From: an uncultured Clostridia bacterium
GTDB taxonomy: Bacteria; Bacillota; Clostridia; Oscillospirales; Ruminococcaceae
Length of the DNA stretch: 64,000 nucleotides
NCBI GenBank assembly: GCA_945876435.1
Contig: CAMCOD010000003.1
Span: 45,881-109,880, forward strand
Reading direction: 5' to 3'
Part shown: one piece after another, positions 1-64,000 of the stretch
Position numbering within the stretch: position 1 is the stretch's first letter
Layout: every line of letters begins with the position of its first letter
Made by a program: the position numbers and the translations under genes
Notes under the pieces: generated by a model
Database searches by the model: none
What the model was told of the DNA's origin: nothing
Seen by the model: the letters and a program-made list of their open reading frames with translations, nothing else

Positions 1-599
1 TCGCTGTAAATTTTCAATTCCTGCTCCAAAACGCTTCCGCTGTCATGGCCGTTCAAATTAAAGTAGCTGTGGTTGGTCAGATTCACCACAGTATCTTCAT
101 CGGACAGCGCGCAGTACTCCATAAGCAGCTGATTTTCTTCATCCAGCGAGTAGGCCACCGAACAAAGCAGATTGCCGGGATAACCTTCCTCTCCATCCGG
201 ACTCAGGCGGGAAAATACCACTCGTTCCCCCTGAACAGAGTGATTCCAAAGCTTTTTGTCAAAACCCTCTTTGCCGCCGTGCAGGTGGTTCTCCCCATTA
301 TTCTTGCACAGCTGGTAGTGCTTTTCGTTCAGTATAAATTCTCCTTTGCCGATCCGATTGGCGTGCCGGCCGGGAGTCGCCCCCAGAGAAGCGGTCTGGC
401 GCTCCTGATCCGCCGCCGTTTCACAGCCTAATACCACATCTACCAGCTTTCCTTCCCGGTCAGGAACCTTCAAGGCAGTTACCGCCGCACCGTAGTTGGT
501 TAAGGATACGCTGGCTCCCGCTTGGTTGGTAATGGTATATAAAACTGCCTCCCTGCCATCGGAAAGCTTTCCAAAGGGCCGCATTGTAATCTTCATCAT
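1..599 (-). CDS. galM: aldose 1-epimerase (galactose mutarotase), C-terminus outside window
   Basis: My reverse-strand translation gives MMKITMRPFGKLSDGREAVLYTITNQAGASVSLTNYGAAVTALKVPD...GATPGRHANRIGKGEF...NGENHLHGG...LTNHSYFNLNGH, aldose epimerase motifs. RBS AAGGAGG upstream. Runs off the left edge. Confidence 0.93.
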   Translation of the reverse strand, partial: MMKITMRPFGKLSDGREAVLYTITNQAGASVSLTNYGAAVTALKVPDREGKLVDVVLGCETAADQERQTASLGATPGRHANRIGKGEFILNEKHYQLCKNNGENHLHGGKEGFDKKLWNHSVQGERVVFSRLSPDGEEGYPGNLLCSVAYSLDEENQLLMEYCALSDEDTVVNLTNHSYFNLNGHDSGSVLEQELKIYS

Positions 600-700
600 A
601 ACGCCTCCTTGTGAAGTAAATTGAACCGTTTGTTACTGCCCTCATTATAAAGCAAAAGAAAGCAAAAGAAAAGCGTTCCATCCAATGGAACGCTTTCAGC

Positions 701-1828
701 TTAATTTTTTTCTTTGGCGGCAGCCCGTTCAAGGTCAGCCTGCTCTTTGAGACGGCGCTGTTCGGCTTCGATTTTCTGCTCCTTCGCCTTAGTGGTCTTC
801 CCCCGGAGGCGCTGAATCTGGGGAACAACTTTCGTAAAGCCGGTATAGAAGAAACGATTATAAACCCGGTCAAACTCGCCGATAAATTCGGTGGCTCCTT
901 CCTGACGGCAGAAGCCTTCTTTAAATTTAAAGAGGCCGTTGGTCTTTTCCAGAATGAATACTCCACCGAAATCATAAATTTCAGAGCCGTTTTCCAGACC
1001 CCAGCGGATCATCTCCGCCTGCATGGCGTAATTGGGCATGAGATTGCGCTTCTCGTTGGAACTTGCGCCGTAAATATACCAGGTTTTCTTGCCGTAATGG
1101 ATGCAGATGGCACCGGAAAGGCCTTCTCCCTCATGTTCGGCAATGTAAATCCGAATCTGCTCCGGTTTGTAGGCGTGGAGCATACGTTGGAAATATTCAT
1201 AAGGACGATAGCCGATCTTATCCCGCACCGCGGTGATCTTATACAGCTCGTAGAAAGTCTTTAAATCCTCTTCATCGTGGCTCCAGCGGACAGTGACGCC
1301 TTTCCGCGCAGCCAGACGGATGTTGTAGCGAGTTTTTTCGCTGAAATGTGTCATCAATTCATCAAAGGTATAGCCGCCGATGTTGAGAATCATGTTGTAG
1401 CGCGGCTGGATCAGGTCAAATTTGTCGCACTGCTCATTGCGGACAAGGTAGCCCAGCTTGGCGTAGGCTTCCTCCAGTTCTTTGTTTCGGGGCAGTTCCG
1501 GGTCCATGCGGAAAAGGAAGGCATGATGCTTCTTCGCCACCTGATCCACACTTTCCATCAGCTCCTGCACCAGAGCCGTATCCGAAAAATCACAGATAGG
1601 GCCGCGGGGAGCGTAGATCATGGAGGCTTTTCCAAAGACTTTCCGGATCAGCAGAGACATGGCGGCAACGATTTTTCCTTCCCGCTCCACATAGACCTGC
1701 TCATTTTCCCACTCTGCCTTGACCTTGCTCCAGGCAAGATCCTGGGTAGCATTGGCCCAAGGGCTTTCCTCCATGTATTTTGTGTATTCCGCCACCTTGG
1801 CGGCATTGTTAAGATCAAGAATCGCCAT
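701..1828 (-). CDS. FemAB/FemX-family peptidoglycan bridge aminoacyltransferase
   Basis: 375 aa ORF. FemAB-type sequence (YAPRGPICDF, GGYTFDELMTHFSEKTRYNIRLAARKG, YDFGGVF...GLFKFKEGF) with the usual charged C-terminal tail. Confidence 0.9.
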   Translation of the reverse strand: MAILDLNNAAKVAEYTKYMEESPWANATQDLAWSKVKAEWENEQVYVEREGKIVAAMSLLIRKVFGKASMIYAPRGPICDFSDTALVQELMESVDQVAKKHHAFLFRMDPELPRNKELEEAYAKLGYLVRNEQCDKFDLIQPRYNMILNIGGYTFDELMTHFSEKTRYNIRLAARKGVTVRWSHDEEDLKTFYELYKITAVRDKIGYRPYEYFQRMLHAYKPEQIRIYIAEHEGEGLSGAICIHYGKKTWYIYGASSNEKRNLMPNYAMQAEMIRWGLENGSEIYDFGGVFILEKTNGLFKFKEGFCRQEGATEFIGEFDRVYNRFFYTGFTKVVPQIQRLRGKTTKAKEQKIEAEQRRLKEQADLERAAAKEKN

Positions 1829-1852
1829 GATTGCACCTCAGTATTATTGGTA

Positions 1853-3349
1853 TTATTGAATATTTAAGCAGCGTTTCGCGATGGCAAGGTCCGATTCATA
1901 GGGTTCGAAACCGCCCCGAACTTTCTGGTAAACTTCCTCACCCTTCGCCGCCAGAATGATCACATCGCCTTTTTTCGCTTGCAGAATGGACTTCTCCACT
2001 GCCGTTTTTCGATCCTCGATGATCTCGTAGGGCGTATGATAGGGCTCCAGATAGGAGGCAATTTCCCGGCAGATTTCTCCAACATCCTCAAACTGAGGGT
2101 CCTCAGCGGTCAGATACAGGTAATCCGCGTTCTGGCCGGAAAGAGTGCCAATATCCCGGCGGCGCAGGTAGTTTTTCCCACCTGGACAACCAACCACCAC
2201 TACGATTCTTCTGCCCGGATAATCGGCTTTCAGAGACTCATAAAGCTTGGAAAAGCTGAGATAGTTGTGGGCATAGTCCACAATAACTGTGATTCCATCC
2301 TTCTCAAACAGGTTCATTCTTCCCCGAACCTGACTGACGTAGAGGCCTTTGGCAATGCTTTCATCATCCACACCCAAAGCTTTGGCCGCACAGAACGCCG
2401 CCAGCGCATTTTCCACGTTGAAACGTCCCGCCATAGAGATCGCAAAGCGTTTTTCATAACCCTGCTGCCCATGAATGGTGAAGGAGAAGCCTAATTCTTC
2501 CTTCTGAATATCACTGATCCAGTAATCGCAGCTTTCATCCGTACCGAAAAGCAGTACCTTCTGGGCGTGTTCCTTGGCCGTATTGTAGATCTCTTCAAAA
2601 TGGTCGCTGTTTTTGTTGATCACGGCCGTTTTGCAGTGCTTCATCAGCTGCAACTTGCAGCGGAGGTAATCCTCCTCATTCTCATGCTCCATAGGACCAA
2701 TATGGTCCACACCGATGTTTAAAAACAGACCTACATCAAAGTCCATACCATATACCCGCTCCATTTTATAGGCTTGGGAAGAAACCTCCATGGTCAGGTA
2801 AGGGATGCCGCTGTCCCGGCATTGGCTGAAGTATTTTTGCAGATCCGGGGACTCCGGCGTGGTCAGGTGGGCATCATGATCCTCCACACCGGTGTAAACC
2901 TCCACGGTGGAAAGGACGCCGCTGCGTTTGCCGCAGAACTGATCCAGAATATTTTTCACAAAGTAAGTCGTCGTTGTCTTTCCCTTGGTACCGGTAAGGC
3001 CGACCACTTTCATGTCCTGGTAGGCCTGTCCGTAAAACAGGATGGACACCAGAGACATGGCTTTGCGGATATCCGTCACCTGGATGTAAGGCGCATCCAC
3101 CTCTTCAAAACGATTCTGGGACAAGTAGGCGCCAGCGCCTTTTGTGAGAGCATCGCGCAGATACTGCTCTTTAAAGGTCGCACCCTTGCAAATAAAGAAT
3201 GTATTGTCCCGCACATCGGCGGAATTATAGGAAAGATAGGTAAATTCGTGGTCATACAGTTCCCTTGGACAGCAAAAATCGGCCAGCAGACCTTCTTTTT
3301 CCAAGACATCCACCATGCAGTGGATGGAAATTTTATTTTTTGGGTTCAT
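1853..3349 (-). CDS. MurE-like UDP-N-acetylmuramyl-tripeptide synthetase (Mur ligase family)
   Basis: 498 aa. Mur ligase P-loop GLTGTKGKTTTTYFV, LTTPES, GRFNVENALAA, VDYAHN. The substrate motif is EDPQ rather than DNPR. Confidence 0.88.
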   Translation of the reverse strand: MNPKNKISIHCMVDVLEKEGLLADFCCPRELYDHEFTYLSYNSADVRDNTFFICKGATFKEQYLRDALTKGAGAYLSQNRFEEVDAPYIQVTDIRKAMSLVSILFYGQAYQDMKVVGLTGTKGKTTTTYFVKNILDQFCGKRSGVLSTVEVYTGVEDHDAHLTTPESPDLQKYFSQCRDSGIPYLTMEVSSQAYKMERVYGMDFDVGLFLNIGVDHIGPMEHENEEDYLRCKLQLMKHCKTAVINKNSDHFEEIYNTAKEHAQKVLLFGTDESCDYWISDIQKEELGFSFTIHGQQGYEKRFAISMAGRFNVENALAAFCAAKALGVDDESIAKGLYVSQVRGRMNLFEKDGITVIVDYAHNYLSFSKLYESLKADYPGRRIVVVVGCPGGKNYLRRRDIGTLSGQNADYLYLTAEDPQFEDVGEICREIASYLEPYHTPYEIIEDRKTAVEKSILQAKKGDVIILAAKGEEVYQKVRGGFEPYESDLAIAKRCLNIQ

Positions 3350-3536
3350 CTATTTTGTGCCGCCTTTCTTAAAACGGAAGACTCCGGCATTTTTCCGAAT
3401 ATTTGATTTCTTTTTGTATCTCACCGGATACAGCATAATACATTATAACACGATACGGTCACTTTTTCACCCGAAATGCCTGAATTTTCTCAAAGAAAAG
3501 CCTGATCCTGCCTGTTTTTCTGGGAAATGTACAGAA

Positions 3537-3566
3537 AGAGGAGCTTTTCAAGGCTCCTCTTTGGGT
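3537..3566 (-). terminator. intrinsic terminator-like hairpin downstream of dpaB
   Basis: AAAGAGGAGC-(loop)-GCTCCTCTTT dyad just beyond the dpaB stop on the minus strand. Confidence 0.55.
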
Positions 3567-4142
3567 TTATAACAGAATCGGCTGCAGCTGTATTCCCTCC
3601 AAAGCCGCTTCTGCCGCCGGGATCAGCAAATCAAAGTCTGCCACCACGGAACGAGGCTTTCCGGCAGGATCATCCTGCTTCATGGGTACAAAGAAAATAT
3701 TCCTCTGATTCATCAGCTGGCCAATATTCCGGGCAGCGGCAGCAAGAGCGTCATTGGTGCTGACTGCCAGCAATACCGGTCGATTGTTGCGGATATGGGA
3801 CTTGACAGCCATGGTCACCGGCGTATCATTAATACCGTTGGCAACTTTTGCCAGAGTGTTGCTGGTGCAGGGAGCAACCATCAGAATATCCAGCAGTTTT
3901 TTCGGACCAATGGGTTCGGCCTGCGGGATCGTATGTATCACTTCTCGCCCGCTCAGATCCTCCATGGTTTGAATGGTGGATTGAGCTGTTCCGAATCGGG
4001 TGTCCATGGTGTAGGCGTTCTCACTGAGAATCGGAAAAATGTCCCATTTTCCCTGTTCCGATAAACGACGCAGCTGCTCCAATGCCTTGGCAAAGGTGCA
4101 GAAGGAACCGGTCATAGCAAAACCAATGCGTACATTATTCAT
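3567..4142 (-). CDS. dpaB: dipicolinate synthase subunit B
   Basis: 191 aa flavoprotein-like SpoVFB sequence (RIGFAMTGSFCTFAK, MVAPCTSNTLAKVANGINDTPVTMA); overlaps the dpaA stop. Confidence 0.93.
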   Translation of the reverse strand: MNNVRIGFAMTGSFCTFAKALEQLRRLSEQGKWDIFPILSENAYTMDTRFGTAQSTIQTMEDLSGREVIHTIPQAEPIGPKKLLDILMVAPCTSNTLAKVANGINDTPVTMAVKSHIRNNRPVLLAVSTNDALAAAARNIGQLMNQRNIFFVPMKQDDPAGKPRSVVADFDLLIPAAEAALEGIQLQPILL

Positions 4143-5014
4143 TTTTCTTCCCTCCGATACAGTTGATCAACGGTTTTTGCGATCAGGATCCCTGCGGATT
4201 TTGGGCTGTGTTTTCCCGGCAGTCCGGAGGCCAGGATCCCCTTTCGCCCAAGAGTCTGGGCCGCCTCAAGGTCAATGCCGTAAGGCTTGGAGGCGAGTTC
4301 AATCAGCAGCACATCTGGAGCGGTCTGCCGGATCTCCTCCAGCCCCAGAATCCGATTGGGAACCGTGTTGAAAATAACCTGCTGATAGCCCAGAATCGAG
4401 GGCAGGCAGCCAAAGTCCACTGCCCGAACTCCCTCAGCCTGAGCCCAGCTTCGCTGCTCCGGGCTGCGCGCCGCCGCTGTTACTCTGGCTCCGAATCCTG
4501 TTAGGCGTGATGCCAAGGCTCGGCCGATCCTTCCATACCCACAGATCAGGCCGCGGCTCTGCCACAGGCTGACCGGCAGCTCACGCATAGCGATCTCCAG
4601 CGCCGCTTCCGCCGTCAGAACTGCATTGGCCACGGTCAAATCTTCTTCCCGGAAAAAATCGGACAGTTTTAAGCCCAAATTCTCCGCCTGTTTCCTCTCT
4701 TCCATTGTCAGATTTCCACCGAAGACGGCGCATGTGGGAGAAAGGGCTTTCAGGCAGGTGGATAAGGAAAGCTCCCCCTCATACAAGGGGGTGTTTAAGT
4801 TTTCTCCACGGCTCATTCCCAGCGGAAAAAGCGCCAGATCAGCGCGGTTCAGAACCTCCGGGCTGTTTGTCACCTGGATCCCTTCTTCAAAGGGCAGATT
4901 CTGCCCAAAACCAACTGCGGCAACAGCATAACCCCGGCGCTGTAATTCGTTGGCCGCATACACCTGCCGCAGGTCTCCGCCGACTACGACAGCAGGTATC
5001 CCTTTTGTTTCCAT
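4139..5014 (-). CDS. dpaA: dipicolinate synthase subunit A
   Basis: 291 aa. NAD-binding GYGRIGRALASRL, VIFNTVPNRIL, LIELASKPYGID, GLPGKHSPKSAG, typical of SpoVFA. Confidence 0.93.
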   Translation of the reverse strand: METKGIPAVVVGGDLRQVYAANELQRRGYAVAAVGFGQNLPFEEGIQVTNSPEVLNRADLALFPLGMSRGENLNTPLYEGELSLSTCLKALSPTCAVFGGNLTMEERKQAENLGLKLSDFFREEDLTVANAVLTAEAALEIAMRELPVSLWQSRGLICGYGRIGRALASRLTGFGARVTAAARSPEQRSWAQAEGVRAVDFGCLPSILGYQQVIFNTVPNRILGLEEIRQTAPDVLLIELASKPYGIDLEAAQTLGRKGILASGLPGKHSPKSAGILIAKTVDQLYRREEK

Positions 5015-5088
5015 TGGATCTCCTCCCCTTGTTTTCTCGCTTCTATCCTATGCGAAAATCAGGAAATCCTTGCCTGTACCCTTAAAAC

Positions 5089-5364
5089 TTAAGGCTGCAT
5101 CTCTCCCATCGCTTTCTGCTCCTCATAAGCCTGCAAAACAGCTTCCTCCAAATGATCCCGTGCCTCCTTGGTAATAGGATGGATAATATCCCGAAACATA
5201 CCATTCTCGTCCTTTCGGCTGGGCATGGCCACAAAAAGCCGCTGGGGGCCTTGAATGACTTTGATATCGTGGATCGCCAGCTCCTGTTCCAAAGTCACCG
5301 AAACCAGAGCCTTTAAACGGGTTTCGTCATACAGTTTCCGAATACGAATGTTGGTGATTTCCAT
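5089..5364 (-). CDS. spoVG: septation regulator SpoVG
   Basis: 91 aa from the internal start MEITNIRIRKLYDETRLKALVSVTLEQELAIHDIKVIQGPQRLFVAMPSRKDENGMFRDIIHPIT; classic SpoVG. Confidence 0.96.
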   Translation of the reverse strand: MEITNIRIRKLYDETRLKALVSVTLEQELAIHDIKVIQGPQRLFVAMPSRKDENGMFRDIIHPITKEARDHLEEAVLQAYEEQKAMGEMQP

Positions 5365-5521
5365 ACTGTCTCTCCTTTTGGATGAAATGTCCCTGTTAGT
5401 CTTTGTGTTTCCTACCAAAGATATGCGCAAATAGGATAAAAAAATAAGGCGCAGTGATAATTTTTCCCGCAGACTGTTTATTTTCAGACGATTTTGCAAT
5501 ATACTATAAAAAGACAACATG

Positions 5522-5562
5522 GAGCAGTCTGCCCTTCCGCAGGGGCAGGCAGCTCTTTTGTA
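5522..5562 (+). terminator. terminator-like hairpin in the murC leader
   Basis: GAGC-agt-CTGCCC-ttccgca-GGGGCAG-gca-GCTC-TTTT between divergent spoVG and murC. Confidence 0.45.
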
Positions 5563-5615
5563 TAAATTTTTTGAATTTTTCTACAAAACCAATGCGGAGA
5601 AACGGCGGTATTAGC

Positions 5616-6986
5616 ATGACAAACAACTGTGAACTGTTAAAAGATAAAAAACACATCCACTTTATCGGCATCGGCGGCAGCGGTATGTTCCCTCTGGTGC
5701 AGATCCTGCACAAAATGGGCTACACCATCACCGGTTCCGACAACAATCCCGGCGACACCATCGACTTCGAGCGTAATGTTCTGGGCATTCCTGTTGTCAT
5801 GGGACAAAAAGCGGAAAACATTGAGGGCGCAGACCTGATCGTTCACACCGCCGCCATTATGGCGGATAATCCGGAGCTGATCGCGGCGAAGGCCAGCGGC
5901 ATACCCACCATTGAGCGCAGTATTTTGCTGGGTGAGGTGACCCGCTGGTTTGATAACTGCGTCTGCATCAGCGGCACCCATGGCAAAACCACCACCACTG
6001 CCATGCTGACTCAGATCCTTCTGGAAAGCGGCATGGATCCCTCCGCTGTTATCGGCGGAAAGCTGGAAGCCATCGGCGGCAGCGGCCGTTTGGGCAGCAG
6101 CGAGGCCATGGTCTGTGAAGCCTGTGAGTTTGTGGATACCTTCCTGAAGCTGTATCCGGACGTAGCGGTGATCCTGAACATTGACGCTGACCACCTGGAT
6201 TACTTTAAAACTCTGGACAATATCATCGCCTCCTTCCGAAAATTTGCCGCGAAAGCGACAAAATGCGTTATCGCCAACGGAGATGACAAAAATGTTCGCA
6301 AAGCTCTTGACGATCTTGCGCTTCCGAAGCTGATCACCTACGGCTCGGCGGAAAGCAACGACTATTACCCGCTGAATATTCAGCATCACGAGGGCGGACG
6401 CTGCAGCTACGATCTGATGCATCACGGCCAGTTGATCGATCATGTACAGCTTTCCATTCCCGGCAGCCACAATGTGCTCAATTCCATCGCCGCCATTGTC
6501 GCCGCCATCGAGATCGGCGCGGAAACAGGCAAAGCAATCGCCGCGGCGGATTCCTTCCGGGGGGCCCACAGACGCTTTGAAATTCTGGGCAGGGTAAACG
6601 GCATCACCATCGCTGACGACTATGCCCATCATCCGGCGGAGATCGAAGCCACCCTTCTGGCAGCAAAAGAAATGAACTTCCGCCAGATCTGGGCCGTACA
6701 CCAGCCCTTCACCTATTCCCGCACAGCCATGCTGCTGGATGATTTTGCCCGCGTGCTGTCTATCGCGGACCATGTAGTCCTGTCGGAGATCATGGGCAGC
6801 CGAGAAAAAAACACCTACGACATCTACGCTAGGGATCTGGCGGAAAAAATCAACGGCTGCGTTTGGTTCTCCACCTTTGAGGAAATGGCTTCCTATGTGA
6901 TGGCCAACGCCAAAGCCGGCGATTTGGTGCTGACAATGGGTTGCGGAGATGTATACAAATGTGCTAAAATGATGTTGGGAAAATAA
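5616..6986 (+). CDS. murC: UDP-N-acetylmuramate--L-alanine ligase
   Basis: Start at MTNNCELLKDKKHIHFIGIGGSGM. GTHGKTTTTAML P-loop, ADDYAHHPAEIEATLLAAKE, QPFTYSRT. Confidence 0.93.
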   Translation: MTNNCELLKDKKHIHFIGIGGSGMFPLVQILHKMGYTITGSDNNPGDTIDFERNVLGIPVVMGQKAENIEGADLIVHTAAIMADNPELIAAKASGIPTIERSILLGEVTRWFDNCVCISGTHGKTTTTAMLTQILLESGMDPSAVIGGKLEAIGGSGRLGSSEAMVCEACEFVDTFLKLYPDVAVILNIDADHLDYFKTLDNIIASFRKFAAKATKCVIANGDDKNVRKALDDLALPKLITYGSAESNDYYPLNIQHHEGGRCSYDLMHHGQLIDHVQLSIPGSHNVLNSIAAIVAAIEIGAETGKAIAAADSFRGAHRRFEILGRVNGITIADDYAHHPAEIEATLLAAKEMNFRQIWAVHQPFTYSRTAMLLDDFARVLSIADHVVLSEIMGSREKNTYDIYARDLAEKINGCVWFSTFEEMASYVMANAKAGDLVLTMGCGDVYKCAKMMLGK

Positions 6987-7019
6987 TTTTCCAAATTAAC
7001 ACAAAGGAACGTGAGTAAC

Positions 7020-7400
7020 ATGAAAAACATCATCGCAACCGAAAAAGCTCCAGGCGCAATCGGTCCATACTCTCAGGGCGTAAAAGCAGGCAACTATGTT
7101 TTTGTATCCGGCCAGCTTCCTATTGATCCAGCTACCGGCGCTTTTCCTGGCGACTGCATTAAATGCCAGACCAAACAGTCTCTGCTGAACATCCAGGCTA
7201 TTCTGGAAGCACAGGGCCTGTCCATGAAAAATGTGGTGAAAACAACCGTTCTGCTGAAAAACATGGACGATTTCGCCGATATGAACGGTGTTTATGCTGA
7301 ATTCTTCACCGAGGACTGCCCAGCCCGCGCCGCTTTCCAGGTTGCAAAACTGCCAAAGGACGCTCTTGTTGAAATCGAAGCAATCGCTTACGCTGAATAA
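7020..7400 (+). CDS. RidA family protein
   Basis: [37 protein letters not shown]...[10 protein letters not shown]; Rid/YjgF family signature. Confidence 0.95.
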
Positions 7401-7412
7401 GAATTCCTTTTC

Positions 7413-7442
7413 AAGGCTCTCATTATGAGAGCCTTTTTTCTT
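7413..7442 (+). terminator. intrinsic terminator
   Basis: AAGGCTCTCATTATGAGAGCCTTTTTT hairpin plus T-run after ridA. Confidence 0.85.
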
Positions 7443-7493
7443 TTTTTGGCTATTTTTTCATTAAAATGTGGATAAAAATTCGAAAAAACAACC

Positions 7494-7522
7494 TTGCATT
7501 CTCGCATCTTTGTTGTTACAAT
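7494..7522 (+). promoter_or_regulatory. sigma-A-type promoter upstream of arginase
   Basis: TTGCAT - 17 bp - TACAAT. Confidence 0.6.
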
Positions 7523-7582
7523 AGGTCTTAAATGTGCTATGTTACCCACAGAGTGAAAGATGAAAGAATAGAGGGAAAATAC

Positions 7583-8473
7583 ATGAATATACAACTGATC
7601 GGTGTTCCCCTTTGGTACGGCTGCGACAATCCCGGCACAGAACAAGCCTATTCCCTGTTCTGCCAAGCCGGTATCGAAGAGCTGGCAGCCTCCTGCGGAC
7701 ACAAAATAACGAAAAAACATGTGGTTCTTGTGCCTGAAGACAAGGAAAAGCATTTTGACCCTTCCATGGAATACTTAACGGGAACCGTTGAGACTTGCCG
7801 TAATTTGGAGAAATCGGTTTCTTCCGCAATGGCAGCTGGGGATTTCCCCCTGATTCTGGGTGGAGATCACTCTCTGGGCATTGGCTCCATCTCCGGCATC
7901 AATCATCATATTCCAAAGGAAGATCTGACCGTGATCTGGGTGGATGCTCATACGGACATCAATACCAATGATACATCCGATTCTCATCATATCCACGGCA
8001 TGCCTTTGGCCGCCTGTCTTGAACTCGGCAGCAAAAAGCTGATCCACGGCTTTGGCCGGGAGGAACAAAAGCTGCTGCCGGAAAATCTGTTCTACATCGG
8101 CTCCCGCTCAGTGGATGACGGCGAATGGGAGATCCTGCGGGAACACAACATTCGGGCTTTTACAATGGAAGAAGTAAAGGAAAAAGGAATGGAGAGCGCG
8201 GTAAAAGAGCTGCTGTCTCTGGTAAAAACACCTTATATCCATTTAAGTTTTGACGTAGACTTTATGGACGCGGCGGAATACCATGCCACCGGCTTGCCAA
8301 TTCCCGATGGTCCATCCGTAGCGGATACTCACAAATGTCTGTCTCTGCTGCTGCAAAGCGGCAAAGTTGGCTCTATGGATTTTGTGGAGTACAGCCCCAA
8401 ACATGATCAGGATGGCAGCGGTTTAAAAATCTGTATGGAACTGCTGAAAACCTGTTTTGAAACGATTTCATAG
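7583..8473 (+). CDS. arginase/ureohydrolase family protein
   Basis: MNIQLIGVPLWYGCDNPG..., metal motifs LGGDHS, WVDAHTDIN, HGMPLA, LSFDVDFMD. Confidence 0.85.
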   Translation: MNIQLIGVPLWYGCDNPGTEQAYSLFCQAGIEELAASCGHKITKKHVVLVPEDKEKHFDPSMEYLTGTVETCRNLEKSVSSAMAAGDFPLILGGDHSLGIGSISGINHHIPKEDLTVIWVDAHTDINTNDTSDSHHIHGMPLAACLELGSKKLIHGFGREEQKLLPENLFYIGSRSVDDGEWEILREHNIRAFTMEEVKEKGMESAVKELLSLVKTPYIHLSFDVDFMDAAEYHATGLPIPDGPSVADTHKCLSLLLQSGKVGSMDFVEYSPKHDQDGSGLKICMELLKTCFETIS

Positions 8474-8475
8474 CA

Positions 8476-8515
8476 AAAAGCCACTGACTTAAGAAAGTCA
8501 ATGGCTTTTTTATTT
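8476..8515. terminator. bidirectional terminator between arginase and hutD
   Basis: AAAAAGCCACTGACTTAAGAAAGTCAATGGCTTTTTT. Confidence 0.8.
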
Positions 8516-8525
8516 TATCCATCGC

Positions 8526-9095
8526 TTATTTTACCCAAACATGGGCGCAGACCAGCCTGCTTTCCCCGGCAAGCTGTGCATGAACAGGTTCCGCAGGTGA
8601 AAGAAACAGGGCGTCCTCTTTCTTCAGGAAGATTTTTTCTCCGCCTATACAGAGTTCCGCTTGTCCCTCGCTGCAGAAAAGCAACAGATAGCCCGCATTT
8701 TCTGGTGCGATCTCCCCGCTTTCCGCGCACACGGACAGTCTGCCTTCGCTGTTTTCCCGGCACATCAGATTGAAATCCCGCACCTTTCCTTTGGCGCAGC
8801 TTTCCCAGCCGCCGTCAAAGGTATCAATTTCCTTGTAAGGTGTCATATTCAGGCTATAGTGGCCTTTATGCTCCACCTGGGCAGTTCCCTCCAGCATCAG
8901 AAGATACCGGATAACACCGGGCAGACTGGTGTAAGGGGAAAGTTCATCGCTGTCCGCTGTTGCTGTACTGACGCGGAAGAGAAAATCCCGCCTACTGTAG
9001 TCCGCGTTCTCTGGCCAGATGCAGATCTGAGAACTGCTTCCACCTGCCCAATGACTGATCTTTCGCTGGCTTCCGGGAATAATGATCCGGCTCAT
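8526..9095 (-). CDS. hutD: HutD family protein
   Basis: 189 aa cupin-like sequence (WAGGSSSQICIWP, FLFRVSTATADSDELSPYTSLPGVIRYLLMLEG, FDGGW); HutD/Ves family, last gene of the hut cluster. Confidence 0.85.
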   Translation of the reverse strand: MSRIIIPGSQRKISHWAGGSSSQICIWPENADYSRRDFLFRVSTATADSDELSPYTSLPGVIRYLLMLEGTAQVEHKGHYSLNMTPYKEIDTFDGGWESCAKGKVRDFNLMCRENSEGRLSVCAESGEIAPENAGYLLLFCSEGQAELCIGGEKIFLKKEDALFLSPAEPVHAQLAGESRLVCAHVWVK

Positions 9096-9733
9096 TACAG
9101 GCTCTCCAGAACGCTGTTGTAGATGTGATCCGCTAGAGGCAGCGCTTCTTTCAGAATGGCTTCGCCCTTGCTTCTGTATTCGGCTACAAAAGCTTCATCC
9201 TTAATACCGCCCAGATTGATGAGCACATTGAGCCATGCGCCCTGTATGGCGGATTTCAGGTTCAGCGCAGCCACACCAAGGTCGCTGGCGGCAGAGGTAT
9301 TGGTCTTACCCAGACCTTTTTCCACGACTTTCAGGGATTCCACGCAAAGCTCCATCACGCTGTACGGCGCCAAAGTAGCCTCCTTCAGCGCTTTCTGCAT
9401 GGCTTCTTTTCTTGCGGCCTTGTCTTCCTCGGTCTCCTTTGGCATGGCGAATACAGCAGACACCCCATCAAAGGCCTCAGTATCCTTATCAATGCTGACG
9501 ATCATTTCTTCACAAAGTTTTGCGGACTTTTCTTTTATTTCAACGGCATTTTCCTCAAATTCCGCATATTTTTTCTTGCCAATGGTGAGATTTGCCACCA
9601 TTTCCGCAAGGCCGATACCCATTGCGCCCGCCAGAGCGGAAGCAGAACCGCCGCCGGGAGCCGGTGCGTCGGAGGCCAGCAGTTCGCAGAAAGCTCTTAC
9701 CTGCATTTCGGTCAGTTTCATTGGAAAATTCAT
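9095..9733 (-). CDS. formimidotetrahydrofolate cyclodeaminase (cyclodeaminase/cyclohydrolase family)
   Basis: MNFPMKLTEMQVRAFCELLASDAPAPGGGSASALAGAMGIGLAEMVANLTIGKKKY; RBS AGGAAGAAAGG. Confidence 0.92.
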   Translation of the reverse strand: MNFPMKLTEMQVRAFCELLASDAPAPGGGSASALAGAMGIGLAEMVANLTIGKKKYAEFEENAVEIKEKSAKLCEEMIVSIDKDTEAFDGVSAVFAMPKETEEDKAARKEAMQKALKEATLAPYSVMELCVESLKVVEKGLGKTNTSAASDLGVAALNLKSAIQGAWLNVLINLGGIKDEAFVAEYRSKGEAILKEALPLADHIYNSVLESL

Positions 9734-9791
9734 CCTTTCTTCCTGTCTATTTGAAAGTTGAGCCTTCACCGCTGGGTGAAGGCTCAATATG

Positions 9792-11030
9792 CTATTTGCT
9801 TTTAACAATACGGCCTTTTTTGATGACGGTATCCACCTGATTGTTGCCGTAACGATAGAAGATGTAGTTCAGGTTTGGTGCGTTCCAGATCAGCAAATCA
9901 GCCTGTTTGCCGCATTCCACTGTTCCCACCTTGTCAGCGCAGCCGATAGCGGCGGCAGCATTCAAGGTTGCCGCGGTCAGAACCTCCTCCGGTGTCATCC
10001 GATATTTGAAGCAGGCAATGTTCATTGCCAGCTGCAAAGACAGATTTGGTGTGGAGCCTGGATTAAAGTCACTGGCAACCGCCACAGGAACACCCGCGTT
10101 GATCATATCTCTGGCTGGTGCGAAGGTGGCTCCCAGATAGAAGGAAGTTGCCGGCAACAGGCAGGCAATGGTTCCACCCTTAGCCATAGAGGCAATGCCC
10201 TCCGGCGGGCAGACGATCAGATGTTCCGCGGAAACTGCAGAAATCTCCCCGGCCAGCACCGAACCGCCGATGGGGTCGATCTCATCGGCATGGATCTTTG
10301 CTTCCAGACCCAGCTCTTTGGCCGCCAAAAGGATCCGTTTGGATTCCTCCGTGGAGAATACACCGGTTTCACAGAACACATCACAGTATTTTGCCAGCTT
10401 ATGCTCCGCCACATAAGGCAGCATCTGGTTGATAATTTGGTCAATGTAAGCTTCTCGATTGTTTTTGTATTCCTCCGGAACCGCGTGAGCCGCCATAAAG
10501 GTCGATACCAATTCCACTGGCTGGCTTTCGTTCAGTCTCTGTACCACACGAAGCTGCTTGCATTCATTCTCCAGATTCAGGCCATAACCACTTTTCGCTT
10601 CGCAAGTGGTAGTGCCCAACGCCAGCATTTCGTCCAAGGCCGCTGCGGTTTTTTCCCGAAGCTCTTCCTCGCTGGCAGCTCTGGTGCTGCGGACAGTGGA
10701 CAGAATGCCGCCGCCCTGGGCCAGAATATCCAGATAAGGCACACCATGGAGCTTCAGCGCCAGCTCGTTTTCCCGCCAGCCGCCGAACACCAGATGGGTG
10801 TGAGCATCCACCAGACCGGCTGTTACCAAGCGCTTCTGTGCGTCAATGACCTGCTCCGCTTCCATGTTTTCCGGCTCGCCTTGGCCGATCTGGGCAATTT
10901 TTCCGTCATCAACGGCGATCCACACATTTTCCTGGATGGAGATCTCACCTTGCTCCTGTCCGGATTTTGCCGCATTGCCGCAGGCAGTAGCCAGCATACC
11001 TATATTTTTGATTAAAAGTTGTGCTTTCAT
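9792..11030 (-). CDS. hutI: imidazolonepropionase
   Basis: LVTAGLVDAHTHLVFGGWRENELALKLHGVPYLDILAQGGGILSTVRSTR; amidohydrolase HutI signature. Confidence 0.95.
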   Translation of the reverse strand: MKAQLLIKNIGMLATACGNAAKSGQEQGEISIQENVWIAVDDGKIAQIGQGEPENMEAEQVIDAQKRLVTAGLVDAHTHLVFGGWRENELALKLHGVPYLDILAQGGGILSTVRSTRAASEEELREKTAAALDEMLALGTTTCEAKSGYGLNLENECKQLRVVQRLNESQPVELVSTFMAAHAVPEEYKNNREAYIDQIINQMLPYVAEHKLAKYCDVFCETGVFSTEESKRILLAAKELGLEAKIHADEIDPIGGSVLAGEISAVSAEHLIVCPPEGIASMAKGGTIACLLPATSFYLGATFAPARDMINAGVPVAVASDFNPGSTPNLSLQLAMNIACFKYRMTPEEVLTAATLNAAAAIGCADKVGTVECGKQADLLIWNAPNLNYIFYRYGNNQVDTVIKKGRIVKSK

Positions 11031-11063
11031 CGCAAACACTCCTTTTTCCGCTTTGTTTTGGGC

Positions 11064-11960
11064 TTACAGGAGATGTTTCTCCATGATCTGGTTCTCTTTA
11101 TCGAAGTTTTCCACCTTCAGGTAGTATTCCGCCGCGTCGATCATAGCGTTCATTGGCAGCAGACCGATGATTTCGGAACCAATGATATGAACGCCGTAAC
11201 GCTCCGCCTCAAAACGGACGTTTTCAAACACCCGGTACATTGGGGTTTTGGTGTAGTTGATCATATTGATGGAAACCTGTGCCACATTGCGTTCTTCCAG
11301 CATGACGCCGATGGCCTTGATCCACTTCATGCCACCAGAGGATTCCCGGATGGTTTTCGCGATCTTGTTGGCGATCTCCAGATCGGAGGTGGAAAGGTTG
11401 ATGTTGAAAGCTACCAGTGGGAAACGGGCGCCAACGGCTACGATACCGGCAGTTGGATGGATCTCATGGTTGCCGTAGTCTGGGTACCACTGAGGATCTT
11501 TCAGTTTTTCCGGCATAGCCTCAAACTGTCCTTTGCGGATAGCAGCCAGATTTCTGCGGTGGGGTGCGGTTGCGGATTCTTCGTAGAGAGTTACTGGCAT
11601 GCCCAGCTCGTTCCAGATGCGCTCCGCTACCTTCTTCGAAAGCTCAATGCATTCCTCCATCTCCACATCTTTTACAGGAGTAAAGGGGATAACGTCAACA
11701 GCGCCCATTCTTGGGTGGGCACCTTCGTGTTTGGTCATGTCAATTTTTTCTACACAGGCTTTTGCGAAACGGAAAGCGGCTTCCGCCATCTGATCCGGGT
11801 CGCCAACCATGGTGAAAACGCTGCGGTTATGGCTCTCGTCCGAGGAATAGTCCATCAGAGTAACGCCTGGAACAGAGCGTACAGCGTCTGCAATATATTC
11901 GATAACTTCCTTGTTTCTGCCTTCGGAGCAGTTGGGAACACATTCGATGATTCTTGCCAT
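11064..11960 (-). CDS. ftcD: glutamate formimidoyltransferase
   Basis: MARIIECVPNCSEGRNKEVIEYIADAVRSVPGVTLMDYSSDESHNRSVFTMVGDP; 298 aa, FtcD N-domain only. Confidence 0.95.
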   Translation of the reverse strand: MARIIECVPNCSEGRNKEVIEYIADAVRSVPGVTLMDYSSDESHNRSVFTMVGDPDQMAEAAFRFAKACVEKIDMTKHEGAHPRMGAVDVIPFTPVKDVEMEECIELSKKVAERIWNELGMPVTLYEESATAPHRRNLAAIRKGQFEAMPEKLKDPQWYPDYGNHEIHPTAGIVAVGARFPLVAFNINLSTSDLEIANKIAKTIRESSGGMKWIKAIGVMLEERNVAQVSINMINYTKTPMYRVFENVRFEAERYGVHIIGSEIIGLLPMNAMIDAAEYYLKVENFDKENQIMEKHLL

Positions 11961-12033
11961 TGTTTTTAATCTCCTTTTTATTTTGTGAAAGCACAGGGAA
12001 ACAAGCTCCTCTGACGAGGAGCTTGTGCACTTT

Positions 12034-14055
12034 TTACTTTTTCTGAACACTTTCCAGAGCGGCTTTTACCACTGCGTCATCTGCGATATAAGGCAGAGTA
12101 ATGTGGTAATCGCCCTGATGAGACTGATTAAACTCGATGCAGGTCTCAATGGAGTGCTCATTTCTTGCCCAGGAACGACGGGCTACACCGCCGATAACGT
12201 CCCAGGTCATGGACAGGCGAAGAATATTATCAACCCGTTCGGAGCCATCCAGCACCATACCAAAACCGCCGTTAATGGCTTTGCCGATACCGGTGCCGCC
12301 GCCGTTGTGCAGAGCAACCAGGCTCATACCGCGAGCGCAGTTACCGGCGAAGCACTGAACCGCCATATCCGCCATAATATTGGAACCGTCTTTAATGTTG
12401 GAGGTTTCGCGGAAGGTGGAGTCGGTGCCGGCAGTGTCGTGGTGGTCACGACCCAGCATAACCGGGCCGATCTTGCCTTCCCGAACCATCTGGTTGAATT
12501 TCAGAGCGATATTGGTTCTGCCATAAGCATCCTGATAGAGAATACGGCACTGAGTACCAACCACCAGTTTATTTTTCTTAGCGTCACGAACCCAGATCCA
12601 GTTATCCCGGTCCTGATAACGGGCATTGGGATTGATGCACTCCATAGCGGCAGCGTCAGTGGCGTCCAGATCCTCCGGTTTGCCGGAGAGGCAGCACCAG
12701 CGGAACGGGCCGTAGCCGTAGTCAAAGAGACAAGGACCCAGAATGTCCTCAACGTAGGATGGGAAGACGAAGCCGTCTACTTCATCATGGCCGTTGCGGC
12801 AAATTTCCGGAACGCCAGCGTCATAAATAGCCTTCAGGAAGCTGTTGCCGTAGTCAAAGAAGTAGGTTCCTTTGTCATGGAGCTTGCAGATCAACTCATA
12901 GTGGTGGCGCAGGGTCTTGTTCACCAACTCTTTGAAGCCTTCCGGATCGGTAGCAAGCATTTCGGTGCGCTGTTCAAAGGTCAGACCCTGTGGGCAGTAG
13001 CCGCCGTCGTATGGAACATGGCAGGAGGTCTGGTCAGAGAGCAGGTCTACATGAATATCCTTCTCCAGCAGGTACTCCAGCAGGTCAACCACATTGCCGT
13101 GGTAAGCGACAGCGCAGGGAACCTTGGCTTCCTGTGCTTCTCTTGCCCATTTTACGGCTTCTTCCAGGCTGTCGGTGTATTTATCGACCCAACCCTGGGT
13201 GTAGCGGGTCATGAGACGGGACATATCCACTTCGGCAATGATGGACGCAGCGCCGGCAATATCGGCTGCTTTGCCCTGTGCGCCGGACATACCGCCCAGA
13301 CCGGAGCTGACAAAGAGCTTGCCGGCCAGGTTTCCTTCCTTCGGAACGCCCAGGAACAGACGGCCTGCGTTGAGCAGAGTGTTGAAGGTACCGTGAACAA
13401 TGCCCTGTGGGCCGATGTACATCCAGCCGCCGGCGGTCATCTGGCCATAGTTGGCAACACCCAAAGCGGCAGCACGGTTAAACTGTTGCTGATTATCAAA
13501 CATACCGATCATCAAACCGTTGGTGATGATGACTCTTGGGGAAGTTTTATGGGATTTGAACAGGCCCAGCGGATGACCGGACTCCATAACCAGTGTTTGT
13601 TCATCGGTCATGACTTCCAGGTATTTTTTGATCAGGCGGTACTGCATCCAGTTCTGGCAAACCTGACCGGTCTCGCCGTAGGTGGTCAGTTCATACGGAT
13701 AAAGAGCAACATCAAAGTCCAGGTTATTGTCGATCATTACCTGGCAGGCTTTGCCTTCAATGCAGTTGCCTTTGTATTCGTCGATAGGCTTGCCGTGCAG
13801 TTCGCCCTCCGGACGGAAACGGTAGCCGTAAATACGGCCGTATGTCTCCAGTTCTTCCGCAAACTCCTTGGCCATCTGCTCGTGATGGTCAGGATGAATG
13901 TAGCGCAGGGCATTTTTAATGGCCAGTTCTTTGTCGGCCTGGCTCAAATGCGATTCTCTCTTCGGCGCGCGACGGATTCCTTCTCGGATCGGGGGATATT
14001 CCGGCAGGTCGTAATCCAGTTTTATGGTCATAGCGTCGTCAATATTGAAATCCAT
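12034..14055 (-). CDS. hutU: urocanate hydratase
   Basis: 673 aa long-form urocanase (TAGGWMYIGPQGIVHGTFNTLLNAGR, SSGLGGMSGAQGKAADIAGA, GDHHDTAGTDSTFRETSNIKDGSN variants). Confidence 0.95.
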   Translation of the reverse strand: MDFNIDDAMTIKLDYDLPEYPPIREGIRRAPKRESHLSQADKELAIKNALRYIHPDHHEQMAKEFAEELETYGRIYGYRFRPEGELHGKPIDEYKGNCIEGKACQVMIDNNLDFDVALYPYELTTYGETGQVCQNWMQYRLIKKYLEVMTDEQTLVMESGHPLGLFKSHKTSPRVIITNGLMIGMFDNQQQFNRAAALGVANYGQMTAGGWMYIGPQGIVHGTFNTLLNAGRLFLGVPKEGNLAGKLFVSSGLGGMSGAQGKAADIAGAASIIAEVDMSRLMTRYTQGWVDKYTDSLEEAVKWAREAQEAKVPCAVAYHGNVVDLLEYLLEKDIHVDLLSDQTSCHVPYDGGYCPQGLTFEQRTEMLATDPEGFKELVNKTLRHHYELICKLHDKGTYFFDYGNSFLKAIYDAGVPEICRNGHDEVDGFVFPSYVEDILGPCLFDYGYGPFRWCCLSGKPEDLDATDAAAMECINPNARYQDRDNWIWVRDAKKNKLVVGTQCRILYQDAYGRTNIALKFNQMVREGKIGPVMLGRDHHDTAGTDSTFRETSNIKDGSNIMADMAVQCFAGNCARGMSLVALHNGGGTGIGKAINGGFGMVLDGSERVDNILRLSMTWDVIGGVARRSWARNEHSIETCIEFNQSHQGDYHITLPYIADDAVVKAALESVQKK

Positions 14056-14092
14056 ACAAATTCCTCCTTATGTTCATGTTGATATTTTTCAG

Positions 14093-15670
14093 TTAGTCAA
14101 AGTCAGGAACCATCTCGTCCACGATCTGCAGCAGCTTCTCATCCCGAATGATCTTCTCCACTGCTTCAATATCCGGACGGATCTCCCGGTCAATCTCATA
14201 GAAGTCCACTTTTTCACGAACCAGCTCATAAACCTTCTGGTGAACCGGGGAGATGCCCTGTCCATGGGTGTTCAAGCGGCGGCGAATGTCAATGGCCTGG
14301 CAGGCAGTCAGCAGCTCGTCCGCCAGAACAGACAGGGTATTCTGTAAAATCCAGCCGGATTTTCTGGCTGCGGTGGTACCCATGGAAACCATATCCTCCT
14401 GGTTCGCGGAAGATGGGATGGAGTCAACGGAAGCAGGATGAGCCAGAACCTTGTTTTCCGATACCATAGAAGCCGCAGAGTACTGTACGATCATAAATCC
14501 AGAGTTTACGCCGCCCTGGGTGGTCAGGAACGGGGTCAGGCCGTTGGACAGAGCCGCATTCACCATGCGCTCGGTGCGGCGCTCGGAAATATCAGCGATC
14601 TCAGAGCAGGCGATGCCCAGAAAATCGAAAGCCAGAGCCATTGGTTCGCCGTGGAAATTGCCGCCGGAGATAACAGCCTCGTCATCCAGGAACATCAGCG
14701 GGTTATCGGTTACGGCGTTCAGCTCGATCTCCACCTTGGAGCGCACATATTCGATGGCATCACGGATCGCGCCGTGAACCTGCGGGATGCAGCGCAGGGA
14801 GTAAGCGTCCTGTACACGGTCATTCTGGCACTTGGACAGGATTTCGGAGCCTTCGGTAAGCAGGAGGATGTTTTTTGCAACCTGCATCTGGCCTTTATGG
14901 CCGCGAACCTGATGAACGCGGGGATCAAAGGCATTTTTCAGACCGGTGAGGGCTTCCATGCTCAGGGAAGCAACTACATCGGCGGTTTTTGCGGCGCGGA
15001 TGGTGTCATACAAAGCCAAAGTACCTACGGAAGTCATGGCGCAGGTACCATTGGTCAGTCCCAGACCCTCTTTGCAGACCAGAGTGTCAACCGTCTGGAT
15101 GCCGGCTTTCGCCATTGCTTCACCGCCGTCCATTTCCACGCCTTCATAAACAGCGCGTCCTTTGCCCAGCAGCGGCAGACACATATGCGCCAGTGGGGTC
15201 AGGTCGCCGGAAGCACCCAGAGAACCCTTCTGGGGAACCACAGGAACCACATTTTTATTGAGCATTTCTACCATCATTTCTACCAGCAGCGGACGAACGC
15301 CGGAAACACCGCCGCAGAGGGCATTGGCACGCAGCAGCAGCATACCGCGGACAACTTCCTGGCTGTAAGGATCGCCGGTAGCCGTGCAGTGGCTGAGGAT
15401 CAGATTGGTGGAAAGCTGGTTGGACATTTCTTCCGGTACGGCAACGGTGGCGAAGTCACCGAAACCGGTGGTGATGCCGTAAGCGACACGCTTTTCTGCG
15501 GCAATTTTTTCAGCCAAGGCACGGGATTCTTTCATGGCCTCCATGGCTTTGGGAGCGAGAGAAACTTTTGCGCCGTAACGGGCTACTGCAACGAAGGTCT
15601 CGATGGTCAGGCTATGGCCGTCGATAACGATTTCTTTTACAGCAGATGGTTTCATCAACATGCGGAACAC
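14093..15670 (-). CDS. hutH: histidine ammonia-lyase
   Basis: GSLGASGDLTPLAHM (MIO-forming ASG), GLTNGTCAMTSVGTLALYDTI, QDAYSLRCIPQVHGA; the exact Met start among clustered ATGs is uncertain. Confidence 0.96.
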   Translation of the reverse strand: MFRMLMKPSAVKEIVIDGHSLTIETFVAVARYGAKVSLAPKAMEAMKESRALAEKIAAEKRVAYGITTGFGDFATVAVPEEMSNQLSTNLILSHCTATGDPYSQEVVRGMLLLRANALCGGVSGVRPLLVEMMVEMLNKNVVPVVPQKGSLGASGDLTPLAHMCLPLLGKGRAVYEGVEMDGGEAMAKAGIQTVDTLVCKEGLGLTNGTCAMTSVGTLALYDTIRAAKTADVVASLSMEALTGLKNAFDPRVHQVRGHKGQMQVAKNILLLTEGSEILSKCQNDRVQDAYSLRCIPQVHGAIRDAIEYVRSKVEIELNAVTDNPLMFLDDEAVISGGNFHGEPMALAFDFLGIACSEIADISERRTERMVNAALSNGLTPFLTTQGGVNSGFMIVQYSAASMVSENKVLAHPASVDSIPSSANQEDMVSMGTTAARKSGWILQNTLSVLADELLTACQAIDIRRRLNTHGQGISPVHQKVYELVREKVDFYEIDREIRPDIEAVEKIIRDEKLLQIVDEMVPDFD

Positions 15671-15824
15671 TCACTTTCTTATAGAAAATAAACAGGGCAA
15701 AATTGCGCCTTTTGTCATAATTCCATCCTAACAGATTGCCCCACCAGCGTCAATTCCAAATCCCCCTTTCTTCCCCAAGAATCTCTGTATTTTATAGTTT
15801 AGTCCGCGAAAATTTTAGCACTAT

Positions 15825-15845
15825 GTAGCATGGTAAAGTAGCATG
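15825..15845. repeat. GTAGCATG direct repeat in the hut upstream region
   Basis: GTAGCATG at 15825-15832 and again at 15838-15845 (13-bp period). Confidence 0.5.
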
Positions 15846-15865
15846 ATAACAGGCTAAAGCGCAGC

Positions 15866-15896
15866 AAAAAATCCACCCGTCACCGGATGGATTTTC
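15866..15896 (-). terminator. intrinsic terminator downstream of the DUF3810 gene
   Basis: Minus strand AAAATCCATCCGGTGACGGGTGGATTTTTT. Confidence 0.75.
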
Positions 15897-15900
15897 CTCC

Positions 15901-16986
15901 CTAACATTTCCCCTTAAAATATTCCACCAGAAGATCCACACACTGTCCATAACTCTGTATGCCGGCCTCCTGCTGGTTGTGTTTCAGGTAGCTGTCGTAC
16001 ACCGTAGTCGCCGCAGTCTCCACCGGGGACTCAAATTTCGCCCAGTAAGCACTGTTATCCCGCCAATCCTGCAAAACTTCCTCCGGCAAAGTCTCCCGGA
16101 TGGCAAGCCACGCCTCCCGATCCACCCCGGACAGGGCATTGCCCAGATGGGTCAGGCCGGAAAGATAGCCGGAATACGCATAAACTGTTTTCCCGGAAGT
16201 AACACAAGCGGTGATTCCTACAAAATTCGCCTCTGCTTCACTGTTCACCCGCCGCTGATGGGCCATTTCGTGGGCAATGGTCTCCGGCTGAAGAGCTGGC
16301 GGGAAGTCCACATTCACGTTTGCTTCCCCTGTAAATGGAAAATAAAAACCGGTAAAACCGATGAGACTCATAAATTTGGAAAAAAGCATGGGTTTGGGCC
16401 GCAGCATTTTCTGCTTCAGCAGAGGAAATTCCTCCTCTATTGCGTCATACAGCCCCTGGGTATCCTGGAAAAAGCCGTTTTCCGCAAAATGCCCCTCCCC
16501 ATCCCTGGCAACCTTTTGGGAATAGTCCCCTGCCTGCTCCGCAAAATATTGGGTCACCTTGATCAGTTCCTCCACAGACACACCTGTTGAGACAAGGCCA
16601 CTTTTTTCTCCAAAGCTGCTGCCGTAATAGCCGATGGCCCAAAGCCAGTTGTAGCCTGACCAAATTATTGCCGGGATCAGGGCCATCGCCGCTACGCGCA
16701 TCATAAAAATTTGGACTTTTTTCTTCCAACCAGAGGTTTTTATCACTTCTCTGATCAAACGCAGCAACAGCCAAAGGAAAAGGATAACAACCAAGACGTA
16801 AAAAAACTCTGCCAGAGAGAAGGGGAAAACACTAGTCACCCGCCCCAAGCTTTCCCGGATCGGGGCGGAAATGTGATTTACCACCCAATCCGCCGCATCC
16901 TGATATGGCCGAAGCAAATAAAACAATCCTGTCAGTACAGCAAGCATCACCCAGCCCGTCAGAAGGGCTTTTTCTTTCTTCTTCAT
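15901..16986 (-). CDS. DUF3810 family membrane protein with HExxH motif
   Basis: 361 aa, N-terminal TM segments, FPPALQPETIAHEMAHQRRVNSEAEANFVGITACVTS. Confidence 0.8.
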   Translation of the reverse strand: MKKKEKALLTGWVMLAVLTGLFYLLRPYQDAADWVVNHISAPIRESLGRVTSVFPFSLAEFFYVLVVILFLWLLLRLIREVIKTSGWKKKVQIFMMRVAAMALIPAIIWSGYNWLWAIGYYGSSFGEKSGLVSTGVSVEELIKVTQYFAEQAGDYSQKVARDGEGHFAENGFFQDTQGLYDAIEEEFPLLKQKMLRPKPMLFSKFMSLIGFTGFYFPFTGEANVNVDFPPALQPETIAHEMAHQRRVNSEAEANFVGITACVTSGKTVYAYSGYLSGLTHLGNALSGVDREAWLAIRETLPEEVLQDWRDNSAYWAKFESPVETAATTVYDSYLKHNQQEAGIQSYGQCVDLLVEYFKGKC

Positions 16987-17018
16987 GTTTTCTCTTCCTT
17001 TTTTTGATTGATTGGACG

Positions 17019-17054
17019 AAAAAACGCTTCGCAGAGAACTGCGAAGCGTTTTTT
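17019..17054 (-). terminator. terminator of the tRNA cluster
   Basis: AAAAAACGCTTCGCAG-AGAA-CTGCGAAGCGTTTTTT. Confidence 0.85.
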
Positions 17055-17129
17055 GGAGCGGGTTACGAGGCTCGAACTCGCTACCTCCACCTTGGCAAGG
17101 TGGCGCTCTACCAGATGAGCTAAACCCGC
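17054..17129 (-). tRNA. tRNA-Gly(GCC)
   Basis: Reverse complement GCGGGTTTAGCTCATCTGGTAGAGCGCCACCTTGCCAAGGTGGAGGTAGCGAGTTCGAGCCTCGTAACCCGCTCCA; full cloverleaf, encoded CCA. Confidence 0.97.
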
Positions 17130-17145
17130 AAACAACTGTCTTTTA

Positions 17146-17219
17146 TGGAGCAGGTGACGAGAATCGAACTCGCAACCTCAGCTTGGGAAGCTGATGTTTT
17201 ACCACTAAACTACACCTGC
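17146..17219 (-). tRNA. tRNA-Gly(CCC)
   Basis: Reverse complement GCAGGTGTAGTTTAGTGGTAAAACATCAGCTTCCCAAGCTGATGTTGCGAGTTCGATTCTCGTCACCTGCTCCA; anticodon loop TTCCCAA. Confidence 0.96.
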
Positions 17220-17255
17220 ATATCCGGCTGAACCCAAAGATTCAGCCGGTATTGT

Positions 17256-17331
17256 TGGTCTGAGTGGCGGGACTTGAACCCACGGCCTCTACCACCCCAA
17301 GGTAGCACGCTACCAGCTGCGCCACACCCAG
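17256..17331 (-). tRNA. tRNA-Pro(GGG)
   Basis: Reverse complement CTGGGTGTGGCGCAGCTGGTAGCGTGCTACCTTGGGGTGGTAGAGGCCGTGGGTTCAAGTCCCGCCACTCAGACCA. Confidence 0.96.
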
Positions 17332-17425
17332 ATCTACTGACGATTATTATATCACATCCTATGGAAAAATCAAGTACAAAATTACTTCGCTCTTTAAAAA
17401 ATCCATCGACTCTTTTCGCCGCCCC

Positions 17426-17746
17426 CTATTTCCCACTGAGTGAGCGCAAAACAAAGCTTTCTTCCTCCAACTGGGCTTTCAGTTCCATGATCAGACGGCA
17501 CTGCTGGCGGATATCGGCAGCTCTTTCTTCGCATTGTTCCCGTATTCTCTCCAGCCGACCGATGTAAAGGGCCACGCTGCGGTTGGACGGATCCTTTTCC
17601 CGAAGCATTTGCTGCTCCAGACAGGCCTTTTCATCCATTTTTTCAACGGTTTCCAACTGTTTCAGCAGCTCCGGGATCTTCCGCAGATACTCGCTGTAAA
17701 CCTCCATGCGGCAGCGTTCTTCCTGTGTATTCAGCAAACGTTCCAT
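17426..17746 (-). CDS. hypothetical coiled-coil small protein (106 aa)
   Basis: MERLLNTQEERCRMEVYSEYLRKIPELLKQLETVEKMDEKACLEQQMLREKDPSNRSVALYIGRLERIREQCEERAADI; GGAGG RBS before the internal ATG. Confidence 0.6.
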   Translation of the reverse strand: MERLLNTQEERCRMEVYSEYLRKIPELLKQLETVEKMDEKACLEQQMLREKDPSNRSVALYIGRLERIREQCEERAADIRQQCRLIMELKAQLEEESFVLRSLSGK

Positions 17747-17891
17747 AAAGCACCTCCAGCATAATTTTCTGCTTTCAGTATAACGCAGCCACAGCAAAAA
17801 GTCCATGACTAAGCTGTAAACATCGAAGCCATTCCCTTGTCTTTTCCATTTTTCCATGTTAGAATGAGGGAAAAAGGAAAGGAGACTGGCC

Positions 17892-18143
17892 ATGCTGGAC
17901 TATCGCTTTGACACGCAGCTTTTGATTGAGGGAGAACAGCTTTCGGAAGACAGCATCCACGAACATATTCTTCAAACCATTCCCGGTGACTGTCTGCTGG
18001 TGGTGGGGGATGATACCCTGATCAAAGTTCATTACCACACGAACCTTCCCTGGAAAGTTTTGGAGTATGCCGCCTCTTTGGGCGACATCCATGATATTAT
18101 CGTGGAAAATATGGAGCGTCAAACCAATGACCTTCACGGATAA
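17892..18143 (+). CDS. stand-alone FakA/DAK-associated domain protein (83 aa)
   Basis: MLDYRFDTQLLIEGEQLSEDSIHEHILQTIPGDCLLVVGDDTLIKVHYHTNLPWKVLEYAASLGDIHDIIVENM matches the [35 protein letters not shown]...I.NM region of FakA-type kinases. RBS AAAGGAGA. Confidence 0.75.
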   Translation: MLDYRFDTQLLIEGEQLSEDSIHEHILQTIPGDCLLVVGDDTLIKVHYHTNLPWKVLEYAASLGDIHDIIVENMERQTNDLHG

Positions 18144-18148
18144 GTCGA

Positions 18149-18188
18149 CAAAAAGAGCCAGCCGCAGATGCGGCTGGCTCTTTTTCGC
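18149..18188. terminator. intrinsic terminator
   Basis: AAAAAGAGCCAGCCGCAGATGCGGCTGGCTCTTTTT. Confidence 0.85.
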
Positions 18189-18202
18189 TTATTTTTAAGA
18201 CA

Positions 18203-18856
18203 TTAAGCTTTGTTGAACATGGATTTCGGCACACCGCAGATGGGGCATTTGTAATCCTCCGGCTCATCGGCAATATCCCCTTCGTGGACATAGCCGCAGA
18301 TGGAGCAGACATACTTCACTTCCTCTTTTTCCGCCGGTTTTTCTGCTTCCTCCGGCACATAGGTAGGAGCGTTTTTCGGTGCTCCGCCCTTGATCACTTC
18401 ATGATAGTAACGATAGGTCATTGGAGGCAGAGAATTTCCTTCCGTTGCTTCCTTTACTGCCGCCAAAATGATCATATGGGTACCCGCGTCGGTCATGGAA
18501 ACCACATCACAGGTAAAACCGCCGCAGCAGTTTTCCTCCAACACCGGCAAACCATCCACCATGGTATAGTTCAGCTCTGTCAGCTTGTCATGGTCACGGC
18601 CGCTGGTAAAGCCCAGGTTGGTAATAACCTTACGAGGGCTTTCTTCCGACAGGATGGACACGCTGAAACGTCCGCTGTTTTTGATGACCTCATAGGTATA
18701 ATTGTCCTTGTTCATGCTGATGGCAACCATAGCCGGCTGGCTGGTGATCTGGAAAACAGTATTGACAATACAGCCGGTAGGACGCTGGCCGTCCATGGCA
18801 AGAATGCTGTATACGCCATAGGACAATTTTCTCATTGTGCTGCTGATTAAACTCAT
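18203..18856 (-). CDS. flavin reductase domain fused to C-terminal rubredoxin (high-molecular-weight rubredoxin type)
   Basis: 217 aa. FMN-binding flavin reductase N-terminus plus [35 protein letters not shown] rubredoxin. Confidence 0.9.
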
Positions 18857-18895
18857 AATGTGCCTCCTTCATCAACTTCTGCAGGGTTTCATTCC

Positions 18896-19273
18896 CTACA
18901 GCTCTTTTACCCAAAGCCCGTGGAGATTGCAGTAGCTGTAAACCGCTTTGGCTTTGTCATCATCAGACACCAGGAATCGAGCTTTCGGCTCATCCTCCGG
19001 ATTCAGGTAGCGGAATTGTCCGCCTTTTTCTGTTTCCAGATAGATCCATCCAATGTGATGCTCCGCACTCATGGGATGAATGACGCTGCCTACAACAGCG
19101 GTAACACAGTTTCCTTCTGCGGTTACTTCCGGAATATGTTTTTCAACCGCGGCTTCCGTGGCGTTGGCTTTCAGTTCCTCCATTGGCTTGCCGCAGCAGA
19201 ACAGCTTACCGAAAGCTTCCGTATTCTCCTGGACGATTTTTCCACAGATTGGGCATTTATAGAATTTTTTCAT
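18896..19273 (-). CDS. desulfoferrodoxin / superoxide reductase
   Basis: MKKFYKCPICGKIVQ...LFCCGKPMEEL...SVIHPMSAEHHIGWIYLET...YCNLHGLWVKEL. Confidence 0.94.
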   Translation of the reverse strand: MKKFYKCPICGKIVQENTEAFGKLFCCGKPMEELKANATEAAVEKHIPEVTAEGNCVTAVVGSVIHPMSAEHHIGWIYLETEKGGQFRYLNPEDEPKARFLVSDDDKAKAVYSYCNLHGLWVKEL

Positions 19274-19297
19274 AAAAATTATCCTCCCTTTATTTAT

Positions 19298-19378
19298 TGA
19301 GAATCATTCCTGATTCTTTTTCTTTATTATAAAATAAACAGGAATGATTGTCAATAATAAAAATAGGAATAATTCTTA
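19298..19378 (-). promoter_or_regulatory. cluster of three Fur/PerR-like dyad motifs upstream of desulfoferrodoxin
   Basis: TGAGAATCATTCCTG (19298-19312, +), TGACAATCATTCCTG (19339-19353, -), TAAGAATTATTCCTA (19364-19378, -). Confidence 0.55.
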
Positions 19379-19386
19379 TTTTAACT

Positions 19387-19881
19387 TTAAAATCCCCGGT
19401 ACTCCTGCATCTTGACAATATTGCAGACGATGTTTTTACCATTTATGTCGATGATACCGTAAGTGGGATAGAGCGAATCCCGCGGACAGGAAATGCTGCC
19501 GGGATTCATAATGTATAAACCGTCGTCATACTCTACATGGGATACATGCGTATGTCCGTAAAGGACGACACGGGCTTCTTTTTCCCTTGCTCCCAATTTC
19601 AGCTCGTCCAAATCGAATTTAACCTGCCAATGGTGACCATGGGTCATCATGATCTTTACTTCTTTTACCCAGGAATAAGCGGTGGATTCCTCGCTTGCGC
19701 TATAGTCACAGTTGCCCCGAACACACCAATACTCCTTATTGGGGTATTTGCTCATGAGACGTTTAAATTCTTCCAGTCCATCGCCCAGATGGATGAACAG
19801 CTTGGCAGACTTTTGCTGCTCCACTGCCGCTTCCATCGCCGGCGTGATACCGTGGGAATCGGAAAAAACAACAATTCGCAT
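19387..19881 (-). CDS. metallophosphoesterase, YfcE/MJ0936 family
   Basis: MRIVVFSDSHG...FIHLGDGLEEF...VRGNCD...MMTHGHHW...VVLYGHTHVSHVEYDDGLYIMNPGSIS; RBS AGGAGG. Confidence 0.94.
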   Translation of the reverse strand: MRIVVFSDSHGITPAMEAAVEQQKSAKLFIHLGDGLEEFKRLMSKYPNKEYWCVRGNCDYSASEESTAYSWVKEVKIMMTHGHHWQVKFDLDELKLGAREKEARVVLYGHTHVSHVEYDDGLYIMNPGSISCPRDSLYPTYGIIDINGKNIVCNIVKMQEYRGF

Positions 19882-19894
19882 GGAATTCCTCCTG

Positions 19895-20080
19895 TTAGTT
19901 CTGCTTACGGACAATTTTATATTCGTCGTACAGTTGATAATATGGACAATCATAACAGGAGCCGGACAAAAAACGGTACATCTCGTCCTCATCCAGATTG
20001 ACCTCACAGCAGTAACAATCCCATTCATCATCATAAGCATAATGAACACAGGTTTCACAGCTGGTTTGCTTTCCTGCCAT
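19895..20080 (-). CDS. Cys-rich 61 aa protein, DUF6472-like
   Basis: MAGKQTSCETCVHYAYDDEWDCYCCEVNLDEDEMYRFLSGSCYDCPYYQLYDEYKIVRKQN. Confidence 0.7.
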   Translation of the reverse strand: MAGKQTSCETCVHYAYDDEWDCYCCEVNLDEDEMYRFLSGSCYDCPYYQLYDEYKIVRKQN

Positions 20081-20237
20081 AACCGTACCTCCTTTTGTTT
20101 TTTACTTATTTTGCTTTACAGGAATAGTATACCATGAAATCGCCTTCCATGAACATTTCTACAAAAATTATTCTTTCTGCAACTTTTTCTGTTTTCCTGA
20201 ATAAAATGAAACTGTACTTTCCCATTTATCCATCATT

Positions 20238-20259
20238 ATCAATACACAATCAATACACA
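20238..20259 (+). repeat. tandem 11-bp repeat upstream of the small-protein cluster
   Basis: ATCAATACACA repeated twice with no gap, just upstream of the RBS at 20272. Confidence 0.6.
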
Positions 20260-20271
20260 GGCGGTGATTTT

Positions 20272-20526
20272 ATGCCAAATCCCATCCACTTGACCCCGGC
20301 CCAAACGGAAGCACTGATCCAATCCCTGGCTCAACAGCTTCACTGTGACCCCAATACTCTGCGGCAACAGCTGCAAAGCGGCAATATCAGCGGTATTGCC
20401 AACTCCATGGGCGGCGATGCTGCCCGGCAGGTACAACAGCTGCTGAAAAACCCCCAACAGCTTCAGCAGGCTATGAATTCCCCGGAGATGAAGGAGCTTC
20501 TCCGGCGTATTCAAGGTCAAAAATAG
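20272..20526 (+). CDS. hypothetical Q-rich helical protein (84 aa)
   Basis: MPNPIHLTPAQTEALIQSLAQQLHCDPNTLRQQLQSGNISGIANSMGGDAARQVQQLLKNPQQLQQAMNSPEMKELLRRIQGQK; GGCGGTGA RBS. Confidence 0.7.
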   Translation: MPNPIHLTPAQTEALIQSLAQQLHCDPNTLRQQLQSGNISGIANSMGGDAARQVQQLLKNPQQLQQAMNSPEMKELLRRIQGQK

Positions 20527-20556
20527 AAAAAGGAAACCATCCGGAAAGGAGGAAGC

Positions 20557-21039
20557 ATGGAAGACCTTACCAGCCGCATCAATCAAATTCTCAACGATCC
20601 CCAAAGCATGCAGCTTATCCAAAATATGGCGCAAAATCTGGGTCTAAATCCGGCAGCTCCCCCTGCTGAGGCGCAGTCCATGGTTCCTGCACCGGCTTCC
20701 TCCCAAGCTCCGGCAGCCGCCAAAGCACCAGAAAACGGCGGCATTGATATCAATCAGTTGGTGGGAATGCTGGGGCAGCTGGGGCTGGGCCAGCAGAATC
20801 AGTCCCAGCCTCCTGCTCCTCCTCCCATCGACCTGAACACCATGATGCAGATTCAAAAAGCCATGCAGCTGTTCACCAACGGCAATAAAAGTGTGGATCT
20901 GCTGCGCTCCCTGCGCCCCCTTCTCTCCCAAAGGCGACAGCGGAAGGTGGATGATGCCATTCGGATCATGCAGTTGATCCAAATGCTGCCCATGCTGAAA
21001 GAATCCGGCCTGTTCGGTTCAGGAGGTGGTCTGTTATGA
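20557..21039 (+). CDS. hypothetical protein with P/A/Q-rich linker (160 aa)
   Basis: MEDLTSRINQILNDPQSMQLIQNMAQNLGL...LLRSLRPLLSQRRQRKVDDAIRIMQLIQMLPMLKESGLFGSGGGLL; AAAGGAGG RBS; overlaps the next start. Confidence 0.75.
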   Translation: MEDLTSRINQILNDPQSMQLIQNMAQNLGLNPAAPPAEAQSMVPAPASSQAPAAAKAPENGGIDINQLVGMLGQLGLGQQNQSQPPAPPPIDLNTMMQIQKAMQLFTNGNKSVDLLRSLRPLLSQRRQRKVDDAIRIMQLIQMLPMLKESGLFGSGGGLL

Positions 21040-21440
21040 AGTGGCAGAACGGCAATTACTCCCGGGACGACCTGAAGGCCATGCAGAAGGATGCCATGGA
21101 CCGGGTCAGGGAGATGCAGCGGCGGGCAGACGAGACCTTACGCCGCAGCAACAGCGCCATGGCTTCCGCTTCCCCTGCATCCAAACCGGCTCCACCCCCT
21201 TCCCCAGCGCCAAAAGCACCTGCGGAGCCGACCCCTGTGCCTCCGCCCGCCTCTCCAGCCGCTGCGGCTCCGTCTGGAATACATGCGGCAAAGCCCAGCG
21301 GCGGACGATTGTCTCAAATTCTGTCGGCAGCCGGTATGGATCAGGACCGACTGATCATTCTGGGGCTGTTGTTTGTTCTGTACAACGACGAGGAAGCCGA
21401 TCGACTGTTGCTTTTGGCTCTGTTGTACCTGCTTTTATGA
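21036..21440 (+). CDS. hypothetical protein with P-rich linker and hydrophobic C-terminus (134 aa)
   Basis: MKWQNGNYSRDDLKAMQKDAMDRVREMQRRA...GGRLSQILSAAGMDQDRLIILGLLFVLYNDEEADRLLLLALLYLLL; ATGA overlap with the upstream gene. Confidence 0.75.
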   Translation: MKWQNGNYSRDDLKAMQKDAMDRVREMQRRADETLRRSNSAMASASPASKPAPPPSPAPKAPAEPTPVPPPASPAAAAPSGIHAAKPSGGRLSQILSAAGMDQDRLIILGLLFVLYNDEEADRLLLLALLYLLL

Positions 21441-21480
21441 CTTCCGCCGGAGATTTTCTTTCGGTGGAGGTCTTTTTTTG
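21440..21480 (+). terminator. intrinsic terminator of the three-gene cluster
   Basis: GACTTCCGCC-ggagattttcttt-CGGTGGAGGTC-TTTTTTT. Confidence 0.75.
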
Positions 21481-21571
21481 ATTAAAGACCCTTCGAACCT
21501 CCAAGGCTCTTTTTGGATATAATGAAATGAATCCTGTTTTTACCGCAAACCCAACAAAGGAGGTACCATTT

Positions 21572-22669
21572 ATGTCCGAACGGAAGCCCTGCCACTTTTT
21601 TCTTGGAGCCAACAGTCCCCAGGGATTTTATTCTCTGTTTGATGAGCTGGAGTTCAGCCGCCAACCATGGCACATTTTCCTGATCAAAGGCGGCCCAGGC
21701 TGCGGAAAATCCACTTTTTTAAAGCATGTCGCCGCTTCTTATGAAGCCTCTTGTCCCCAAATGGAGTTGATTCCCTGTTCTTCGGATCCAGACTCTTTAG
21801 ATGCTGTCATCCTACCGGAGCTGCACCTGTCCCTTATGGACGCTACCGCTCCCCACGCCAAAGAAGCCGCTGTTCCGGCGGTCCGCCACACGATTTTATC
21901 CTTTGGGGATTATTTGGACGGTCTGGCTCTGCAGGAATACCGACGGGAGATCGAATCCATCTGCGCCTCCACACCGGAATACTATAAGCTGGCCGTATCC
22001 TATCTAACGGCGGCCCAGGCTTTCCTGCGAAACTCCTACCATATTGCCTCCTGCGCAGTGGATGAGGAAAAAATCGAAGGCTACGCCCAGCGCTTTGCCG
22101 CCAAGAGCTTCCGGCCAAGAGAAGGATTCGGCAGTGAAAAACGCCGCTTTTTGACTACTATCTGCTCCGAAGGTCTGGTCACTTTGGAAGAAACTCCGGC
22201 ACAGCTTTGCCGCAAACTGTATCTGATTGACGACGACTGCGGCGCAGTGGCGCACAGCCTGCTTTCTGCTCTTCGACGCTGCGCTTTGAAGGCTGGTCAT
22301 GAAGTGATCACCTGCACCTGTCCCATGGATCCAGAGCGGAAAATTGAGCATCTGCTGATCCCAACGGCTGGCATTGGCTTCTTGACCAGCAACCACTTCC
22401 ACCCTATGGAAGGCTGCGGTGCTGTCCGGAAGATCCATGCCCGCCGTTTCCAGGATCAAGAGCTGATGACCTGTAAAAAGAACCGTTTTGCCTATAACCG
22501 CAAAGCTGCCCAGACCCTGATCCAGCAAGCTGTTCTGCTTCTGGAAGAATCCCGTCAGCTTCACGACCATCTCGAGCGGCGATACACCGCTGCCATGGAT
22601 TTTGACGGCCTGAACAAACACTATCCCCAGCTCATGAAGCTGATCGGCGATTATTCTTCTGCCAACTGA
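21572..22669 (+). CDS. P-loop ATPase family protein (PRK06851-like)
   Basis: MSERKPCHFFLGANSPQGFYSLFDEL...HIFLIKGGPGCGKSTFLKHVA (Walker A); RBS AAAGGAGG. Confidence 0.7.
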   Translation: MSERKPCHFFLGANSPQGFYSLFDELEFSRQPWHIFLIKGGPGCGKSTFLKHVAASYEASCPQMELIPCSSDPDSLDAVILPELHLSLMDATAPHAKEAAVPAVRHTILSFGDYLDGLALQEYRREIESICASTPEYYKLAVSYLTAAQAFLRNSYHIASCAVDEEKIEGYAQRFAAKSFRPREGFGSEKRRFLTTICSEGLVTLEETPAQLCRKLYLIDDDCGAVAHSLLSALRRCALKAGHEVITCTCPMDPERKIEHLLIPTAGIGFLTSNHFHPMEGCGAVRKIHARRFQDQELMTCKKNRFAYNRKAAQTLIQQAVLLLEESRQLHDHLERRYTAAMDFDGLNKHYPQLMKLIGDYSSAN

Positions 22670-22670
22670 C

Positions 22671-22710
22671 AAACAGCGAGCGAACCGTTTTTCCCGGTTC
22701 GCTCGCTGTA
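22671..22710. other. perfect 15-bp inverted repeat between convergent genes
   Basis: ACAGCGAGCGAACCG-ttttTCC-CGGTTCGCTCGCTGT; no clear T-run on either strand. Confidence 0.7.
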
Positions 22711-22719
22711 CATTCAGGT

Positions 22720-23910
22720 TTATTTTACTTTCTCACTTTCTTCAAAGGCCTGCTTCAAATCGGCGATCAGACTGTCCACATTTTCCAGACCAACATGAAT
22801 GCGGATCAGATTGGCGGGCATTCCCAGAGAGCCTGCTTCTTCCTCACTCATTCCCACTGTGGGCATAACAACAAGACTCTCAAAACCGCCCCAGCTAACA
22901 CCAAACTGGAACATTTTCAGGGAATATACAAATTCTCTGGCCTGTTCCGGACTTCCGTTGTAAACAAAACTGATCAATCCATTGGTTCCCCGTAGATATT
23001 TGTCCACCAGATCCTTCTGCGGATGGCTGTCCAGACCCGGATAAAAGACCTGCTTAACCTGCGGCTGCTGTTCCAGCCATTTTGCCACCGTCAAACCGCT
23101 TTCACCGTGGACTTTCAGCCGAACCGGCAGGGTACGCAAGCCCCGAAGCAGCAGCCAAGCCTGATGCGGATCCATGCAGGCCCCCAGCAGCTCCCGCTCC
23201 TGCTGACAAATGCTTTCAATTCGCTCTTTGGAACCGGCAACGACGCCGGCAACAATGTCACTGTGACCACCCATATATTTGGAAGCCGTGTGACAAACCA
23301 GATCAATCCCATACTCCAGCGGATTCTGGTGCAGAGGGGTGGCGTAAGTATTGTCGATGGCCGTTCCGACGCCATGCTCCTTGGCAAGATCCGCAATCGC
23401 TTTCAGATCCTGCATGTACATCACCAGGCTGGACGGACTTTCCAGGTAAATCAAACTGGTGTTGGGGCGGAGCGCCTGACGAATCTCCTCCACATCGCTG
23501 CCATGAACAAAGGTCACGGTTACGCCGAACTTATCCGCCAGATATTTGGTCAAAAAAGTTCGGGTCGGACCGTAGATCGTGTGGGGGGCGATCACATGGC
23601 TGTCCTTTCTGACAAAATGAAGAATAGCCGCGGAGATGGCTGCCATACCGGAGGAAAAGCAAGCTGCCGCCTGAGCACCCTCCAAGGCAGCAATCTTTCT
23701 TTCCGCGACATCGACCGTCGGATTTGATACGCGGGTATAAACAAAACCGCTGTCTTTGATTCCGTTTTTCGGTGTTGGTTTCAGGAAAAGGGAATTCTGG
23801 AAGATTGGCGGCACGATAGCACCCATAAACTGGGCATATTCATCGCCCAAATGAGTACAAATATCTTCTTTGGTTTTATATTGCGCGTCCTGTGGTTTTA
23901 AAACAGCCAT
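22720..23910 (-). CDS. PLP-dependent trans-sulfuration enzyme (cystathionine gamma-synthase / methionine gamma-lyase family)
   Basis: 396 aa. YTRVSNPTVDVAERKIAALEG, FSSGMAAISA, IDNTYATPLHQNPLEYGIDLVCHTASKYMGGHSDIVAGVV. Confidence 0.9.
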   Translation of the reverse strand: MAVLKPQDAQYKTKEDICTHLGDEYAQFMGAIVPPIFQNSLFLKPTPKNGIKDSGFVYTRVSNPTVDVAERKIAALEGAQAAACFSSGMAAISAAILHFVRKDSHVIAPHTIYGPTRTFLTKYLADKFGVTVTFVHGSDVEEIRQALRPNTSLIYLESPSSLVMYMQDLKAIADLAKEHGVGTAIDNTYATPLHQNPLEYGIDLVCHTASKYMGGHSDIVAGVVAGSKERIESICQQERELLGACMDPHQAWLLLRGLRTLPVRLKVHGESGLTVAKWLEQQPQVKQVFYPGLDSHPQKDLVDKYLRGTNGLISFVYNGSPEQAREFVYSLKMFQFGVSWGGFESLVVMPTVGMSEEEAGSLGMPANLIRIHVGLENVDSLIADLKQAFEESEKVK

Positions 23911-23972
23911 AATAACACCCTTTCTGAAGGTTTTATATCTTGAATCCCCGATTCAAAAAGCCTACAAGCTTA

Positions 23973-24494
23973 TTATAAGTACTCCTTTGGGTCGATGCTG
24001 CCAACCCAGTCGATCAGATCCCATGGCACATGACAGTAGCCATTTGGGTTCTTGTCCAAATACTTCTGATGATATTCCTCGGCCGGCCAGAACTGTTCCA
24101 GCGGACAAACCTCTACTGCGATCGGTTTATCATAGTTCTTCTGCAGTTCATCGATGGAGGTCCGGATCACTTCTCTGTCTTCCGGACAGCAGTAGTACAC
24201 GCCAGTGCGGTACTGGCGGCCGATATCCTCGCCCTGCTGGTTGATCGATGTAGGGTCAATGATTTTCCAGAACAGACTGAGCAGTGTTTTCAGCGGCAGA
24301 GCGTCTGCGTCATAGGTGACATGCACAGTTTCCGCATGATCCGTATTTTCCTTACATACCTGCTGGTAAGTGGGATGTTCCGTTTTGCCATTGGCAAAGC
24401 CAACTTCTGTCTTCAGCACCCCTTTCACGGAAGACATATATTTTTCTGTGCCCCAGTAACAGCCTCCGGCCAGATAAATTTCCCGTTGATTCAT
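23973..24494 (-). CDS. msrA: peptide-methionine (S)-S-oxide reductase MsrA
   Basis: LAGGCYWGTEKYMSSVKGVLKTEVGFANG...DHAETVHVTYD...INQQGEDIGRQYRTGVYY. Confidence 0.94.
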   Translation of the reverse strand: MNQREIYLAGGCYWGTEKYMSSVKGVLKTEVGFANGKTEHPTYQQVCKENTDHAETVHVTYDADALPLKTLLSLFWKIIDPTSINQQGEDIGRQYRTGVYYCCPEDREVIRTSIDELQKNYDKPIAVEVCPLEQFWPAEEYHQKYLDKNPNGYCHVPWDLIDWVGSIDPKEYL

Positions 24495-24520
24495 AAAGAA
24501 AACCTCCTGCGATTTTGATT

Positions 24521-25261
24521 TTATTCTTTTCTTTCCTGTAGCATATTTCGTTTTTCTTCAATCACAGAGCGCAGGCGTTCGCCCAGCGCTTTGATCTCTT
24601 CCCGGGACAGTTCTGCTGTTTCCACCGATGGAAGAACATGGACTTCAACCTTCGCCGGCTTAATCCAGTAATTGTTCTTTTCCATCAGCTTGTAGGTCCC
24701 TTCAATACAAACCGGAACGATCGGCACAGCGGCCCGGGTGGCCAGACGGATGGTTCCGCCTTTGAATTCACCGATATCGCCGCCTTTGCTGCGGGTACCT
24801 TCCGGGAAGATGATAACAGAATAGCCTTGCGCCAACAGTTCTCCAGCCTTTTTCAGGCAATCCATAGCCTGACGGGCATTCTCCCGGTCGATGAACAGGC
24901 AGTTCAGTTCCTCCATCCAGTCCCGCACCAACGGAATCTTCCGGATTTCCTTCTTCGCAATCATTGGATGCGGCTGATTCAGCTGGGACAGCAGCAGAGG
25001 AATGTCAAAATAGCCCTGATGGTTTGCCGCGAAAACACAGGGTCCATCCGGGATGTTCTCCAAACCGCTCACATGGATCTCCGCCCCTGCCAGTTTCAAC
25101 AGCCGGCTGGCCCATTTTTTCACCTGACGGCGAACAAGAGCATCGTGCCCAGCGATATCTCCCCGCTTTTTCAGGCGGCGGGCTTTATACAGCTCCGGCA
25201 GGGCACAAAGCAGATATAACCAAAAATAAATAAACCAGATAAGGGTACGCATTGGTCCCAC
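24521..25261 (-). CDS. plsC: 1-acyl-sn-glycerol-3-phosphate acyltransferase
   Basis: FAANHQGYFDIPLL (HX4D-like) and IIFPEGTRSKGGDIGEFKGGTIRLA. Confidence 0.93.
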   Translation of the reverse strand: MGPMRTLIWFIYFWLYLLCALPELYKARRLKKRGDIAGHDALVRRQVKKWASRLLKLAGAEIHVSGLENIPDGPCVFAANHQGYFDIPLLLSQLNQPHPMIAKKEIRKIPLVRDWMEELNCLFIDRENARQAMDCLKKAGELLAQGYSVIIFPEGTRSKGGDIGEFKGGTIRLATRAAVPIVPVCIEGTYKLMEKNNYWIKPAKVEVHVLPSVETAELSREEIKALGERLRSVIEEKRNMLQERKE

Positions 25262-25363
25262 TCCTTTCTTTTCGGTTCATTATAGCACAAAATCAGAGAA
25301 AAGCAAAAGTTCATCTGAAAGCAAGTGTAGAAATCACCGGCAAAAAATTGGTGATTCTGCTTT

Positions 25364-25392
25364 TTGAAGCATGAACAGAGGCGTAGTATAAT
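25364..25392 (+). promoter_or_regulatory. sigma-A-type promoter for the S9 peptidase gene
   Basis: TTGAAG - 17 bp - TATAAT. Confidence 0.65.
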
Positions 25393-25460
25393 ACAAGAGA
25401 ACAAGCAAATACCTTTCCAAGGAATTAACAAGCAAAGAATTGATAAGGAGGACAACCGAT

Positions 25461-27440
25461 ATGGATAACCTGAGACTTAAGGATTTTCTGGATTACCGCT
25501 ACCTTTCCGCATTGGAAATGGCTCCCGACGGTGAACACGCCGTCTTTACTGTCAGCACAGCGGATCTTGAAAACAACACATACCACAGCAATCTCTGGCT
25601 TTACACACGGGAAAACGGCAGAGTCAGCCGTCTGACTACAATGGATCAGGAAAAATTCCCGGTATGGCTGGACAACAGCACCATTCTTTTCCCCTCCATG
25701 CGGGATACCGCTTGCCGCGCAAAAATGGAGAAAGGGGAACGCTGGACCATTTACTATTCCATCCGGATTGACGGCGGCGAGGCGGAGGAATATTTGCGTC
25801 TGCCTCATGAAGTATCTTCTTTGATCCCTCTGGGCGGTGACAAATTCCTGCTTACAGTCAAACAGCATAACGACAGCATGGACCTTCACGCTTTTTCTGC
25901 TGCGGAAAAAGCAGAAAAAGAGAAGGAATGGAAGCAAAACCGGGATTACGAGGTACTGACGGAAATTCCCTACTGGTCCAACGGTGTCGGCTTCGTCAAC
26001 GGACAGCGCAACCGCCTTTATCTCTACGATAAAACCAACGATTCCATGACTCCTATCACCGGAGAGTGGGAGAACGCCCGCTACTGCTCCAAAAAAGAGG
26101 GAAAAATTCTCTTCCTGTCCCACCTCTTCCAGGATAAACAGGAGAGAACGTATGGACTTTTTGAATATGATCTGCTGTCCGGACAAACCTGCACACGGAT
26201 TCCGGACGGTACATACAGCTTTGGCATGGCGGACTATCTGGACGGTGGCATTGTCTGCACCGCCTCCGACATGAGCCGCTACGGCATCAATGAAAACAGG
26301 GATTTCTACTGGGTAAAAGAAGGAAAACTGTGTCCACTGGCTGTCCATGATCTGGGCTTTGGCTCCAGCATTGGCTCTGACTGCCGCTTCGGTGGCGGAG
26401 ACAGCTATCAAGTGGCAAACAACGCCCTTTACTTTCTCTCCACTGAAGGAAGCAGTTCCTTCATTAAAAAACTATCTCCCGACGGCTCCATCCAGACCTT
26501 AACAGCAGCCAACGGCTCCGCAGACTGTCTTGCTGTCAGCGAAAAGGAGCTGCTTTTCGTGGGTATGAGAGGGCAGAAACTACAGGAACTTTACCGTCTG
26601 GAAACTCCCGGCGAGGTTTCGCTTACTCACTTCAATGAAAAAGCCCTTGAAAACAAGTATGTCGCTGTTCCTGAATCTGTTCCCTTTGAAAATGACGGCG
26701 TTGCTTTGGAGGGCTGGGTGCTCAAACCGAAGGACTTCAATCCTCAGCAGAGCTACCCGGCGATTTTGGACATTCACGGTGGCCCCAAAACCGCTTACGG
26801 GGAAGTATTCTTCCATGAGATGCAGCTTTGGGCTAACATGGGTTATTTTGTATTCTTTTGTAATCCCCGCGGCGGCGATGGCCGAGGCAATGAGTTTGCT
26901 GACATCCGGGGCAAATACGGTACCATTGATTACGAAGATCTGATGAAATTTACGGATGTAATTCTGGAGCAGTACCCGCAAATCGACTCCAAGCGGGTCG
27001 GCGTCACCGGCGGCAGCTATGGTGGTTATATGACCAACTGGATCATCGGCCATACGAACCGCTTCGCCTGTGCCGCATCCCAGCGCAGCATCTCCAATTG
27101 GATCTCTATGTTCTGCACCACCGATATCGGCTATTACTTTGCAGACGACCAATGCGCTTCCACTCCTTGGGTACAACAGGAGAAGCTGTGGTGGCATTCC
27201 CCATTGAAATACGCCGATCAGGTAAGCACTCCGACTCTGTTCATCCACTCTGAGCAGGATTACCGCTGCTGGCTCACAGAGGGTCTGCAAATGTTCACTG
27301 CCTTAAAATATCATGGTGTGGAAGCAAGGCTCTGCATGTTCCGGGGCGAAAACCACGAACTTTCCCGCAGCGGCAAGCCCCGTCATCGGGTAAGACGTCT
27401 GGAGGAGATCACCAACTGGTTCGAGGAGCATTTGAAATAA
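25461..27440 (+). CDS. S9 family peptidase (prolyl oligopeptidase/acylaminoacyl peptidase)
   Basis: 659 aa. DIHGGPKTAYGE, GVTGGSYGGYMTNWIIGHTNRF, HSEQDYRCW, GENHELSRSGKPRHRVRRLEEI. Confidence 0.95.
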   Translation: MDNLRLKDFLDYRYLSALEMAPDGEHAVFTVSTADLENNTYHSNLWLYTRENGRVSRLTTMDQEKFPVWLDNSTILFPSMRDTACRAKMEKGERWTIYYSIRIDGGEAEEYLRLPHEVSSLIPLGGDKFLLTVKQHNDSMDLHAFSAAEKAEKEKEWKQNRDYEVLTEIPYWSNGVGFVNGQRNRLYLYDKTNDSMTPITGEWENARYCSKKEGKILFLSHLFQDKQERTYGLFEYDLLSGQTCTRIPDGTYSFGMADYLDGGIVCTASDMSRYGINENRDFYWVKEGKLCPLAVHDLGFGSSIGSDCRFGGGDSYQVANNALYFLSTEGSSSFIKKLSPDGSIQTLTAANGSADCLAVSEKELLFVGMRGQKLQELYRLETPGEVSLTHFNEKALENKYVAVPESVPFENDGVALEGWVLKPKDFNPQQSYPAILDIHGGPKTAYGEVFFHEMQLWANMGYFVFFCNPRGGDGRGNEFADIRGKYGTIDYEDLMKFTDVILEQYPQIDSKRVGVTGGSYGGYMTNWIIGHTNRFACAASQRSISNWISMFCTTDIGYYFADDQCASTPWVQQEKLWWHSPLKYADQVSTPTLFIHSEQDYRCWLTEGLQMFTALKYHGVEARLCMFRGENHELSRSGKPRHRVRRLEEITNWFEEHLK

Positions 27441-27450
27441 CATAGGAAGA

Positions 27451-27486
27451 AAAAAGGCCACTCCCTATAGGGAGTGGCCTTTTTTC
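27451..27486. terminator. bidirectional intrinsic terminator
   Basis: AAAAAAGGCCACTCCC-TATA-GGGAGTGGCCTTTTTT. Confidence 0.9.
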
Positions 27487-27490
27487 TGAA

Positions 27491-28570
27491 TTATTTCTGA
27501 TGAGCCGCCGCTTCACAGTATTCGCAGCGGTAGCTGCCGCTTTCCTCGTCCAGATGGAAGATTTGTGGCAGCCCCTGTTCAATGGTGGTGATACAATGGG
27601 GGTTCTCACAGGTGAATTTGCCCCGTACCGCCGGACCCAGTTTCTTTTTCTCCGGCTGTTTGTTCAAATCCAGTGTTCCCATTCCCAGCAGGTTCAGGAT
27701 CAGGCTCATGCGGATCACTTTGCCAAAGAACACCTGTTTAAAGTAGCAGGCTCTCGGATCCTCGTTGACTCTGGGCAGCGGATGAAGAATGCACAGATCT
27801 TTTTTTGCGGGAACCAGTTTCTCCTTGTCCAGAATATAGCAGCCTTTCAGCCGTTGATACTCTTCCTCGCTGGCAAAACGCTCCCGCTGGATGCGGGTCA
27901 TGTAGAGAATATCCAGTTCCGGCATTTTTTCATCCAAACTTTCCACTTCCACATAGGGGATGTGGTTTTTATCCAGGAATTCTTCCTTTACATAAGCCGG
28001 CAGGCGCAGTTCCTCCGGTGCGATGAGAACAAAACGAATCCCGCTGTAGCGGCTCATGGCGGCAATCAGGGAGTGAACCGTGCGGCCAAACTTCAAATCA
28101 CCGCAGAGACCGATACACAGGTTGTCCAGATGGCCCTTGATCCGGTGAATACTCATCAGATCGGTGAGAGTCTGGGTCGGGTGTTGATGGCCGCCGTCGC
28201 CGGCGTTGATGATCGGGACAGGAGAATACTTGGAGGCAACCCCCGGCGCGCCCTCTTTCGGGTGACGCATTGCGATAATATCCGCGTAGCAGCCCACTGT
28301 GCGGGCAGTATCAGCAACGCTTTCACCTTTGGCGGCGGAGCTGGAGCTTGCGGAGGAGAAGCCCAGAACCTTTCCGCCCAGACTCAGCATGGCGGACTCA
28401 AAGCTCAGGCGGGTACGGGTGCTTGGCTCATAAAACAGAGTCGCCAGAATCTTTCCGTCGCACTTGTGAGCGTATTTTTCCGGATGGTCGATGATGTCGT
28501 CACCGGTTTTTAGCAGTTCGTCGATCTCCTCGACAGTCAGGTCCATTGGTTCGATCAAATGTCTCATCAT
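27491..28570 (-). CDS. pyrB: aspartate carbamoyltransferase with C-terminal PyrI-type zinc domain
   Basis: [41 protein letters not shown], then [44 protein letters not shown] at the MMRHL start. Confidence 0.92.
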
Positions 28571-28581
28571 AGCTTCCTCCA

Positions 28582-28712
28582 ATCCAAAAATAAAGGCCCT
28601 TCTGCACGCAGAAAGGCCCAAAAACTCCATAATTCACCCAAGGTGTACGGTTAAGTTTCCTTTCCAGCCTCTCTGTGCATAGTTAAAAGTAAACTTCTTT
28701 CCGTTAAGGATA
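28582..28712 (-). promoter_or_regulatory. PyrR-type attenuation leader of pyrB
   Basis: Minus-strand AGAGAGGCTGGAAAGG (28659-28674) resembles a PyrR binding loop. Followed by terminator hairpin GGGCCTTTCTGCGTGCAGAAGGGCC-TTTATTTTT (28582-28619). Confidence 0.7.
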
Positions 28713-28735
28713 CACCATAGGGCAGAAAATGTCAA
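28707..28735 (-). promoter_or_regulatory. sigma-A promoter of pyrB
   Basis: TTGACA (28730-28735) - 17 bp - TATCCT (28707-28712). Confidence 0.75.
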
Positions 28736-28812
28736 TAAAAATCGCCAGGAAATATCGTTGACGGAAGCTTTTGCATTGGTTATACTAAAATTCGGAAAAG
28801 GAGGATATTTGG

Positions 28813-29457
28813 ATGATCAAACGGATTATTTTTGACTTTGACGGCACCTTGGCCAATACCGTTCCCTTGTGCATGACCTGTTTTCATGATGCCTGGGAGC
28901 CTTTTGTGGGCCATCCTTTAACGGATCAGGAGATCTTCGCCACCTTCGGCTATTCGGAGGAGGGCATGATCCAGCAGTTGATGCCGCCCCCGTGGGAGAA
29001 AGCCCTTGCCGAGCTTTATCAGATGTATGAGCGGCTGCACCCTGTTCTCTGCCCGGCTCTTTTTGACGGCATTGTGGAATTGCTGAACAGCTTGAAGGCC
29101 AAAGGTATACCTCTTGATCTGCTCACTGGCAAAGGAGAACGCTGCTGCGACATTTCTCTGGCTTATTTTCATTTGAAAAACACTTTCGATATCATCATTC
29201 CGGGAGATCCGGAAAAACGTCACAAAACGGATGCTCTCTGTGCCATCATGGCCCGCACCTGCACGCGTCCGGAGGAACTGCTTTACATCGGCGATGCCCC
29301 TTCCGATGTAAAAGCCTGTCAGGCTGCCGGCGTCCGCTGCCTTTCTGCCGCATGGACGCCTGACGCCAACCAAGCGGAACTGGAACAACTGAATCCAGGT
29401 CTTGTTTTTTCCTCAGTAGGGGCATTGGATGCCTATCTTCAAAATCTTTTAACGTAA
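28813..29457 (+). CDS. HAD family hydrolase (phosphoglycolate phosphatase/PpaX-like)
   Basis: IIFDFDGTLANTVPLC, LLTGKG, PEELLYIGDAPSDVKACQAAGVRCLSAAW. Confidence 0.9.
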   Translation: MIKRIIFDFDGTLANTVPLCMTCFHDAWEPFVGHPLTDQEIFATFGYSEEGMIQQLMPPPWEKALAELYQMYERLHPVLCPALFDGIVELLNSLKAKGIPLDLLTGKGERCCDISLAYFHLKNTFDIIIPGDPEKRHKTDALCAIMARTCTRPEELLYIGDAPSDVKACQAAGVRCLSAAWTPDANQAELEQLNPGLVFSSVGALDAYLQNLLT

Positions 29458-29468
29458 AAGTTAACGTA

Positions 29469-29497
29469 AAAAGGCTGCACTGTGTGCAGCCTTTCCT
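29469..29497. terminator. intrinsic terminator
   Basis: AAAAAGGCTGCAC-TGT-GTGCAGCCTTTCC. Confidence 0.8.
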
Positions 29498-29514
29498 TCA
29501 TTTATCGCTCACGT

Positions 29515-30303
29515 TTAGAGCAAAACTTTATTTTCCTTATCCGGCTTACCAAAGCGTTCCAAACAACCTCTGCCGCCGGCCGGTACACCGGATTCCTCGG
29601 AAAAGTCAATGGCTCCTTCCGGACAGAACTTGGCGCAGGCCCGGCAGACAATGCACTTGGAAGCATCAATATCCTTAATATTGCTCGGGTTGATAGCCCC
29701 GGTAGGACAAGCAGCAGCACAGGTACCGCAGTTAACACATTTTTCGCTGACAACAGGTGCCACACCCTTCTTCCCGGCTGGAGTTTTCAACAGGTCAAAA
29801 ATCTTCAGCGCTTCTTCTCCTCTTTGGATTTTTTCCATGACGGAGCGGCCAAAATCCTCCGCCTGTGCCAAATCCGCTTCATTGGGACGGCCTTGGGCTA
29901 CCTGACTGTTGTAGCTGTGCTCGCCGATAAACATGCCGCAGGCCATAGGCAAAAAGCCATTGGGACGAAGTCGTGCATAAAGCTCGATCAGCGCATGGTC
30001 ATAATCTCGGTTTCCGTAAACCGCCAGCAGCACACAGGGGGTGTTCTGCCCTCTGAGACCGTCGATGTAATCCACACAAAGGGCAGGAATCCGTCCGGCG
30101 TAAACCGGAACGCCTACAATCACCAGCGTATTTTCATCAAAGCAAGGGCTATTCCCCCGCTGTCTGGGTGTGGTAAAATCATATTCCGCGCCCAGAGGCA
30201 AACCACTGCCTTTTGCGATCGCCCTGGCAACTCGCTGTGTGGTATGGGTTGGGCTGAAATAAACCAGAGAAACGGAATTTACCTTCATAGCTAAGACCTC
30301 CAA
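29515..30303 (-). CDS. EFR1-type flavodoxin-ferredoxin (2x[4Fe-4S]) protein
   Basis: SLVYFSPTHTTQRVARAIA flavodoxin N-terminus; CVNCGTCAAACPTGAI and CIVCRACAKFCPEGAI clusters. Confidence 0.9.
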   Translation of the reverse strand: MEVLAMKVNSVSLVYFSPTHTTQRVARAIAKGSGLPLGAEYDFTTPRQRGNSPCFDENTLVIVGVPVYAGRIPALCVDYIDGLRGQNTPCVLLAVYGNRDYDHALIELYARLRPNGFLPMACGMFIGEHSYNSQVAQGRPNEADLAQAEDFGRSVMEKIQRGEEALKIFDLLKTPAGKKGVAPVVSEKCVNCGTCAAACPTGAINPSNIKDIDASKCIVCRACAKFCPEGAIDFSEESGVPAGGRGCLERFGKPDKENKVLL

Positions 30304-30304
30304 T

Positions 30305-31420
30305 TTATTTAAAGTACATATACACCTGACATTTGATCATACCGTTGTACAGCTTGCGGCGCTTGTCCGCCTTTCGCCCAAAGTAAGTTTCAAAATCTTC
30401 GTCCGGACTGATGATGTAGAAGCGATCCTTTTCTCTTGGATCAAAGACCTTACCCATGGTACGGTAGATTTTTCGGGCCTCCTGCACATCCAGCAGACGC
30501 TCGCCGTAAGGCGGGTTGCAGATGAGAACGCCCTTCCCCTCGTTCATGGCAAAATCCTTCACATCCCGCTGTTCCACATGAATGCGGCTGCTCACACCGG
30601 CCTGTTTGGCATTGTGCTGGGTCAATTCCACCGCCTCCGGGTCGATATCGCTGCCGTAGGCTGCAAAGCTTGCGCTCCGGTCGATCAGGTCGAAGGCTCT
30701 CTGCCGTTCCTGCTGCCAGATTTTCGCCGGGATAAAGTCCCATTTCTCTGCGGCAAAGGGGCGGCGCAGTCCCGGAGCGATCTTCATTGCGTGCAAAGTG
30801 CCCTCGATCAACAGGGTACCGGAACCGCAGAAGGGATCATAAAGGGCTGAATCCGGATACACTCTCGCCAGGTCGATGATCCCCGCAGCCAATGTTTCCT
30901 TGATTGGCGCAATAACAGAATTTCTTCGGTATCCCCGCTTATGCAGGCCAACACCGGAGGTATCCAGCATAATGAGGCAATGATTTTTATGGATACCGAA
31001 CTCGATCTGATGGACCGGCCCGCTTTCCTCGAACCAACTAATACCGTAAACCTCCGAAAGTCGGTTTACCATAGCCTTTTTGATGATTTTCTGACAGTCC
31101 GGGATGCTGTGAAGCTGGGAATTTAAGGACCAGCCCTTTACGGGGAAGGCATCCTTTTTGCCAATGTAGTCCTCCAGCGGAAGCTTTTTGACCCCCTGGA
31201 ACAAATCCTCAAAAGAAAAGGCATCAAATTCGCCCAGCAGAATCTGGACTCTCTCCGCCGTACGCAGGCAGATATTCGCCCGAGCCAAAATAGACTCATC
31301 GCCGGAAAAAGTCACTCGTCCGTCGCTGACACGGACATCCTCGCCGCCAATGCGGCGGATTTCAGAAGAAAGTACGCTCTCCAGTCCGAAGTGGCAGGGA
31401 GCCGTTAGTTGAAATTTCAA
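30305..31420 (-). CDS. THUMP-domain class I SAM-dependent RNA methyltransferase (RlmL N-domain/YpsC type)
   Basis: GLHKRGYR, DPFCGSGTLLIEG, YGSDIDPEAVELTQHNAKQAG, LICNPPYGERL. Confidence 0.93.
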   Translation of the reverse strand: MKFQLTAPCHFGLESVLSSEIRRIGGEDVRVSDGRVTFSGDESILARANICLRTAERVQILLGEFDAFSFEDLFQGVKKLPLEDYIGKKDAFPVKGWSLNSQLHSIPDCQKIIKKAMVNRLSEVYGISWFEESGPVHQIEFGIHKNHCLIMLDTSGVGLHKRGYRRNSVIAPIKETLAAGIIDLARVYPDSALYDPFCGSGTLLIEGTLHAMKIAPGLRRPFAAEKWDFIPAKIWQQERQRAFDLIDRSASFAAYGSDIDPEAVELTQHNAKQAGVSSRIHVEQRDVKDFAMNEGKGVLICNPPYGERLLDVQEARKIYRTMGKVFDPREKDRFYIISPDEDFETYFGRKADKRRKLYNGMIKCQVYMYFK

Positions 31421-31511
31421 AGTTGTTCCTCCGTTATCTCACAAGGTTTATTCGTCTGTTTCCAGTTTAGCAGAGGACCGATACAAATGCAAGCGAAAGG
31501 CTCTTCTGCAA

Positions 31512-31546
31512 GAAAAAAGCTCCGGAGAGCTTGTCCCCGGAGCCTG
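31512..31546 (-). terminator. terminator of hpf
   Basis: Minus strand GGCTCCGGGGACAAGCTCTCCGGAGCTTTTTT. Confidence 0.8.
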
Positions 31547-31555
31547 TATTTGCTT

Positions 31556-32083
31556 TTATTCTTCATCTTCTACAGCTTCAATAACACCGTAAGCGCCATT
31601 GTTGCGTTTATAAACCACATTGATCTCGCCAGTGCTGCCATTGCGGTATACAAAGAAGCTGTGTCCCAGCATATTCATCTGGAGAATAGCCTCTTCCACA
31701 TCCATTGGCTTAACTGGGAAACGTTTGGTGCGGACAACCTGATACTCTTCCGGCTGATAAGGAGCATCATCATACTCGGCATTAAAGGCAGACGCTTTCA
31801 GGCGATGTTCCAATTTATTTTTATTTTTTACGATTTGACGGAACAGCAGGTCACACACGCTTTCCAGAGAATCAATGCGGTCGGAAGTCGTTTTCTCAGC
31901 TCTGAACACAAGCTTTTCTGCTTTGATCGTAACCTCGACCGTCTCCCTTTCACCCTCATTGGTTACGGTAACAAAAGCCTTTGCATCATCGAAGAAGCGA
32001 TCGAATTTTCTGAGCTTTTTCTCAACACGCTCTTTGAAGGAGTCTTTCACAACAGTGTTACGAGCAGAAATAGTAATATTCAT
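31556..32083 (-). CDS. hpf: ribosome hibernation promoting factor, long form
   Basis: MNITISARNTVVKDSFKERVEKKLRKFDRFFDDA...VVRTKRFPVKPMDVEEAILQMNMLGHSFFVYRNGSTGEINVVYKRNNGAYGVIEA. Confidence 0.97.
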   Translation of the reverse strand: MNITISARNTVVKDSFKERVEKKLRKFDRFFDDAKAFVTVTNEGERETVEVTIKAEKLVFRAEKTTSDRIDSLESVCDLLFRQIVKNKNKLEHRLKASAFNAEYDDAPYQPEEYQVVRTKRFPVKPMDVEEAILQMNMLGHSFFVYRNGSTGEINVVYKRNNGAYGVIEAVEDEE

Positions 32084-32249
32084 AGATCCAACTCCTTTGG
32101 TTCAGAACTCTCTTTGGGAAGCAGATCCCTTGGATAAGTTCACTATATTTTGTGATTATATTATAGTACAAATTATCGAAATCGTCAATAGGTTTTGTCC
32201 ACTTTCTCCACAGTCTTTTCCATTTCTTATTTTTCTCTTAAAAACAACG

Positions 32250-32291
32250 AAAAAAAGAGCGACCGCTCCTGTGAAACAGCCGCTCTTTTTC
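32250..32291 (-). terminator. terminator of the selenocysteine glutaredoxin-like gene
   Basis: AAAAAAGAGCGACCGCTCCTGTGAAACAGCCGCTCTTTTTC. Confidence 0.7.
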
Positions 32292-32579
32292 TTATTCTTC
32301 GCAAAGTCCGTATTCGTTGATCAACGCCTGCATATGCTCCGGTCCTTCGATCAGGATCACCTTATCGTCGATAACGATCATTGGGATTCCGGCACGATGG
32401 TTCTGACGGATCTCGGCATATTCCTCCGCCGTATCCCGAATTGTCAGGAATTTTTTCAGAGAACCAACGCTTTCGCAGATGTCCACATAGGCATATTTTA
32501 CCTTGTTCTGGGAAAGAACCTCTTTCACCGGTGGACAGCCGCCTCAGGTTTGGGTACCATACATTACGATTTTACGCAT
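32292..32579 (-). CDS. glutaredoxin-like putative selenoprotein (UxxC), with TGA at 32544-32546 read as Sec
   Basis: Translation MRKIVMYGTQT-U-GGCPPVKEVLSQNKVKYAYVDICESVGSLKKFL... is colinear over 95 codons with the adjacent paralogue MRKVILYGTPTCGDCPPVKEALTQAGVKFAFVDVCESVGSLKKFL. SECIS-like hairpin after the TGA; RBS AGGAAGAG. The ORF track shows only the 78 aa downstream remnant. Confidence 0.85.
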
Positions 32580-32660
32580 AGATTCGATCTCTTCCTTTCT
32601 TTTCTTCTCGATAAAACCAACAAATAAAACAAAACAGCGGGGATCTCTCCCCACTGTATC

Positions 32661-32689
32661 AGTATAAAATAAGAAAGAGGAATTGTCAA
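32661..32689 (-). promoter_or_regulatory. sigma-A promoter of the Sec-glutaredoxin-like gene
   Basis: TTGACA (32684-32689) - 17 bp - TATACT (32661-32666). Confidence 0.75.
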
Positions 32690-32713
32690 ATTCTCATAAG
32701 CAAATCTGGCCGC

Positions 32714-33001
32714 TTACTCTTCCAAAAGCTTATATTTTTCCACCAAATCTCTGGCGTGATCCGGCCCATTGACCAAGATCACTTCCTCGTCAATCACAAG
32801 AGTCGGGATTCCAACGCTGTGCTTTTCTCTTACTTGCGCATAAGCATCGGAGGTATCCCTGAGCTTCAGAAATTTTTTCAAAGAGCCGACGCTCTCGCAA
32901 ACATCCACAAAGGCAAATTTCACGCCAGCTTGGGTAAGGGCTTCTTTGACCGGAGGGCAATCGCCGCAGGTTGGAGTACCGTACAAAATCACTTTACGCA
33001 T
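32714..33001 (-). CDS. glutaredoxin-like protein (CGDC active site), Cys paralogue
   Basis: MRKVILYGTPTCGDCPPVKEALTQAGVKFAFVDVCESVGSLKKFLKLRDTSDAYAQVREKHSVGIPTLVIDEEVILVNGPDHARDLVEKYKLLEE. Confidence 0.92.
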   Translation of the reverse strand: MRKVILYGTPTCGDCPPVKEALTQAGVKFAFVDVCESVGSLKKFLKLRDTSDAYAQVREKHSVGIPTLVIDEEVILVNGPDHARDLVEKYKLLEE

Positions 33002-33051
33002 AACAGACACAGCCTTTCATCCATAAAATTCAGAGAATCTTCTCCTTTTTC

Positions 33052-33080
33052 AGTATATTCCATCTGTTTTTCCCTGTCAA
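33052..33080 (-). promoter_or_regulatory. sigma-A promoter of the Cys-glutaredoxin-like gene
   Basis: TTGACA (33075-33080) - 17 bp - TATACT (33052-33057). Confidence 0.75.
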
Positions 33081-33091
33081 TCAATCATCAG

Positions 33092-33126
33092 AAAAGGCTC
33101 TGCCTGTTACAGCAAAGCCTTTTTCT
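33092..33126 (-). terminator. terminator of the ABC exporter operon
   Basis: Minus strand AAAAAGGCTTTGCTGTAACAGGCAGAGCCTTTT. Confidence 0.7.
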
Positions 33127-33138
33127 GATCAATGAGAA

Positions 33139-34965
33139 TCACGAGCGGAATATCTGCTCCCGCTGTTCTTTTTCATACTGATTTTGATACAGCGTATAGT
33201 AGTAGCCTCGTTTGTTCAGCAGCTCCTGATGGGTACCCTGCTCCACAATTTTACCGTCGCGAACCACCAAGATCACATCCGCCTGCCGAATCGTGGACAG
33301 ACGATGAGCAATCAGGAAGGAAGTTCGGTTTTTCAGCAGGTGGGAGATGGCATTTTGGATCAATTGCTCCGTTTTGGTATCGATGGAAGAAGTGGCTTCA
33401 TCCAGTACAAAGATCCGCGGGTCGGCCAGGACCGCTCTGGCGAAGGAAATCAATTGTTTTTCGCCGGTAGAAAGCCGGTCGCCGCCTTCGCCAACGTCGG
33501 TATCATAGCCCTTCTCCATGGACCGGATAATGGAATCCACAGAAACAATGCGGGCAGCCTCCTCAATCTCCTCATCACTGGCATCCAGCTTGCCGTAGCG
33601 GATATTTTCCCGGATCGTACCGCTGAACAGGTGCGGATTCTGAAGCACATAACCCAGATTCCTGTGAAGCCAAAGCTGGCTACGCTCCCGGTAATCCACA
33701 CCGTCAATAAGGATCTGGCCCTTGGTAGGTTCAAAGAAGCGGCAGGCCAGATTTACCAGTGTGGATTTGCCTGCGCCGGTTTCTCCCACGATCGCTACGG
33801 TGGAACCAGCCTTCACCTTCAGGTTAAAGTTCTGCAGAATATCCTCTTTGCCGTCCGGATAGCGGAACCAGACGTTGCGGAACTCAATGTCTCCTTTGAT
33901 CGGCTCCCAATTCTCCTTTTTGGGATGGAAGGTATCGCCGTATTTCTCGATCACATCGGGCCGGTCGGTGATGGACGGCTCGGTTTCCAGCAGGTCGGTG
34001 ATTCGCTCGATGTTGGCCTGGTTGGAAACAAAGTCGGCGATAATGCCGGCGGCCTGCTGAATTGGATCATAGATGTTCAGCGCATAGGAAATGAAGGCTG
34101 ACAAGGTACCGATCTGCATAGCGCCCAACATTACATTGCTGCCGCCTCTTGTGAGAACGATGGCCACGGAAATGGAGCTCATAAAGAGCACAATGGGCAC
34201 ATACAGACTGCGCATACGAACCGCCGCGACGGTAGTTGTCCGCATATCATGCGTGATTTCATTAAAATCCCGGTCATTTTTATCCTCGATCACCAACGTT
34301 TTGGACGTTCTCGCGCCGGTAATGCCTTCGTTGAAGGCTCCGGTCATTTTGGAGTTGATGGCTCGCACCTTCCGGTTCAGATGCAGGATACGCTTCTGGA
34401 AGTAGATGGTCGCCAGCACGATAAAAGGCATAACAGCAATGACCCAAAGAGCCATTTTCCAGTCCAGCAGCAGCATACTGCCCAATGCACCCAGCACATA
34501 AGCTGCCGCCCAGAGCAGGTCACTTAAGCACCAGGCGAACAGCCAGCCGATTTTACCGGTATCGCTCATAACCCGAGCCAGCATAAAGCCGACCGGAGTC
34601 GTATTATAGTAGCTGAAGGACAGCTTCTGCAGGTGGACGAAAGCCGCCCGCTTCATGTCCCGTCCAATCAGCATCTCCACCCGTCCGGCCAAAATGCCCA
34701 TGACCATAATATTCAGAAGCTGCAGCAGAATGACTCCAATATAAACAGCGGCAAATTTGCCGATTCCTGCAGTGGTTCCCGCTGTTATAAAGTTGTCGAT
34801 GGCGAATTTTTGCAGCAGGGGCAGCACAATATCCACAAAGGCGCAGCCCAAATTAAAAAGTATGATAACCGCCAGCAGCTTCCAGTATGGTTTAATATAG
34901 GGCCAGAGCTTTTTCCAGACCTTTAAGTTAAAAGGCCGTTTTACATGTTCTTCATAAGGATTCAT
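33139..34965 (-). CDS. ABC exporter, ATP-binding/permease subunit (canonical Walker B, LSTGE signature)
   Basis: 608 aa. GETGAGKSTLVNLACRF, DRLSTGEKQLISFARA, IFVLDEATSSID. Confidence 0.94.
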   Translation of the reverse strand: MNPYEEHVKRPFNLKVWKKLWPYIKPYWKLLAVIILFNLGCAFVDIVLPLLQKFAIDNFITAGTTAGIGKFAAVYIGVILLQLLNIMVMGILAGRVEMLIGRDMKRAAFVHLQKLSFSYYNTTPVGFMLARVMSDTGKIGWLFAWCLSDLLWAAAYVLGALGSMLLLDWKMALWVIAVMPFIVLATIYFQKRILHLNRKVRAINSKMTGAFNEGITGARTSKTLVIEDKNDRDFNEITHDMRTTTVAAVRMRSLYVPIVLFMSSISVAIVLTRGGSNVMLGAMQIGTLSAFISYALNIYDPIQQAAGIIADFVSNQANIERITDLLETEPSITDRPDVIEKYGDTFHPKKENWEPIKGDIEFRNVWFRYPDGKEDILQNFNLKVKAGSTVAIVGETGAGKSTLVNLACRFFEPTKGQILIDGVDYRERSQLWLHRNLGYVLQNPHLFSGTIRENIRYGKLDASDEEIEEAARIVSVDSIIRSMEKGYDTDVGEGGDRLSTGEKQLISFARAVLADPRIFVLDEATSSIDTKTEQLIQNAISHLLKNRTSFLIAHRLSTIRQADVILVVRDGKIVEQGTHQELLNKRGYYYTLYQNQYEKEQREQIFRS

Positions 34966-36842
34966 CTCTGCACACCTCCCATCTCAGCGCTGGATGGTTC
35001 TTGGGCATCCTCTCCGTCAGCTCCCTGAATCTCGTAGATCTGCCGGTAAATTCCATCCTGCCGGATCAATTCTTCATGGGTGCCCTGCTGGACCAGCCTT
35101 CCTTTGTCCAAAACAATGATCTTATCCGCCCTCATCAAAGTTGCAATACGATGCGAGATCAGGATCACCGTGCTGCTGCCGGTATTTTCCCGCAGAGCCT
35201 GGCGGATCTTGGCATCGGTTTCCGTATCCACCGCGGAAAGAGAATCGTCAAAGATCATGATAGGCGCCTGCTGCATCAACATTCGGGCAATTGCCACACG
35301 CTGTTTCTGACCGCCGGAGAGAGTCACGCCACGCTCGCCTACAACAGTGTCGTAGCCTTCGGAAAACTCCTCAATGGCTTCATCTACCGCAGCAACCGAA
35401 GCTGCCCGACGGATTCTTTCCATATCCTCTCCGTCACAGAGAACGGCGCCGATATTTTCTTTAATGGTTTTGGAAAACAGGAAGGGTTCCTGCAGTACCA
35501 AACCAATATTCTTTCGCAGCCAAGACAGCTTAATGGCCTGAATGTCCACGCCGCCGATGGTGATTCTGCCATGACCTTCCGGCAAATCGTAAAGACGGTC
35601 CAGCAAATAGGTCAGGGTAGATTTGCCGCTACCGGTGCCGCCTAAAACGCCTAAAGTGCTTCCCGCTTTGATGGTAAAGGATACGTCATTCAACACGGGG
35701 GCATTGCCTTCGTAATCGAAAGAAACATGGTCAAAAACAATGTCTCCATTCATATCCGCTTCAACGCCGGCAGGGTCGTCTTTTTCCTCCTCAGCGTCCA
35801 GAATCTCCGCGATACGCTCCAGAGAAACGCTGGTCTTGCCCATTTCGGACAAAATTCGGCCCAAGGCGCGGACCGGCCATACCAACATGGAGTTATAAGT
35901 AATGAAAACAAGAAATTCACCCAGTGTAATGGCTCCCGCCACGGCCTCAAAGGTGCCGGCTATGATGATCACCATAACCTGCAGCATACAAAGCAGGTTT
36001 CCGGAACCCCAGTAGAAAGCCATCAGGTAGCTCAGGCGGATCCAATAGTTGGCAAACTCCTCGTTTTTCTCGTCAAAACGATCGATTTCGTAACGCTGCC
36101 GGCCAAAAGCCCGAATCACCCGAACTCCGGTCAGATTTTCCTGCACGGCGGCACTGAGCCGGCCTTCGGATTCGTCCGCAATGCGGAAGCGTTTGGAAAT
36201 CTGTGAGTAAAACAGTGCGGTGATGGTCATCGTCACCGGGATAAAAGCCAGCGCGATCAGAGACAGCTTAACATTCATGGCAAACATCAGCACCATAGAG
36301 ACTGCAATCAGCACAACCGTGCGAACCACGTCAATAAGCTGTGTGGACAGAAAATTACGGACAACCTCCACATCCGAGGTGCAGCGCTGAATGGTGTCGC
36401 CGGTTTGATTATCAATGTGCCAGCGATAGGGCAGACGCTGAATATGGGCGAACAACTGGTTTCGCAGACGGCAAATCATCCCTTCGGACGCCATTGCCAT
36501 CGTCGTTCTACGAACAAAGTTGCAGATAGCGGAAGACACGGATGCCGCCATTGCCACCGCCGCGCAAAGCAGCAGGTGTTCCCGCAAATATTCCCGTCCG
36601 CCGATGCTGCTGATCCAATTTACCGCGAATGCAGGCAGATCAAAGGGTTTATTGTCCAAAACAGAGTCAACGATCACTCGAACTACTTGTGGCATCATAT
36701 AGTCCAGCAGAACAGCCAACACGGTCATTGCAGTCGCAAGGACAATCAGTCCCCGGAATCCTCGGGAAAACTTCCAGAGCAAAGCCGCTTTGCCCTTGTT
36801 TTTGGTTTGCATGGTTCCAAACCTCCTCTTCTTCTTTTTCAT
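34962..36842 (-). CDS. ABC exporter, ATP-binding/permease subunit (degenerate Walker B)
   Basis: 626 aa ORF. GGTGSGKSTLTYLLDRLYDLPEG, VTLSGGQKQRVAIARM, IMIFDDSLSAVD; ATGA overlap with the next gene. The true start may be MQTKNKGK. Confidence 0.94.
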   Translation of the reverse strand: MKKKKRRFGTMQTKNKGKAALLWKFSRGFRGLIVLATAMTVLAVLLDYMMPQVVRVIVDSVLDNKPFDLPAFAVNWISSIGGREYLREHLLLCAAVAMAASVSSAICNFVRRTTMAMASEGMICRLRNQLFAHIQRLPYRWHIDNQTGDTIQRCTSDVEVVRNFLSTQLIDVVRTVVLIAVSMVLMFAMNVKLSLIALAFIPVTMTITALFYSQISKRFRIADESEGRLSAAVQENLTGVRVIRAFGRQRYEIDRFDEKNEEFANYWIRLSYLMAFYWGSGNLLCMLQVMVIIIAGTFEAVAGAITLGEFLVFITYNSMLVWPVRALGRILSEMGKTSVSLERIAEILDAEEEKDDPAGVEADMNGDIVFDHVSFDYEGNAPVLNDVSFTIKAGSTLGVLGGTGSGKSTLTYLLDRLYDLPEGHGRITIGGVDIQAIKLSWLRKNIGLVLQEPFLFSKTIKENIGAVLCDGEDMERIRRAASVAAVDEAIEEFSEGYDTVVGERGVTLSGGQKQRVAIARMLMQQAPIMIFDDSLSAVDTETDAKIRQALRENTGSSTVILISHRIATLMRADKIIVLDKGRLVQQGTHEELIRQDGIYRQIYEIQGADGEDAQEPSSAEMGGVQR

Positions 36843-37168
36843 TTTTGTTTTTCGCAGACTTTGAGCAAATTCATCTCATTTGCCGCTTACATCGCAATCA
36901 CCCTTACTTTCCTTAACATATATTTAAGTTCCGGTAAACCGGAAAGAGAGGTCTAAATCATTTTTGGAATATTTCCTGACAGCACTTTTTCTGTATTGCC
37001 GCAATATCGGTTTCATTTTAACACAGTATTAGTATTATTGCAATATTTTTTCCACCTGAAGTTAACTCCTTTGGTCAAAATTACAGAAGTTGTTCTTTAT
37101 CGGAAGAAAAAGTATTTGAAATATGGAATATTTTTTGAAAAGGCGTAGCGGTTTTTGGGCTTGTGCGC

Positions 37169-37174
37169 TATAAT
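37169..37174 (+). promoter_or_regulatory. -10 TATAAT element upstream of the CLC gene
   Basis: GCTTGTGCGCTATAATAAAGG; the -35 is weak. Confidence 0.45.
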
Positions 37175-37231
37175 AAAGGTAGTTTTTCGCGCTTTTATTG
37201 AAAAAACATGAAACATCCGGAGGTTGACTGT

Positions 37232-38485
37232 ATGAAAGAAATCCCGATTTGGAAAGAGATGAGTCCCGGTTTTCGCAGCCTGATCAAGTGGGTGCCCATT
37301 ACGATCCTGACTGGTTCCTTGCTGGGGCTTGTGGGTTCAGCCTTTCACCATGTTATTGACTTGGCAACCAGGCTCCGCGGACAGCACCCTTGGTTCATCT
37401 GGTTTTTACCAGCCGCCGGCGGCCTGATCCCACTTCTCTATAAAAAATTGGGTCTGGAAAAGGACCCAGGAACCAATGTTGTTATCCGATCTGTATATAC
37501 AGATGATAATATTCCCTTTCGTCTGGCTCCAGCCATCTTCCTTGGCGCTATGCTCAGTCATTTTTCCGGTGCTTCCTGCGGACGGGAGGGTGCTGCTCTG
37601 CAGCTGGGCGGAAGCATTGCCAGCAGCTTGGGCAAGCTTCTGCATTTATCCAAAAAAGATCTGGTGATCATCACCATGTGCGGCATGAGCGCAACTTTCT
37701 CTGCCCTGTTTGGAACACCGCTCACTGCCGCTCTTTTCCCCATAGAGGTCGTTTCCGTGGGTGTTGTTCACCCATCGGCGCTGCTGCCCTGTCTGCTGTC
37801 CTCTTTGACTGGATTTGCTGTCGCAGGCTTGTGTCATATAAAACCGACTGCCTTTTCCCTCTCCCTGGTGCCGGAACTGTCTCTTTTGACCCTTCTGCAA
37901 GCCATGGTGCTGGGAATCCTCTGTGCCGCTGTCGCGATTCTGTTCTGCACAACTATGCACAGCGCCGCCAGCCTATATCAGAAATATCTGCCTCATCCCC
38001 TTCTGCGAGGAATGGTCGGCGGAGCTTTGGTACTGGCTCTGACTCTCCTTGTGGGAAATCAAAACTATAACGGTGCGGGAATGTTTATGGTTGAAGCCGC
38101 TATCGCCGGCTCTATTTTTACCGGAGCCTTTCTGCTGAAGCTGCTTTTCACCGCTCTTTCTCTCGGCGCAGGCTTTAAAGGCGGCGAAATTGTGCCGGTT
38201 TTCTTTGTCGGTGCTGCTTTTGGCTGTGTTGCTGCGCCTCTGATCGGTCTTCCCGCCTCTTTTGGTGCGGCTGCTGGACTGATTGCTGTTTTTTGCGGTG
38301 TGGTCAACTGCCCAATGGCCTCCTTCCTTCTGGCTTTGGAGCTTTTTGGCGGACAGGGAATGATTCTTTTTGCCGTGACAGTGACTACCAGCCACCTGAT
38401 GTCCGGCTACATCGGCCTCTACCATGACCAACGCATGCCTTATTCCAAGTATCTGCCTGAATTTATCAACCAGACAGCCAAATAA
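37232..38485 (+). CDS. CLC-family channel/antiporter, probably CLC-F (fluoride) subtype
   Basis: GTNVVIRSVYTDDNIPFRLAPAIFLGAMLSHFSGASCGREGAALQLGGSIAS. CLC fold with GREG and a GxNxxI segment instead of GSGIP. RBS CGGAGG. Confidence 0.88.
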   Translation: MKEIPIWKEMSPGFRSLIKWVPITILTGSLLGLVGSAFHHVIDLATRLRGQHPWFIWFLPAAGGLIPLLYKKLGLEKDPGTNVVIRSVYTDDNIPFRLAPAIFLGAMLSHFSGASCGREGAALQLGGSIASSLGKLLHLSKKDLVIITMCGMSATFSALFGTPLTAALFPIEVVSVGVVHPSALLPCLLSSLTGFAVAGLCHIKPTAFSLSLVPELSLLTLLQAMVLGILCAAVAILFCTTMHSAASLYQKYLPHPLLRGMVGGALVLALTLLVGNQNYNGAGMFMVEAAIAGSIFTGAFLLKLLFTALSLGAGFKGGEIVPVFFVGAAFGCVAAPLIGLPASFGAAAGLIAVFCGVVNCPMASFLLALELFGGQGMILFAVTVTTSHLMSGYIGLYHDQRMPYSKYLPEFINQTAK

Positions 38486-38557
38486 TCTTCCGTTTCTTTT
38501 CACTAACAGAAAAAGCGACGGATCCAGTCAAAATATATTAACAGCGAGGTGTTTGCC

Positions 38558-39946
38558 ATGTTAAAAACCAAAGCTTCCCCTTTTGAGGCGGAGTACGAAA
38601 ATCCCATTATCAGCGGCCCTATCTGGCGTCAGCTTCTTTATTTCTTCTTCCCCATTTTATTTGGAAGCTTCTTTCAGCAAATGTACAATACGGTTGACGC
38701 CATCATTGTTGGCCAGTTTGTGGGAAAAGCGGCTTTAGCCGCTGTAGGCGGTTCCACAAACGTACTGATCAGCTTTCTGGTCAATCTGTTTGTCGGCATC
38801 TCTTCCGGCGCGACTGTTATCATTGCCCAACTTTATGGTGCCCAGCGTTATGACGACGTACGAAAAACGGTTCATACCTCCATGGCTCTGACGCTGATCG
38901 CCGGCGCAGCCATTACGGTGCTGGGCTTCGTGCTCTCCAAACCGGCTTTGCTCCTTATGGGAACTCCGGCGGACATTCTGGATTACGCCACAACCTATAT
39001 GCAGATCTACTTCTTGGGCAGCATTGCTTCCTTCCTCTATAACATTGGCTCTGGTATTCTGCGGGCAGTAGGAGACACCAAACGTCCGCTGTATTTTCTG
39101 ATTGCTGCCTGTATGACTAACATTGTACTGGACATTATTTTGGTGGTCGGTTTGCGAATGGGGGTCACCGGTGTTGCTCTGGCTACGATTTTATCACAGA
39201 TCGTCGCCGCCATTCTGGTCATGCTGACCCTGACCCGTACCTCCGCCCCGCATCAGGTGCAATGGAAGGCTATCCGCATGGACGTTGGTTCCCTGCGAGA
39301 TATCCTTCGGGTCGGTATCCCCACCGGCCTTCAATCCAACATGTATACAATTTCTAATATTCTTCTTCAGGCCAGCGTCAACTCCTTCGGCACCAATACT
39401 GTTGCTGCCTGGACCGCCTTCGGCAAGGTTGACGGTTTCTATTGGATGGTCTGCAACGCCTTCGGCATTGCGATCACTACCTTTGTCGGACAAAATTATG
39501 GCGCAGGGAAATACCATCGTGTCCGCAAGGCGACCCGCCTCTGCCTGATTATGACGTTTGCGGCTAGTGCTTTGATCGGCGGTTTCTTCTGCCTCTTCGC
39601 CCATCCTCTGCTTGGTATGTTTACTACGGACAGCGAGGTTTTGACGCAAGGCATGCGGATTCTGTACCTAACTTCTCCTTTCTATGTATGTTTTGTCTGC
39701 ATTGAGATCCTTTCCGGCGCCATCCGCGGCACCGGAAACTCTCTGGTCCCTATGATTCTTACATGTTTTGGCGTTTGTGTCCTTCGTATCGCTTGGGTAT
39801 TCCTTGTGCTGCCAATCTATCATGTTTTCGATATGATCACCATCAGCTATCCAGTCAGCTGGACCATTTGTTCCATCATGTTCATCATTTACTATTTAAA
39901 AGGAAATTGGATGAAAGTCAATTACTCATTGGATACTGATGCATAA
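38558..39946 (+). CDS. MATE family efflux transporter
   Basis: PIWRQLLYFFFPILFGSFFQQMYNTVDAIIVGQFVGKAALAAVGGS; 12-TM MATE pattern. Confidence 0.95.
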   Translation: MLKTKASPFEAEYENPIISGPIWRQLLYFFFPILFGSFFQQMYNTVDAIIVGQFVGKAALAAVGGSTNVLISFLVNLFVGISSGATVIIAQLYGAQRYDDVRKTVHTSMALTLIAGAAITVLGFVLSKPALLLMGTPADILDYATTYMQIYFLGSIASFLYNIGSGILRAVGDTKRPLYFLIAACMTNIVLDIILVVGLRMGVTGVALATILSQIVAAILVMLTLTRTSAPHQVQWKAIRMDVGSLRDILRVGIPTGLQSNMYTISNILLQASVNSFGTNTVAAWTAFGKVDGFYWMVCNAFGIAITTFVGQNYGAGKYHRVRKATRLCLIMTFAASALIGGFFCLFAHPLLGMFTTDSEVLTQGMRILYLTSPFYVCFVCIEILSGAIRGTGNSLVPMILTCFGVCVLRIAWVFLVLPIYHVFDMITISYPVSWTICSIMFIIYYLKGNWMKVNYSLDTDA

Positions 39947-39994
39947 AAATATCTTTTTGTAAAAAATTTTATTTTGATAAAGGGTGCAATACTT

Positions 39995-40459
39995 GTGATT
40001 CGAACAATCAACAGCAATAAAAAGCAGTTTCTTCCCCTTTTGCTTCTGGCGGATAAACAAGAATCCATGATCGACCGCTATCTGGAACGTGGAGAATTGT
40101 TTGTCCTGGAGGATGGCGGTTCTATCCGTACTGTAGCTGTAGTCACAGATGAAGGCGGAGGGCTTTGTGAGCTGAAAAATCTGGCTACGACCCCCGCTGA
40201 TCAGCGAAAGGGCTATGGCCGGGCTATGGTGGACTTTCTTTGCCGCCATTACAGCTCCCGTTTTCACACGATGCAGGTCGGGACAGGCGACAGCCCTCTC
40301 ACCCTACCTTTCTATGAGTCCTGCGGCTTTCGTCGTAGCCACTGTATCCCCAACTTTTTTACGGAGCACTACGATCATCCCATTTTTGAAGCTGGCAAAC
40401 AGCTTCGAGATATGATCTACTTAAAAAAACCGCTCTTGAATTTGGAGGATTCAAAATGA
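39995..40459 (+). CDS. GNAT family N-acetyltransferase (GTG start likely)
   Basis: LKNLATTPADQRKGYGRAMVDFLC...VGTGDSPLTLPFYESCGFRRSH. Confidence 0.88.
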   Translation: MIRTINSNKKQFLPLLLLADKQESMIDRYLERGELFVLEDGGSIRTVAVVTDEGGGLCELKNLATTPADQRKGYGRAMVDFLCRHYSSRFHTMQVGTGDSPLTLPFYESCGFRRSHCIPNFFTEHYDHPIFEAGKQLRDMIYLKKPLLNLEDSK

Positions 40460-40498
40460 TAAAGGCCTTGTGACGTACAATCAAAGCCCCTCAGGTAT

Positions 40499-40539
40499 CG
40501 AAAAACGAGGACAGTTCCGACCCTGTCCTCGTTTTTTCA
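40499..40539 (+). terminator. intrinsic terminator
   Basis: AAAAACGAGGACAG-TTCCGAC-CCTGTCCTCGTTTTTT. Confidence 0.85.
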
Positions 40540-40558
40540 AAAATGTCTGAATTTATAC

Positions 40559-40587
40559 TTGACACCTACCTGATTCAGTGATATAAT
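40559..40587 (+). promoter_or_regulatory. consensus sigma-A promoter of tRNA-Leu
   Basis: TTGACA - 17 bp - TATAAT. Confidence 0.9.
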
Positions 40588-40622
40588 AAATTTCGTTGAG
40601 TCAGTTCAACAAAATTGAATAC

Positions 40623-40706
40623 GCGGTAGTGCTGGAATTGGCAGACAGGCACGTTTGAGGGGCGTGTGTCTCTGACGTATGGGTTCAAGTCCCATCTACC
40701 GCACCA
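40623..40706 (+). tRNA. tRNA-Leu(GAG)
   Basis: GCGGTAGTGCTGGAATTGGCAGACAGGCACGTTTGAGGGGCGTGTGTCTCTGACGTATGGGTTCAAGTCCCATCTACCGCACCA. Confidence 0.95.
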
Positions 40707-40708
40707 GA

Positions 40709-40758
40709 AAAGTCTTGAAAATGTGCATTATAATGCGGATTTCAGGACTTTTTCTTTT
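40709..40758 (+). terminator. terminator of tRNA-Leu
   Basis: AAAGTCTTGAAAAT...ATTTCAGGACTTTTTCTTTTT. Confidence 0.7.
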
Positions 40759-40991
40759 TGTCTTATATGTTTTATCCAGATAGATCCTGAAAAATCCACA
40801 CACGGATCATTTCAATTGCTGAAAAATACAATTTCACTCTCACCGACCCATTTTCCAAAAATTTTGTGAATTCTTCCTTCTTCACTTGAAAAGAATTCTT
40901 CTTGTAGTATAATTATCTTTGTCACAGACAAAATGATACCTTGAACCATTTGGACAGGATCAGACTGCCCAACAGCCAAAGGAGAGTAATC

Positions 40992-41888
40992 GTGTTGCGA
41001 AAAAGAAAACGAAGCTATTATACACGCCGCAATTCCTACATGATGCCGACGCTGTTCATTCTTGCCGTGTCCATGGCAGCGGCATTCGGCGGAGCCATAT
41101 ACTGGGATAAGCTGCAGAATAATGACCATAAGCAGGATATCACCTATGAGGATAACCGTACTACTGAGGGGGAAGAAATCTCCCTGCCTGACCTGGAAGA
41201 TCCGGATTCCTCTTCTCTTTCCGAGGAAAACACAGAAACCGATCCGGTTAAAACTGAAGAAGAGCCCGTCCCAGAACCAATCCCAGTTGTTGTGGAGGAA
41301 TGTCCCGAGGTGGACTCGTCCTATTTCACGGATGCTGCCTTTATTGGCGATTCTCTGACCCAGGGCTTGCAGCTCTATGATATTTTGGATACCAATGTAG
41401 TAGCCAACAAGGGAATCAACCTGCAGTCCGTTTATCAGGAAGATAAGATCCGAGTGGCGGAAGGTTATACCAGCGTGATGAAGGAGCTTGACCGGATCCA
41501 ACCTGCAAAAATTTATATTCTGCTGGGTGCCAATGACATCGGCTGGCGGGAAGAAAGCGCTTTTAAAGATCTTTACGCCAAGTTGGTGGACACGATTCAG
41601 GCACAGCACCCGGATGCGGTCCTTTATTTGCAGTCTATGTTCCCGGTCACACAGGGCTATTCCAATGAGGATAACGGCATCACCAACGAAAAGTTGACCC
41701 GCTACAATCAGGAAATCATTGCTGTGGCTGAGGAAAAAGGTGCTTATTATCTGGATATTGCCTCTGCCCTCAAGGACGAGACAGGCGCTCTGCCGGACGA
41801 AGTCAGCCCGGATGGCATGCACTTGAACGCACCCTATTACCAGATCTGGTTCGACTATCTGAAAACCCATGTTGTACCGGAAGCATAA
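40992..41888 (+). CDS. SGNH/GDSL hydrolase, N-terminally membrane anchored (GTG start likely)
   Basis: AAFIGDSLTQGLQLYD, ILLGANDIGW, SPDGMHLNAPYY; RBS AAAGGAGAG. Confidence 0.88.
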   Translation: MLRKRKRSYYTRRNSYMMPTLFILAVSMAAAFGGAIYWDKLQNNDHKQDITYEDNRTTEGEEISLPDLEDPDSSSLSEENTETDPVKTEEEPVPEPIPVVVEECPEVDSSYFTDAAFIGDSLTQGLQLYDILDTNVVANKGINLQSVYQEDKIRVAEGYTSVMKELDRIQPAKIYILLGANDIGWREESAFKDLYAKLVDTIQAQHPDAVLYLQSMFPVTQGYSNEDNGITNEKLTRYNQEIIAVAEEKGAYYLDIASALKDETGALPDEVSPDGMHLNAPYYQIWFDYLKTHVVPEA

Positions 41889-41925
41889 TTATCATTTAAA
41901 TGAAAAGAATAGGAGGAACCACCCC

Positions 41926-42393
41926 ATGAAAAAAATCGTGAAAATTCTGGCACTGAGCTTGTGCCTGCTGCTGGCGCTGAGTGCCTGCGGAAAATCCAGC
42001 TACATCTCCTTCGATGATGTTTACGCCGATCTGATAGAAAACATTGATTTTGGCAGCAACATGGCCGAAATGAGCGAGATTGCCGCAGAAAATTTCTATT
42101 TCATCTATGATACCGATATTCTGGAGGACTATGTGATCTACATGGATGAGTCCAACTCCACCCCAAATGAGATCGCACTGTTCCGTCTGGCCAAAGAAAG
42201 TGACCGCACCACAGTGGAAACCATCGTAAAGAACCGGATCAACGACCTGAAAATCGGCTTTGAGGATTATAACCCGGATGAAATGTACAAGCTGGAAAAC
42301 GCCGTTGTAAAAGCCAAAGGAAAATATGTTATGATGGTCATCAGCAGCGACAACAGCAAAGCTTCCGACATTCTGAATAAATACTTAGGCTAA
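41926..42393 (+). CDS. DUF4358-type lipoprotein
   Basis: MKKIVKILALSLCLLLALSACGKSS lipobox; C-terminal KGKYVMMVISSDNSKASDILNKYL. Confidence 0.8.
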   Translation: MKKIVKILALSLCLLLALSACGKSSYISFDDVYADLIENIDFGSNMAEMSEIAAENFYFIYDTDILEDYVIYMDESNSTPNEIALFRLAKESDRTTVETIVKNRINDLKIGFEDYNPDEMYKLENAVVKAKGKYVMMVISSDNSKASDILNKYLG

Positions 42394-42402
42394 TTTCTTC
42401 TG

Positions 42403-42440
42403 CCCCGCATTCTTTGATGCGGGGTATTTTGCTGCCCAAA
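42403..42440 (+). terminator. intrinsic terminator of the SGNH-DUF4358 operon
   Basis: TGCCCCGCATTCTTTGATGCGGGGTATTTTG. Confidence 0.7.
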
Positions 42441-42456
42441 CACAAAAAAAGCGAAA

Positions 42457-42496
42457 AAAACCGGTCCCGACTGAAGTCGGGACCGGTTTTTTATAA
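42457..42496 (-). terminator. terminator of the glg operon
   Basis: AAAAAACCGGTCCCGACT-GA-AGTCGGGACCGGTTTTTT. Confidence 0.9.
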
Positions 42497-42498
42497 AA

Positions 42499-43920
42499 TC
42501 AGTCTTTCATAATGCGTTCGTAAGCAGCAATGTACTCTTTCGCGGATTTCCCCCAGCTAAAGTCACAGCTCATAGCGGAACGCATAGCAGCTTTCCATGC
42601 GGCTTTGTCTTGATACAGCTTCTCCGCGCGCTGAATCGCGCCCAGCATATCATGCGCGTTGTAGGTCTGGAAGGTAAAGCCGTTGCCGTTTTCGCCGCCC
42701 ATATCATGAATGGTGTCCTTCAGACCGCCTGTTTCACGAACAATAGGCAGGGTGCCGTAACGAGCTGCCACCATTTGAGCCAAGCCGCAAGGCTCGCTCT
42801 TAGACGGCATCAGGAACACATCCGCACCGGCATAGATTTTGCGGGACAGCTCTGGAACAAAGCCCAGCCGCAGCCCAACACGTCCGGGATATCTGGCATG
42901 AACTTCTTTAAAGAAGTCCTCGTATTCCCTTTCGCCGGAACCCAGCACAACAACGGAAACATTGTCCTGCATCAGCGTATCAAAGATGTAGCGAACCAGA
43001 TCCAAGCCCTTGTGGGAAGCAAAGCGGGTCACCATACCGATCAGCAGGGTATCTTTTTTGTATTCGATACCCATTTCAGCACAGAGAGCCTTCCGGTTGT
43101 CCTCTTTTTTATCAAGGGAGTCGGCGCTGTAATTTACATAAATGTCCTTGTCGGAAGATGGATCATAGGAAACTACATCAATGCCGTTAAGGATGCCGAT
43201 CACCCGGTCGCCTTTATTGTACAGAGCGCCGTCCAGCCCGTGGGAGAACCATGGGTCATGGATTTCCCGCGCATAGCTTGGGCTTACGGTTGTGACAATG
43301 TTGCTTTCCTGGATAGCTGCTTTCATCATATTGAGACAGCCGTCATATTCCAGCACATTCTGGTGATACTCCGGAATACCCAGCACATCCCAGGCAATGT
43401 TCATACCAAACTGCCCCTGATACTGGATATTGTGGATCGTGAACATGGTACGGATACCTTTGAACAGAGGAATGTGACGATAGAATTTGTTCAGATAAAC
43501 CGAAGCCATCGCTGTTTCCCAGTCATTCGCGTGCAGAACATCCGGAATGTAGTCGATGTGGTTGATCAGTTCCACAGCCGCTTTGGAGAAGAAAGCAAAG
43601 CGTTCCGCATCATCGTAATAACCGTAGAGTCCGCTTCTCTTAAAGTAATATTCGTTATCCAACAGATAGTAAGTAACACCGTTGTAACAAATCGTATATA
43701 CACCGCAGTATTGATTCCGCCAAGCCAAAGCCACATTAAAGTTGCACAGGAAGGTCATTTTTTCCCGCCATTCCGGCTTAACATCGCTGTACAGAGGCAG
43801 AACCACACGGCATTCATGGCCCAAATCACAGAGAGCCTTGGGCAGGGAGCCAGCCACATCTGCCAAGCCGCCGGAAGCGATAAATGGTCTTGCTTCGCTG
43901 GTTAAGTACAAAATTTTCAT
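42499..43920 (-). CDS. glgA: glycogen synthase (GT5)
   Basis: MKILYLTSEARPFIASGGLADVAGSLPKAL...MPSKSEPCGLAQMVAARYGTLPIVRETGGLKDT. Confidence 0.96.
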   Translation of the reverse strand: MKILYLTSEARPFIASGGLADVAGSLPKALCDLGHECRVVLPLYSDVKPEWREKMTFLCNFNVALAWRNQYCGVYTICYNGVTYYLLDNEYYFKRSGLYGYYDDAERFAFFSKAAVELINHIDYIPDVLHANDWETAMASVYLNKFYRHIPLFKGIRTMFTIHNIQYQGQFGMNIAWDVLGIPEYHQNVLEYDGCLNMMKAAIQESNIVTTVSPSYAREIHDPWFSHGLDGALYNKGDRVIGILNGIDVVSYDPSSDKDIYVNYSADSLDKKEDNRKALCAEMGIEYKKDTLLIGMVTRFASHKGLDLVRYIFDTLMQDNVSVVVLGSGEREYEDFFKEVHARYPGRVGLRLGFVPELSRKIYAGADVFLMPSKSEPCGLAQMVAARYGTLPIVRETGGLKDTIHDMGGENGNGFTFQTYNAHDMLGAIQRAEKLYQDKAAWKAAMRSAMSCDFSWGKSAKEYIAAYERIMKD

Positions 43921-43958
43921 AGGCAATCCCTCTTTCTATCGTGAAAAAATCACAGAAA

Positions 43959-45071
43959 TTATACCGAACGGCCTTTGCCGATCACAATCGGATAGGTTTC
44001 ACAGCCAACCAAAGTGCGGGAATTGCGGATAATTACATTTTTATCCGCAATGACGTAGCTCAGATCGGCGTTGTCGCCTACAATAGTGCCCTGCATCAGG
44101 ATGCAGTTGCGGACTTTGGCACCTTTGCCCACTTTTACGCCGCGGAAAATAACGGAATTTTCCACCTCGCCGTCAATGATACAGCCGTCTGCAATCAAAG
44201 AATGACCCACTTTTGCGTCAACACCGTAGCGAACCGGAACCTCGTCCCGAACCTTGGTATAAACCGGACGGTGTGCCGGGAACAGGTGACGGCGGATATC
44301 CGGGTTGAGCAGGTCCATGGAGCAGTTATAGTAAGCTTCAATGGATTTGATATCGCCGATATAGCCCTTGAAGTCATAGCCGAAAATACGCAGCTTATCC
44401 TTCTGACCCTGTAGGACTTCTTCCGTAAAGCTTACTTTGCCACGGGCGTTGCTCTCAACAACGATGCGCTCCAGCAGAGACTTTCTCATGACGATAATAT
44501 CCAGGAACACATTGCCTTCGTCCTCCGCATGATCCTTCATCACATCATAAACCCGGTGATTCTCGTCCAGCTTAATAACGGTGGTGTTGTTTCTCTGGGC
44601 TTTGGAAACCTGTTTATGCTGATAAACGATGGTAATATCCGCGTCTTTGGACTGGTGATATTTCAGAATATCGTCATAGTCAACGGTAGCCACCGTATCA
44701 CAGTCGGTCATTACCACATACTCGGCATTGGATTCCTTGATGTACTGAATGATGCCGGCTAAGGCCTCAATTCTTCCCCGGAATACGCCGGCTTCGGAGC
44801 GGCCGTACGGAGGCAAAATGGACAGGCCGCCATTTTTACGGGACAGATCCCACTCTTTACCGGTCCCCACATGGGTCATCAAGGTCTGGTAGTTGTTTTT
44901 AGCAATAATACCAACATCATGAATACCGGAATTTACCAGATTCGACAAGGTAAAGTCGATCAGACGGTAACGACCTCCAAACGGTACCGAAGCCATGGTG
45001 CGGTTTTCTGTCAAATCGCCCATGGACGTTTCGTGCATATTGGAAAATACAATTCCCAGAACTTTACTCAT
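43959..45071 (-). CDS. glgD: glucose-1-phosphate adenylyltransferase subunit GlgD
   Basis: [50 protein letters not shown]. Confidence 0.95.
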
Positions 45072-46281
45072 GGTCACACACCTCCGGAACATTCTGCTCA
45101 ATCATGGATTTTGCGGCCACACAAGCATTTCTGCCCACATGAACGCCGGCGCCGATTACAGCAACTCCCCATTCGCCCTCGCTTTCAGTTGGGCGGCAGC
45201 CTACTTTTGCATTTTCATCGATCACCGTATTCTCCGCCACGATGGCATATTCGATCACAGCGCCTTTTTTCACTACACTGCCTGGCATAATGATGCTGTC
45301 ATGGACTTTTGCCCCCTCCTCAACAGTAACGCCGGGGAACAGAATGGAGAAATCGATCTCGCCATGTACTTCACAGCCCTCACTGATCATGGAGTTTTTC
45401 ACGATTGCTGTGTCAGCAACATACTGCGGCGGCATAACCGGGTTGCGGGAGTAAATTTTCCAGGAATCATCGTACAGATCCAGAGGGATGTTTGGATTCA
45501 GCAGGTCCATGTTGGCCTCCCAGAGACTGTCGATGGTACCAACATCCTTCCAGTAACCCTCAAATGGCCAAGCGTACAGACGCTGCTCGTCCTGCAGCAT
45601 ATTCGGGATGATGTTTTTGCCGAAGTCGTTTTCCGATTCCGGATTTGCCTCATCTTCCACCAGGTATTTTCTCAGCTTGCTCCAGGTAAAGATGTAGATA
45701 CCCATGGAAGCCAGATTGCTCTTTGGTTCCTTTGGCTTCTCCTGGAATTCATAAACTCTGCCATCCTCATTGGTGGCCATAATACCGAAGCGGGAGGCTT
45801 CCTCTTTTGGAACCTCCAGCACAGCAATGGTGCAGTCGGCGTTTTTTTCCTTGTGATAAGCCAGCATCTTGGAGTAATCCATCTTATAGATATGGTCGCC
45901 GGAGAGGATTACCACATATTCCGGCTGATAGCGGTCAATAAAGTTGATATTCTGGTAAATGGCGTTCGCCGTTCCGGTATACCAGTCCGAATTGGAGCTT
46001 TTTTGATATGGAGGAAGCACATAAACGCCGCCATGTACGCGGTCCAAATCCCATGGCTGTCCGTTGCCGATGTATTCATTGAGCAGCAGAGGCTGGTACT
46101 GGGTCAGGACACCAACGGTATCAATGCCGGAATTGACACAGTTGGAAAGCGGGAAATCAATGATGCGGTACTTTCCGCCATAGGGTACGGCTGGTTTGGC
46201 AAGATTACGGGTCAGCGCGTAAAGACGGCTTCCCTGACCGCCTGCCAACAGCATTGCGATCCATTCCTTCTTGGAAATCAT
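45064..46281 (-). CDS. glgC: glucose-1-phosphate adenylyltransferase GlgC
   Basis: [62 protein letters not shown]; 8-nt overlap with glgD. Confidence 0.96.
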
Positions 46282-46353
46282 ACAAATCCTTCCTCTCAAT
46301 ATCTCATTTTTTTCACAGGGGTATGTTCTGTATGTATCTATTGTCCAGAGTTC

Positions 46354-48255
46354 TTACTCTGTGATCACAGCGTCAATGGCGGAACCCTTCTCATACGCCT
46401 TTTTCTCTTCCCGCCGCGGTGGTGCAAGGAAAAGGACACTCATAGCTGGAATATCCAGCCGGATGGAATAAGGTTTGCCATGCATCGGGGTATATTCTGC
46501 CGAAATTTTCTCCGGATGGGGCAGCCCACTGCCGCCATAGCGGACCTCGTCGGAATTCATCACGATCTCATAATCCTGGAACTGAGGGATGCCGATTCGA
46601 TAGTTGTCCCGCTGTACCGGGGCGAAGTTGCAGATAGCGATGATGTCTCTGCCATCTTCATCTGTGCGGCGGAAAGCCGCAACGCATTGGCTCTGATCGT
46701 CATGAACCAGCCACTGGAACCCGTCCCAGGAGTTGTCGATCTCCCACAGAGGTGGATTGTCCCGGTAAAAATAATTCAAGTCCCTGACATATTGTTTCAG
46801 TTTTCGGTGGCTGTCGTAGTCCAGCAGATGCCAATCCAAAGGCTGGCTGTCATTCCACTCAACAAACTGGCCAAACTCATTGCCCATAAACTGCAGCTTT
46901 TTGCCCGGATGGGCCATCATATAACCCAGTAAAGTGCGAACACCGGCAAATTTCTGGTTATGCTCACCGGGCATTTTACTGAGCAGAGAACCTTTTCCAT
47001 TGCTTACCTCATCATGGGATAGCGGCAGCACAAAGTTCTCCGAAAAGGCATACATCAGGCTGAAGGTGATCTTGTCATGGTTATAAGAGCGGTAGGTTGG
47101 ATCCAAAGACATGTAATGAAGAATATCGTGGCTCCACCCGCTGTTCCACTTAAAGCTGAAGCCCAAGCCGCCGGCATAAGGGGGTTTTGTGACCATGGGC
47201 CACGCGCTGGACTCCTCCGCGATCATCAGCACATCCGGATGATCACTGAGAACCGCGGTATTCATCCGTTTGAGGAAGTCCACTGCCTCCCGGGTTTCCC
47301 GGGTGTGCAGCCTCTGTTCCTGCCCGCTGCCCAGATAAAGCATAGCAGACACGGAATCAACCCGCAGTCCGTCAATATGGTATTTTTCCAGCCAGTACAT
47401 GGCGTTGGAAATGAGGAAGCAGCTTACTTCCGGCCTGCTGAGGTCGAAAAAGCAGCTTTCCCACGGGGTATTCTCATATTCATAGCAGGCACTGCCGTCA
47501 AAGAGAGCCATGCCCTGCTCGTCCTTTGGAAAATGACCCGGCACCCAGTCCACAATAATGCCTATGCCCTGCTCATGGCATTTATTCACCAGGTACATAA
47601 AGTCCTTCGGTGTGCCGTAGCGGGAATCCGGAGCATAGTAGCCCGTTACTTCATAGCCCCAGCTTCCCTGTTTATGTTCCATAACCGGCAGAAGCTGCAA
47701 GTGCGTATAGCCCATATCGGCCACATAGGGCACCAGTTCATCCGCAAGCTTGCGGAAATTGAGAACAGAACCATCCTCGTTTCGTTTCCAGGAGCCGGCG
47801 TGGACCTCATAGATATTGATGGCCTCGCCAAGGTGCTTATGAAGCTTACGCTGTTCCATCCACTCCCCATCCTTCCAGTTGAAACGGGAAAGATCGTAAT
47901 AAGCGGATTTTCCTTCTGCTCTGTAATAAGCATAAGGATCGGACTTAAGAAACAGCATCCCATCTGTTCCTTCCACGCTGTATTGGTAAGGCTCCCCCTG
48001 CTTGATTCCGGGGAGGAACGCCTCCCACAGCCCCTCTTCATTGATCCTGTCCATCGGATTTTGCGCTCTGTTCCAAAGGTTAAAGTCACCTACCACAGAA
48101 ACGCTTTTTGCATGAGGCGCCCATACACGGAAAACCACTCCGGAGACACCTTTGCGCTTGCTGCTTCTGCTTCCCAACAGCTCATAAGCGTGAAAATTAC
48201 TGCCCTGATGGAAGCAGGAAATCGGCATTTCATTCCGTTTTGCGAAAGCGTTCAT
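46354..48255 (-). CDS. glgB: 1,4-alpha-glucan branching enzyme
   Basis: MNAFAKRNEM...FRVWAPHAKSVSVVGDFNLWNR, WGYEVTGYYAPDSRYGTP, GLRVDSVSAML; RBS AGGAGG. Confidence 0.96.
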   Translation of the reverse strand: MNAFAKRNEMPISCFHQGSNFHAYELLGSRSSKRKGVSGVVFRVWAPHAKSVSVVGDFNLWNRAQNPMDRINEEGLWEAFLPGIKQGEPYQYSVEGTDGMLFLKSDPYAYYRAEGKSAYYDLSRFNWKDGEWMEQRKLHKHLGEAINIYEVHAGSWKRNEDGSVLNFRKLADELVPYVADMGYTHLQLLPVMEHKQGSWGYEVTGYYAPDSRYGTPKDFMYLVNKCHEQGIGIIVDWVPGHFPKDEQGMALFDGSACYEYENTPWESCFFDLSRPEVSCFLISNAMYWLEKYHIDGLRVDSVSAMLYLGSGQEQRLHTRETREAVDFLKRMNTAVLSDHPDVLMIAEESSAWPMVTKPPYAGGLGFSFKWNSGWSHDILHYMSLDPTYRSYNHDKITFSLMYAFSENFVLPLSHDEVSNGKGSLLSKMPGEHNQKFAGVRTLLGYMMAHPGKKLQFMGNEFGQFVEWNDSQPLDWHLLDYDSHRKLKQYVRDLNYFYRDNPPLWEIDNSWDGFQWLVHDDQSQCVAAFRRTDEDGRDIIAICNFAPVQRDNYRIGIPQFQDYEIVMNSDEVRYGGSGLPHPEKISAEYTPMHGKPYSIRLDIPAMSVLFLAPPRREEKKAYEKGSAIDAVITE

Positions 48256-48577
48256 TGATATCGACCTCCTATAATTCTTATGATAGCACTTTCCATCTGC
48301 TTTTTCAAGCAATTCGTAGTATATTGTCATAAATACCCGCACATTTTTTTCAACTGTTTTGTATATTTTTGATATAGATGGGCACAAAGCAACAGAATTT
48401 CGTAAAGTTTTTGTCAATCAATCCACAGAATATCATTTTACCTCATCTTTTCGGTCATATTTTGCCGAAAAAGAATGATAAGAAAATTATATGGAAAAAC
48501 AGGCTTCCGAATCCTTGCTCCCCTTTTTCCAACGTGTTATAGTAGACAGGTATCAAAACGGAAGGAGCACATCTCTT

Positions 48578-49780
48578 ATGAAGATTTTAAGCCTGAGCGC
48601 CCAAAAGCCGGACAGCACCGGCAGCGGAGTTTATCTGTCGGAGCTGGTGAAGGGCTTTGACAAGGCCGGTCACCGGCAGGCAGTCATCTGCGGCGTTACT
48701 GCTGAAGACGAGATCCACTTACCGGACGCTATAACTTGCTATCCGGTTTTTTACCAATCGGAAGAACTGCCTTTCCCCATCTGCGGGATGTCCGATGAAA
48801 TGCCCTATAAGAGCACTCGTTACTGCGATTTGACACCCGTCATGACCGAACAGCTTTTCACCGCGTTCCGCCGCAGAATCCAAGAGGCTGTTGCCCAGTT
48901 CCATCCGGATGTGATCCTTTGCCATCACCTGTATTTTCTCTGCGCATTGGCGCGAGAAATCTGCCCTGATCTGCCGGTTTACGGACAGTGCCACGGTTCT
49001 GACTTGCGTCAATACCGGAAAAACCCCTGGCAGCGGGATTTCATCCGCAGCCAGATCCAGCAGCTGAACGGAATTTTTGCTCTTCATGAGGAGCAGAAAA
49101 AGCAAATCTGTCAGACCTTTGCTGTCCCTGAGTCTTTGGTTGTCGTCAGCGGCAGCGGATACAACAGCGATATCTTTTCCATTGACCAGACCATCCGTTC
49201 AAAGCGTTCTCCTGACCGGCTGCGCCTGATATTTGCTGGGAAGCTTTCCGAAAAAAAGGGGATCATGAGCCTGATTCGCTCCCTCAGCCTGCTGAAACAG
49301 CCGGAAAATGTGGAGTTGGCTCTTGCAGGGGGTTATGGCAACGCGGAAGAATACAAGCAAATTCAACTTTTAGCAGCAGCCGCTCCCAGCAAAGTCACTT
49401 TCTTGGGCAAATTAAGCCAGCAGCAGTTGGCAAAAGAGCTAAACGCCAGTGATGTCTTTATCCTTCCTTCTTTCTTCGAGGGGCTGCCTTTGGTTCTTAT
49501 GGAGGCTATGGCCTGCGGTCTGCGTGTGATATGCAGCGATCTGCCTGGTATTAAACCCTGGCTTGATCAAGCAATTCCCCAAAACGGCGCTATTTTCGTT
49601 GAACCGCCCCAGATGCGGAACGAAGACGAGCCTTTAGCCGCTTCCTTGCCCGCTTTCGAACAGCGTCTGGCTTCTGCGATCCAATCCGCCTGGAAAAGTC
49701 CCCTTCCTTGTCCGGAACAGGTGCAAGCCCTCTCCTGGGACAGCCTGTGCAGACGACTGTGTGAAACCTGGAAACAATAA
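48578..49780 (+). CDS. glycosyltransferase family 4 protein
   Basis: MKILSLSAQKPDSTGSGVYLSELVKGFDKAGHRQAVI...FAGKLSEKKGIMSLIRSL...LPSFFEGLPLVLMEAMACGLRVICSDLPGI. Confidence 0.92.
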   Translation: MKILSLSAQKPDSTGSGVYLSELVKGFDKAGHRQAVICGVTAEDEIHLPDAITCYPVFYQSEELPFPICGMSDEMPYKSTRYCDLTPVMTEQLFTAFRRRIQEAVAQFHPDVILCHHLYFLCALAREICPDLPVYGQCHGSDLRQYRKNPWQRDFIRSQIQQLNGIFALHEEQKKQICQTFAVPESLVVVSGSGYNSDIFSIDQTIRSKRSPDRLRLIFAGKLSEKKGIMSLIRSLSLLKQPENVELALAGGYGNAEEYKQIQLLAAAAPSKVTFLGKLSQQQLAKELNASDVFILPSFFEGLPLVLMEAMACGLRVICSDLPGIKPWLDQAIPQNGAIFVEPPQMRNEDEPLAASLPAFEQRLASAIQSAWKSPLPCPEQVQALSWDSLCRRLCETWKQ

Positions 49781-49829
49781 AACAGGAATCCCAATAGGGG
49801 ATATTTTAAAGACACAGACTGAAAAAGAA

Positions 49830-49867
49830 TTAGGCAGACCGTGCAAATGCACGGTCTGCCTTTTCTG
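49830..49867 (+). terminator. intrinsic terminator
   Basis: AGGCAGACCGTGC-AAAT-GCACGGTCTGCCTTTT. Confidence 0.85.
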
Positions 49868-49973
49868 TTGTTTCCCGATAAAGAGAATCCATTATAAAGA
49901 GAATAAAGCCGCCTGATCAGCCAAGTGCAGGAAGCAGAATGAAACCGATTCGAGCGACAAAGGGATCAAGAAC

Positions 49974-51251
49974 TTACTGCTGCAGTGTGACCAGAACCGT
50001 CAGAACGTTTGTTTCGGGGCTGTCAGCCCGGATTTTTCCCTTGTGGGCGTCAACAATGCTTTGGGCAATGGACATTCCCAGCCCGTAGCCACTAATCGAG
50101 GAATTACGGGACTGATCCACGCGGTAAAACCGGTCAAACAGGAGGTTGAGCTTGTCCTTTTCCACGGGTTGAGCCGTAGTATTGGAAACAGTCAGCTTCA
50201 GGAAACGGCTCTCCTTTTCCAATTTTACTGAGATCGTTTCTCCCTCCGGAGAATACTTGACAGCATTGTCCAACAGAATGGAAACCAGCTGCCGGATGGC
50301 TTTTTCATCACCAGTATAGGACAACAGCGGCTGAATATCCATGCGCAATTCTTTGCCTTGCGCTTTGGCGGGACCCTGAAAGGACTGTACGACCTCTTCC
50401 GTCACATCAGAGAACGGAAATTCAATGCGCTGGAGCTGTGGCCGCTCCTCATCCAGTCGGGACAGATAGATCAAATCGTTGGTAAGACCGGTCAGACGCT
50501 TGATCTGGCGTTTGATGTCTGAAAGCCACTCACTCTCGCCACACTCCAGTTCCAGCAGATCCGCATCCGCTCCGATAATGGTGAGAGGCGTTTTAATCTC
50601 GTGGCCAGCGTCGGTAATAAACCGCCTCTGCTTCTCATAGCCTTCCGCCACAGGCGTTACGATCCGGTTGGAAAGGAGAATCAGCAGCACCAACACAGCC
50701 AGAAGTCCCAGCAGGGAGATGGAGATGCTGGCCAACAGCACCGTTCGGAAGCCGGAAAGACTTCTCCTGCAGTCCAAAAAAATCATGCGGATGCCGTCAG
50801 CTTCTCTACTCCGGGTAAAACGGTAGTCCTCCATAAAACCACTGTTCTTTCCGGAATTCCATACTTCCTGGGCATATTCCACCGCAGTGGCTTGATCCAC
50901 CGCGGCAATTTTGTCGATGTCGGTGCTGATTACCCGCCCTGTCTCATCCAGCAAAACAGAGAAAAAGCGGGATTCGTACGGCGTCTCATCCGAGAAACCA
51001 TGTTTCCGAAAAGCGCTATCATCCATAGCGCTGTTTTCCATGGGTTCCTTCCGGACATTTCCACCCTCTTCCAGCAGCTTTCTTTGGGGAAACATTCCCT
51101 GATTGGATGCCAAAAACGACAAAATAGCGTCAGCATCGGATACGGTCTTTTGATAGCTCATGGCGTTGATACTGCCTAAGATCACCAACAGAACCAAGGA
51201 CAGAGACAGCATGGACGCGGCAATAAATTTGATGCGCAGCTTTTTGATCAT
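49974..51251 (-). CDS. sensor histidine kinase
   Basis: RRFITDAGHEIKTPLTIIGADADLL (H-box), LLDNAVKYSPEG (N-box), RFYRVDQSRNSSISGYGLGMSIAQSIVDAHKG. Confidence 0.95.
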   Translation of the reverse strand: MIKKLRIKFIAASMLSLSLVLLVILGSINAMSYQKTVSDADAILSFLASNQGMFPQRKLLEEGGNVRKEPMENSAMDDSAFRKHGFSDETPYESRFFSVLLDETGRVISTDIDKIAAVDQATAVEYAQEVWNSGKNSGFMEDYRFTRSREADGIRMIFLDCRRSLSGFRTVLLASISISLLGLLAVLVLLILLSNRIVTPVAEGYEKQRRFITDAGHEIKTPLTIIGADADLLELECGESEWLSDIKRQIKRLTGLTNDLIYLSRLDEERPQLQRIEFPFSDVTEEVVQSFQGPAKAQGKELRMDIQPLLSYTGDEKAIRQLVSILLDNAVKYSPEGETISVKLEKESRFLKLTVSNTTAQPVEKDKLNLLFDRFYRVDQSRNSSISGYGLGMSIAQSIVDAHKGKIRADSPETNVLTVLVTLQQ

Positions 51252-51922
51252 TTTGCTTCCTCCAGAGAATAGCCCGTGTTGCGGGTGGCCTTGATCTGAA
51301 TATCCGCATGCAAAGCGCTTAATTTTTTTCGCAAATAGGAAATATATACCCACACCACATTCACTTCCACATCGCTGTCATAGCCCCAGATCTTCTCCAA
51401 AAACCGCTCAGTTGGGATTACCTGTCCGGGATTGCGCATCAGCAGCTCGATCATCTGATATTCCTTATTGGCCAAGCGGAAACTGCCGCCGGGTGCGGAA
51501 AGCTCAAACGTGGTCTGATCCAATACAACATTACCAAAGGAAAGACGGCTGCTGGCCTGGGCAGTCTGGCTTCTGGTCATGGCCCGGATGCGTGCCAGTA
51601 ACTCTGCTGTGGCAAAGGGTTTGGTCAGATAGTCGTTAGCCCCGGTATCCAGCCCCAACACCTTATCCTCCACTTCGGATTTGGCGGTAAGCAACAGAAC
51701 CGGGATATGATTTCCCGCTTCCCACAGCTTTCGCAGCACCGTCAGTCCATCCATTTTTGGCATCATAATATCCAAGATCACCGCGTCATAGTTTTCAGCT
51801 GCAATGTATTCCAGCGCCTCCGCACCATCATAAACCGCGTCGGCAGAATAATTGTTTTTCTCCAGCAGGGCAATCACCGCACGGGAAAGCGACCGCTCAT
51901 CCTCCGCAAGTAAAATTCTCAT
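51248..51922 (-). CDS. OmpR-family response regulator
   Basis: MRILLAEDERSLSRAV...DAVILDIMMPKMDGLTVLRKL...LTAKSEVEDKVLGLDTGANDYLTKPF...winged helix; ATGA overlap with the kinase. Confidence 0.96.
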   Translation of the reverse strand: MRILLAEDERSLSRAVIALLEKNNYSADAVYDGAEALEYIAAENYDAVILDIMMPKMDGLTVLRKLWEAGNHIPVLLLTAKSEVEDKVLGLDTGANDYLTKPFATAELLARIRAMTRSQTAQASSRLSFGNVVLDQTTFELSAPGGSFRLANKEYQMIELLMRNPGQVIPTERFLEKIWGYDSDVEVNVVWVYISYLRKKLSALHADIQIKATRNTGYSLEEAK

Positions 51923-52123
51923 TACCGCACCTCCATCCATTCTCGTTCCATATCTCATTATACTTCAGTATACGGGAAATACCTTAATTATCATTAAAAA
52001 GAATAACACAGTCCGGATTTGATGTCAGCAGCTTCCCGCAAAAAACTTCGCGCACTTTTAAGTCCAGTTATGTTTTGAACTTTACACTGGCTTTACAATC
52101 TGAAACGAAGGGAGTATATCACC

Positions 52124-52840
52124 ATGGGAAATCAAATGGTGTTCAAGCGATATGAGATCAAATACCTGATGGATCGCCGCCAAAGGGATGCGGTGTTAAA
52201 GGCAATGGAACCTTATATGTCCATTGACAAATATGGGCACAGTTCCATCCGGAACATCTATTACGACACACCAAATTTCCAATTGATCCGGGAAAGTTTG
52301 GAAAAACCGGTCTATAAAGAAAAACTCCGCGTCCGAAGTTATGGACGTGCCGCGACGGGAAACCCGGTTTTTGTGGAATTGAAAAAGAAATATCAGGATG
52401 TGGTCTACAAACGACGCATTTCTCTGCCGCAGGCCCAGGCGGAAGCCTGTTTGGATCGAAGAATGCACCTGCCGGACAGTCAGATCGGACGGGAGATTTC
52501 CTATGCCTTGGAATTTTACCGGGAATTGGAGCCGGCTGTGTTTCTGTCCTATGAACGGGAAGCGTTTTATGAACGTGACGGCGGAGATTTCCGGGTAACC
52601 TTCGATGAGAACATCCGCTACCGCCAGGTTGAGCTGACGCTGGATTCGGATCCCTGGGGGAAAGCCATCCTGCAGCCGGATCAGGTGCTGATGGAACTGA
52701 AAACATCCGGCGGACTTCCGCTATGGATGGTCCACATACTTTCCCAACTGAATATTTTCAAAACCTCATTTTCCAAATATGGAACCGCATATCAGGATAT
52801 TTTTCTGACAGAACAAAAAGGAGTGCGTAAATATGCTTAA
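52124..52840 (+). CDS. VTC-domain polyphosphate polymerase-like protein
   Basis: VFKRYEIKYLMDRRQRDAVLKAM...IRNIYYDTPNFQLIRESLEKPVYKEKLRVRSYG...VFVELKKKYQDVVYKRRI...LMELKTSGGLPLWM. Confidence 0.92.
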   Translation: MGNQMVFKRYEIKYLMDRRQRDAVLKAMEPYMSIDKYGHSSIRNIYYDTPNFQLIRESLEKPVYKEKLRVRSYGRAATGNPVFVELKKKYQDVVYKRRISLPQAQAEACLDRRMHLPDSQIGREISYALEFYRELEPAVFLSYEREAFYERDGGDFRVTFDENIRYRQVELTLDSDPWGKAILQPDQVLMELKTSGGLPLWMVHILSQLNIFKTSFSKYGTAYQDIFLTEQKGVRKYA

Positions 52841-53519
52841 TTCATTTTTCCAAGGTGTATTTGACACCGAATTAACCACTGTTATTGCCCCTGCTGACTT
52901 TTTGCTGTGCGTGGGAGCTTCCCTTCTCATCGGTTTACTGTTGTGTGCCATGACAATGTGGCGCGCAAAAAGCAGCGGGAGCTTCGTTATCACCTTGGCT
53001 CTTCTGCCTGCTGTTGTCTGCGTAGTCATTATGATGGTCAACGGCAATGTCGGCACCGGCGTAGCGGTGGCCGGAGCCTTCAGCTTGATACGCTTTCGTT
53101 CAGCTCCCGGTTCCGCCCGGGAAATCGGCGCTATTTTTATCGCCATGGGAACGGGACTCATCGCCGGTATGGGGTATTTGGGCTATGCAGCACTGTTTGC
53201 CCTAATCTTAGGCGGCGCCACCATGCTTTATACCGCTGTTCATCTTGGGGAAGGTGCGCGAAATAAGACACTGCGCATCACCATCCCGGAAAATCTGGAC
53301 TATACCGGCGTTTTTGACCCGGTATTGCAGAAATATACCACGGACTATACCCTGAAACATGTAAAGACCAGCAATATGGGCAGCCTGTTCAAGTTGACCT
53401 ACGATTTAACCCTGCGGGATCCCGGGAAAGAAAAAGCGCTTATCGACGAGCTGCGCCTCCGGAATGGAAATCTGGAAATCTCTATATCATATCAGGAAAA
53501 CACCGCAGCGGGTCTTTAA
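52833..53519 (+). CDS. DUF4956 membrane protein
   Basis: 228 aa, several TM segments, VAVAGAFSLIRFRSAPGSAREIGAIFIAMGTGLIAGMGYLGYA; overlaps the VTC stop by 8 nt. Confidence 0.9.
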   Translation: MLNSFFQGVFDTELTTVIAPADFLLCVGASLLIGLLLCAMTMWRAKSSGSFVITLALLPAVVCVVIMMVNGNVGTGVAVAGAFSLIRFRSAPGSAREIGAIFIAMGTGLIAGMGYLGYAALFALILGGATMLYTAVHLGEGARNKTLRITIPENLDYTGVFDPVLQKYTTDYTLKHVKTSNMGSLFKLTYDLTLRDPGKEKALIDELRLRNGNLEISISYQENTAAGL

Positions 53520-53535
53520 AAGGAGGAAAGCGAAC

Positions 53536-55191
53536 ACGAAAAAAACAATAACACAGATTATTTTGCCGGCTGTTCTCAGCACAGCCATGCTGCTGTCAGG
53601 CTGCAGCAACGGTGAAACCATTTCTTCCCCCAGCGTTACAGATACTTCGGAAAAAACGGTAAGCACCGCTGATGTGGCCACCGTCCAAAACAGCAGCACC
53701 AATGATTGGTTCAGCAACCGGGATATGGAACAGGGTTATGATGAGGCTGCCGCTGTGACGGTCCAGCTCAACGGAGACACCGCTGCCTGCTCCTCGGACG
53801 CTGTAGCGATTGATGGTGGCAGGATCACCCTGTTGGATGAAGGCGTCTATCTTTTTTCCGGTACCTTTGCCGATGGGCAGATCGTCGTTGACGCTGACAG
53901 CGCAGATAAAGTACAGATCGTTCTGGACGGAGCAGACATCACCAGTGTTTCTTCCGCCGCCATATACTGTCTGGAAGCGGATAAAGTGTTCCTTACACTG
54001 GCAGAAAACGCGGAAAATACTCTGTCTAACGGCGGAACCTTCACAGCCATTGATGACAACAACATTGACGCGGTAATTTTCTCCAAGACTGACCTGACCC
54101 TCAACGGAACCGGCAGTCTGACAGTGAACAGCCCGGCAGGGCATGGCATTGTCTCCAAAGACGAACTGACTGTCACCGGCGGCACTTACACCGTCACTGC
54201 CGCCAAACATGGTTTCACAGGAAAAGACAGCGTGGCGGTAGCTGCCGGCAGCTTCACAATTACCTCCGGTAAGGATGGAATTCACGCTGAAAACGCGGAC
54301 GACGCCTCCAAAGGCTTCCTTTATATTGCGGATGGCAGCTTTGAGATCGATTCCGATGGTGACGCCATCAGCGCCAGCGGTACCCTTCAAATCGATGGCG
54401 GAAGCTATGTGCTGACCACCGGAGGCGGCAGTGCCAGCGCGACAATGCGTGCCGGAGACACGATGCAGCGGTCCGGCTTCAAAGATTTCTCAGCCGACAA
54501 AGCGCCCTCTGGCGCGGCAAGCACCACAGCGGACACAGAAAGCTGCAAAGGCATCAAGGCAGATGGCGCACTGACGGTCAACAACGGTACGTTTCTGTTG
54601 GATACCTGCGATGACGGCGTTCACGGAGGCGCAGATGTGACCATCACCGGTGGCGAATGGACCATTCGCACCGGCGATGACGGTATCCACGCTGACGCCG
54701 CTGTGGGAATCCAAGCAGGAACATTCTCCATTCCTTACTGTTACGAAGGCGTGGAAGGCCAGTCTGTCACCATTGACGGTGGTACGCTGGACATCATTGC
54801 CTGTGATGACGGCATTAACGCCGCTGGCGGGGCAGACAGTTCCGGCATGGATTTCGGCTTTGGAAAACAGAATCAGTTCGACGCTGATGGAAATTGCTTC
54901 ATTATTATCAATGGCGGTACAATCACTGTTGTGTCCGACGGCGACAGCATCGACGCCAACGGAAGTTTGACGGTCAACGGCGGTACGTTGGATCTTACCT
55001 GCAATGGAAACGGAAACACAGCCATTGATACCAACGGAACCTATACCAACAATGGCGGTAATGTCACCACAAATGACGGTTCCGAATCTGGCAATGGCGG
55101 CATGGGTGGTGCCAAATCCCGTGGAAACGGAAAAGAAAACGGTGGCGGAATGCGCTCTGCCCCGCAAACTCCAGCTCCGAATGCAGCTTGA
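53536..55191 (+). CDS. carbohydrate-binding beta-helix lipoprotein (Cthe_2159/DUF4353-like), apparent ACG start
   Basis: (M)KKTITQIILPAVLSTAMLLSGCSNGE lipobox; repeats TITGGEWTIRTGDDGIHADAAVGIQAGTF..., DDGI(H/N)A. AGGAGG RBS 9 nt before the ACG. Confidence 0.8.
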   Translation, partial: TKKTITQIILPAVLSTAMLLSGCSNGETISSPSVTDTSEKTVSTADVATVQNSSTNDWFSNRDMEQGYDEAAAVTVQLNGDTAACSSDAVAIDGGRITLLDEGVYLFSGTFADGQIVVDADSADKVQIVLDGADITSVSSAAIYCLEADKVFLTLAENAENTLSNGGTFTAIDDNNIDAVIFSKTDLTLNGTGSLTVNSPAGHGIVSKDELTVTGGTYTVTAAKHGFTGKDSVAVAAGSFTITSGKDGIHAENADDASKGFLYIADGSFEIDSDGDAISASGTLQIDGGSYVLTTGGGSASATMRAGDTMQRSGFKDFSADKAPSGAASTTADTESCKGIKADGALTVNNGTFLLDTCDDGVHGGADVTITGGEWTIRTGDDGIHADAAVGIQAGTFSIPYCYEGVEGQSVTIDGGTLDIIACDDGINAAGGADSSGMDFGFGKQNQFDADGNCFIIINGGTITVVSDGDSIDANGSLTVNGGTLDLTCNGNGNTAIDTNGTYTNNGGNVTTNDGSESGNGGMGGAKSRGNGKENGGGMRSAPQTPAPNAA

Positions 55192-55265
55192 TTGTTGATG
55201 AATACAGGAAGGCAGTCCATTACGGCAATCCTTCCTCTAAACTTCCTTTCCGTTCTCTTTTTATA

Positions 55266-55305
55266 GAAACAGGGCAGTCTGGGTATTCAGACTGCCCTGT
55301 TTCTT
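55266..55305 (+). terminator. intrinsic terminator
   Basis: GAAACAGGGCAGTCTG-ggtatt-CAGACTGCCCTGTTTCTTTT. Confidence 0.85.
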
Positions 55306-55418
55306 TTGCTCTGTTTCTCTCATTGCTGCCAACGCTCCAAGCCGCCCTGCGGCTTGGACGCTCTTTTCCCCTCTCCTCTTGGCTTCATAATACCGGAGCG
55401 CCACCAAATTGCAGGAAA

Positions 55419-55463
55419 AAAGCCATCTGCCCTGAACAGCGTCAGAGCAGATGGCTTTTTCAT
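55419..55463 (-). terminator. terminator of the pot operon
   Basis: AAAAAGCCATCTGC...GCAGATGGCTTTTT. Confidence 0.75.
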
Positions 55464-55491
55464 ACAAGCGAAACCAAATTTATGATTTGTT

Positions 55492-56754
55492 TTACAGTTT
55501 ACGGTAGGTGTCATAGCTGAACTGATCCTTGCGGCGGCGGTACTGCTTTTTAAACACCGTTACAAATACGGAAAGGCCCAGACAGGCGATAATAAACAGC
55601 GGCATAGCCCATTCGTTGTATTCCGGAGCCGCGCTCATCAGCTCTGTCCAAAGCTGATCCATATACAGATTGGTCTCCGTATCCAGATTCACAAAGGCCT
55701 GTGTTTTTTCCATGACCTCGTCGCTGGGATAGGAAATTGGATTTTCCCGCACTTCCTCATCCAGAAGAGCCAATGCCGCAGTATTTGGTGTGGAATACTG
55801 AATGTATTCAATATTTTCCGCCGCAACATTGGGTTCATTCAGGAAGTTGATATACATGTGAGCCGCCAGATAGCGATCCTCGTCAAAGCTGCCGGAGGGT
55901 TTGGGAATACAGATCGCATCCGCAAACCAGTTGCTGCCTTCTTCCGGAACGACAAAGCGCAGAGACTCATTTTCAGCCATCATGTTCACGGCATCACCGG
56001 CATAATAAGGTGCCAGGATCGCCTCATTGCCCTGCATTTTGTCGAAAATCTGGTCCATAACATAAGCCTGCACCAAAGGTTTCTGGGCTTTCAGCTCCTC
56101 AGCCGCCTCAGCTAATTCCTCTTTATCCTGTGTGTTGATGTTATAGCCCAGCTTCATCAGCGTCAGGCCAAAGGCATCACGGGAGTTGGAGAACATCAGA
56201 ATCTCTCCAGCATATTCTTCATCCCAAAGAATGTCCCAGCTCTCCGGATCAAAGCCCAGCTTGTCGTAATTGTAAATCAAACCGACTGTGCCCCAAGTAT
56301 AAGGCACGGAATATTTGTTTTCCGGGTCATACTCTGGATTGACAAAGCGCTCATCAATATATTGGGAATTGGGGATCAGATCAAAATCCAACTCCTGCAA
56401 CATTCCCTCCTGGATCATACGGGAAACCATATAATCCGACGGAAAGATCACATCATAGGAGGCGCTTCCGCTTTTGATCTTGGCGTACATGGACTCATTG
56501 GTATCAAACTGGGTATAATTGACGGTGATACCGGTCAGTTTTTCGAACTCCGCGTTAATATCCATACAGCCGTCGTCGCCATTGGAAATGTATTCGCCCC
56601 AGTTATACACGTTGATGGCCACATTTTTTCCCTTCAGCTGGGAGTAATAAGCCTCGTCATAGTTGGGCTCCCGATCACCCTCATCCGCAAAGGCAGACAC
56701 GGACAGGGAAAACAGAAGCAAAACGGCGCTCAGAAGGGCTGCAAAACGTTTCAT
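55492..56754 (-). CDS. potD: spermidine/putrescine ABC transporter substrate-binding protein with C-terminal TM anchor
   Basis: VAINVYNWGEYISNGDDGCMDINAEFEKLTGITVNYTQFDTNESMYAKIKSGSASYDVIFPSDYMVSRMI; C-terminal PLFIIACLGLSVFVTVFKKQYRRRK. Confidence 0.92.
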   Translation of the reverse strand: MKRFAALLSAVLLLFSLSVSAFADEGDREPNYDEAYYSQLKGKNVAINVYNWGEYISNGDDGCMDINAEFEKLTGITVNYTQFDTNESMYAKIKSGSASYDVIFPSDYMVSRMIQEGMLQELDFDLIPNSQYIDERFVNPEYDPENKYSVPYTWGTVGLIYNYDKLGFDPESWDILWDEEYAGEILMFSNSRDAFGLTLMKLGYNINTQDKEELAEAAEELKAQKPLVQAYVMDQIFDKMQGNEAILAPYYAGDAVNMMAENESLRFVVPEEGSNWFADAICIPKPSGSFDEDRYLAAHMYINFLNEPNVAAENIEYIQYSTPNTAALALLDEEVRENPISYPSDEVMEKTQAFVNLDTETNLYMDQLWTELMSAAPEYNEWAMPLFIIACLGLSVFVTVFKKQYRRRKDQFSYDTYRKL

Positions 56755-57570
56755 TTAGTGTCCCTCCTTTTTTGCCCGGTTCCCTGCAAGCAGCTGCTGC
56801 TCTTTTCGGGCGGAGTAAATATTATTGATCACCAAAATACCCAAAACCACAATGAAAATGATCGTGGAGAGAGCGTTGATCTTCGGTGTTACCCGGCGTC
56901 TTGTCTGGCTGTAGACAACCAGAGGCAGCGTCTGAGAGGAGGAACCGTTTACAAAGTAGGAAACAACAAAGTCGTCCATGGAGAAGGTCAGAGCCATCAG
57001 GAAACCGGACATAATACCCGGCATAATCTCCGGAATAACCACTTTAAAGTAGGCGGTCAGCGGGCTGCAGCCCAGATCCAAAGCCGCCTCATAAATGTGT
57101 TTGTCCATGGAGCGCAGCTTTGGCATAACGTTCAGAACCACATAGGGCACGCTGAAGGTGATGTGGGCCAGAATCAAGGTCGTCACACCGAATTTCAACC
57201 GCAGATAGGTAAACAGCAGCATCAGGGAAACGCCGGTGATGATATCCGGGTTGACCATCGGCAGGTAGTTCAGAGTCATGAAGACGGAACGGAGCCGCTT
57301 GTTCATTTTGTTAAGGCCGATCGCCGCTGCCGTACCCAACAAAGTGGCGAAAACGGCGGAAACCACAGCCACCACCAGAGTCAGCATCAGAGCTTGAATA
57401 ATTTCCTCATCATGGAACAGATCCTGATACCAGCGCAGCGTAAATCCGCTCCAGGTATTTCGGCTTTTGCTGTCGTTAAAGGAAAAAATCATCAAAACGA
57501 TAATTGGTGCATAGAGGAAAGCCATAACAAGGGCCGTATAAGCGTTGGAAAGGATTTTATGCTTCTTCAT
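56755..57570 (-). CDS. potC: spermidine/putrescine ABC transporter permease PotC
   Basis: 271 aa. APIIVLMIFSFNDSKSRNTWSGFTLRWYQDLFHD, EAALDLGCSPLTAYFKVVIPEIMPGIMSGFLMALTFSMDDFVVSYF. Confidence 0.94.
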   Translation of the reverse strand: MKKHKILSNAYTALVMAFLYAPIIVLMIFSFNDSKSRNTWSGFTLRWYQDLFHDEEIIQALMLTLVVAVVSAVFATLLGTAAAIGLNKMNKRLRSVFMTLNYLPMVNPDIITGVSLMLLFTYLRLKFGVTTLILAHITFSVPYVVLNVMPKLRSMDKHIYEAALDLGCSPLTAYFKVVIPEIMPGIMSGFLMALTFSMDDFVVSYFVNGSSSQTLPLVVYSQTRRRVTPKINALSTIIFIVVLGILVINNIYSARKEQQLLAGNRAKKEGH

Positions 57571-58424
57571 CGAATCCGGCCTCCCATCGTTTCAACTTCC
57601 GTATCACCCATAATACTCATGCACAAAAGCACCACAACCATCAGAACCAGCGAAATCGCCGAACCAAGGTTGGGATTATATGTGTTGCCCAGGAACTGCA
57701 GGTCGATAATATCACCGATCAGCTGGTTGGTGCCGCCGCCCAGCATTTTGGAGATAACGAAGGTGCTGACGGAGGGCACAAATACCATGGTAATGCCGGA
57801 GCTGATGCCCGGCAGGCTGAGTGGAAGAACCACTCTGGCAATGACCTCAAGGCTGTTGGCGCCCAGATCCTGCGCTGCCTCGATCACATCATTGCCGATT
57901 TTCGACATGATGGTGTAAAGCGGCAGGATCATAAAGGGAATATAGTTGTAAACCATACCCAAAATAACCGCGCCTTGGGTGTTGATCATGCGGATAGGCT
58001 CGAAACCCAGCAGCATCAGCAGGCGGTTGATCAGACCATTGTTCTCCAGAATGGTCATCCAGGCGTAGGTACGAAGCAGGAAGTTCATCCACATAGGAAG
58101 CATACACAGCATGACCAGTGTATTCCGGCGGAAGCCCTGTTTTCTGGAGATGATGTAAGCCAGCGGATAGGCAATTACCACACACAGAGCGGTGGCGATC
58201 GCTGCAAGCTTAATGGAACGGAATAGAACGCTCATGTGCTCGCCGGCACGGGCGATGTTGTCAATGGTAAAGCTGCCGGCGCTGTCAGTCAGCGCAAAAT
58301 ATACGATCAATCCCAGAGGAATGGCAATGAATACAATGGCCCAGGCCATATAAGGAAAGGCCGGCGCAGTACCCAAAATCTTCTGGAATTTGGATTTATT
58401 GTTGTCAGCGATGGAGTTTTTCAT
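57567..58424 (-). CDS. potB: spermidine/putrescine ABC transporter permease PotB
   Basis: 285 aa. EAAQDLGANSLEVIARVVLPLSLPGISSGITMVFVPSVSTFVISKMLGGG; ATGA overlap with potC. Confidence 0.94.
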   Translation of the reverse strand: MKNSIADNNKSKFQKILGTAPAFPYMAWAIVFIAIPLGLIVYFALTDSAGSFTIDNIARAGEHMSVLFRSIKLAAIATALCVVIAYPLAYIISRKQGFRRNTLVMLCMLPMWMNFLLRTYAWMTILENNGLINRLLMLLGFEPIRMINTQGAVILGMVYNYIPFMILPLYTIMSKIGNDVIEAAQDLGANSLEVIARVVLPLSLPGISSGITMVFVPSVSTFVISKMLGGGTNQLIGDIIDLQFLGNTYNPNLGSAISLVLMVVVLLCMSIMGDTEVETMGGRIR

Positions 58425-59476
58425 CAGCGCACCTCCATCTTCTTCATGATGTGAATATCAAAAGGTTTCACATTCATGCCGATCAGCGCGCCTACCTCCT
58501 GACTCAGGGTAGAATGGATCAGCCATTTATAGCCATGAGCGTCCACAGTGATCTCATAATGAACCCCTTTGAATACAACGGACTCCACCACGCCGCTGAT
58601 TGGGGAGGTTTCGTAATCCCCGACAATGATATCCTCCGGACGGATAACAACATCGACGCGCTCATTGGGAGCAAAACCTTTATCCACGCATTTGAAGGCC
58701 TGTCCGGCAAATTCTACCTCGTAGTCCTCGTACATAACGCCGTCAATGATGTTGCTTTCACCGATAAAGTCCGCAACAAAGGCGTTGACCGGCTCGTTGT
58801 AGATGTCCTGAGGCGTACCGATCTGTAAAATCTGGCCGTCCTTCATGACCACCACCCGGTCGGACATGGTCAAGGCCTCTTCCTGGTCATGGGTAACATA
58901 AATAAAGGTGATTTTCAGGCTTTTCTGGATACGCATCAGCTCTGTCTGCATATCTTTTCTCAGTTTTAAGTCCAGCGCACCCAAAGGTTCGTCCAAAAGG
59001 AGCACCTTCGGCTCGTTGACCAGCGCTCTTGCAATGGCCACACGCTGCTGCTGACCGCCGGAAAGCTGATTGATATTCCGGTTTTCGAAGCCGGAGAGGT
59101 TGACCAGCTCCAACATTTCCTTAACCTTGCGGGCGATCAGTTTTTTGTCCATTTTTTTGACGCTGAGTCCAAAGGCCACATTGTCAAACACGTTCAAATG
59201 CGGGAACAGAGCATAGCGCTGGAAAACGGTATTGATGTTGCGCTTATGAGGCGGAACGCCGTTGATCTTTTTCCCATCAAAAAAAATGTCACCTTCTGTA
59301 GGCTCGGCAAAGCCGCCGATGATCCGGAGAGTGGTTGTTTTACCACAGCCGGATGGGCCTAAAAATGTGACAAACTCCTCGTCGTGTATATCCAGGTTGA
59401 TCCCTTTCAATACACGGTGACCGTCCTCGAACTCCACAGCGATGTCCTTCAGACTGATCAAAATATTCTCTTTCAT
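58424..59476 (-). CDS. potA: spermidine/putrescine ABC transporter ATPase PotA
   Basis: [86 protein letters not shown]. Confidence 0.95.
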
Positions 59477-59533
59477 TTTGCTGCATCCCCCTTTGCGGAT
59501 TTTAGTCGAACAGGTAACCGGGGTAATCCCCTT

Positions 59534-59700
59534 AAAAAACCCTGCTAACCCACAGCAGCCTTATACCGCTTCCCGCAAAAGGCTTGAGTCTAATCGTGGC
59601 CTCAATGGTGGAGTAGGCCCGTTTTTAGGCGGTATCTCTGTGCCGCTGTGATTCGTGTGGTGATTGCTCGCCGCACACTGATAATTTTGTAGATGCCAAA
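59534..59700 (-). ncRNA. structured leader RNA, riboswitch-like, upstream of potA (family not identified)
   Basis: Nested complementary segments CACAGCGG/CTGCTGTG (59643-59650 with 59551-59558) and ATACCGC/GCGGTAT (59629-59635 with 59563-59569). CTGCT-GTGGGTT-AGCAG-GGTTTTTT terminator overlaps the outer stem. Confidence 0.6.
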
Positions 59701-59712
59701 AATATCACCCAT

Positions 59713-59740
59713 ACTATAACACAATTAGAAAATAAGTCAA
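59713..59740 (-). promoter_or_regulatory. sigma-A promoter of the pot operon
   Basis: TTGACT (59735-59740) - 16 bp - TATAGT (59713-59718). Confidence 0.7.
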
Positions 59741-59962
59741 TGTATTTCACGATATTTCCGGATTTTTTCTCAAAAATATTGTGTTTTCTGAGATTTTCCC
59801 TTGTTTTTTTTGAAAATCCTCTGAAATCCTTTGTTTTTTTCTGATTTTGATTGGATTTGACTCAATATTTTTCCTGTGCTACAATGGATTCATCCAATTG
59901 ATCCAAAGCGGAAACTCTCAACCCAATCCCCTGTGCTTTTTTGTGAAAGGAGCAACGCATCC

Positions 59963-60436
59963 ATGAAACTGACCACCCTCTGTTACATTGAAAAGGATAA
60001 CGCCTACCTGATGCTGCACCGTGTCAAAAAAGAAAACGATGAAAATCACGATAAATGGATCGGAATCGGCGGTAAATTTGAGAAGGATGAAAGTCCGGAG
60101 GATTGTATCCTGCGGGAAACCTTGGAGGAGACCGGTTTGACCCTTACCTCCTACCGCTACCGGGGACTGATCACCTTCGTATCGGACCAATGGCCCACCG
60201 AATATATGCACCTGTTTACCGCCGATGGCTTTACCGGTGAACTGAAACTTTGTGACGAAGGGGATTTGGAGTGGATCGACAAACAGAAGCTTTATGACCT
60301 GACTCTCTGGGAAGGAGATCGGATCTTTTTGAAGCTATTGGCAGAAAACGCGCCTTTCTTCTCTTTGAAATTGGTTTATGAGGGTGAAAAGCTGGTACAG
60401 GCAGTACTAAACGGAGAAAAAATACAAGAAGGATAA
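59963..60436 (+). CDS. Nudix hydrolase (8-oxo-dGTP diphosphatase type)
   Basis: MKLTTLCYIEKDNAYLMLHRVKKENDENHDKWIGIGGKFEKDESPEDCILRETLEETGLTL; Nudix box; RBS AAAGGAG. Confidence 0.92.
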   Translation: MKLTTLCYIEKDNAYLMLHRVKKENDENHDKWIGIGGKFEKDESPEDCILRETLEETGLTLTSYRYRGLITFVSDQWPTEYMHLFTADGFTGELKLCDEGDLEWIDKQKLYDLTLWEGDRIFLKLLAENAPFFSLKLVYEGEKLVQAVLNGEKIQEG

Positions 60437-60470
60437 GAAAAAGGAGAGACCTAACGTCTCTCCTTTTGTT
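60437..60470. terminator. bidirectional terminator overlapping the 3' end of the minus-strand Nudix gene
   Basis: AAAAAGGAGAGAC-CTAAC-GTCTCTCCTTTT. Confidence 0.85.
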
Positions 60471-60900
60471 CCTTTTGCTCCTGTTGTTCACTCAGGAACT
60501 TCTGCAGCTCGTCCCACAGGCTGGGCAGAATATGGGGATAGGTCAGATCTTCCGGAAGTCCGTCAAAAAGTCTTACCTCTCCGATCTCACTTTCCGGCAG
60601 CTCTCCCAACACATCGATCTCACTGAAAAAGAACTGGCCTGCCGGACCAAAGCTGCCGTCCTCCCCGGATACCGCATAGTCGCAGATGGGGATGATTTTT
60701 GCTTTCAACGCTCCGGACTCCTCAAACAGCTCCCGCTCCATGGCCTGAGCAGGCGTTTCACCGTCCTCAATATGACCGCCCTGCCCTTCCCAGGTGCTGC
60801 GTGCCCGATGACGGCTGAACAGCCACTGTCCTTGATACCGGGACAGGCTGACCACAAACCGATAGCTGCCCATGCTTCCAATTGCCGCGGTTTTGACCAT
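60451..60900 (-). CDS. Nudix hydrolase
   Basis: MVKTAAIGSMGSYRFVVSLSRYQGQWLFSRHRARSTWEGQGGHIEDGETPAQAMERELFEESGAL; canonical Nudix box. Confidence 0.92.
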   Translation of the reverse strand: MVKTAAIGSMGSYRFVVSLSRYQGQWLFSRHRARSTWEGQGGHIEDGETPAQAMERELFEESGALKAKIIPICDYAVSGEDGSFGPAGQFFFSEIDVLGELPESEIGEVRLFDGLPEDLTYPHILPSLWDELQKFLSEQQEQKEQKERR

Positions 60901-60923
60901 GGGAATTCCTCCTTTAATAAAGT

Positions 60924-60960
60924 AAAAAAGCGGCGGCGAAATCAATTTCGCCGCCGCTTC
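60924..60960 (-). terminator. terminator of the M20 dipeptidase gene
   Basis: AAGCGGCGGCGAAAT-TG-ATTTCGCCGCCGCTT-TTTT on the minus strand. Confidence 0.85.
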
Positions 60961-60987
60961 GCTCAATATGAGAGGCTAAATTTGGCC

Positions 60988-62391
60988 TTACAAAGCAAGC
61001 TCGTTCAGGTTCAGCAGTGCGTAAATGTAGATTTTAACGGCCTTCATCATCAGCTCAATGTCGTTGCATTCATCAGCCATATGCACGCCGCCTTTGCCTT
61101 CACCGGCAGGGTTTTTCATTTCAGCAAATTCCGGACCGAAAGCAACCGCGTTGGGGAAGTTGCGGGCATAAGTACCGCCGCCGATCACGATGGCTTTGCC
61201 ATTCTTTCCGGTTACATCGTTGTAAGCGGAAAGCAATGCTTTGACCTCCGCGGTATCCGCGCTGCGGTAGCTTGGTGCGCTGTCTTTCAGAACCTTGCCC
61301 ACATAACCATGCGCCTGCGCATAGCTTTCCAGACGGGCAGTCAGTTCTTCTCCTTTCACCGTTACAGGATAACGGATATTGTAGTTGAGAACCAGCTCAT
61401 TGCCCTCCATTTTTGCAACACCGCTGATATGAGTGATCTTGCCGGAAGGTTCGTCTTCACAATCAATACCCAAGCCTACGCCATTGTAATCGGTAAGAGT
61501 AGCGGCGGCTTTGGCGCAAGCTTCTCTCTCCGCTTCAGACAGAGCGGAAATCTTGCTCAGCATATCGGTCAGCATCCAGATGGCATTGACAGAGCCAGCC
61601 GGCATAGACGCATGAGAGCCTTTGCCTTTGGCGGTAATAACCAGACCTTCGGCACTTTCTTCCACATCAAATTTGCAGGGGCAGAGTTCACCCAGATCTT
61701 CTTTGGAAATGCCTTTCAATACAACTGTGCAGCGGTCAGCAACCATATTGCCTACCAGTCCGCCGTGGAAGTCCACAATATGAGCGCCATCGTGGGCAAA
61801 TCTGCCTTCTGCACCCATAATACCCTTTTCACCATTGATCACTGGGAAGCTGGCATCTGGGGTGAACATGAAGGTCGGAACCTTTTCCCGTTCCAGAACG
61901 ACTTTTACATCACCCATGCCACGTTCCTCGCTGCAGCCCAGTACCAGACGATAGGTATAGTTGAGAGGAATGTTATGATCTTTCAGGAATTTCATGGCAT
62001 AAAGGCCCAAAACAGCGGGACCCTTGTCGTCGGCAACGCCGCGGCCATAGATAAAGCCGTCTTTTACCGTCATTTTGTAAGGATCAACGCTCCAACCGTT
62101 GCCCTCCGGAACAACGTCCAGATGACCCATAATGGAGATTTCCTTCTCTTTGTCGCCGATGGAGGCGGAACCGGCATAGTAATCGTAGTTTTTGGTTGCC
62201 ATGCCCATTCTTTCACAGATGGCCAAAGCAGCGTCCAGGCATTTTTTGCATCCTTCGCCAAAAGGCGCGCCAGCTTCACCGTCGATGCTGACACTGGGGA
62301 TCTCGATGAGTGTCTCAATATCCTTCAGGATATTTTCCCGGTTTTCCGCGATAAACGCGTCAATTTTCTGTTCCAATTCTTTTGAAACCAT
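60988..62391 (-). CDS. M20 family metallopeptidase (PepV-like dipeptidase)
   Basis: 467 aa. ISIMGHLDVVPEGNGWSVDPYKMTVKDGFIYGRGVADDKGPAVLGLYAMKFLKD, GCSEERGMGDV, IGGGTYARNFPNAVAFGP. Confidence 0.95.
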   Translation of the reverse strand: MVSKELEQKIDAFIAENRENILKDIETLIEIPSVSIDGEAGAPFGEGCKKCLDAALAICERMGMATKNYDYYAGSASIGDKEKEISIMGHLDVVPEGNGWSVDPYKMTVKDGFIYGRGVADDKGPAVLGLYAMKFLKDHNIPLNYTYRLVLGCSEERGMGDVKVVLEREKVPTFMFTPDASFPVINGEKGIMGAEGRFAHDGAHIVDFHGGLVGNMVADRCTVVLKGISKEDLGELCPCKFDVEESAEGLVITAKGKGSHASMPAGSVNAIWMLTDMLSKISALSEAEREACAKAAATLTDYNGVGLGIDCEDEPSGKITHISGVAKMEGNELVLNYNIRYPVTVKGEELTARLESYAQAHGYVGKVLKDSAPSYRSADTAEVKALLSAYNDVTGKNGKAIVIGGGTYARNFPNAVAFGPEFAEMKNPAGEGKGGVHMADECNDIELMMKAVKIYIYALLNLNELAL

Positions 62392-62625
62392 AAGGTATCC
62401 CTCCGTAAAATGATTCAGTGTTCAGCGGATCCTGGCTCCAGGACCGCTGTTCCCTTTTCATTATAACATAAAACTTTTATTATTGAAGGGATTTTGGGAA
62501 AAATCTTTTTTCTCCTTCTCTTAAGCTCCTCAAACCCCTCCCCTTTTTTTCCGCAGCGCTTTGTGCTATACTTTTTTTGTATAAGCATCCGGAAAACACC
62601 TCTTTTTGATTGATTGGAGAACGAT

Positions 62626-64000
62626 ATGCTGAAAAAAAATGATATTATTGAAGCTGAAATCACCGCCATGTCCTCTGACGGTAACGGGATCGCGAAAATT
62701 GATAACTTTGTTATTTTCGTCCCATATTCTGCCGTGGGCGATCAACTGCTGCTCCGCATCGTAAAGGTGCAGAAATCCTACGGCTTCGGCAAAATCGAAA
62801 AAATCCGAAAGCCGTCCCCTGACCGTATTTCCCCGGACTGTCCTGTTTATCAGAAATGCGGTGGCTGCGCTTTCCGCCATATTACCTATGAACAGGAGCT
62901 GAGGCATAAGGCTGAATTTGTTCGTGACACCCTTCAGCGCATCGGCGGTTTGGAGCTGGAACCGGAAGCGATCGTAGGCTCTCCTCTGGAAAAAGCTTAC
63001 CGTAATAAAGCTCAATACCCGATTCGTCTGGAAAATGGAAAGGTGGTGGCAGGTTTCTTTGCCAAGAGGAGTCACCGGGTAATCCCCTGTGCGGATTGTG
63101 CTTTGCAGCCGGCCTTTTTCCGGGAGATCGTGGTATACACGCAGGCTTTCGCAGAAGAAAAAAAGCTTTCCATTTATGACGAGGAAAGCGGTAAGGGCCT
63201 GCTGCGTCATATTTATCTGCGCTATGGAGAGGTCAGCGGACAGGCTATGGTCTGTCTGGTCCTTAACGGTACCAAGCTGCCTTTTGCCGAGGATTATGTG
63301 AGCGGTTTGCTGAAAATCTGTCCTCAAGTGGCCTCGGTTATCCTGAATATCAATAAACGCCGGGATAATGTGATCCTTGGAGAGCAGTGTGTCACCCTGT
63401 ATGGCAGTGATACCATTGAGGATACTCTCTGCGGCGTACGCTTTAAACTCTCTCCCCTAAGCTTTTATCAAGTGAACCGGCAGGCTGCCCAGCAGTTGTA
63501 CCAGCTGGCCGCTGATATGGCAGATTTAAAAGGTGACGAGCTGCTGGTAGACCTGTACTGCGGCGCGGGAACGATCGGTCTGTCCATGGCCCAGCGTGTT
63601 CGAGAGCTGATCGGCGTGGAAATCATCCCGGATGCCGTGGACAACGCCCGGGAAAATGCCAAAAACTGCGATATCAAGAATGCCCGTTTTCTCTGCGCTG
63701 ATGCCGGTCAAGCTGCCAAAACCCTGGCTGATGAAGGTTTGCAGCCGGATGTGATCGTGGTAGACCCACCAAGAAAAGGCTGCAGCCCCGATGTACTGGA
63801 GGCCATTCACACTATGTCCCCGGAAAAGCTGGTGATGATATCCTGTAACGTGGCCTCTCTTGCCCGGGACTGCAAAGAACTGGCGACACTGGGCTATCAC
63901 GCTGTTCGTGTGGTTCCGGTGGATCTTTTCCCCAGGACAAATCACGTCGAGACGGTGGTCCTCTTGTCACGGGAAACAAATCCACTGACGGTTGAAGTCA
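62626..64000 (+). CDS. rlmD: 23S rRNA (uracil(1939)-C(5))-methyltransferase RlmD family, C-terminus outside window
   Basis: Own translation (absent from the ORF track because it runs off the edge): MLKKNDIIEAEITAMSSDGNGIAKIDNFVIFVPYSAVGDQ...CPVYQKCGGCAFRHI...LVDLYCGAGTIGLSMA...VVDPPRKGCSPDVLEAI...MISCNVASLARDCKEL. Confidence 0.95.
   Translation, partial: MLKKNDIIEAEITAMSSDGNGIAKIDNFVIFVPYSAVGDQLLLRIVKVQKSYGFGKIEKIRKPSPDRISPDCPVYQKCGGCAFRHITYEQELRHKAEFVRDTLQRIGGLELEPEAIVGSPLEKAYRNKAQYPIRLENGKVVAGFFAKRSHRVIPCADCALQPAFFREIVVYTQAFAEEKKLSIYDEESGKGLLRHIYLRYGEVSGQAMVCLVLNGTKLPFAEDYVSGLLKICPQVASVILNINKRRDNVILGEQCVTLYGSDTIEDTLCGVRFKLSPLSFYQVNRQAAQQLYQLAADMADLKGDELLVDLYCGAGTIGLSMAQRVRELIGVEIIPDAVDNARENAKNCDIKNARFLCADAGQAAKTLADEGLQPDVIVVDPPRKGCSPDVLEAIHTMSPEKLVMISCNVASLARDCKELATLGYHAVRVVPVDLFPRTNHVETVVLLSRETNPLTVEV

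Follow-up and report, generated by a model that had tools for sequence, protein, structure and literature searches.

Lists of sporulation genes rest largely on Bacillus subtilis. In this species, CwlJ is made in the mother cell and placed with GerQ, and SleB is made in the forespore and placed with YpeB (PMC11841064). The promoters of Clostridioides difficile that depend on sigK carry an AC in the -35 element and those of sigE an ATA, while their -10 elements are very similar (PMC3789822). Among eukaryotic chaperones, the STI1 grooves of ubiquilin bind hydrophobic segments of low helicity and transmembrane domains (PMC13083928). Here we describe a locus of three small clostridial genes, p1, p2 and p3 (together the trio), and compare it with these systems.

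The trio lies in a window of 64 kb, the whole stretch of DNA that was analyzed, which covers positions 45881-109880 of its contig in a 1.93 Mb genome that is 99.8% complete. The features of the locus are collected in Table 1. The lengths of the three plus-strand ORFs agree with the original prediction, as do the 30 nt between p1 and p2 and the 4-nt overlap of p2 and p3. The RBS-like sequences AGGCGGTG ahead of p1 and AAAGGAGG ahead of p2 and the single strong terminator were also found as described, and the quoted motifs are present in the proteins. The tandem 11-mer ATCAATACACA occurs exactly twice in the 64 kb, in tandem, where 0.01 would be expected. As the 11-mer was not found in the matching region of the four nearest relatives, the repeat is probably incidental, and we rejected it as a regulatory site. 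The gene past the terminator (21527-22669, plus strand) matches NCBIfam PRK06851, an unnamed P-loop ATPase, with an E-value of 1.5e-56 but under the cut-off, and it adjoins the trio in close relatives only.

Table 1. Positions of the trio and its associated features in the window.
Feature	Position	Strand	Description
Putative -35 element (AC, sigK type) in GCAACTTT	20182-20183	+	16 nt ahead of the -10 element; AACTTT shared without change by five species of the genus
Putative -10 element AATAAAAT	20200-20207	+	one-base variant of CATANNNT, AATA for CATA
Tandem 11-mer ATCAATACACA x2, 5′ leader	20238-20259	+	not conserved; probably incidental
Gene 1 (p1)	20272-20526	+	ORF, 84 aa; helix chain with NP/SP motifs, weakly STI1/HOP-DP-like
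Gene 2 (p2)	20557-21039	+	ORF, 160 aa; helix pair at the N-terminus, P/A/Q linker, conserved helical domain at the C-terminus
p2 C-terminal domain, family-defining	20824-21027 (aa 90-157)	+	Pro invariant at one position; Leu, Asp, Ala and Gly nearly invariant; pLDDT mostly ~75-95
Gene 3 (p3)	21036-21440	+	ORF, 134 aa; charged helix at the N-terminus, P/A linker, hydrophobic tail at the C-terminus
p3 tail	21339-21437 (aa 102-134)	+	two ~11-aa hydrophobic segments flanking an acidic loop
Intrinsic terminator, operon end	21439-21479	+	-22.3 kcal/mol, z -6.43; U tract directly after it

To follow the trio across genomes, we used p2. A search with the single sequence detected it in 33 of 61 relatives, and a profile of the C-terminal domain raised this number to 49, among which each of the 24 further families sampled from the order is represented. 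Across the class, the domain is present in 156 of 293 genomes and 96 of 181 genera. Outside the class but within the phylum there are few clear matches, about seven at E < 1e-9, and at several of them a p3-like gene lies alongside. Among 80 distinct loci, p1 flanks p2 in about 77 and p3 in about 72, as counted by automatic ORF picking in which some errors remain; several of the remaining loci are cut by contig ends. The order p1-p2-p3 is kept in almost all loci, and together with the spacing it is maintained across many families far beyond chance. The trio is a conserved operon, and it is conserved across Clostridia, far outside close relatives. Its carriers include the cultured species Negativibacillus massiliensis, Massilioclostridium coli and Merdimmobilis hominis. 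At the same time, Pfam and NCBIfam searches with the window proteins and their relatives left the window proteins without a match above the curated cut-offs, which bears out the original prediction of uncharacterised proteins. In three genomes the p2 domain is present twice, at sites apart from each other, and in one of these genomes only one copy adjoins sleB. In one relative, p2 contains an in-frame TAG stop, possibly marking a decayed copy or a sequencing error.

We compared the distribution of p2 with that of SpoIVA. The domain was detected in 150 of the 220 class genomes with SpoIVA and in 6 of the 73 without it (odds ratio 24, Fisher p-value of 1.5e-20), statistics that ignore relatedness although the genomes are phylogenetically non-independent. 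This indicates a strong preference for spore-formers, a point that the original prediction had raised for checking. p2 was not detected in the other 70 of the 220 SpoIVA-positive genomes, and 12 of the 61 relatives are without it, 10 of which carry SpoIVA (one of the same genus and about nine of the same family). Since some SpoIVA-positive genomes have no p2, the trio appears to be dispensable in some spore-formers. The non-independence of the genomes and the six p2-positive genomes without detected SpoIVA would also suit a general vegetative membrane-associated scaffold, retained in spore-formers by shared ancestry. However, these six genomes are drafts, 91-99% complete. In addition, a mother-cell-type promoter was replicated in two sets of loci in which sigA-type patterns are not enriched, and sporulation genes recur as neighbours in different lineages (both below). 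We regard a vegetative role as very unlikely, and the trio is very probably a sporulation operon.

The region upstream of p1 was analyzed for promoter motifs in 74 loci. CATANNNT was found in 48 of them. Dinucleotide shuffles gave 13.0 (sd 3.3), and the reverse strand had the motif in 11 loci. AC-N15-17-CATANNNT was found in 15 versus 1.5 expected. A further 38 loci of other orders replicated this result, with 29 versus 10.1 for CATANNNT and 11 versus 1.4 for the extended pattern. Patterns of the sigA, sigF and sigG type showed no enrichment in the first locus set or in the further 38. Over the loci, the spacing of the -35 element peaks at 14 and 16 for ATA and at 16-17 for AC, both being over-represented. 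In the window, AATAAAAT aligns with CATATAGT in N. massiliensis and with AATACAAT and AATAGAAT in two relatives. Comparison of five species of the genus revealed a footprint in which the AACTTT block is invariant and AC lies 16 nt ahead of (C/A)ATANNNT, while the spacer diverges. Based on the enrichment of CATANNNT, the -35 spacing and this footprint, the predicted promoter of the trio is likely of the mother-cell sigma type (sigE/sigK), although the window's copy of the -10 element has AATA in place of CATA. sigK would fit the genus footprint best, and sigE is also possible. Expression of the trio in the mother cell is thus probable.

Next to the trio, the commonest gene is a divergent metallophosphoesterase (YfcE-like; 19387-20058 on the minus strand in the window), seen at 20 loci and often with BirA/CoaX beyond it. 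This neighbourhood, the commonest within the order, is uninformative. At six loci, very small proteins are encoded just upstream of the trio or of p2. They contain repeated hydrophobic stretches (e.g. SSILFFILVFLLLFY) or are rich in Gly and Cys and have hydrophobic runs, which recalls small spore proteins. Those tested had no Pfam match over the cut-off. In the genome of the window, sigK is apparently split at positions 25307-32224 of the same contig, some 14-20 kb before the window begins. About 6.2 kb separate its N- and C-terminal pieces. This intervening stretch encodes a large serine recombinase of 540 aa together with an amino-acid ABC transporter and a MATE-type protein, and makes up a skin-like element.

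Several neighbours are sporulation genes. bofA is found just downstream of the trio in 6 of the 61 relatives, preceded by DUF2508 (yaaL) in two, and DUF1256 (yyaC) follows the trio in one relative. The orders trio-bofA and trio-DUF2508-bofA, as well as the serine recombinase between the sigK halves, raise the idea of a checkpoint function, in which the trio would work with BofA to modulate the processing of pro-sigK. Yet bofA is located elsewhere in most genomes, the linked cases may represent one clade, and a sigK-type promoter would put the trio downstream of the checkpoint; such a function is highly improbable. The genome of the window displays no linkage among trio, bofA and sleB.

In 22 genomes of the class, from four families, the coordinates place sleB downstream of the trio on the same strand, and reading of the ORFs adds two families and probably a third. 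Two of the trio-linked proteins reached 303 and 289 bits with TIGR02869, above its cut-off of 236.5, and are true SleB. Among the matches listed, ypeB adjoins a different Hydrolase_2/SleB copy in at least 18 of the 22 genomes. The SleB beside the trio is thus an additional copy, and ypeB, where seen, pairs with another. We therefore rejected a replacement of YpeB by the trio genome-wide, as ypeB is usually also present. The directly downstream, co-directional sleB, its distinction from the ypeB-paired copy and the precedent of the B. subtilis enzymes and their partners would all agree with the trio being chiefly an accessory of a cortex-lytic enzyme. In this view, it would be a functional counterpart of YpeB-SleB or GerQ-CwlJ and would position or inhibit the second SleB, the one without YpeB, at the cortex on its mother-cell side. 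However, most genomes with the trio, including that of the window, have no sleB link, and the linked cases come from 4 to 7 families. Moreover, the trio-sleB gaps of ~25-470 nt leave room for a separate sleB promoter, although none was seen. Overall, this narrower role seems unlikely.

To see which features the proteins share, we inspected alignments and AlphaFold models. The original prediction had described low-complexity proteins, which holds for the linkers only; in the alignments, p1 over most of its length and p2 and p3 at their ends show conserved helical sequence. p2 begins with a helix pair of the consensus xxILxDPxxMxxIxxLAxxLG, followed by a variable linker and the C-terminal domain with the consensus xxLLxALKPxLSxERxxKVDxAIxIMxLxxLLPLLKESGLxxx, for which the prediction is confidently helical. 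p3 starts with a charged helix, whose consensus is MQxDAxxRVxEMQxRA or, in a more specific form, MQxDAxxRVREMQRRA, and continues with a P-rich (P/A) linker. The design of its tail is common to 64 of 72 homologues, with median lengths of 11, 7 and 11 for the segments. The usual Kyte-Doolittle threshold for a transmembrane helix is 1.6, and the highest 19-residue mean in the p3 tail is 1.27. The tail had been called membrane-like, but neither of its two segments, at 11 residues each, has the length of an ordinary transmembrane helix.

p1 appears in the alignments as a series of short helices with NP/SP turns, and its model, which is of low confidence (pLDDT 67), contains six short helices. Foldseek searches against the PDB with the AlphaFold models returned nothing significant. 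Thirteen of 33 p1 members matched the STI1-HOP_DP profile with a best E-value of 1.3e-5, and a control set of p2 gave no match to it. The p1 of the window scored 16.2 bits, under the curated cut-off of 29.1. A sequence search of solved structures found mainly designed repeat proteins and a marginal match to yeast STI1 (E 0.023). As a lead only, this resemblance suggests hydrophobic helices as possible ligands of p1, in analogy to the transmembrane segments that STI1 domains of ubiquilin bind.

The original prediction mentioned neither a promoter of the sporulation type nor neighbouring sporulation genes, nor the faint similarity of p1 to STI1; its idea of a scaffold or anchoring complex is plausible as a hypothesis. 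We slightly favor a reading in which the trio is an operon of the mother cell whose products would build or tether structures at the outer membrane of the forespore, the cortex and the inner coat; for a role as an envelope assembly or tethering module as such, we put the chances at even or marginally better. A mother-cell product with a short hydrophobic tail and flexible linkers would suit the forespore outer membrane or the cortex-coat boundary. According to co-occurrence, neighbourhood and promoter statistics, the trio would be transcribed in the mother cell by a sigE- or sigK-type RNA polymerase, and its products would most likely act together on the mother-cell side of the developing spore, at the sites named above. 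p3 may serve as the tether, its short hairpin-like hydrophobic tail inserting shallowly in, or packing against, a membrane, while the flexible linker would project the N-terminal helix. p2 would be an adaptor whose flexible linker joins two helical modules. The small STI1-like p1 might hold hydrophobic helices, of the p3 tail and/or p2, until assembly. Since several lineages link the trio to a second, YpeB-unpaired SleB, one of its jobs there may lie in positioning proteins of the cortex or envelope or keeping them in check, comparable to YpeB-SleB and GerQ-CwlJ. The most specific version, in which p1 is a mini-chaperone that cradles the p3 tail and, with p2 as adaptor, builds a platform on the mother-cell side of the forespore outer membrane that places the YpeB-independent second SleB and other envelope proteins, is quite unlikely as a whole.

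The presence of the trio in about two-thirds of the SpoIVA-positive genomes of one Clostridia class, under no Pfam or NCBIfam name, points to steps of spore-envelope assembly that are specific to Clostridia. Many gut Oscillospirales probably sporulate and are hard to study, and the trio provides both a marker and a concrete target in them. With a second SleB that is not paired with YpeB beside the trio, the placing and silencing of clostridial cortex-lytic enzymes becomes directly testable.

Compared with STI1/HOP-DP and ubiquilin STI1 domains, p1 shares short consecutive helices, NP/SP turns and weak profile matches, and the p3 tail resembles the hydrophobic ligands of ubiquilin. In contrast to these chaperones, p1 is bacterial and has no TPR or ubiquitin-related domains; the p1 of the window stays under the curated cut-off, and its fold comes from a low-confidence model. 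BofA, DUF2508 (YaaL) and DUF1256 (YyaC) adjoin the trio in some relatives, but their sequences are unrelated to it and the linkage is lineage-specific. The SleB-YpeB system of Bacillus and Clostridia likewise belongs to sporulation and germination, with small accessory protein(s) beside sleB in some trio lineages and a proposed site at the membrane or cortex. However, the trio consists of three short proteins that contain linkers instead of one large PepSY-type protein and has no sequence relation to YpeB, its promoter is of the mother-cell type, and most trio loci are without sleB. In the Pfam and NCBIfam searches, no match over the cut-off indicated homology of the trio to YpeB or GerQ. Although the trio has no sequence similarity that we found to GerQ-CwlJ of B. 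subtilis, and the enzyme at trio loci is SleB and not CwlJ, this pair, with an accessory factor for a Hydrolase_2 enzyme on the mother-cell side, is the nearest analogy.
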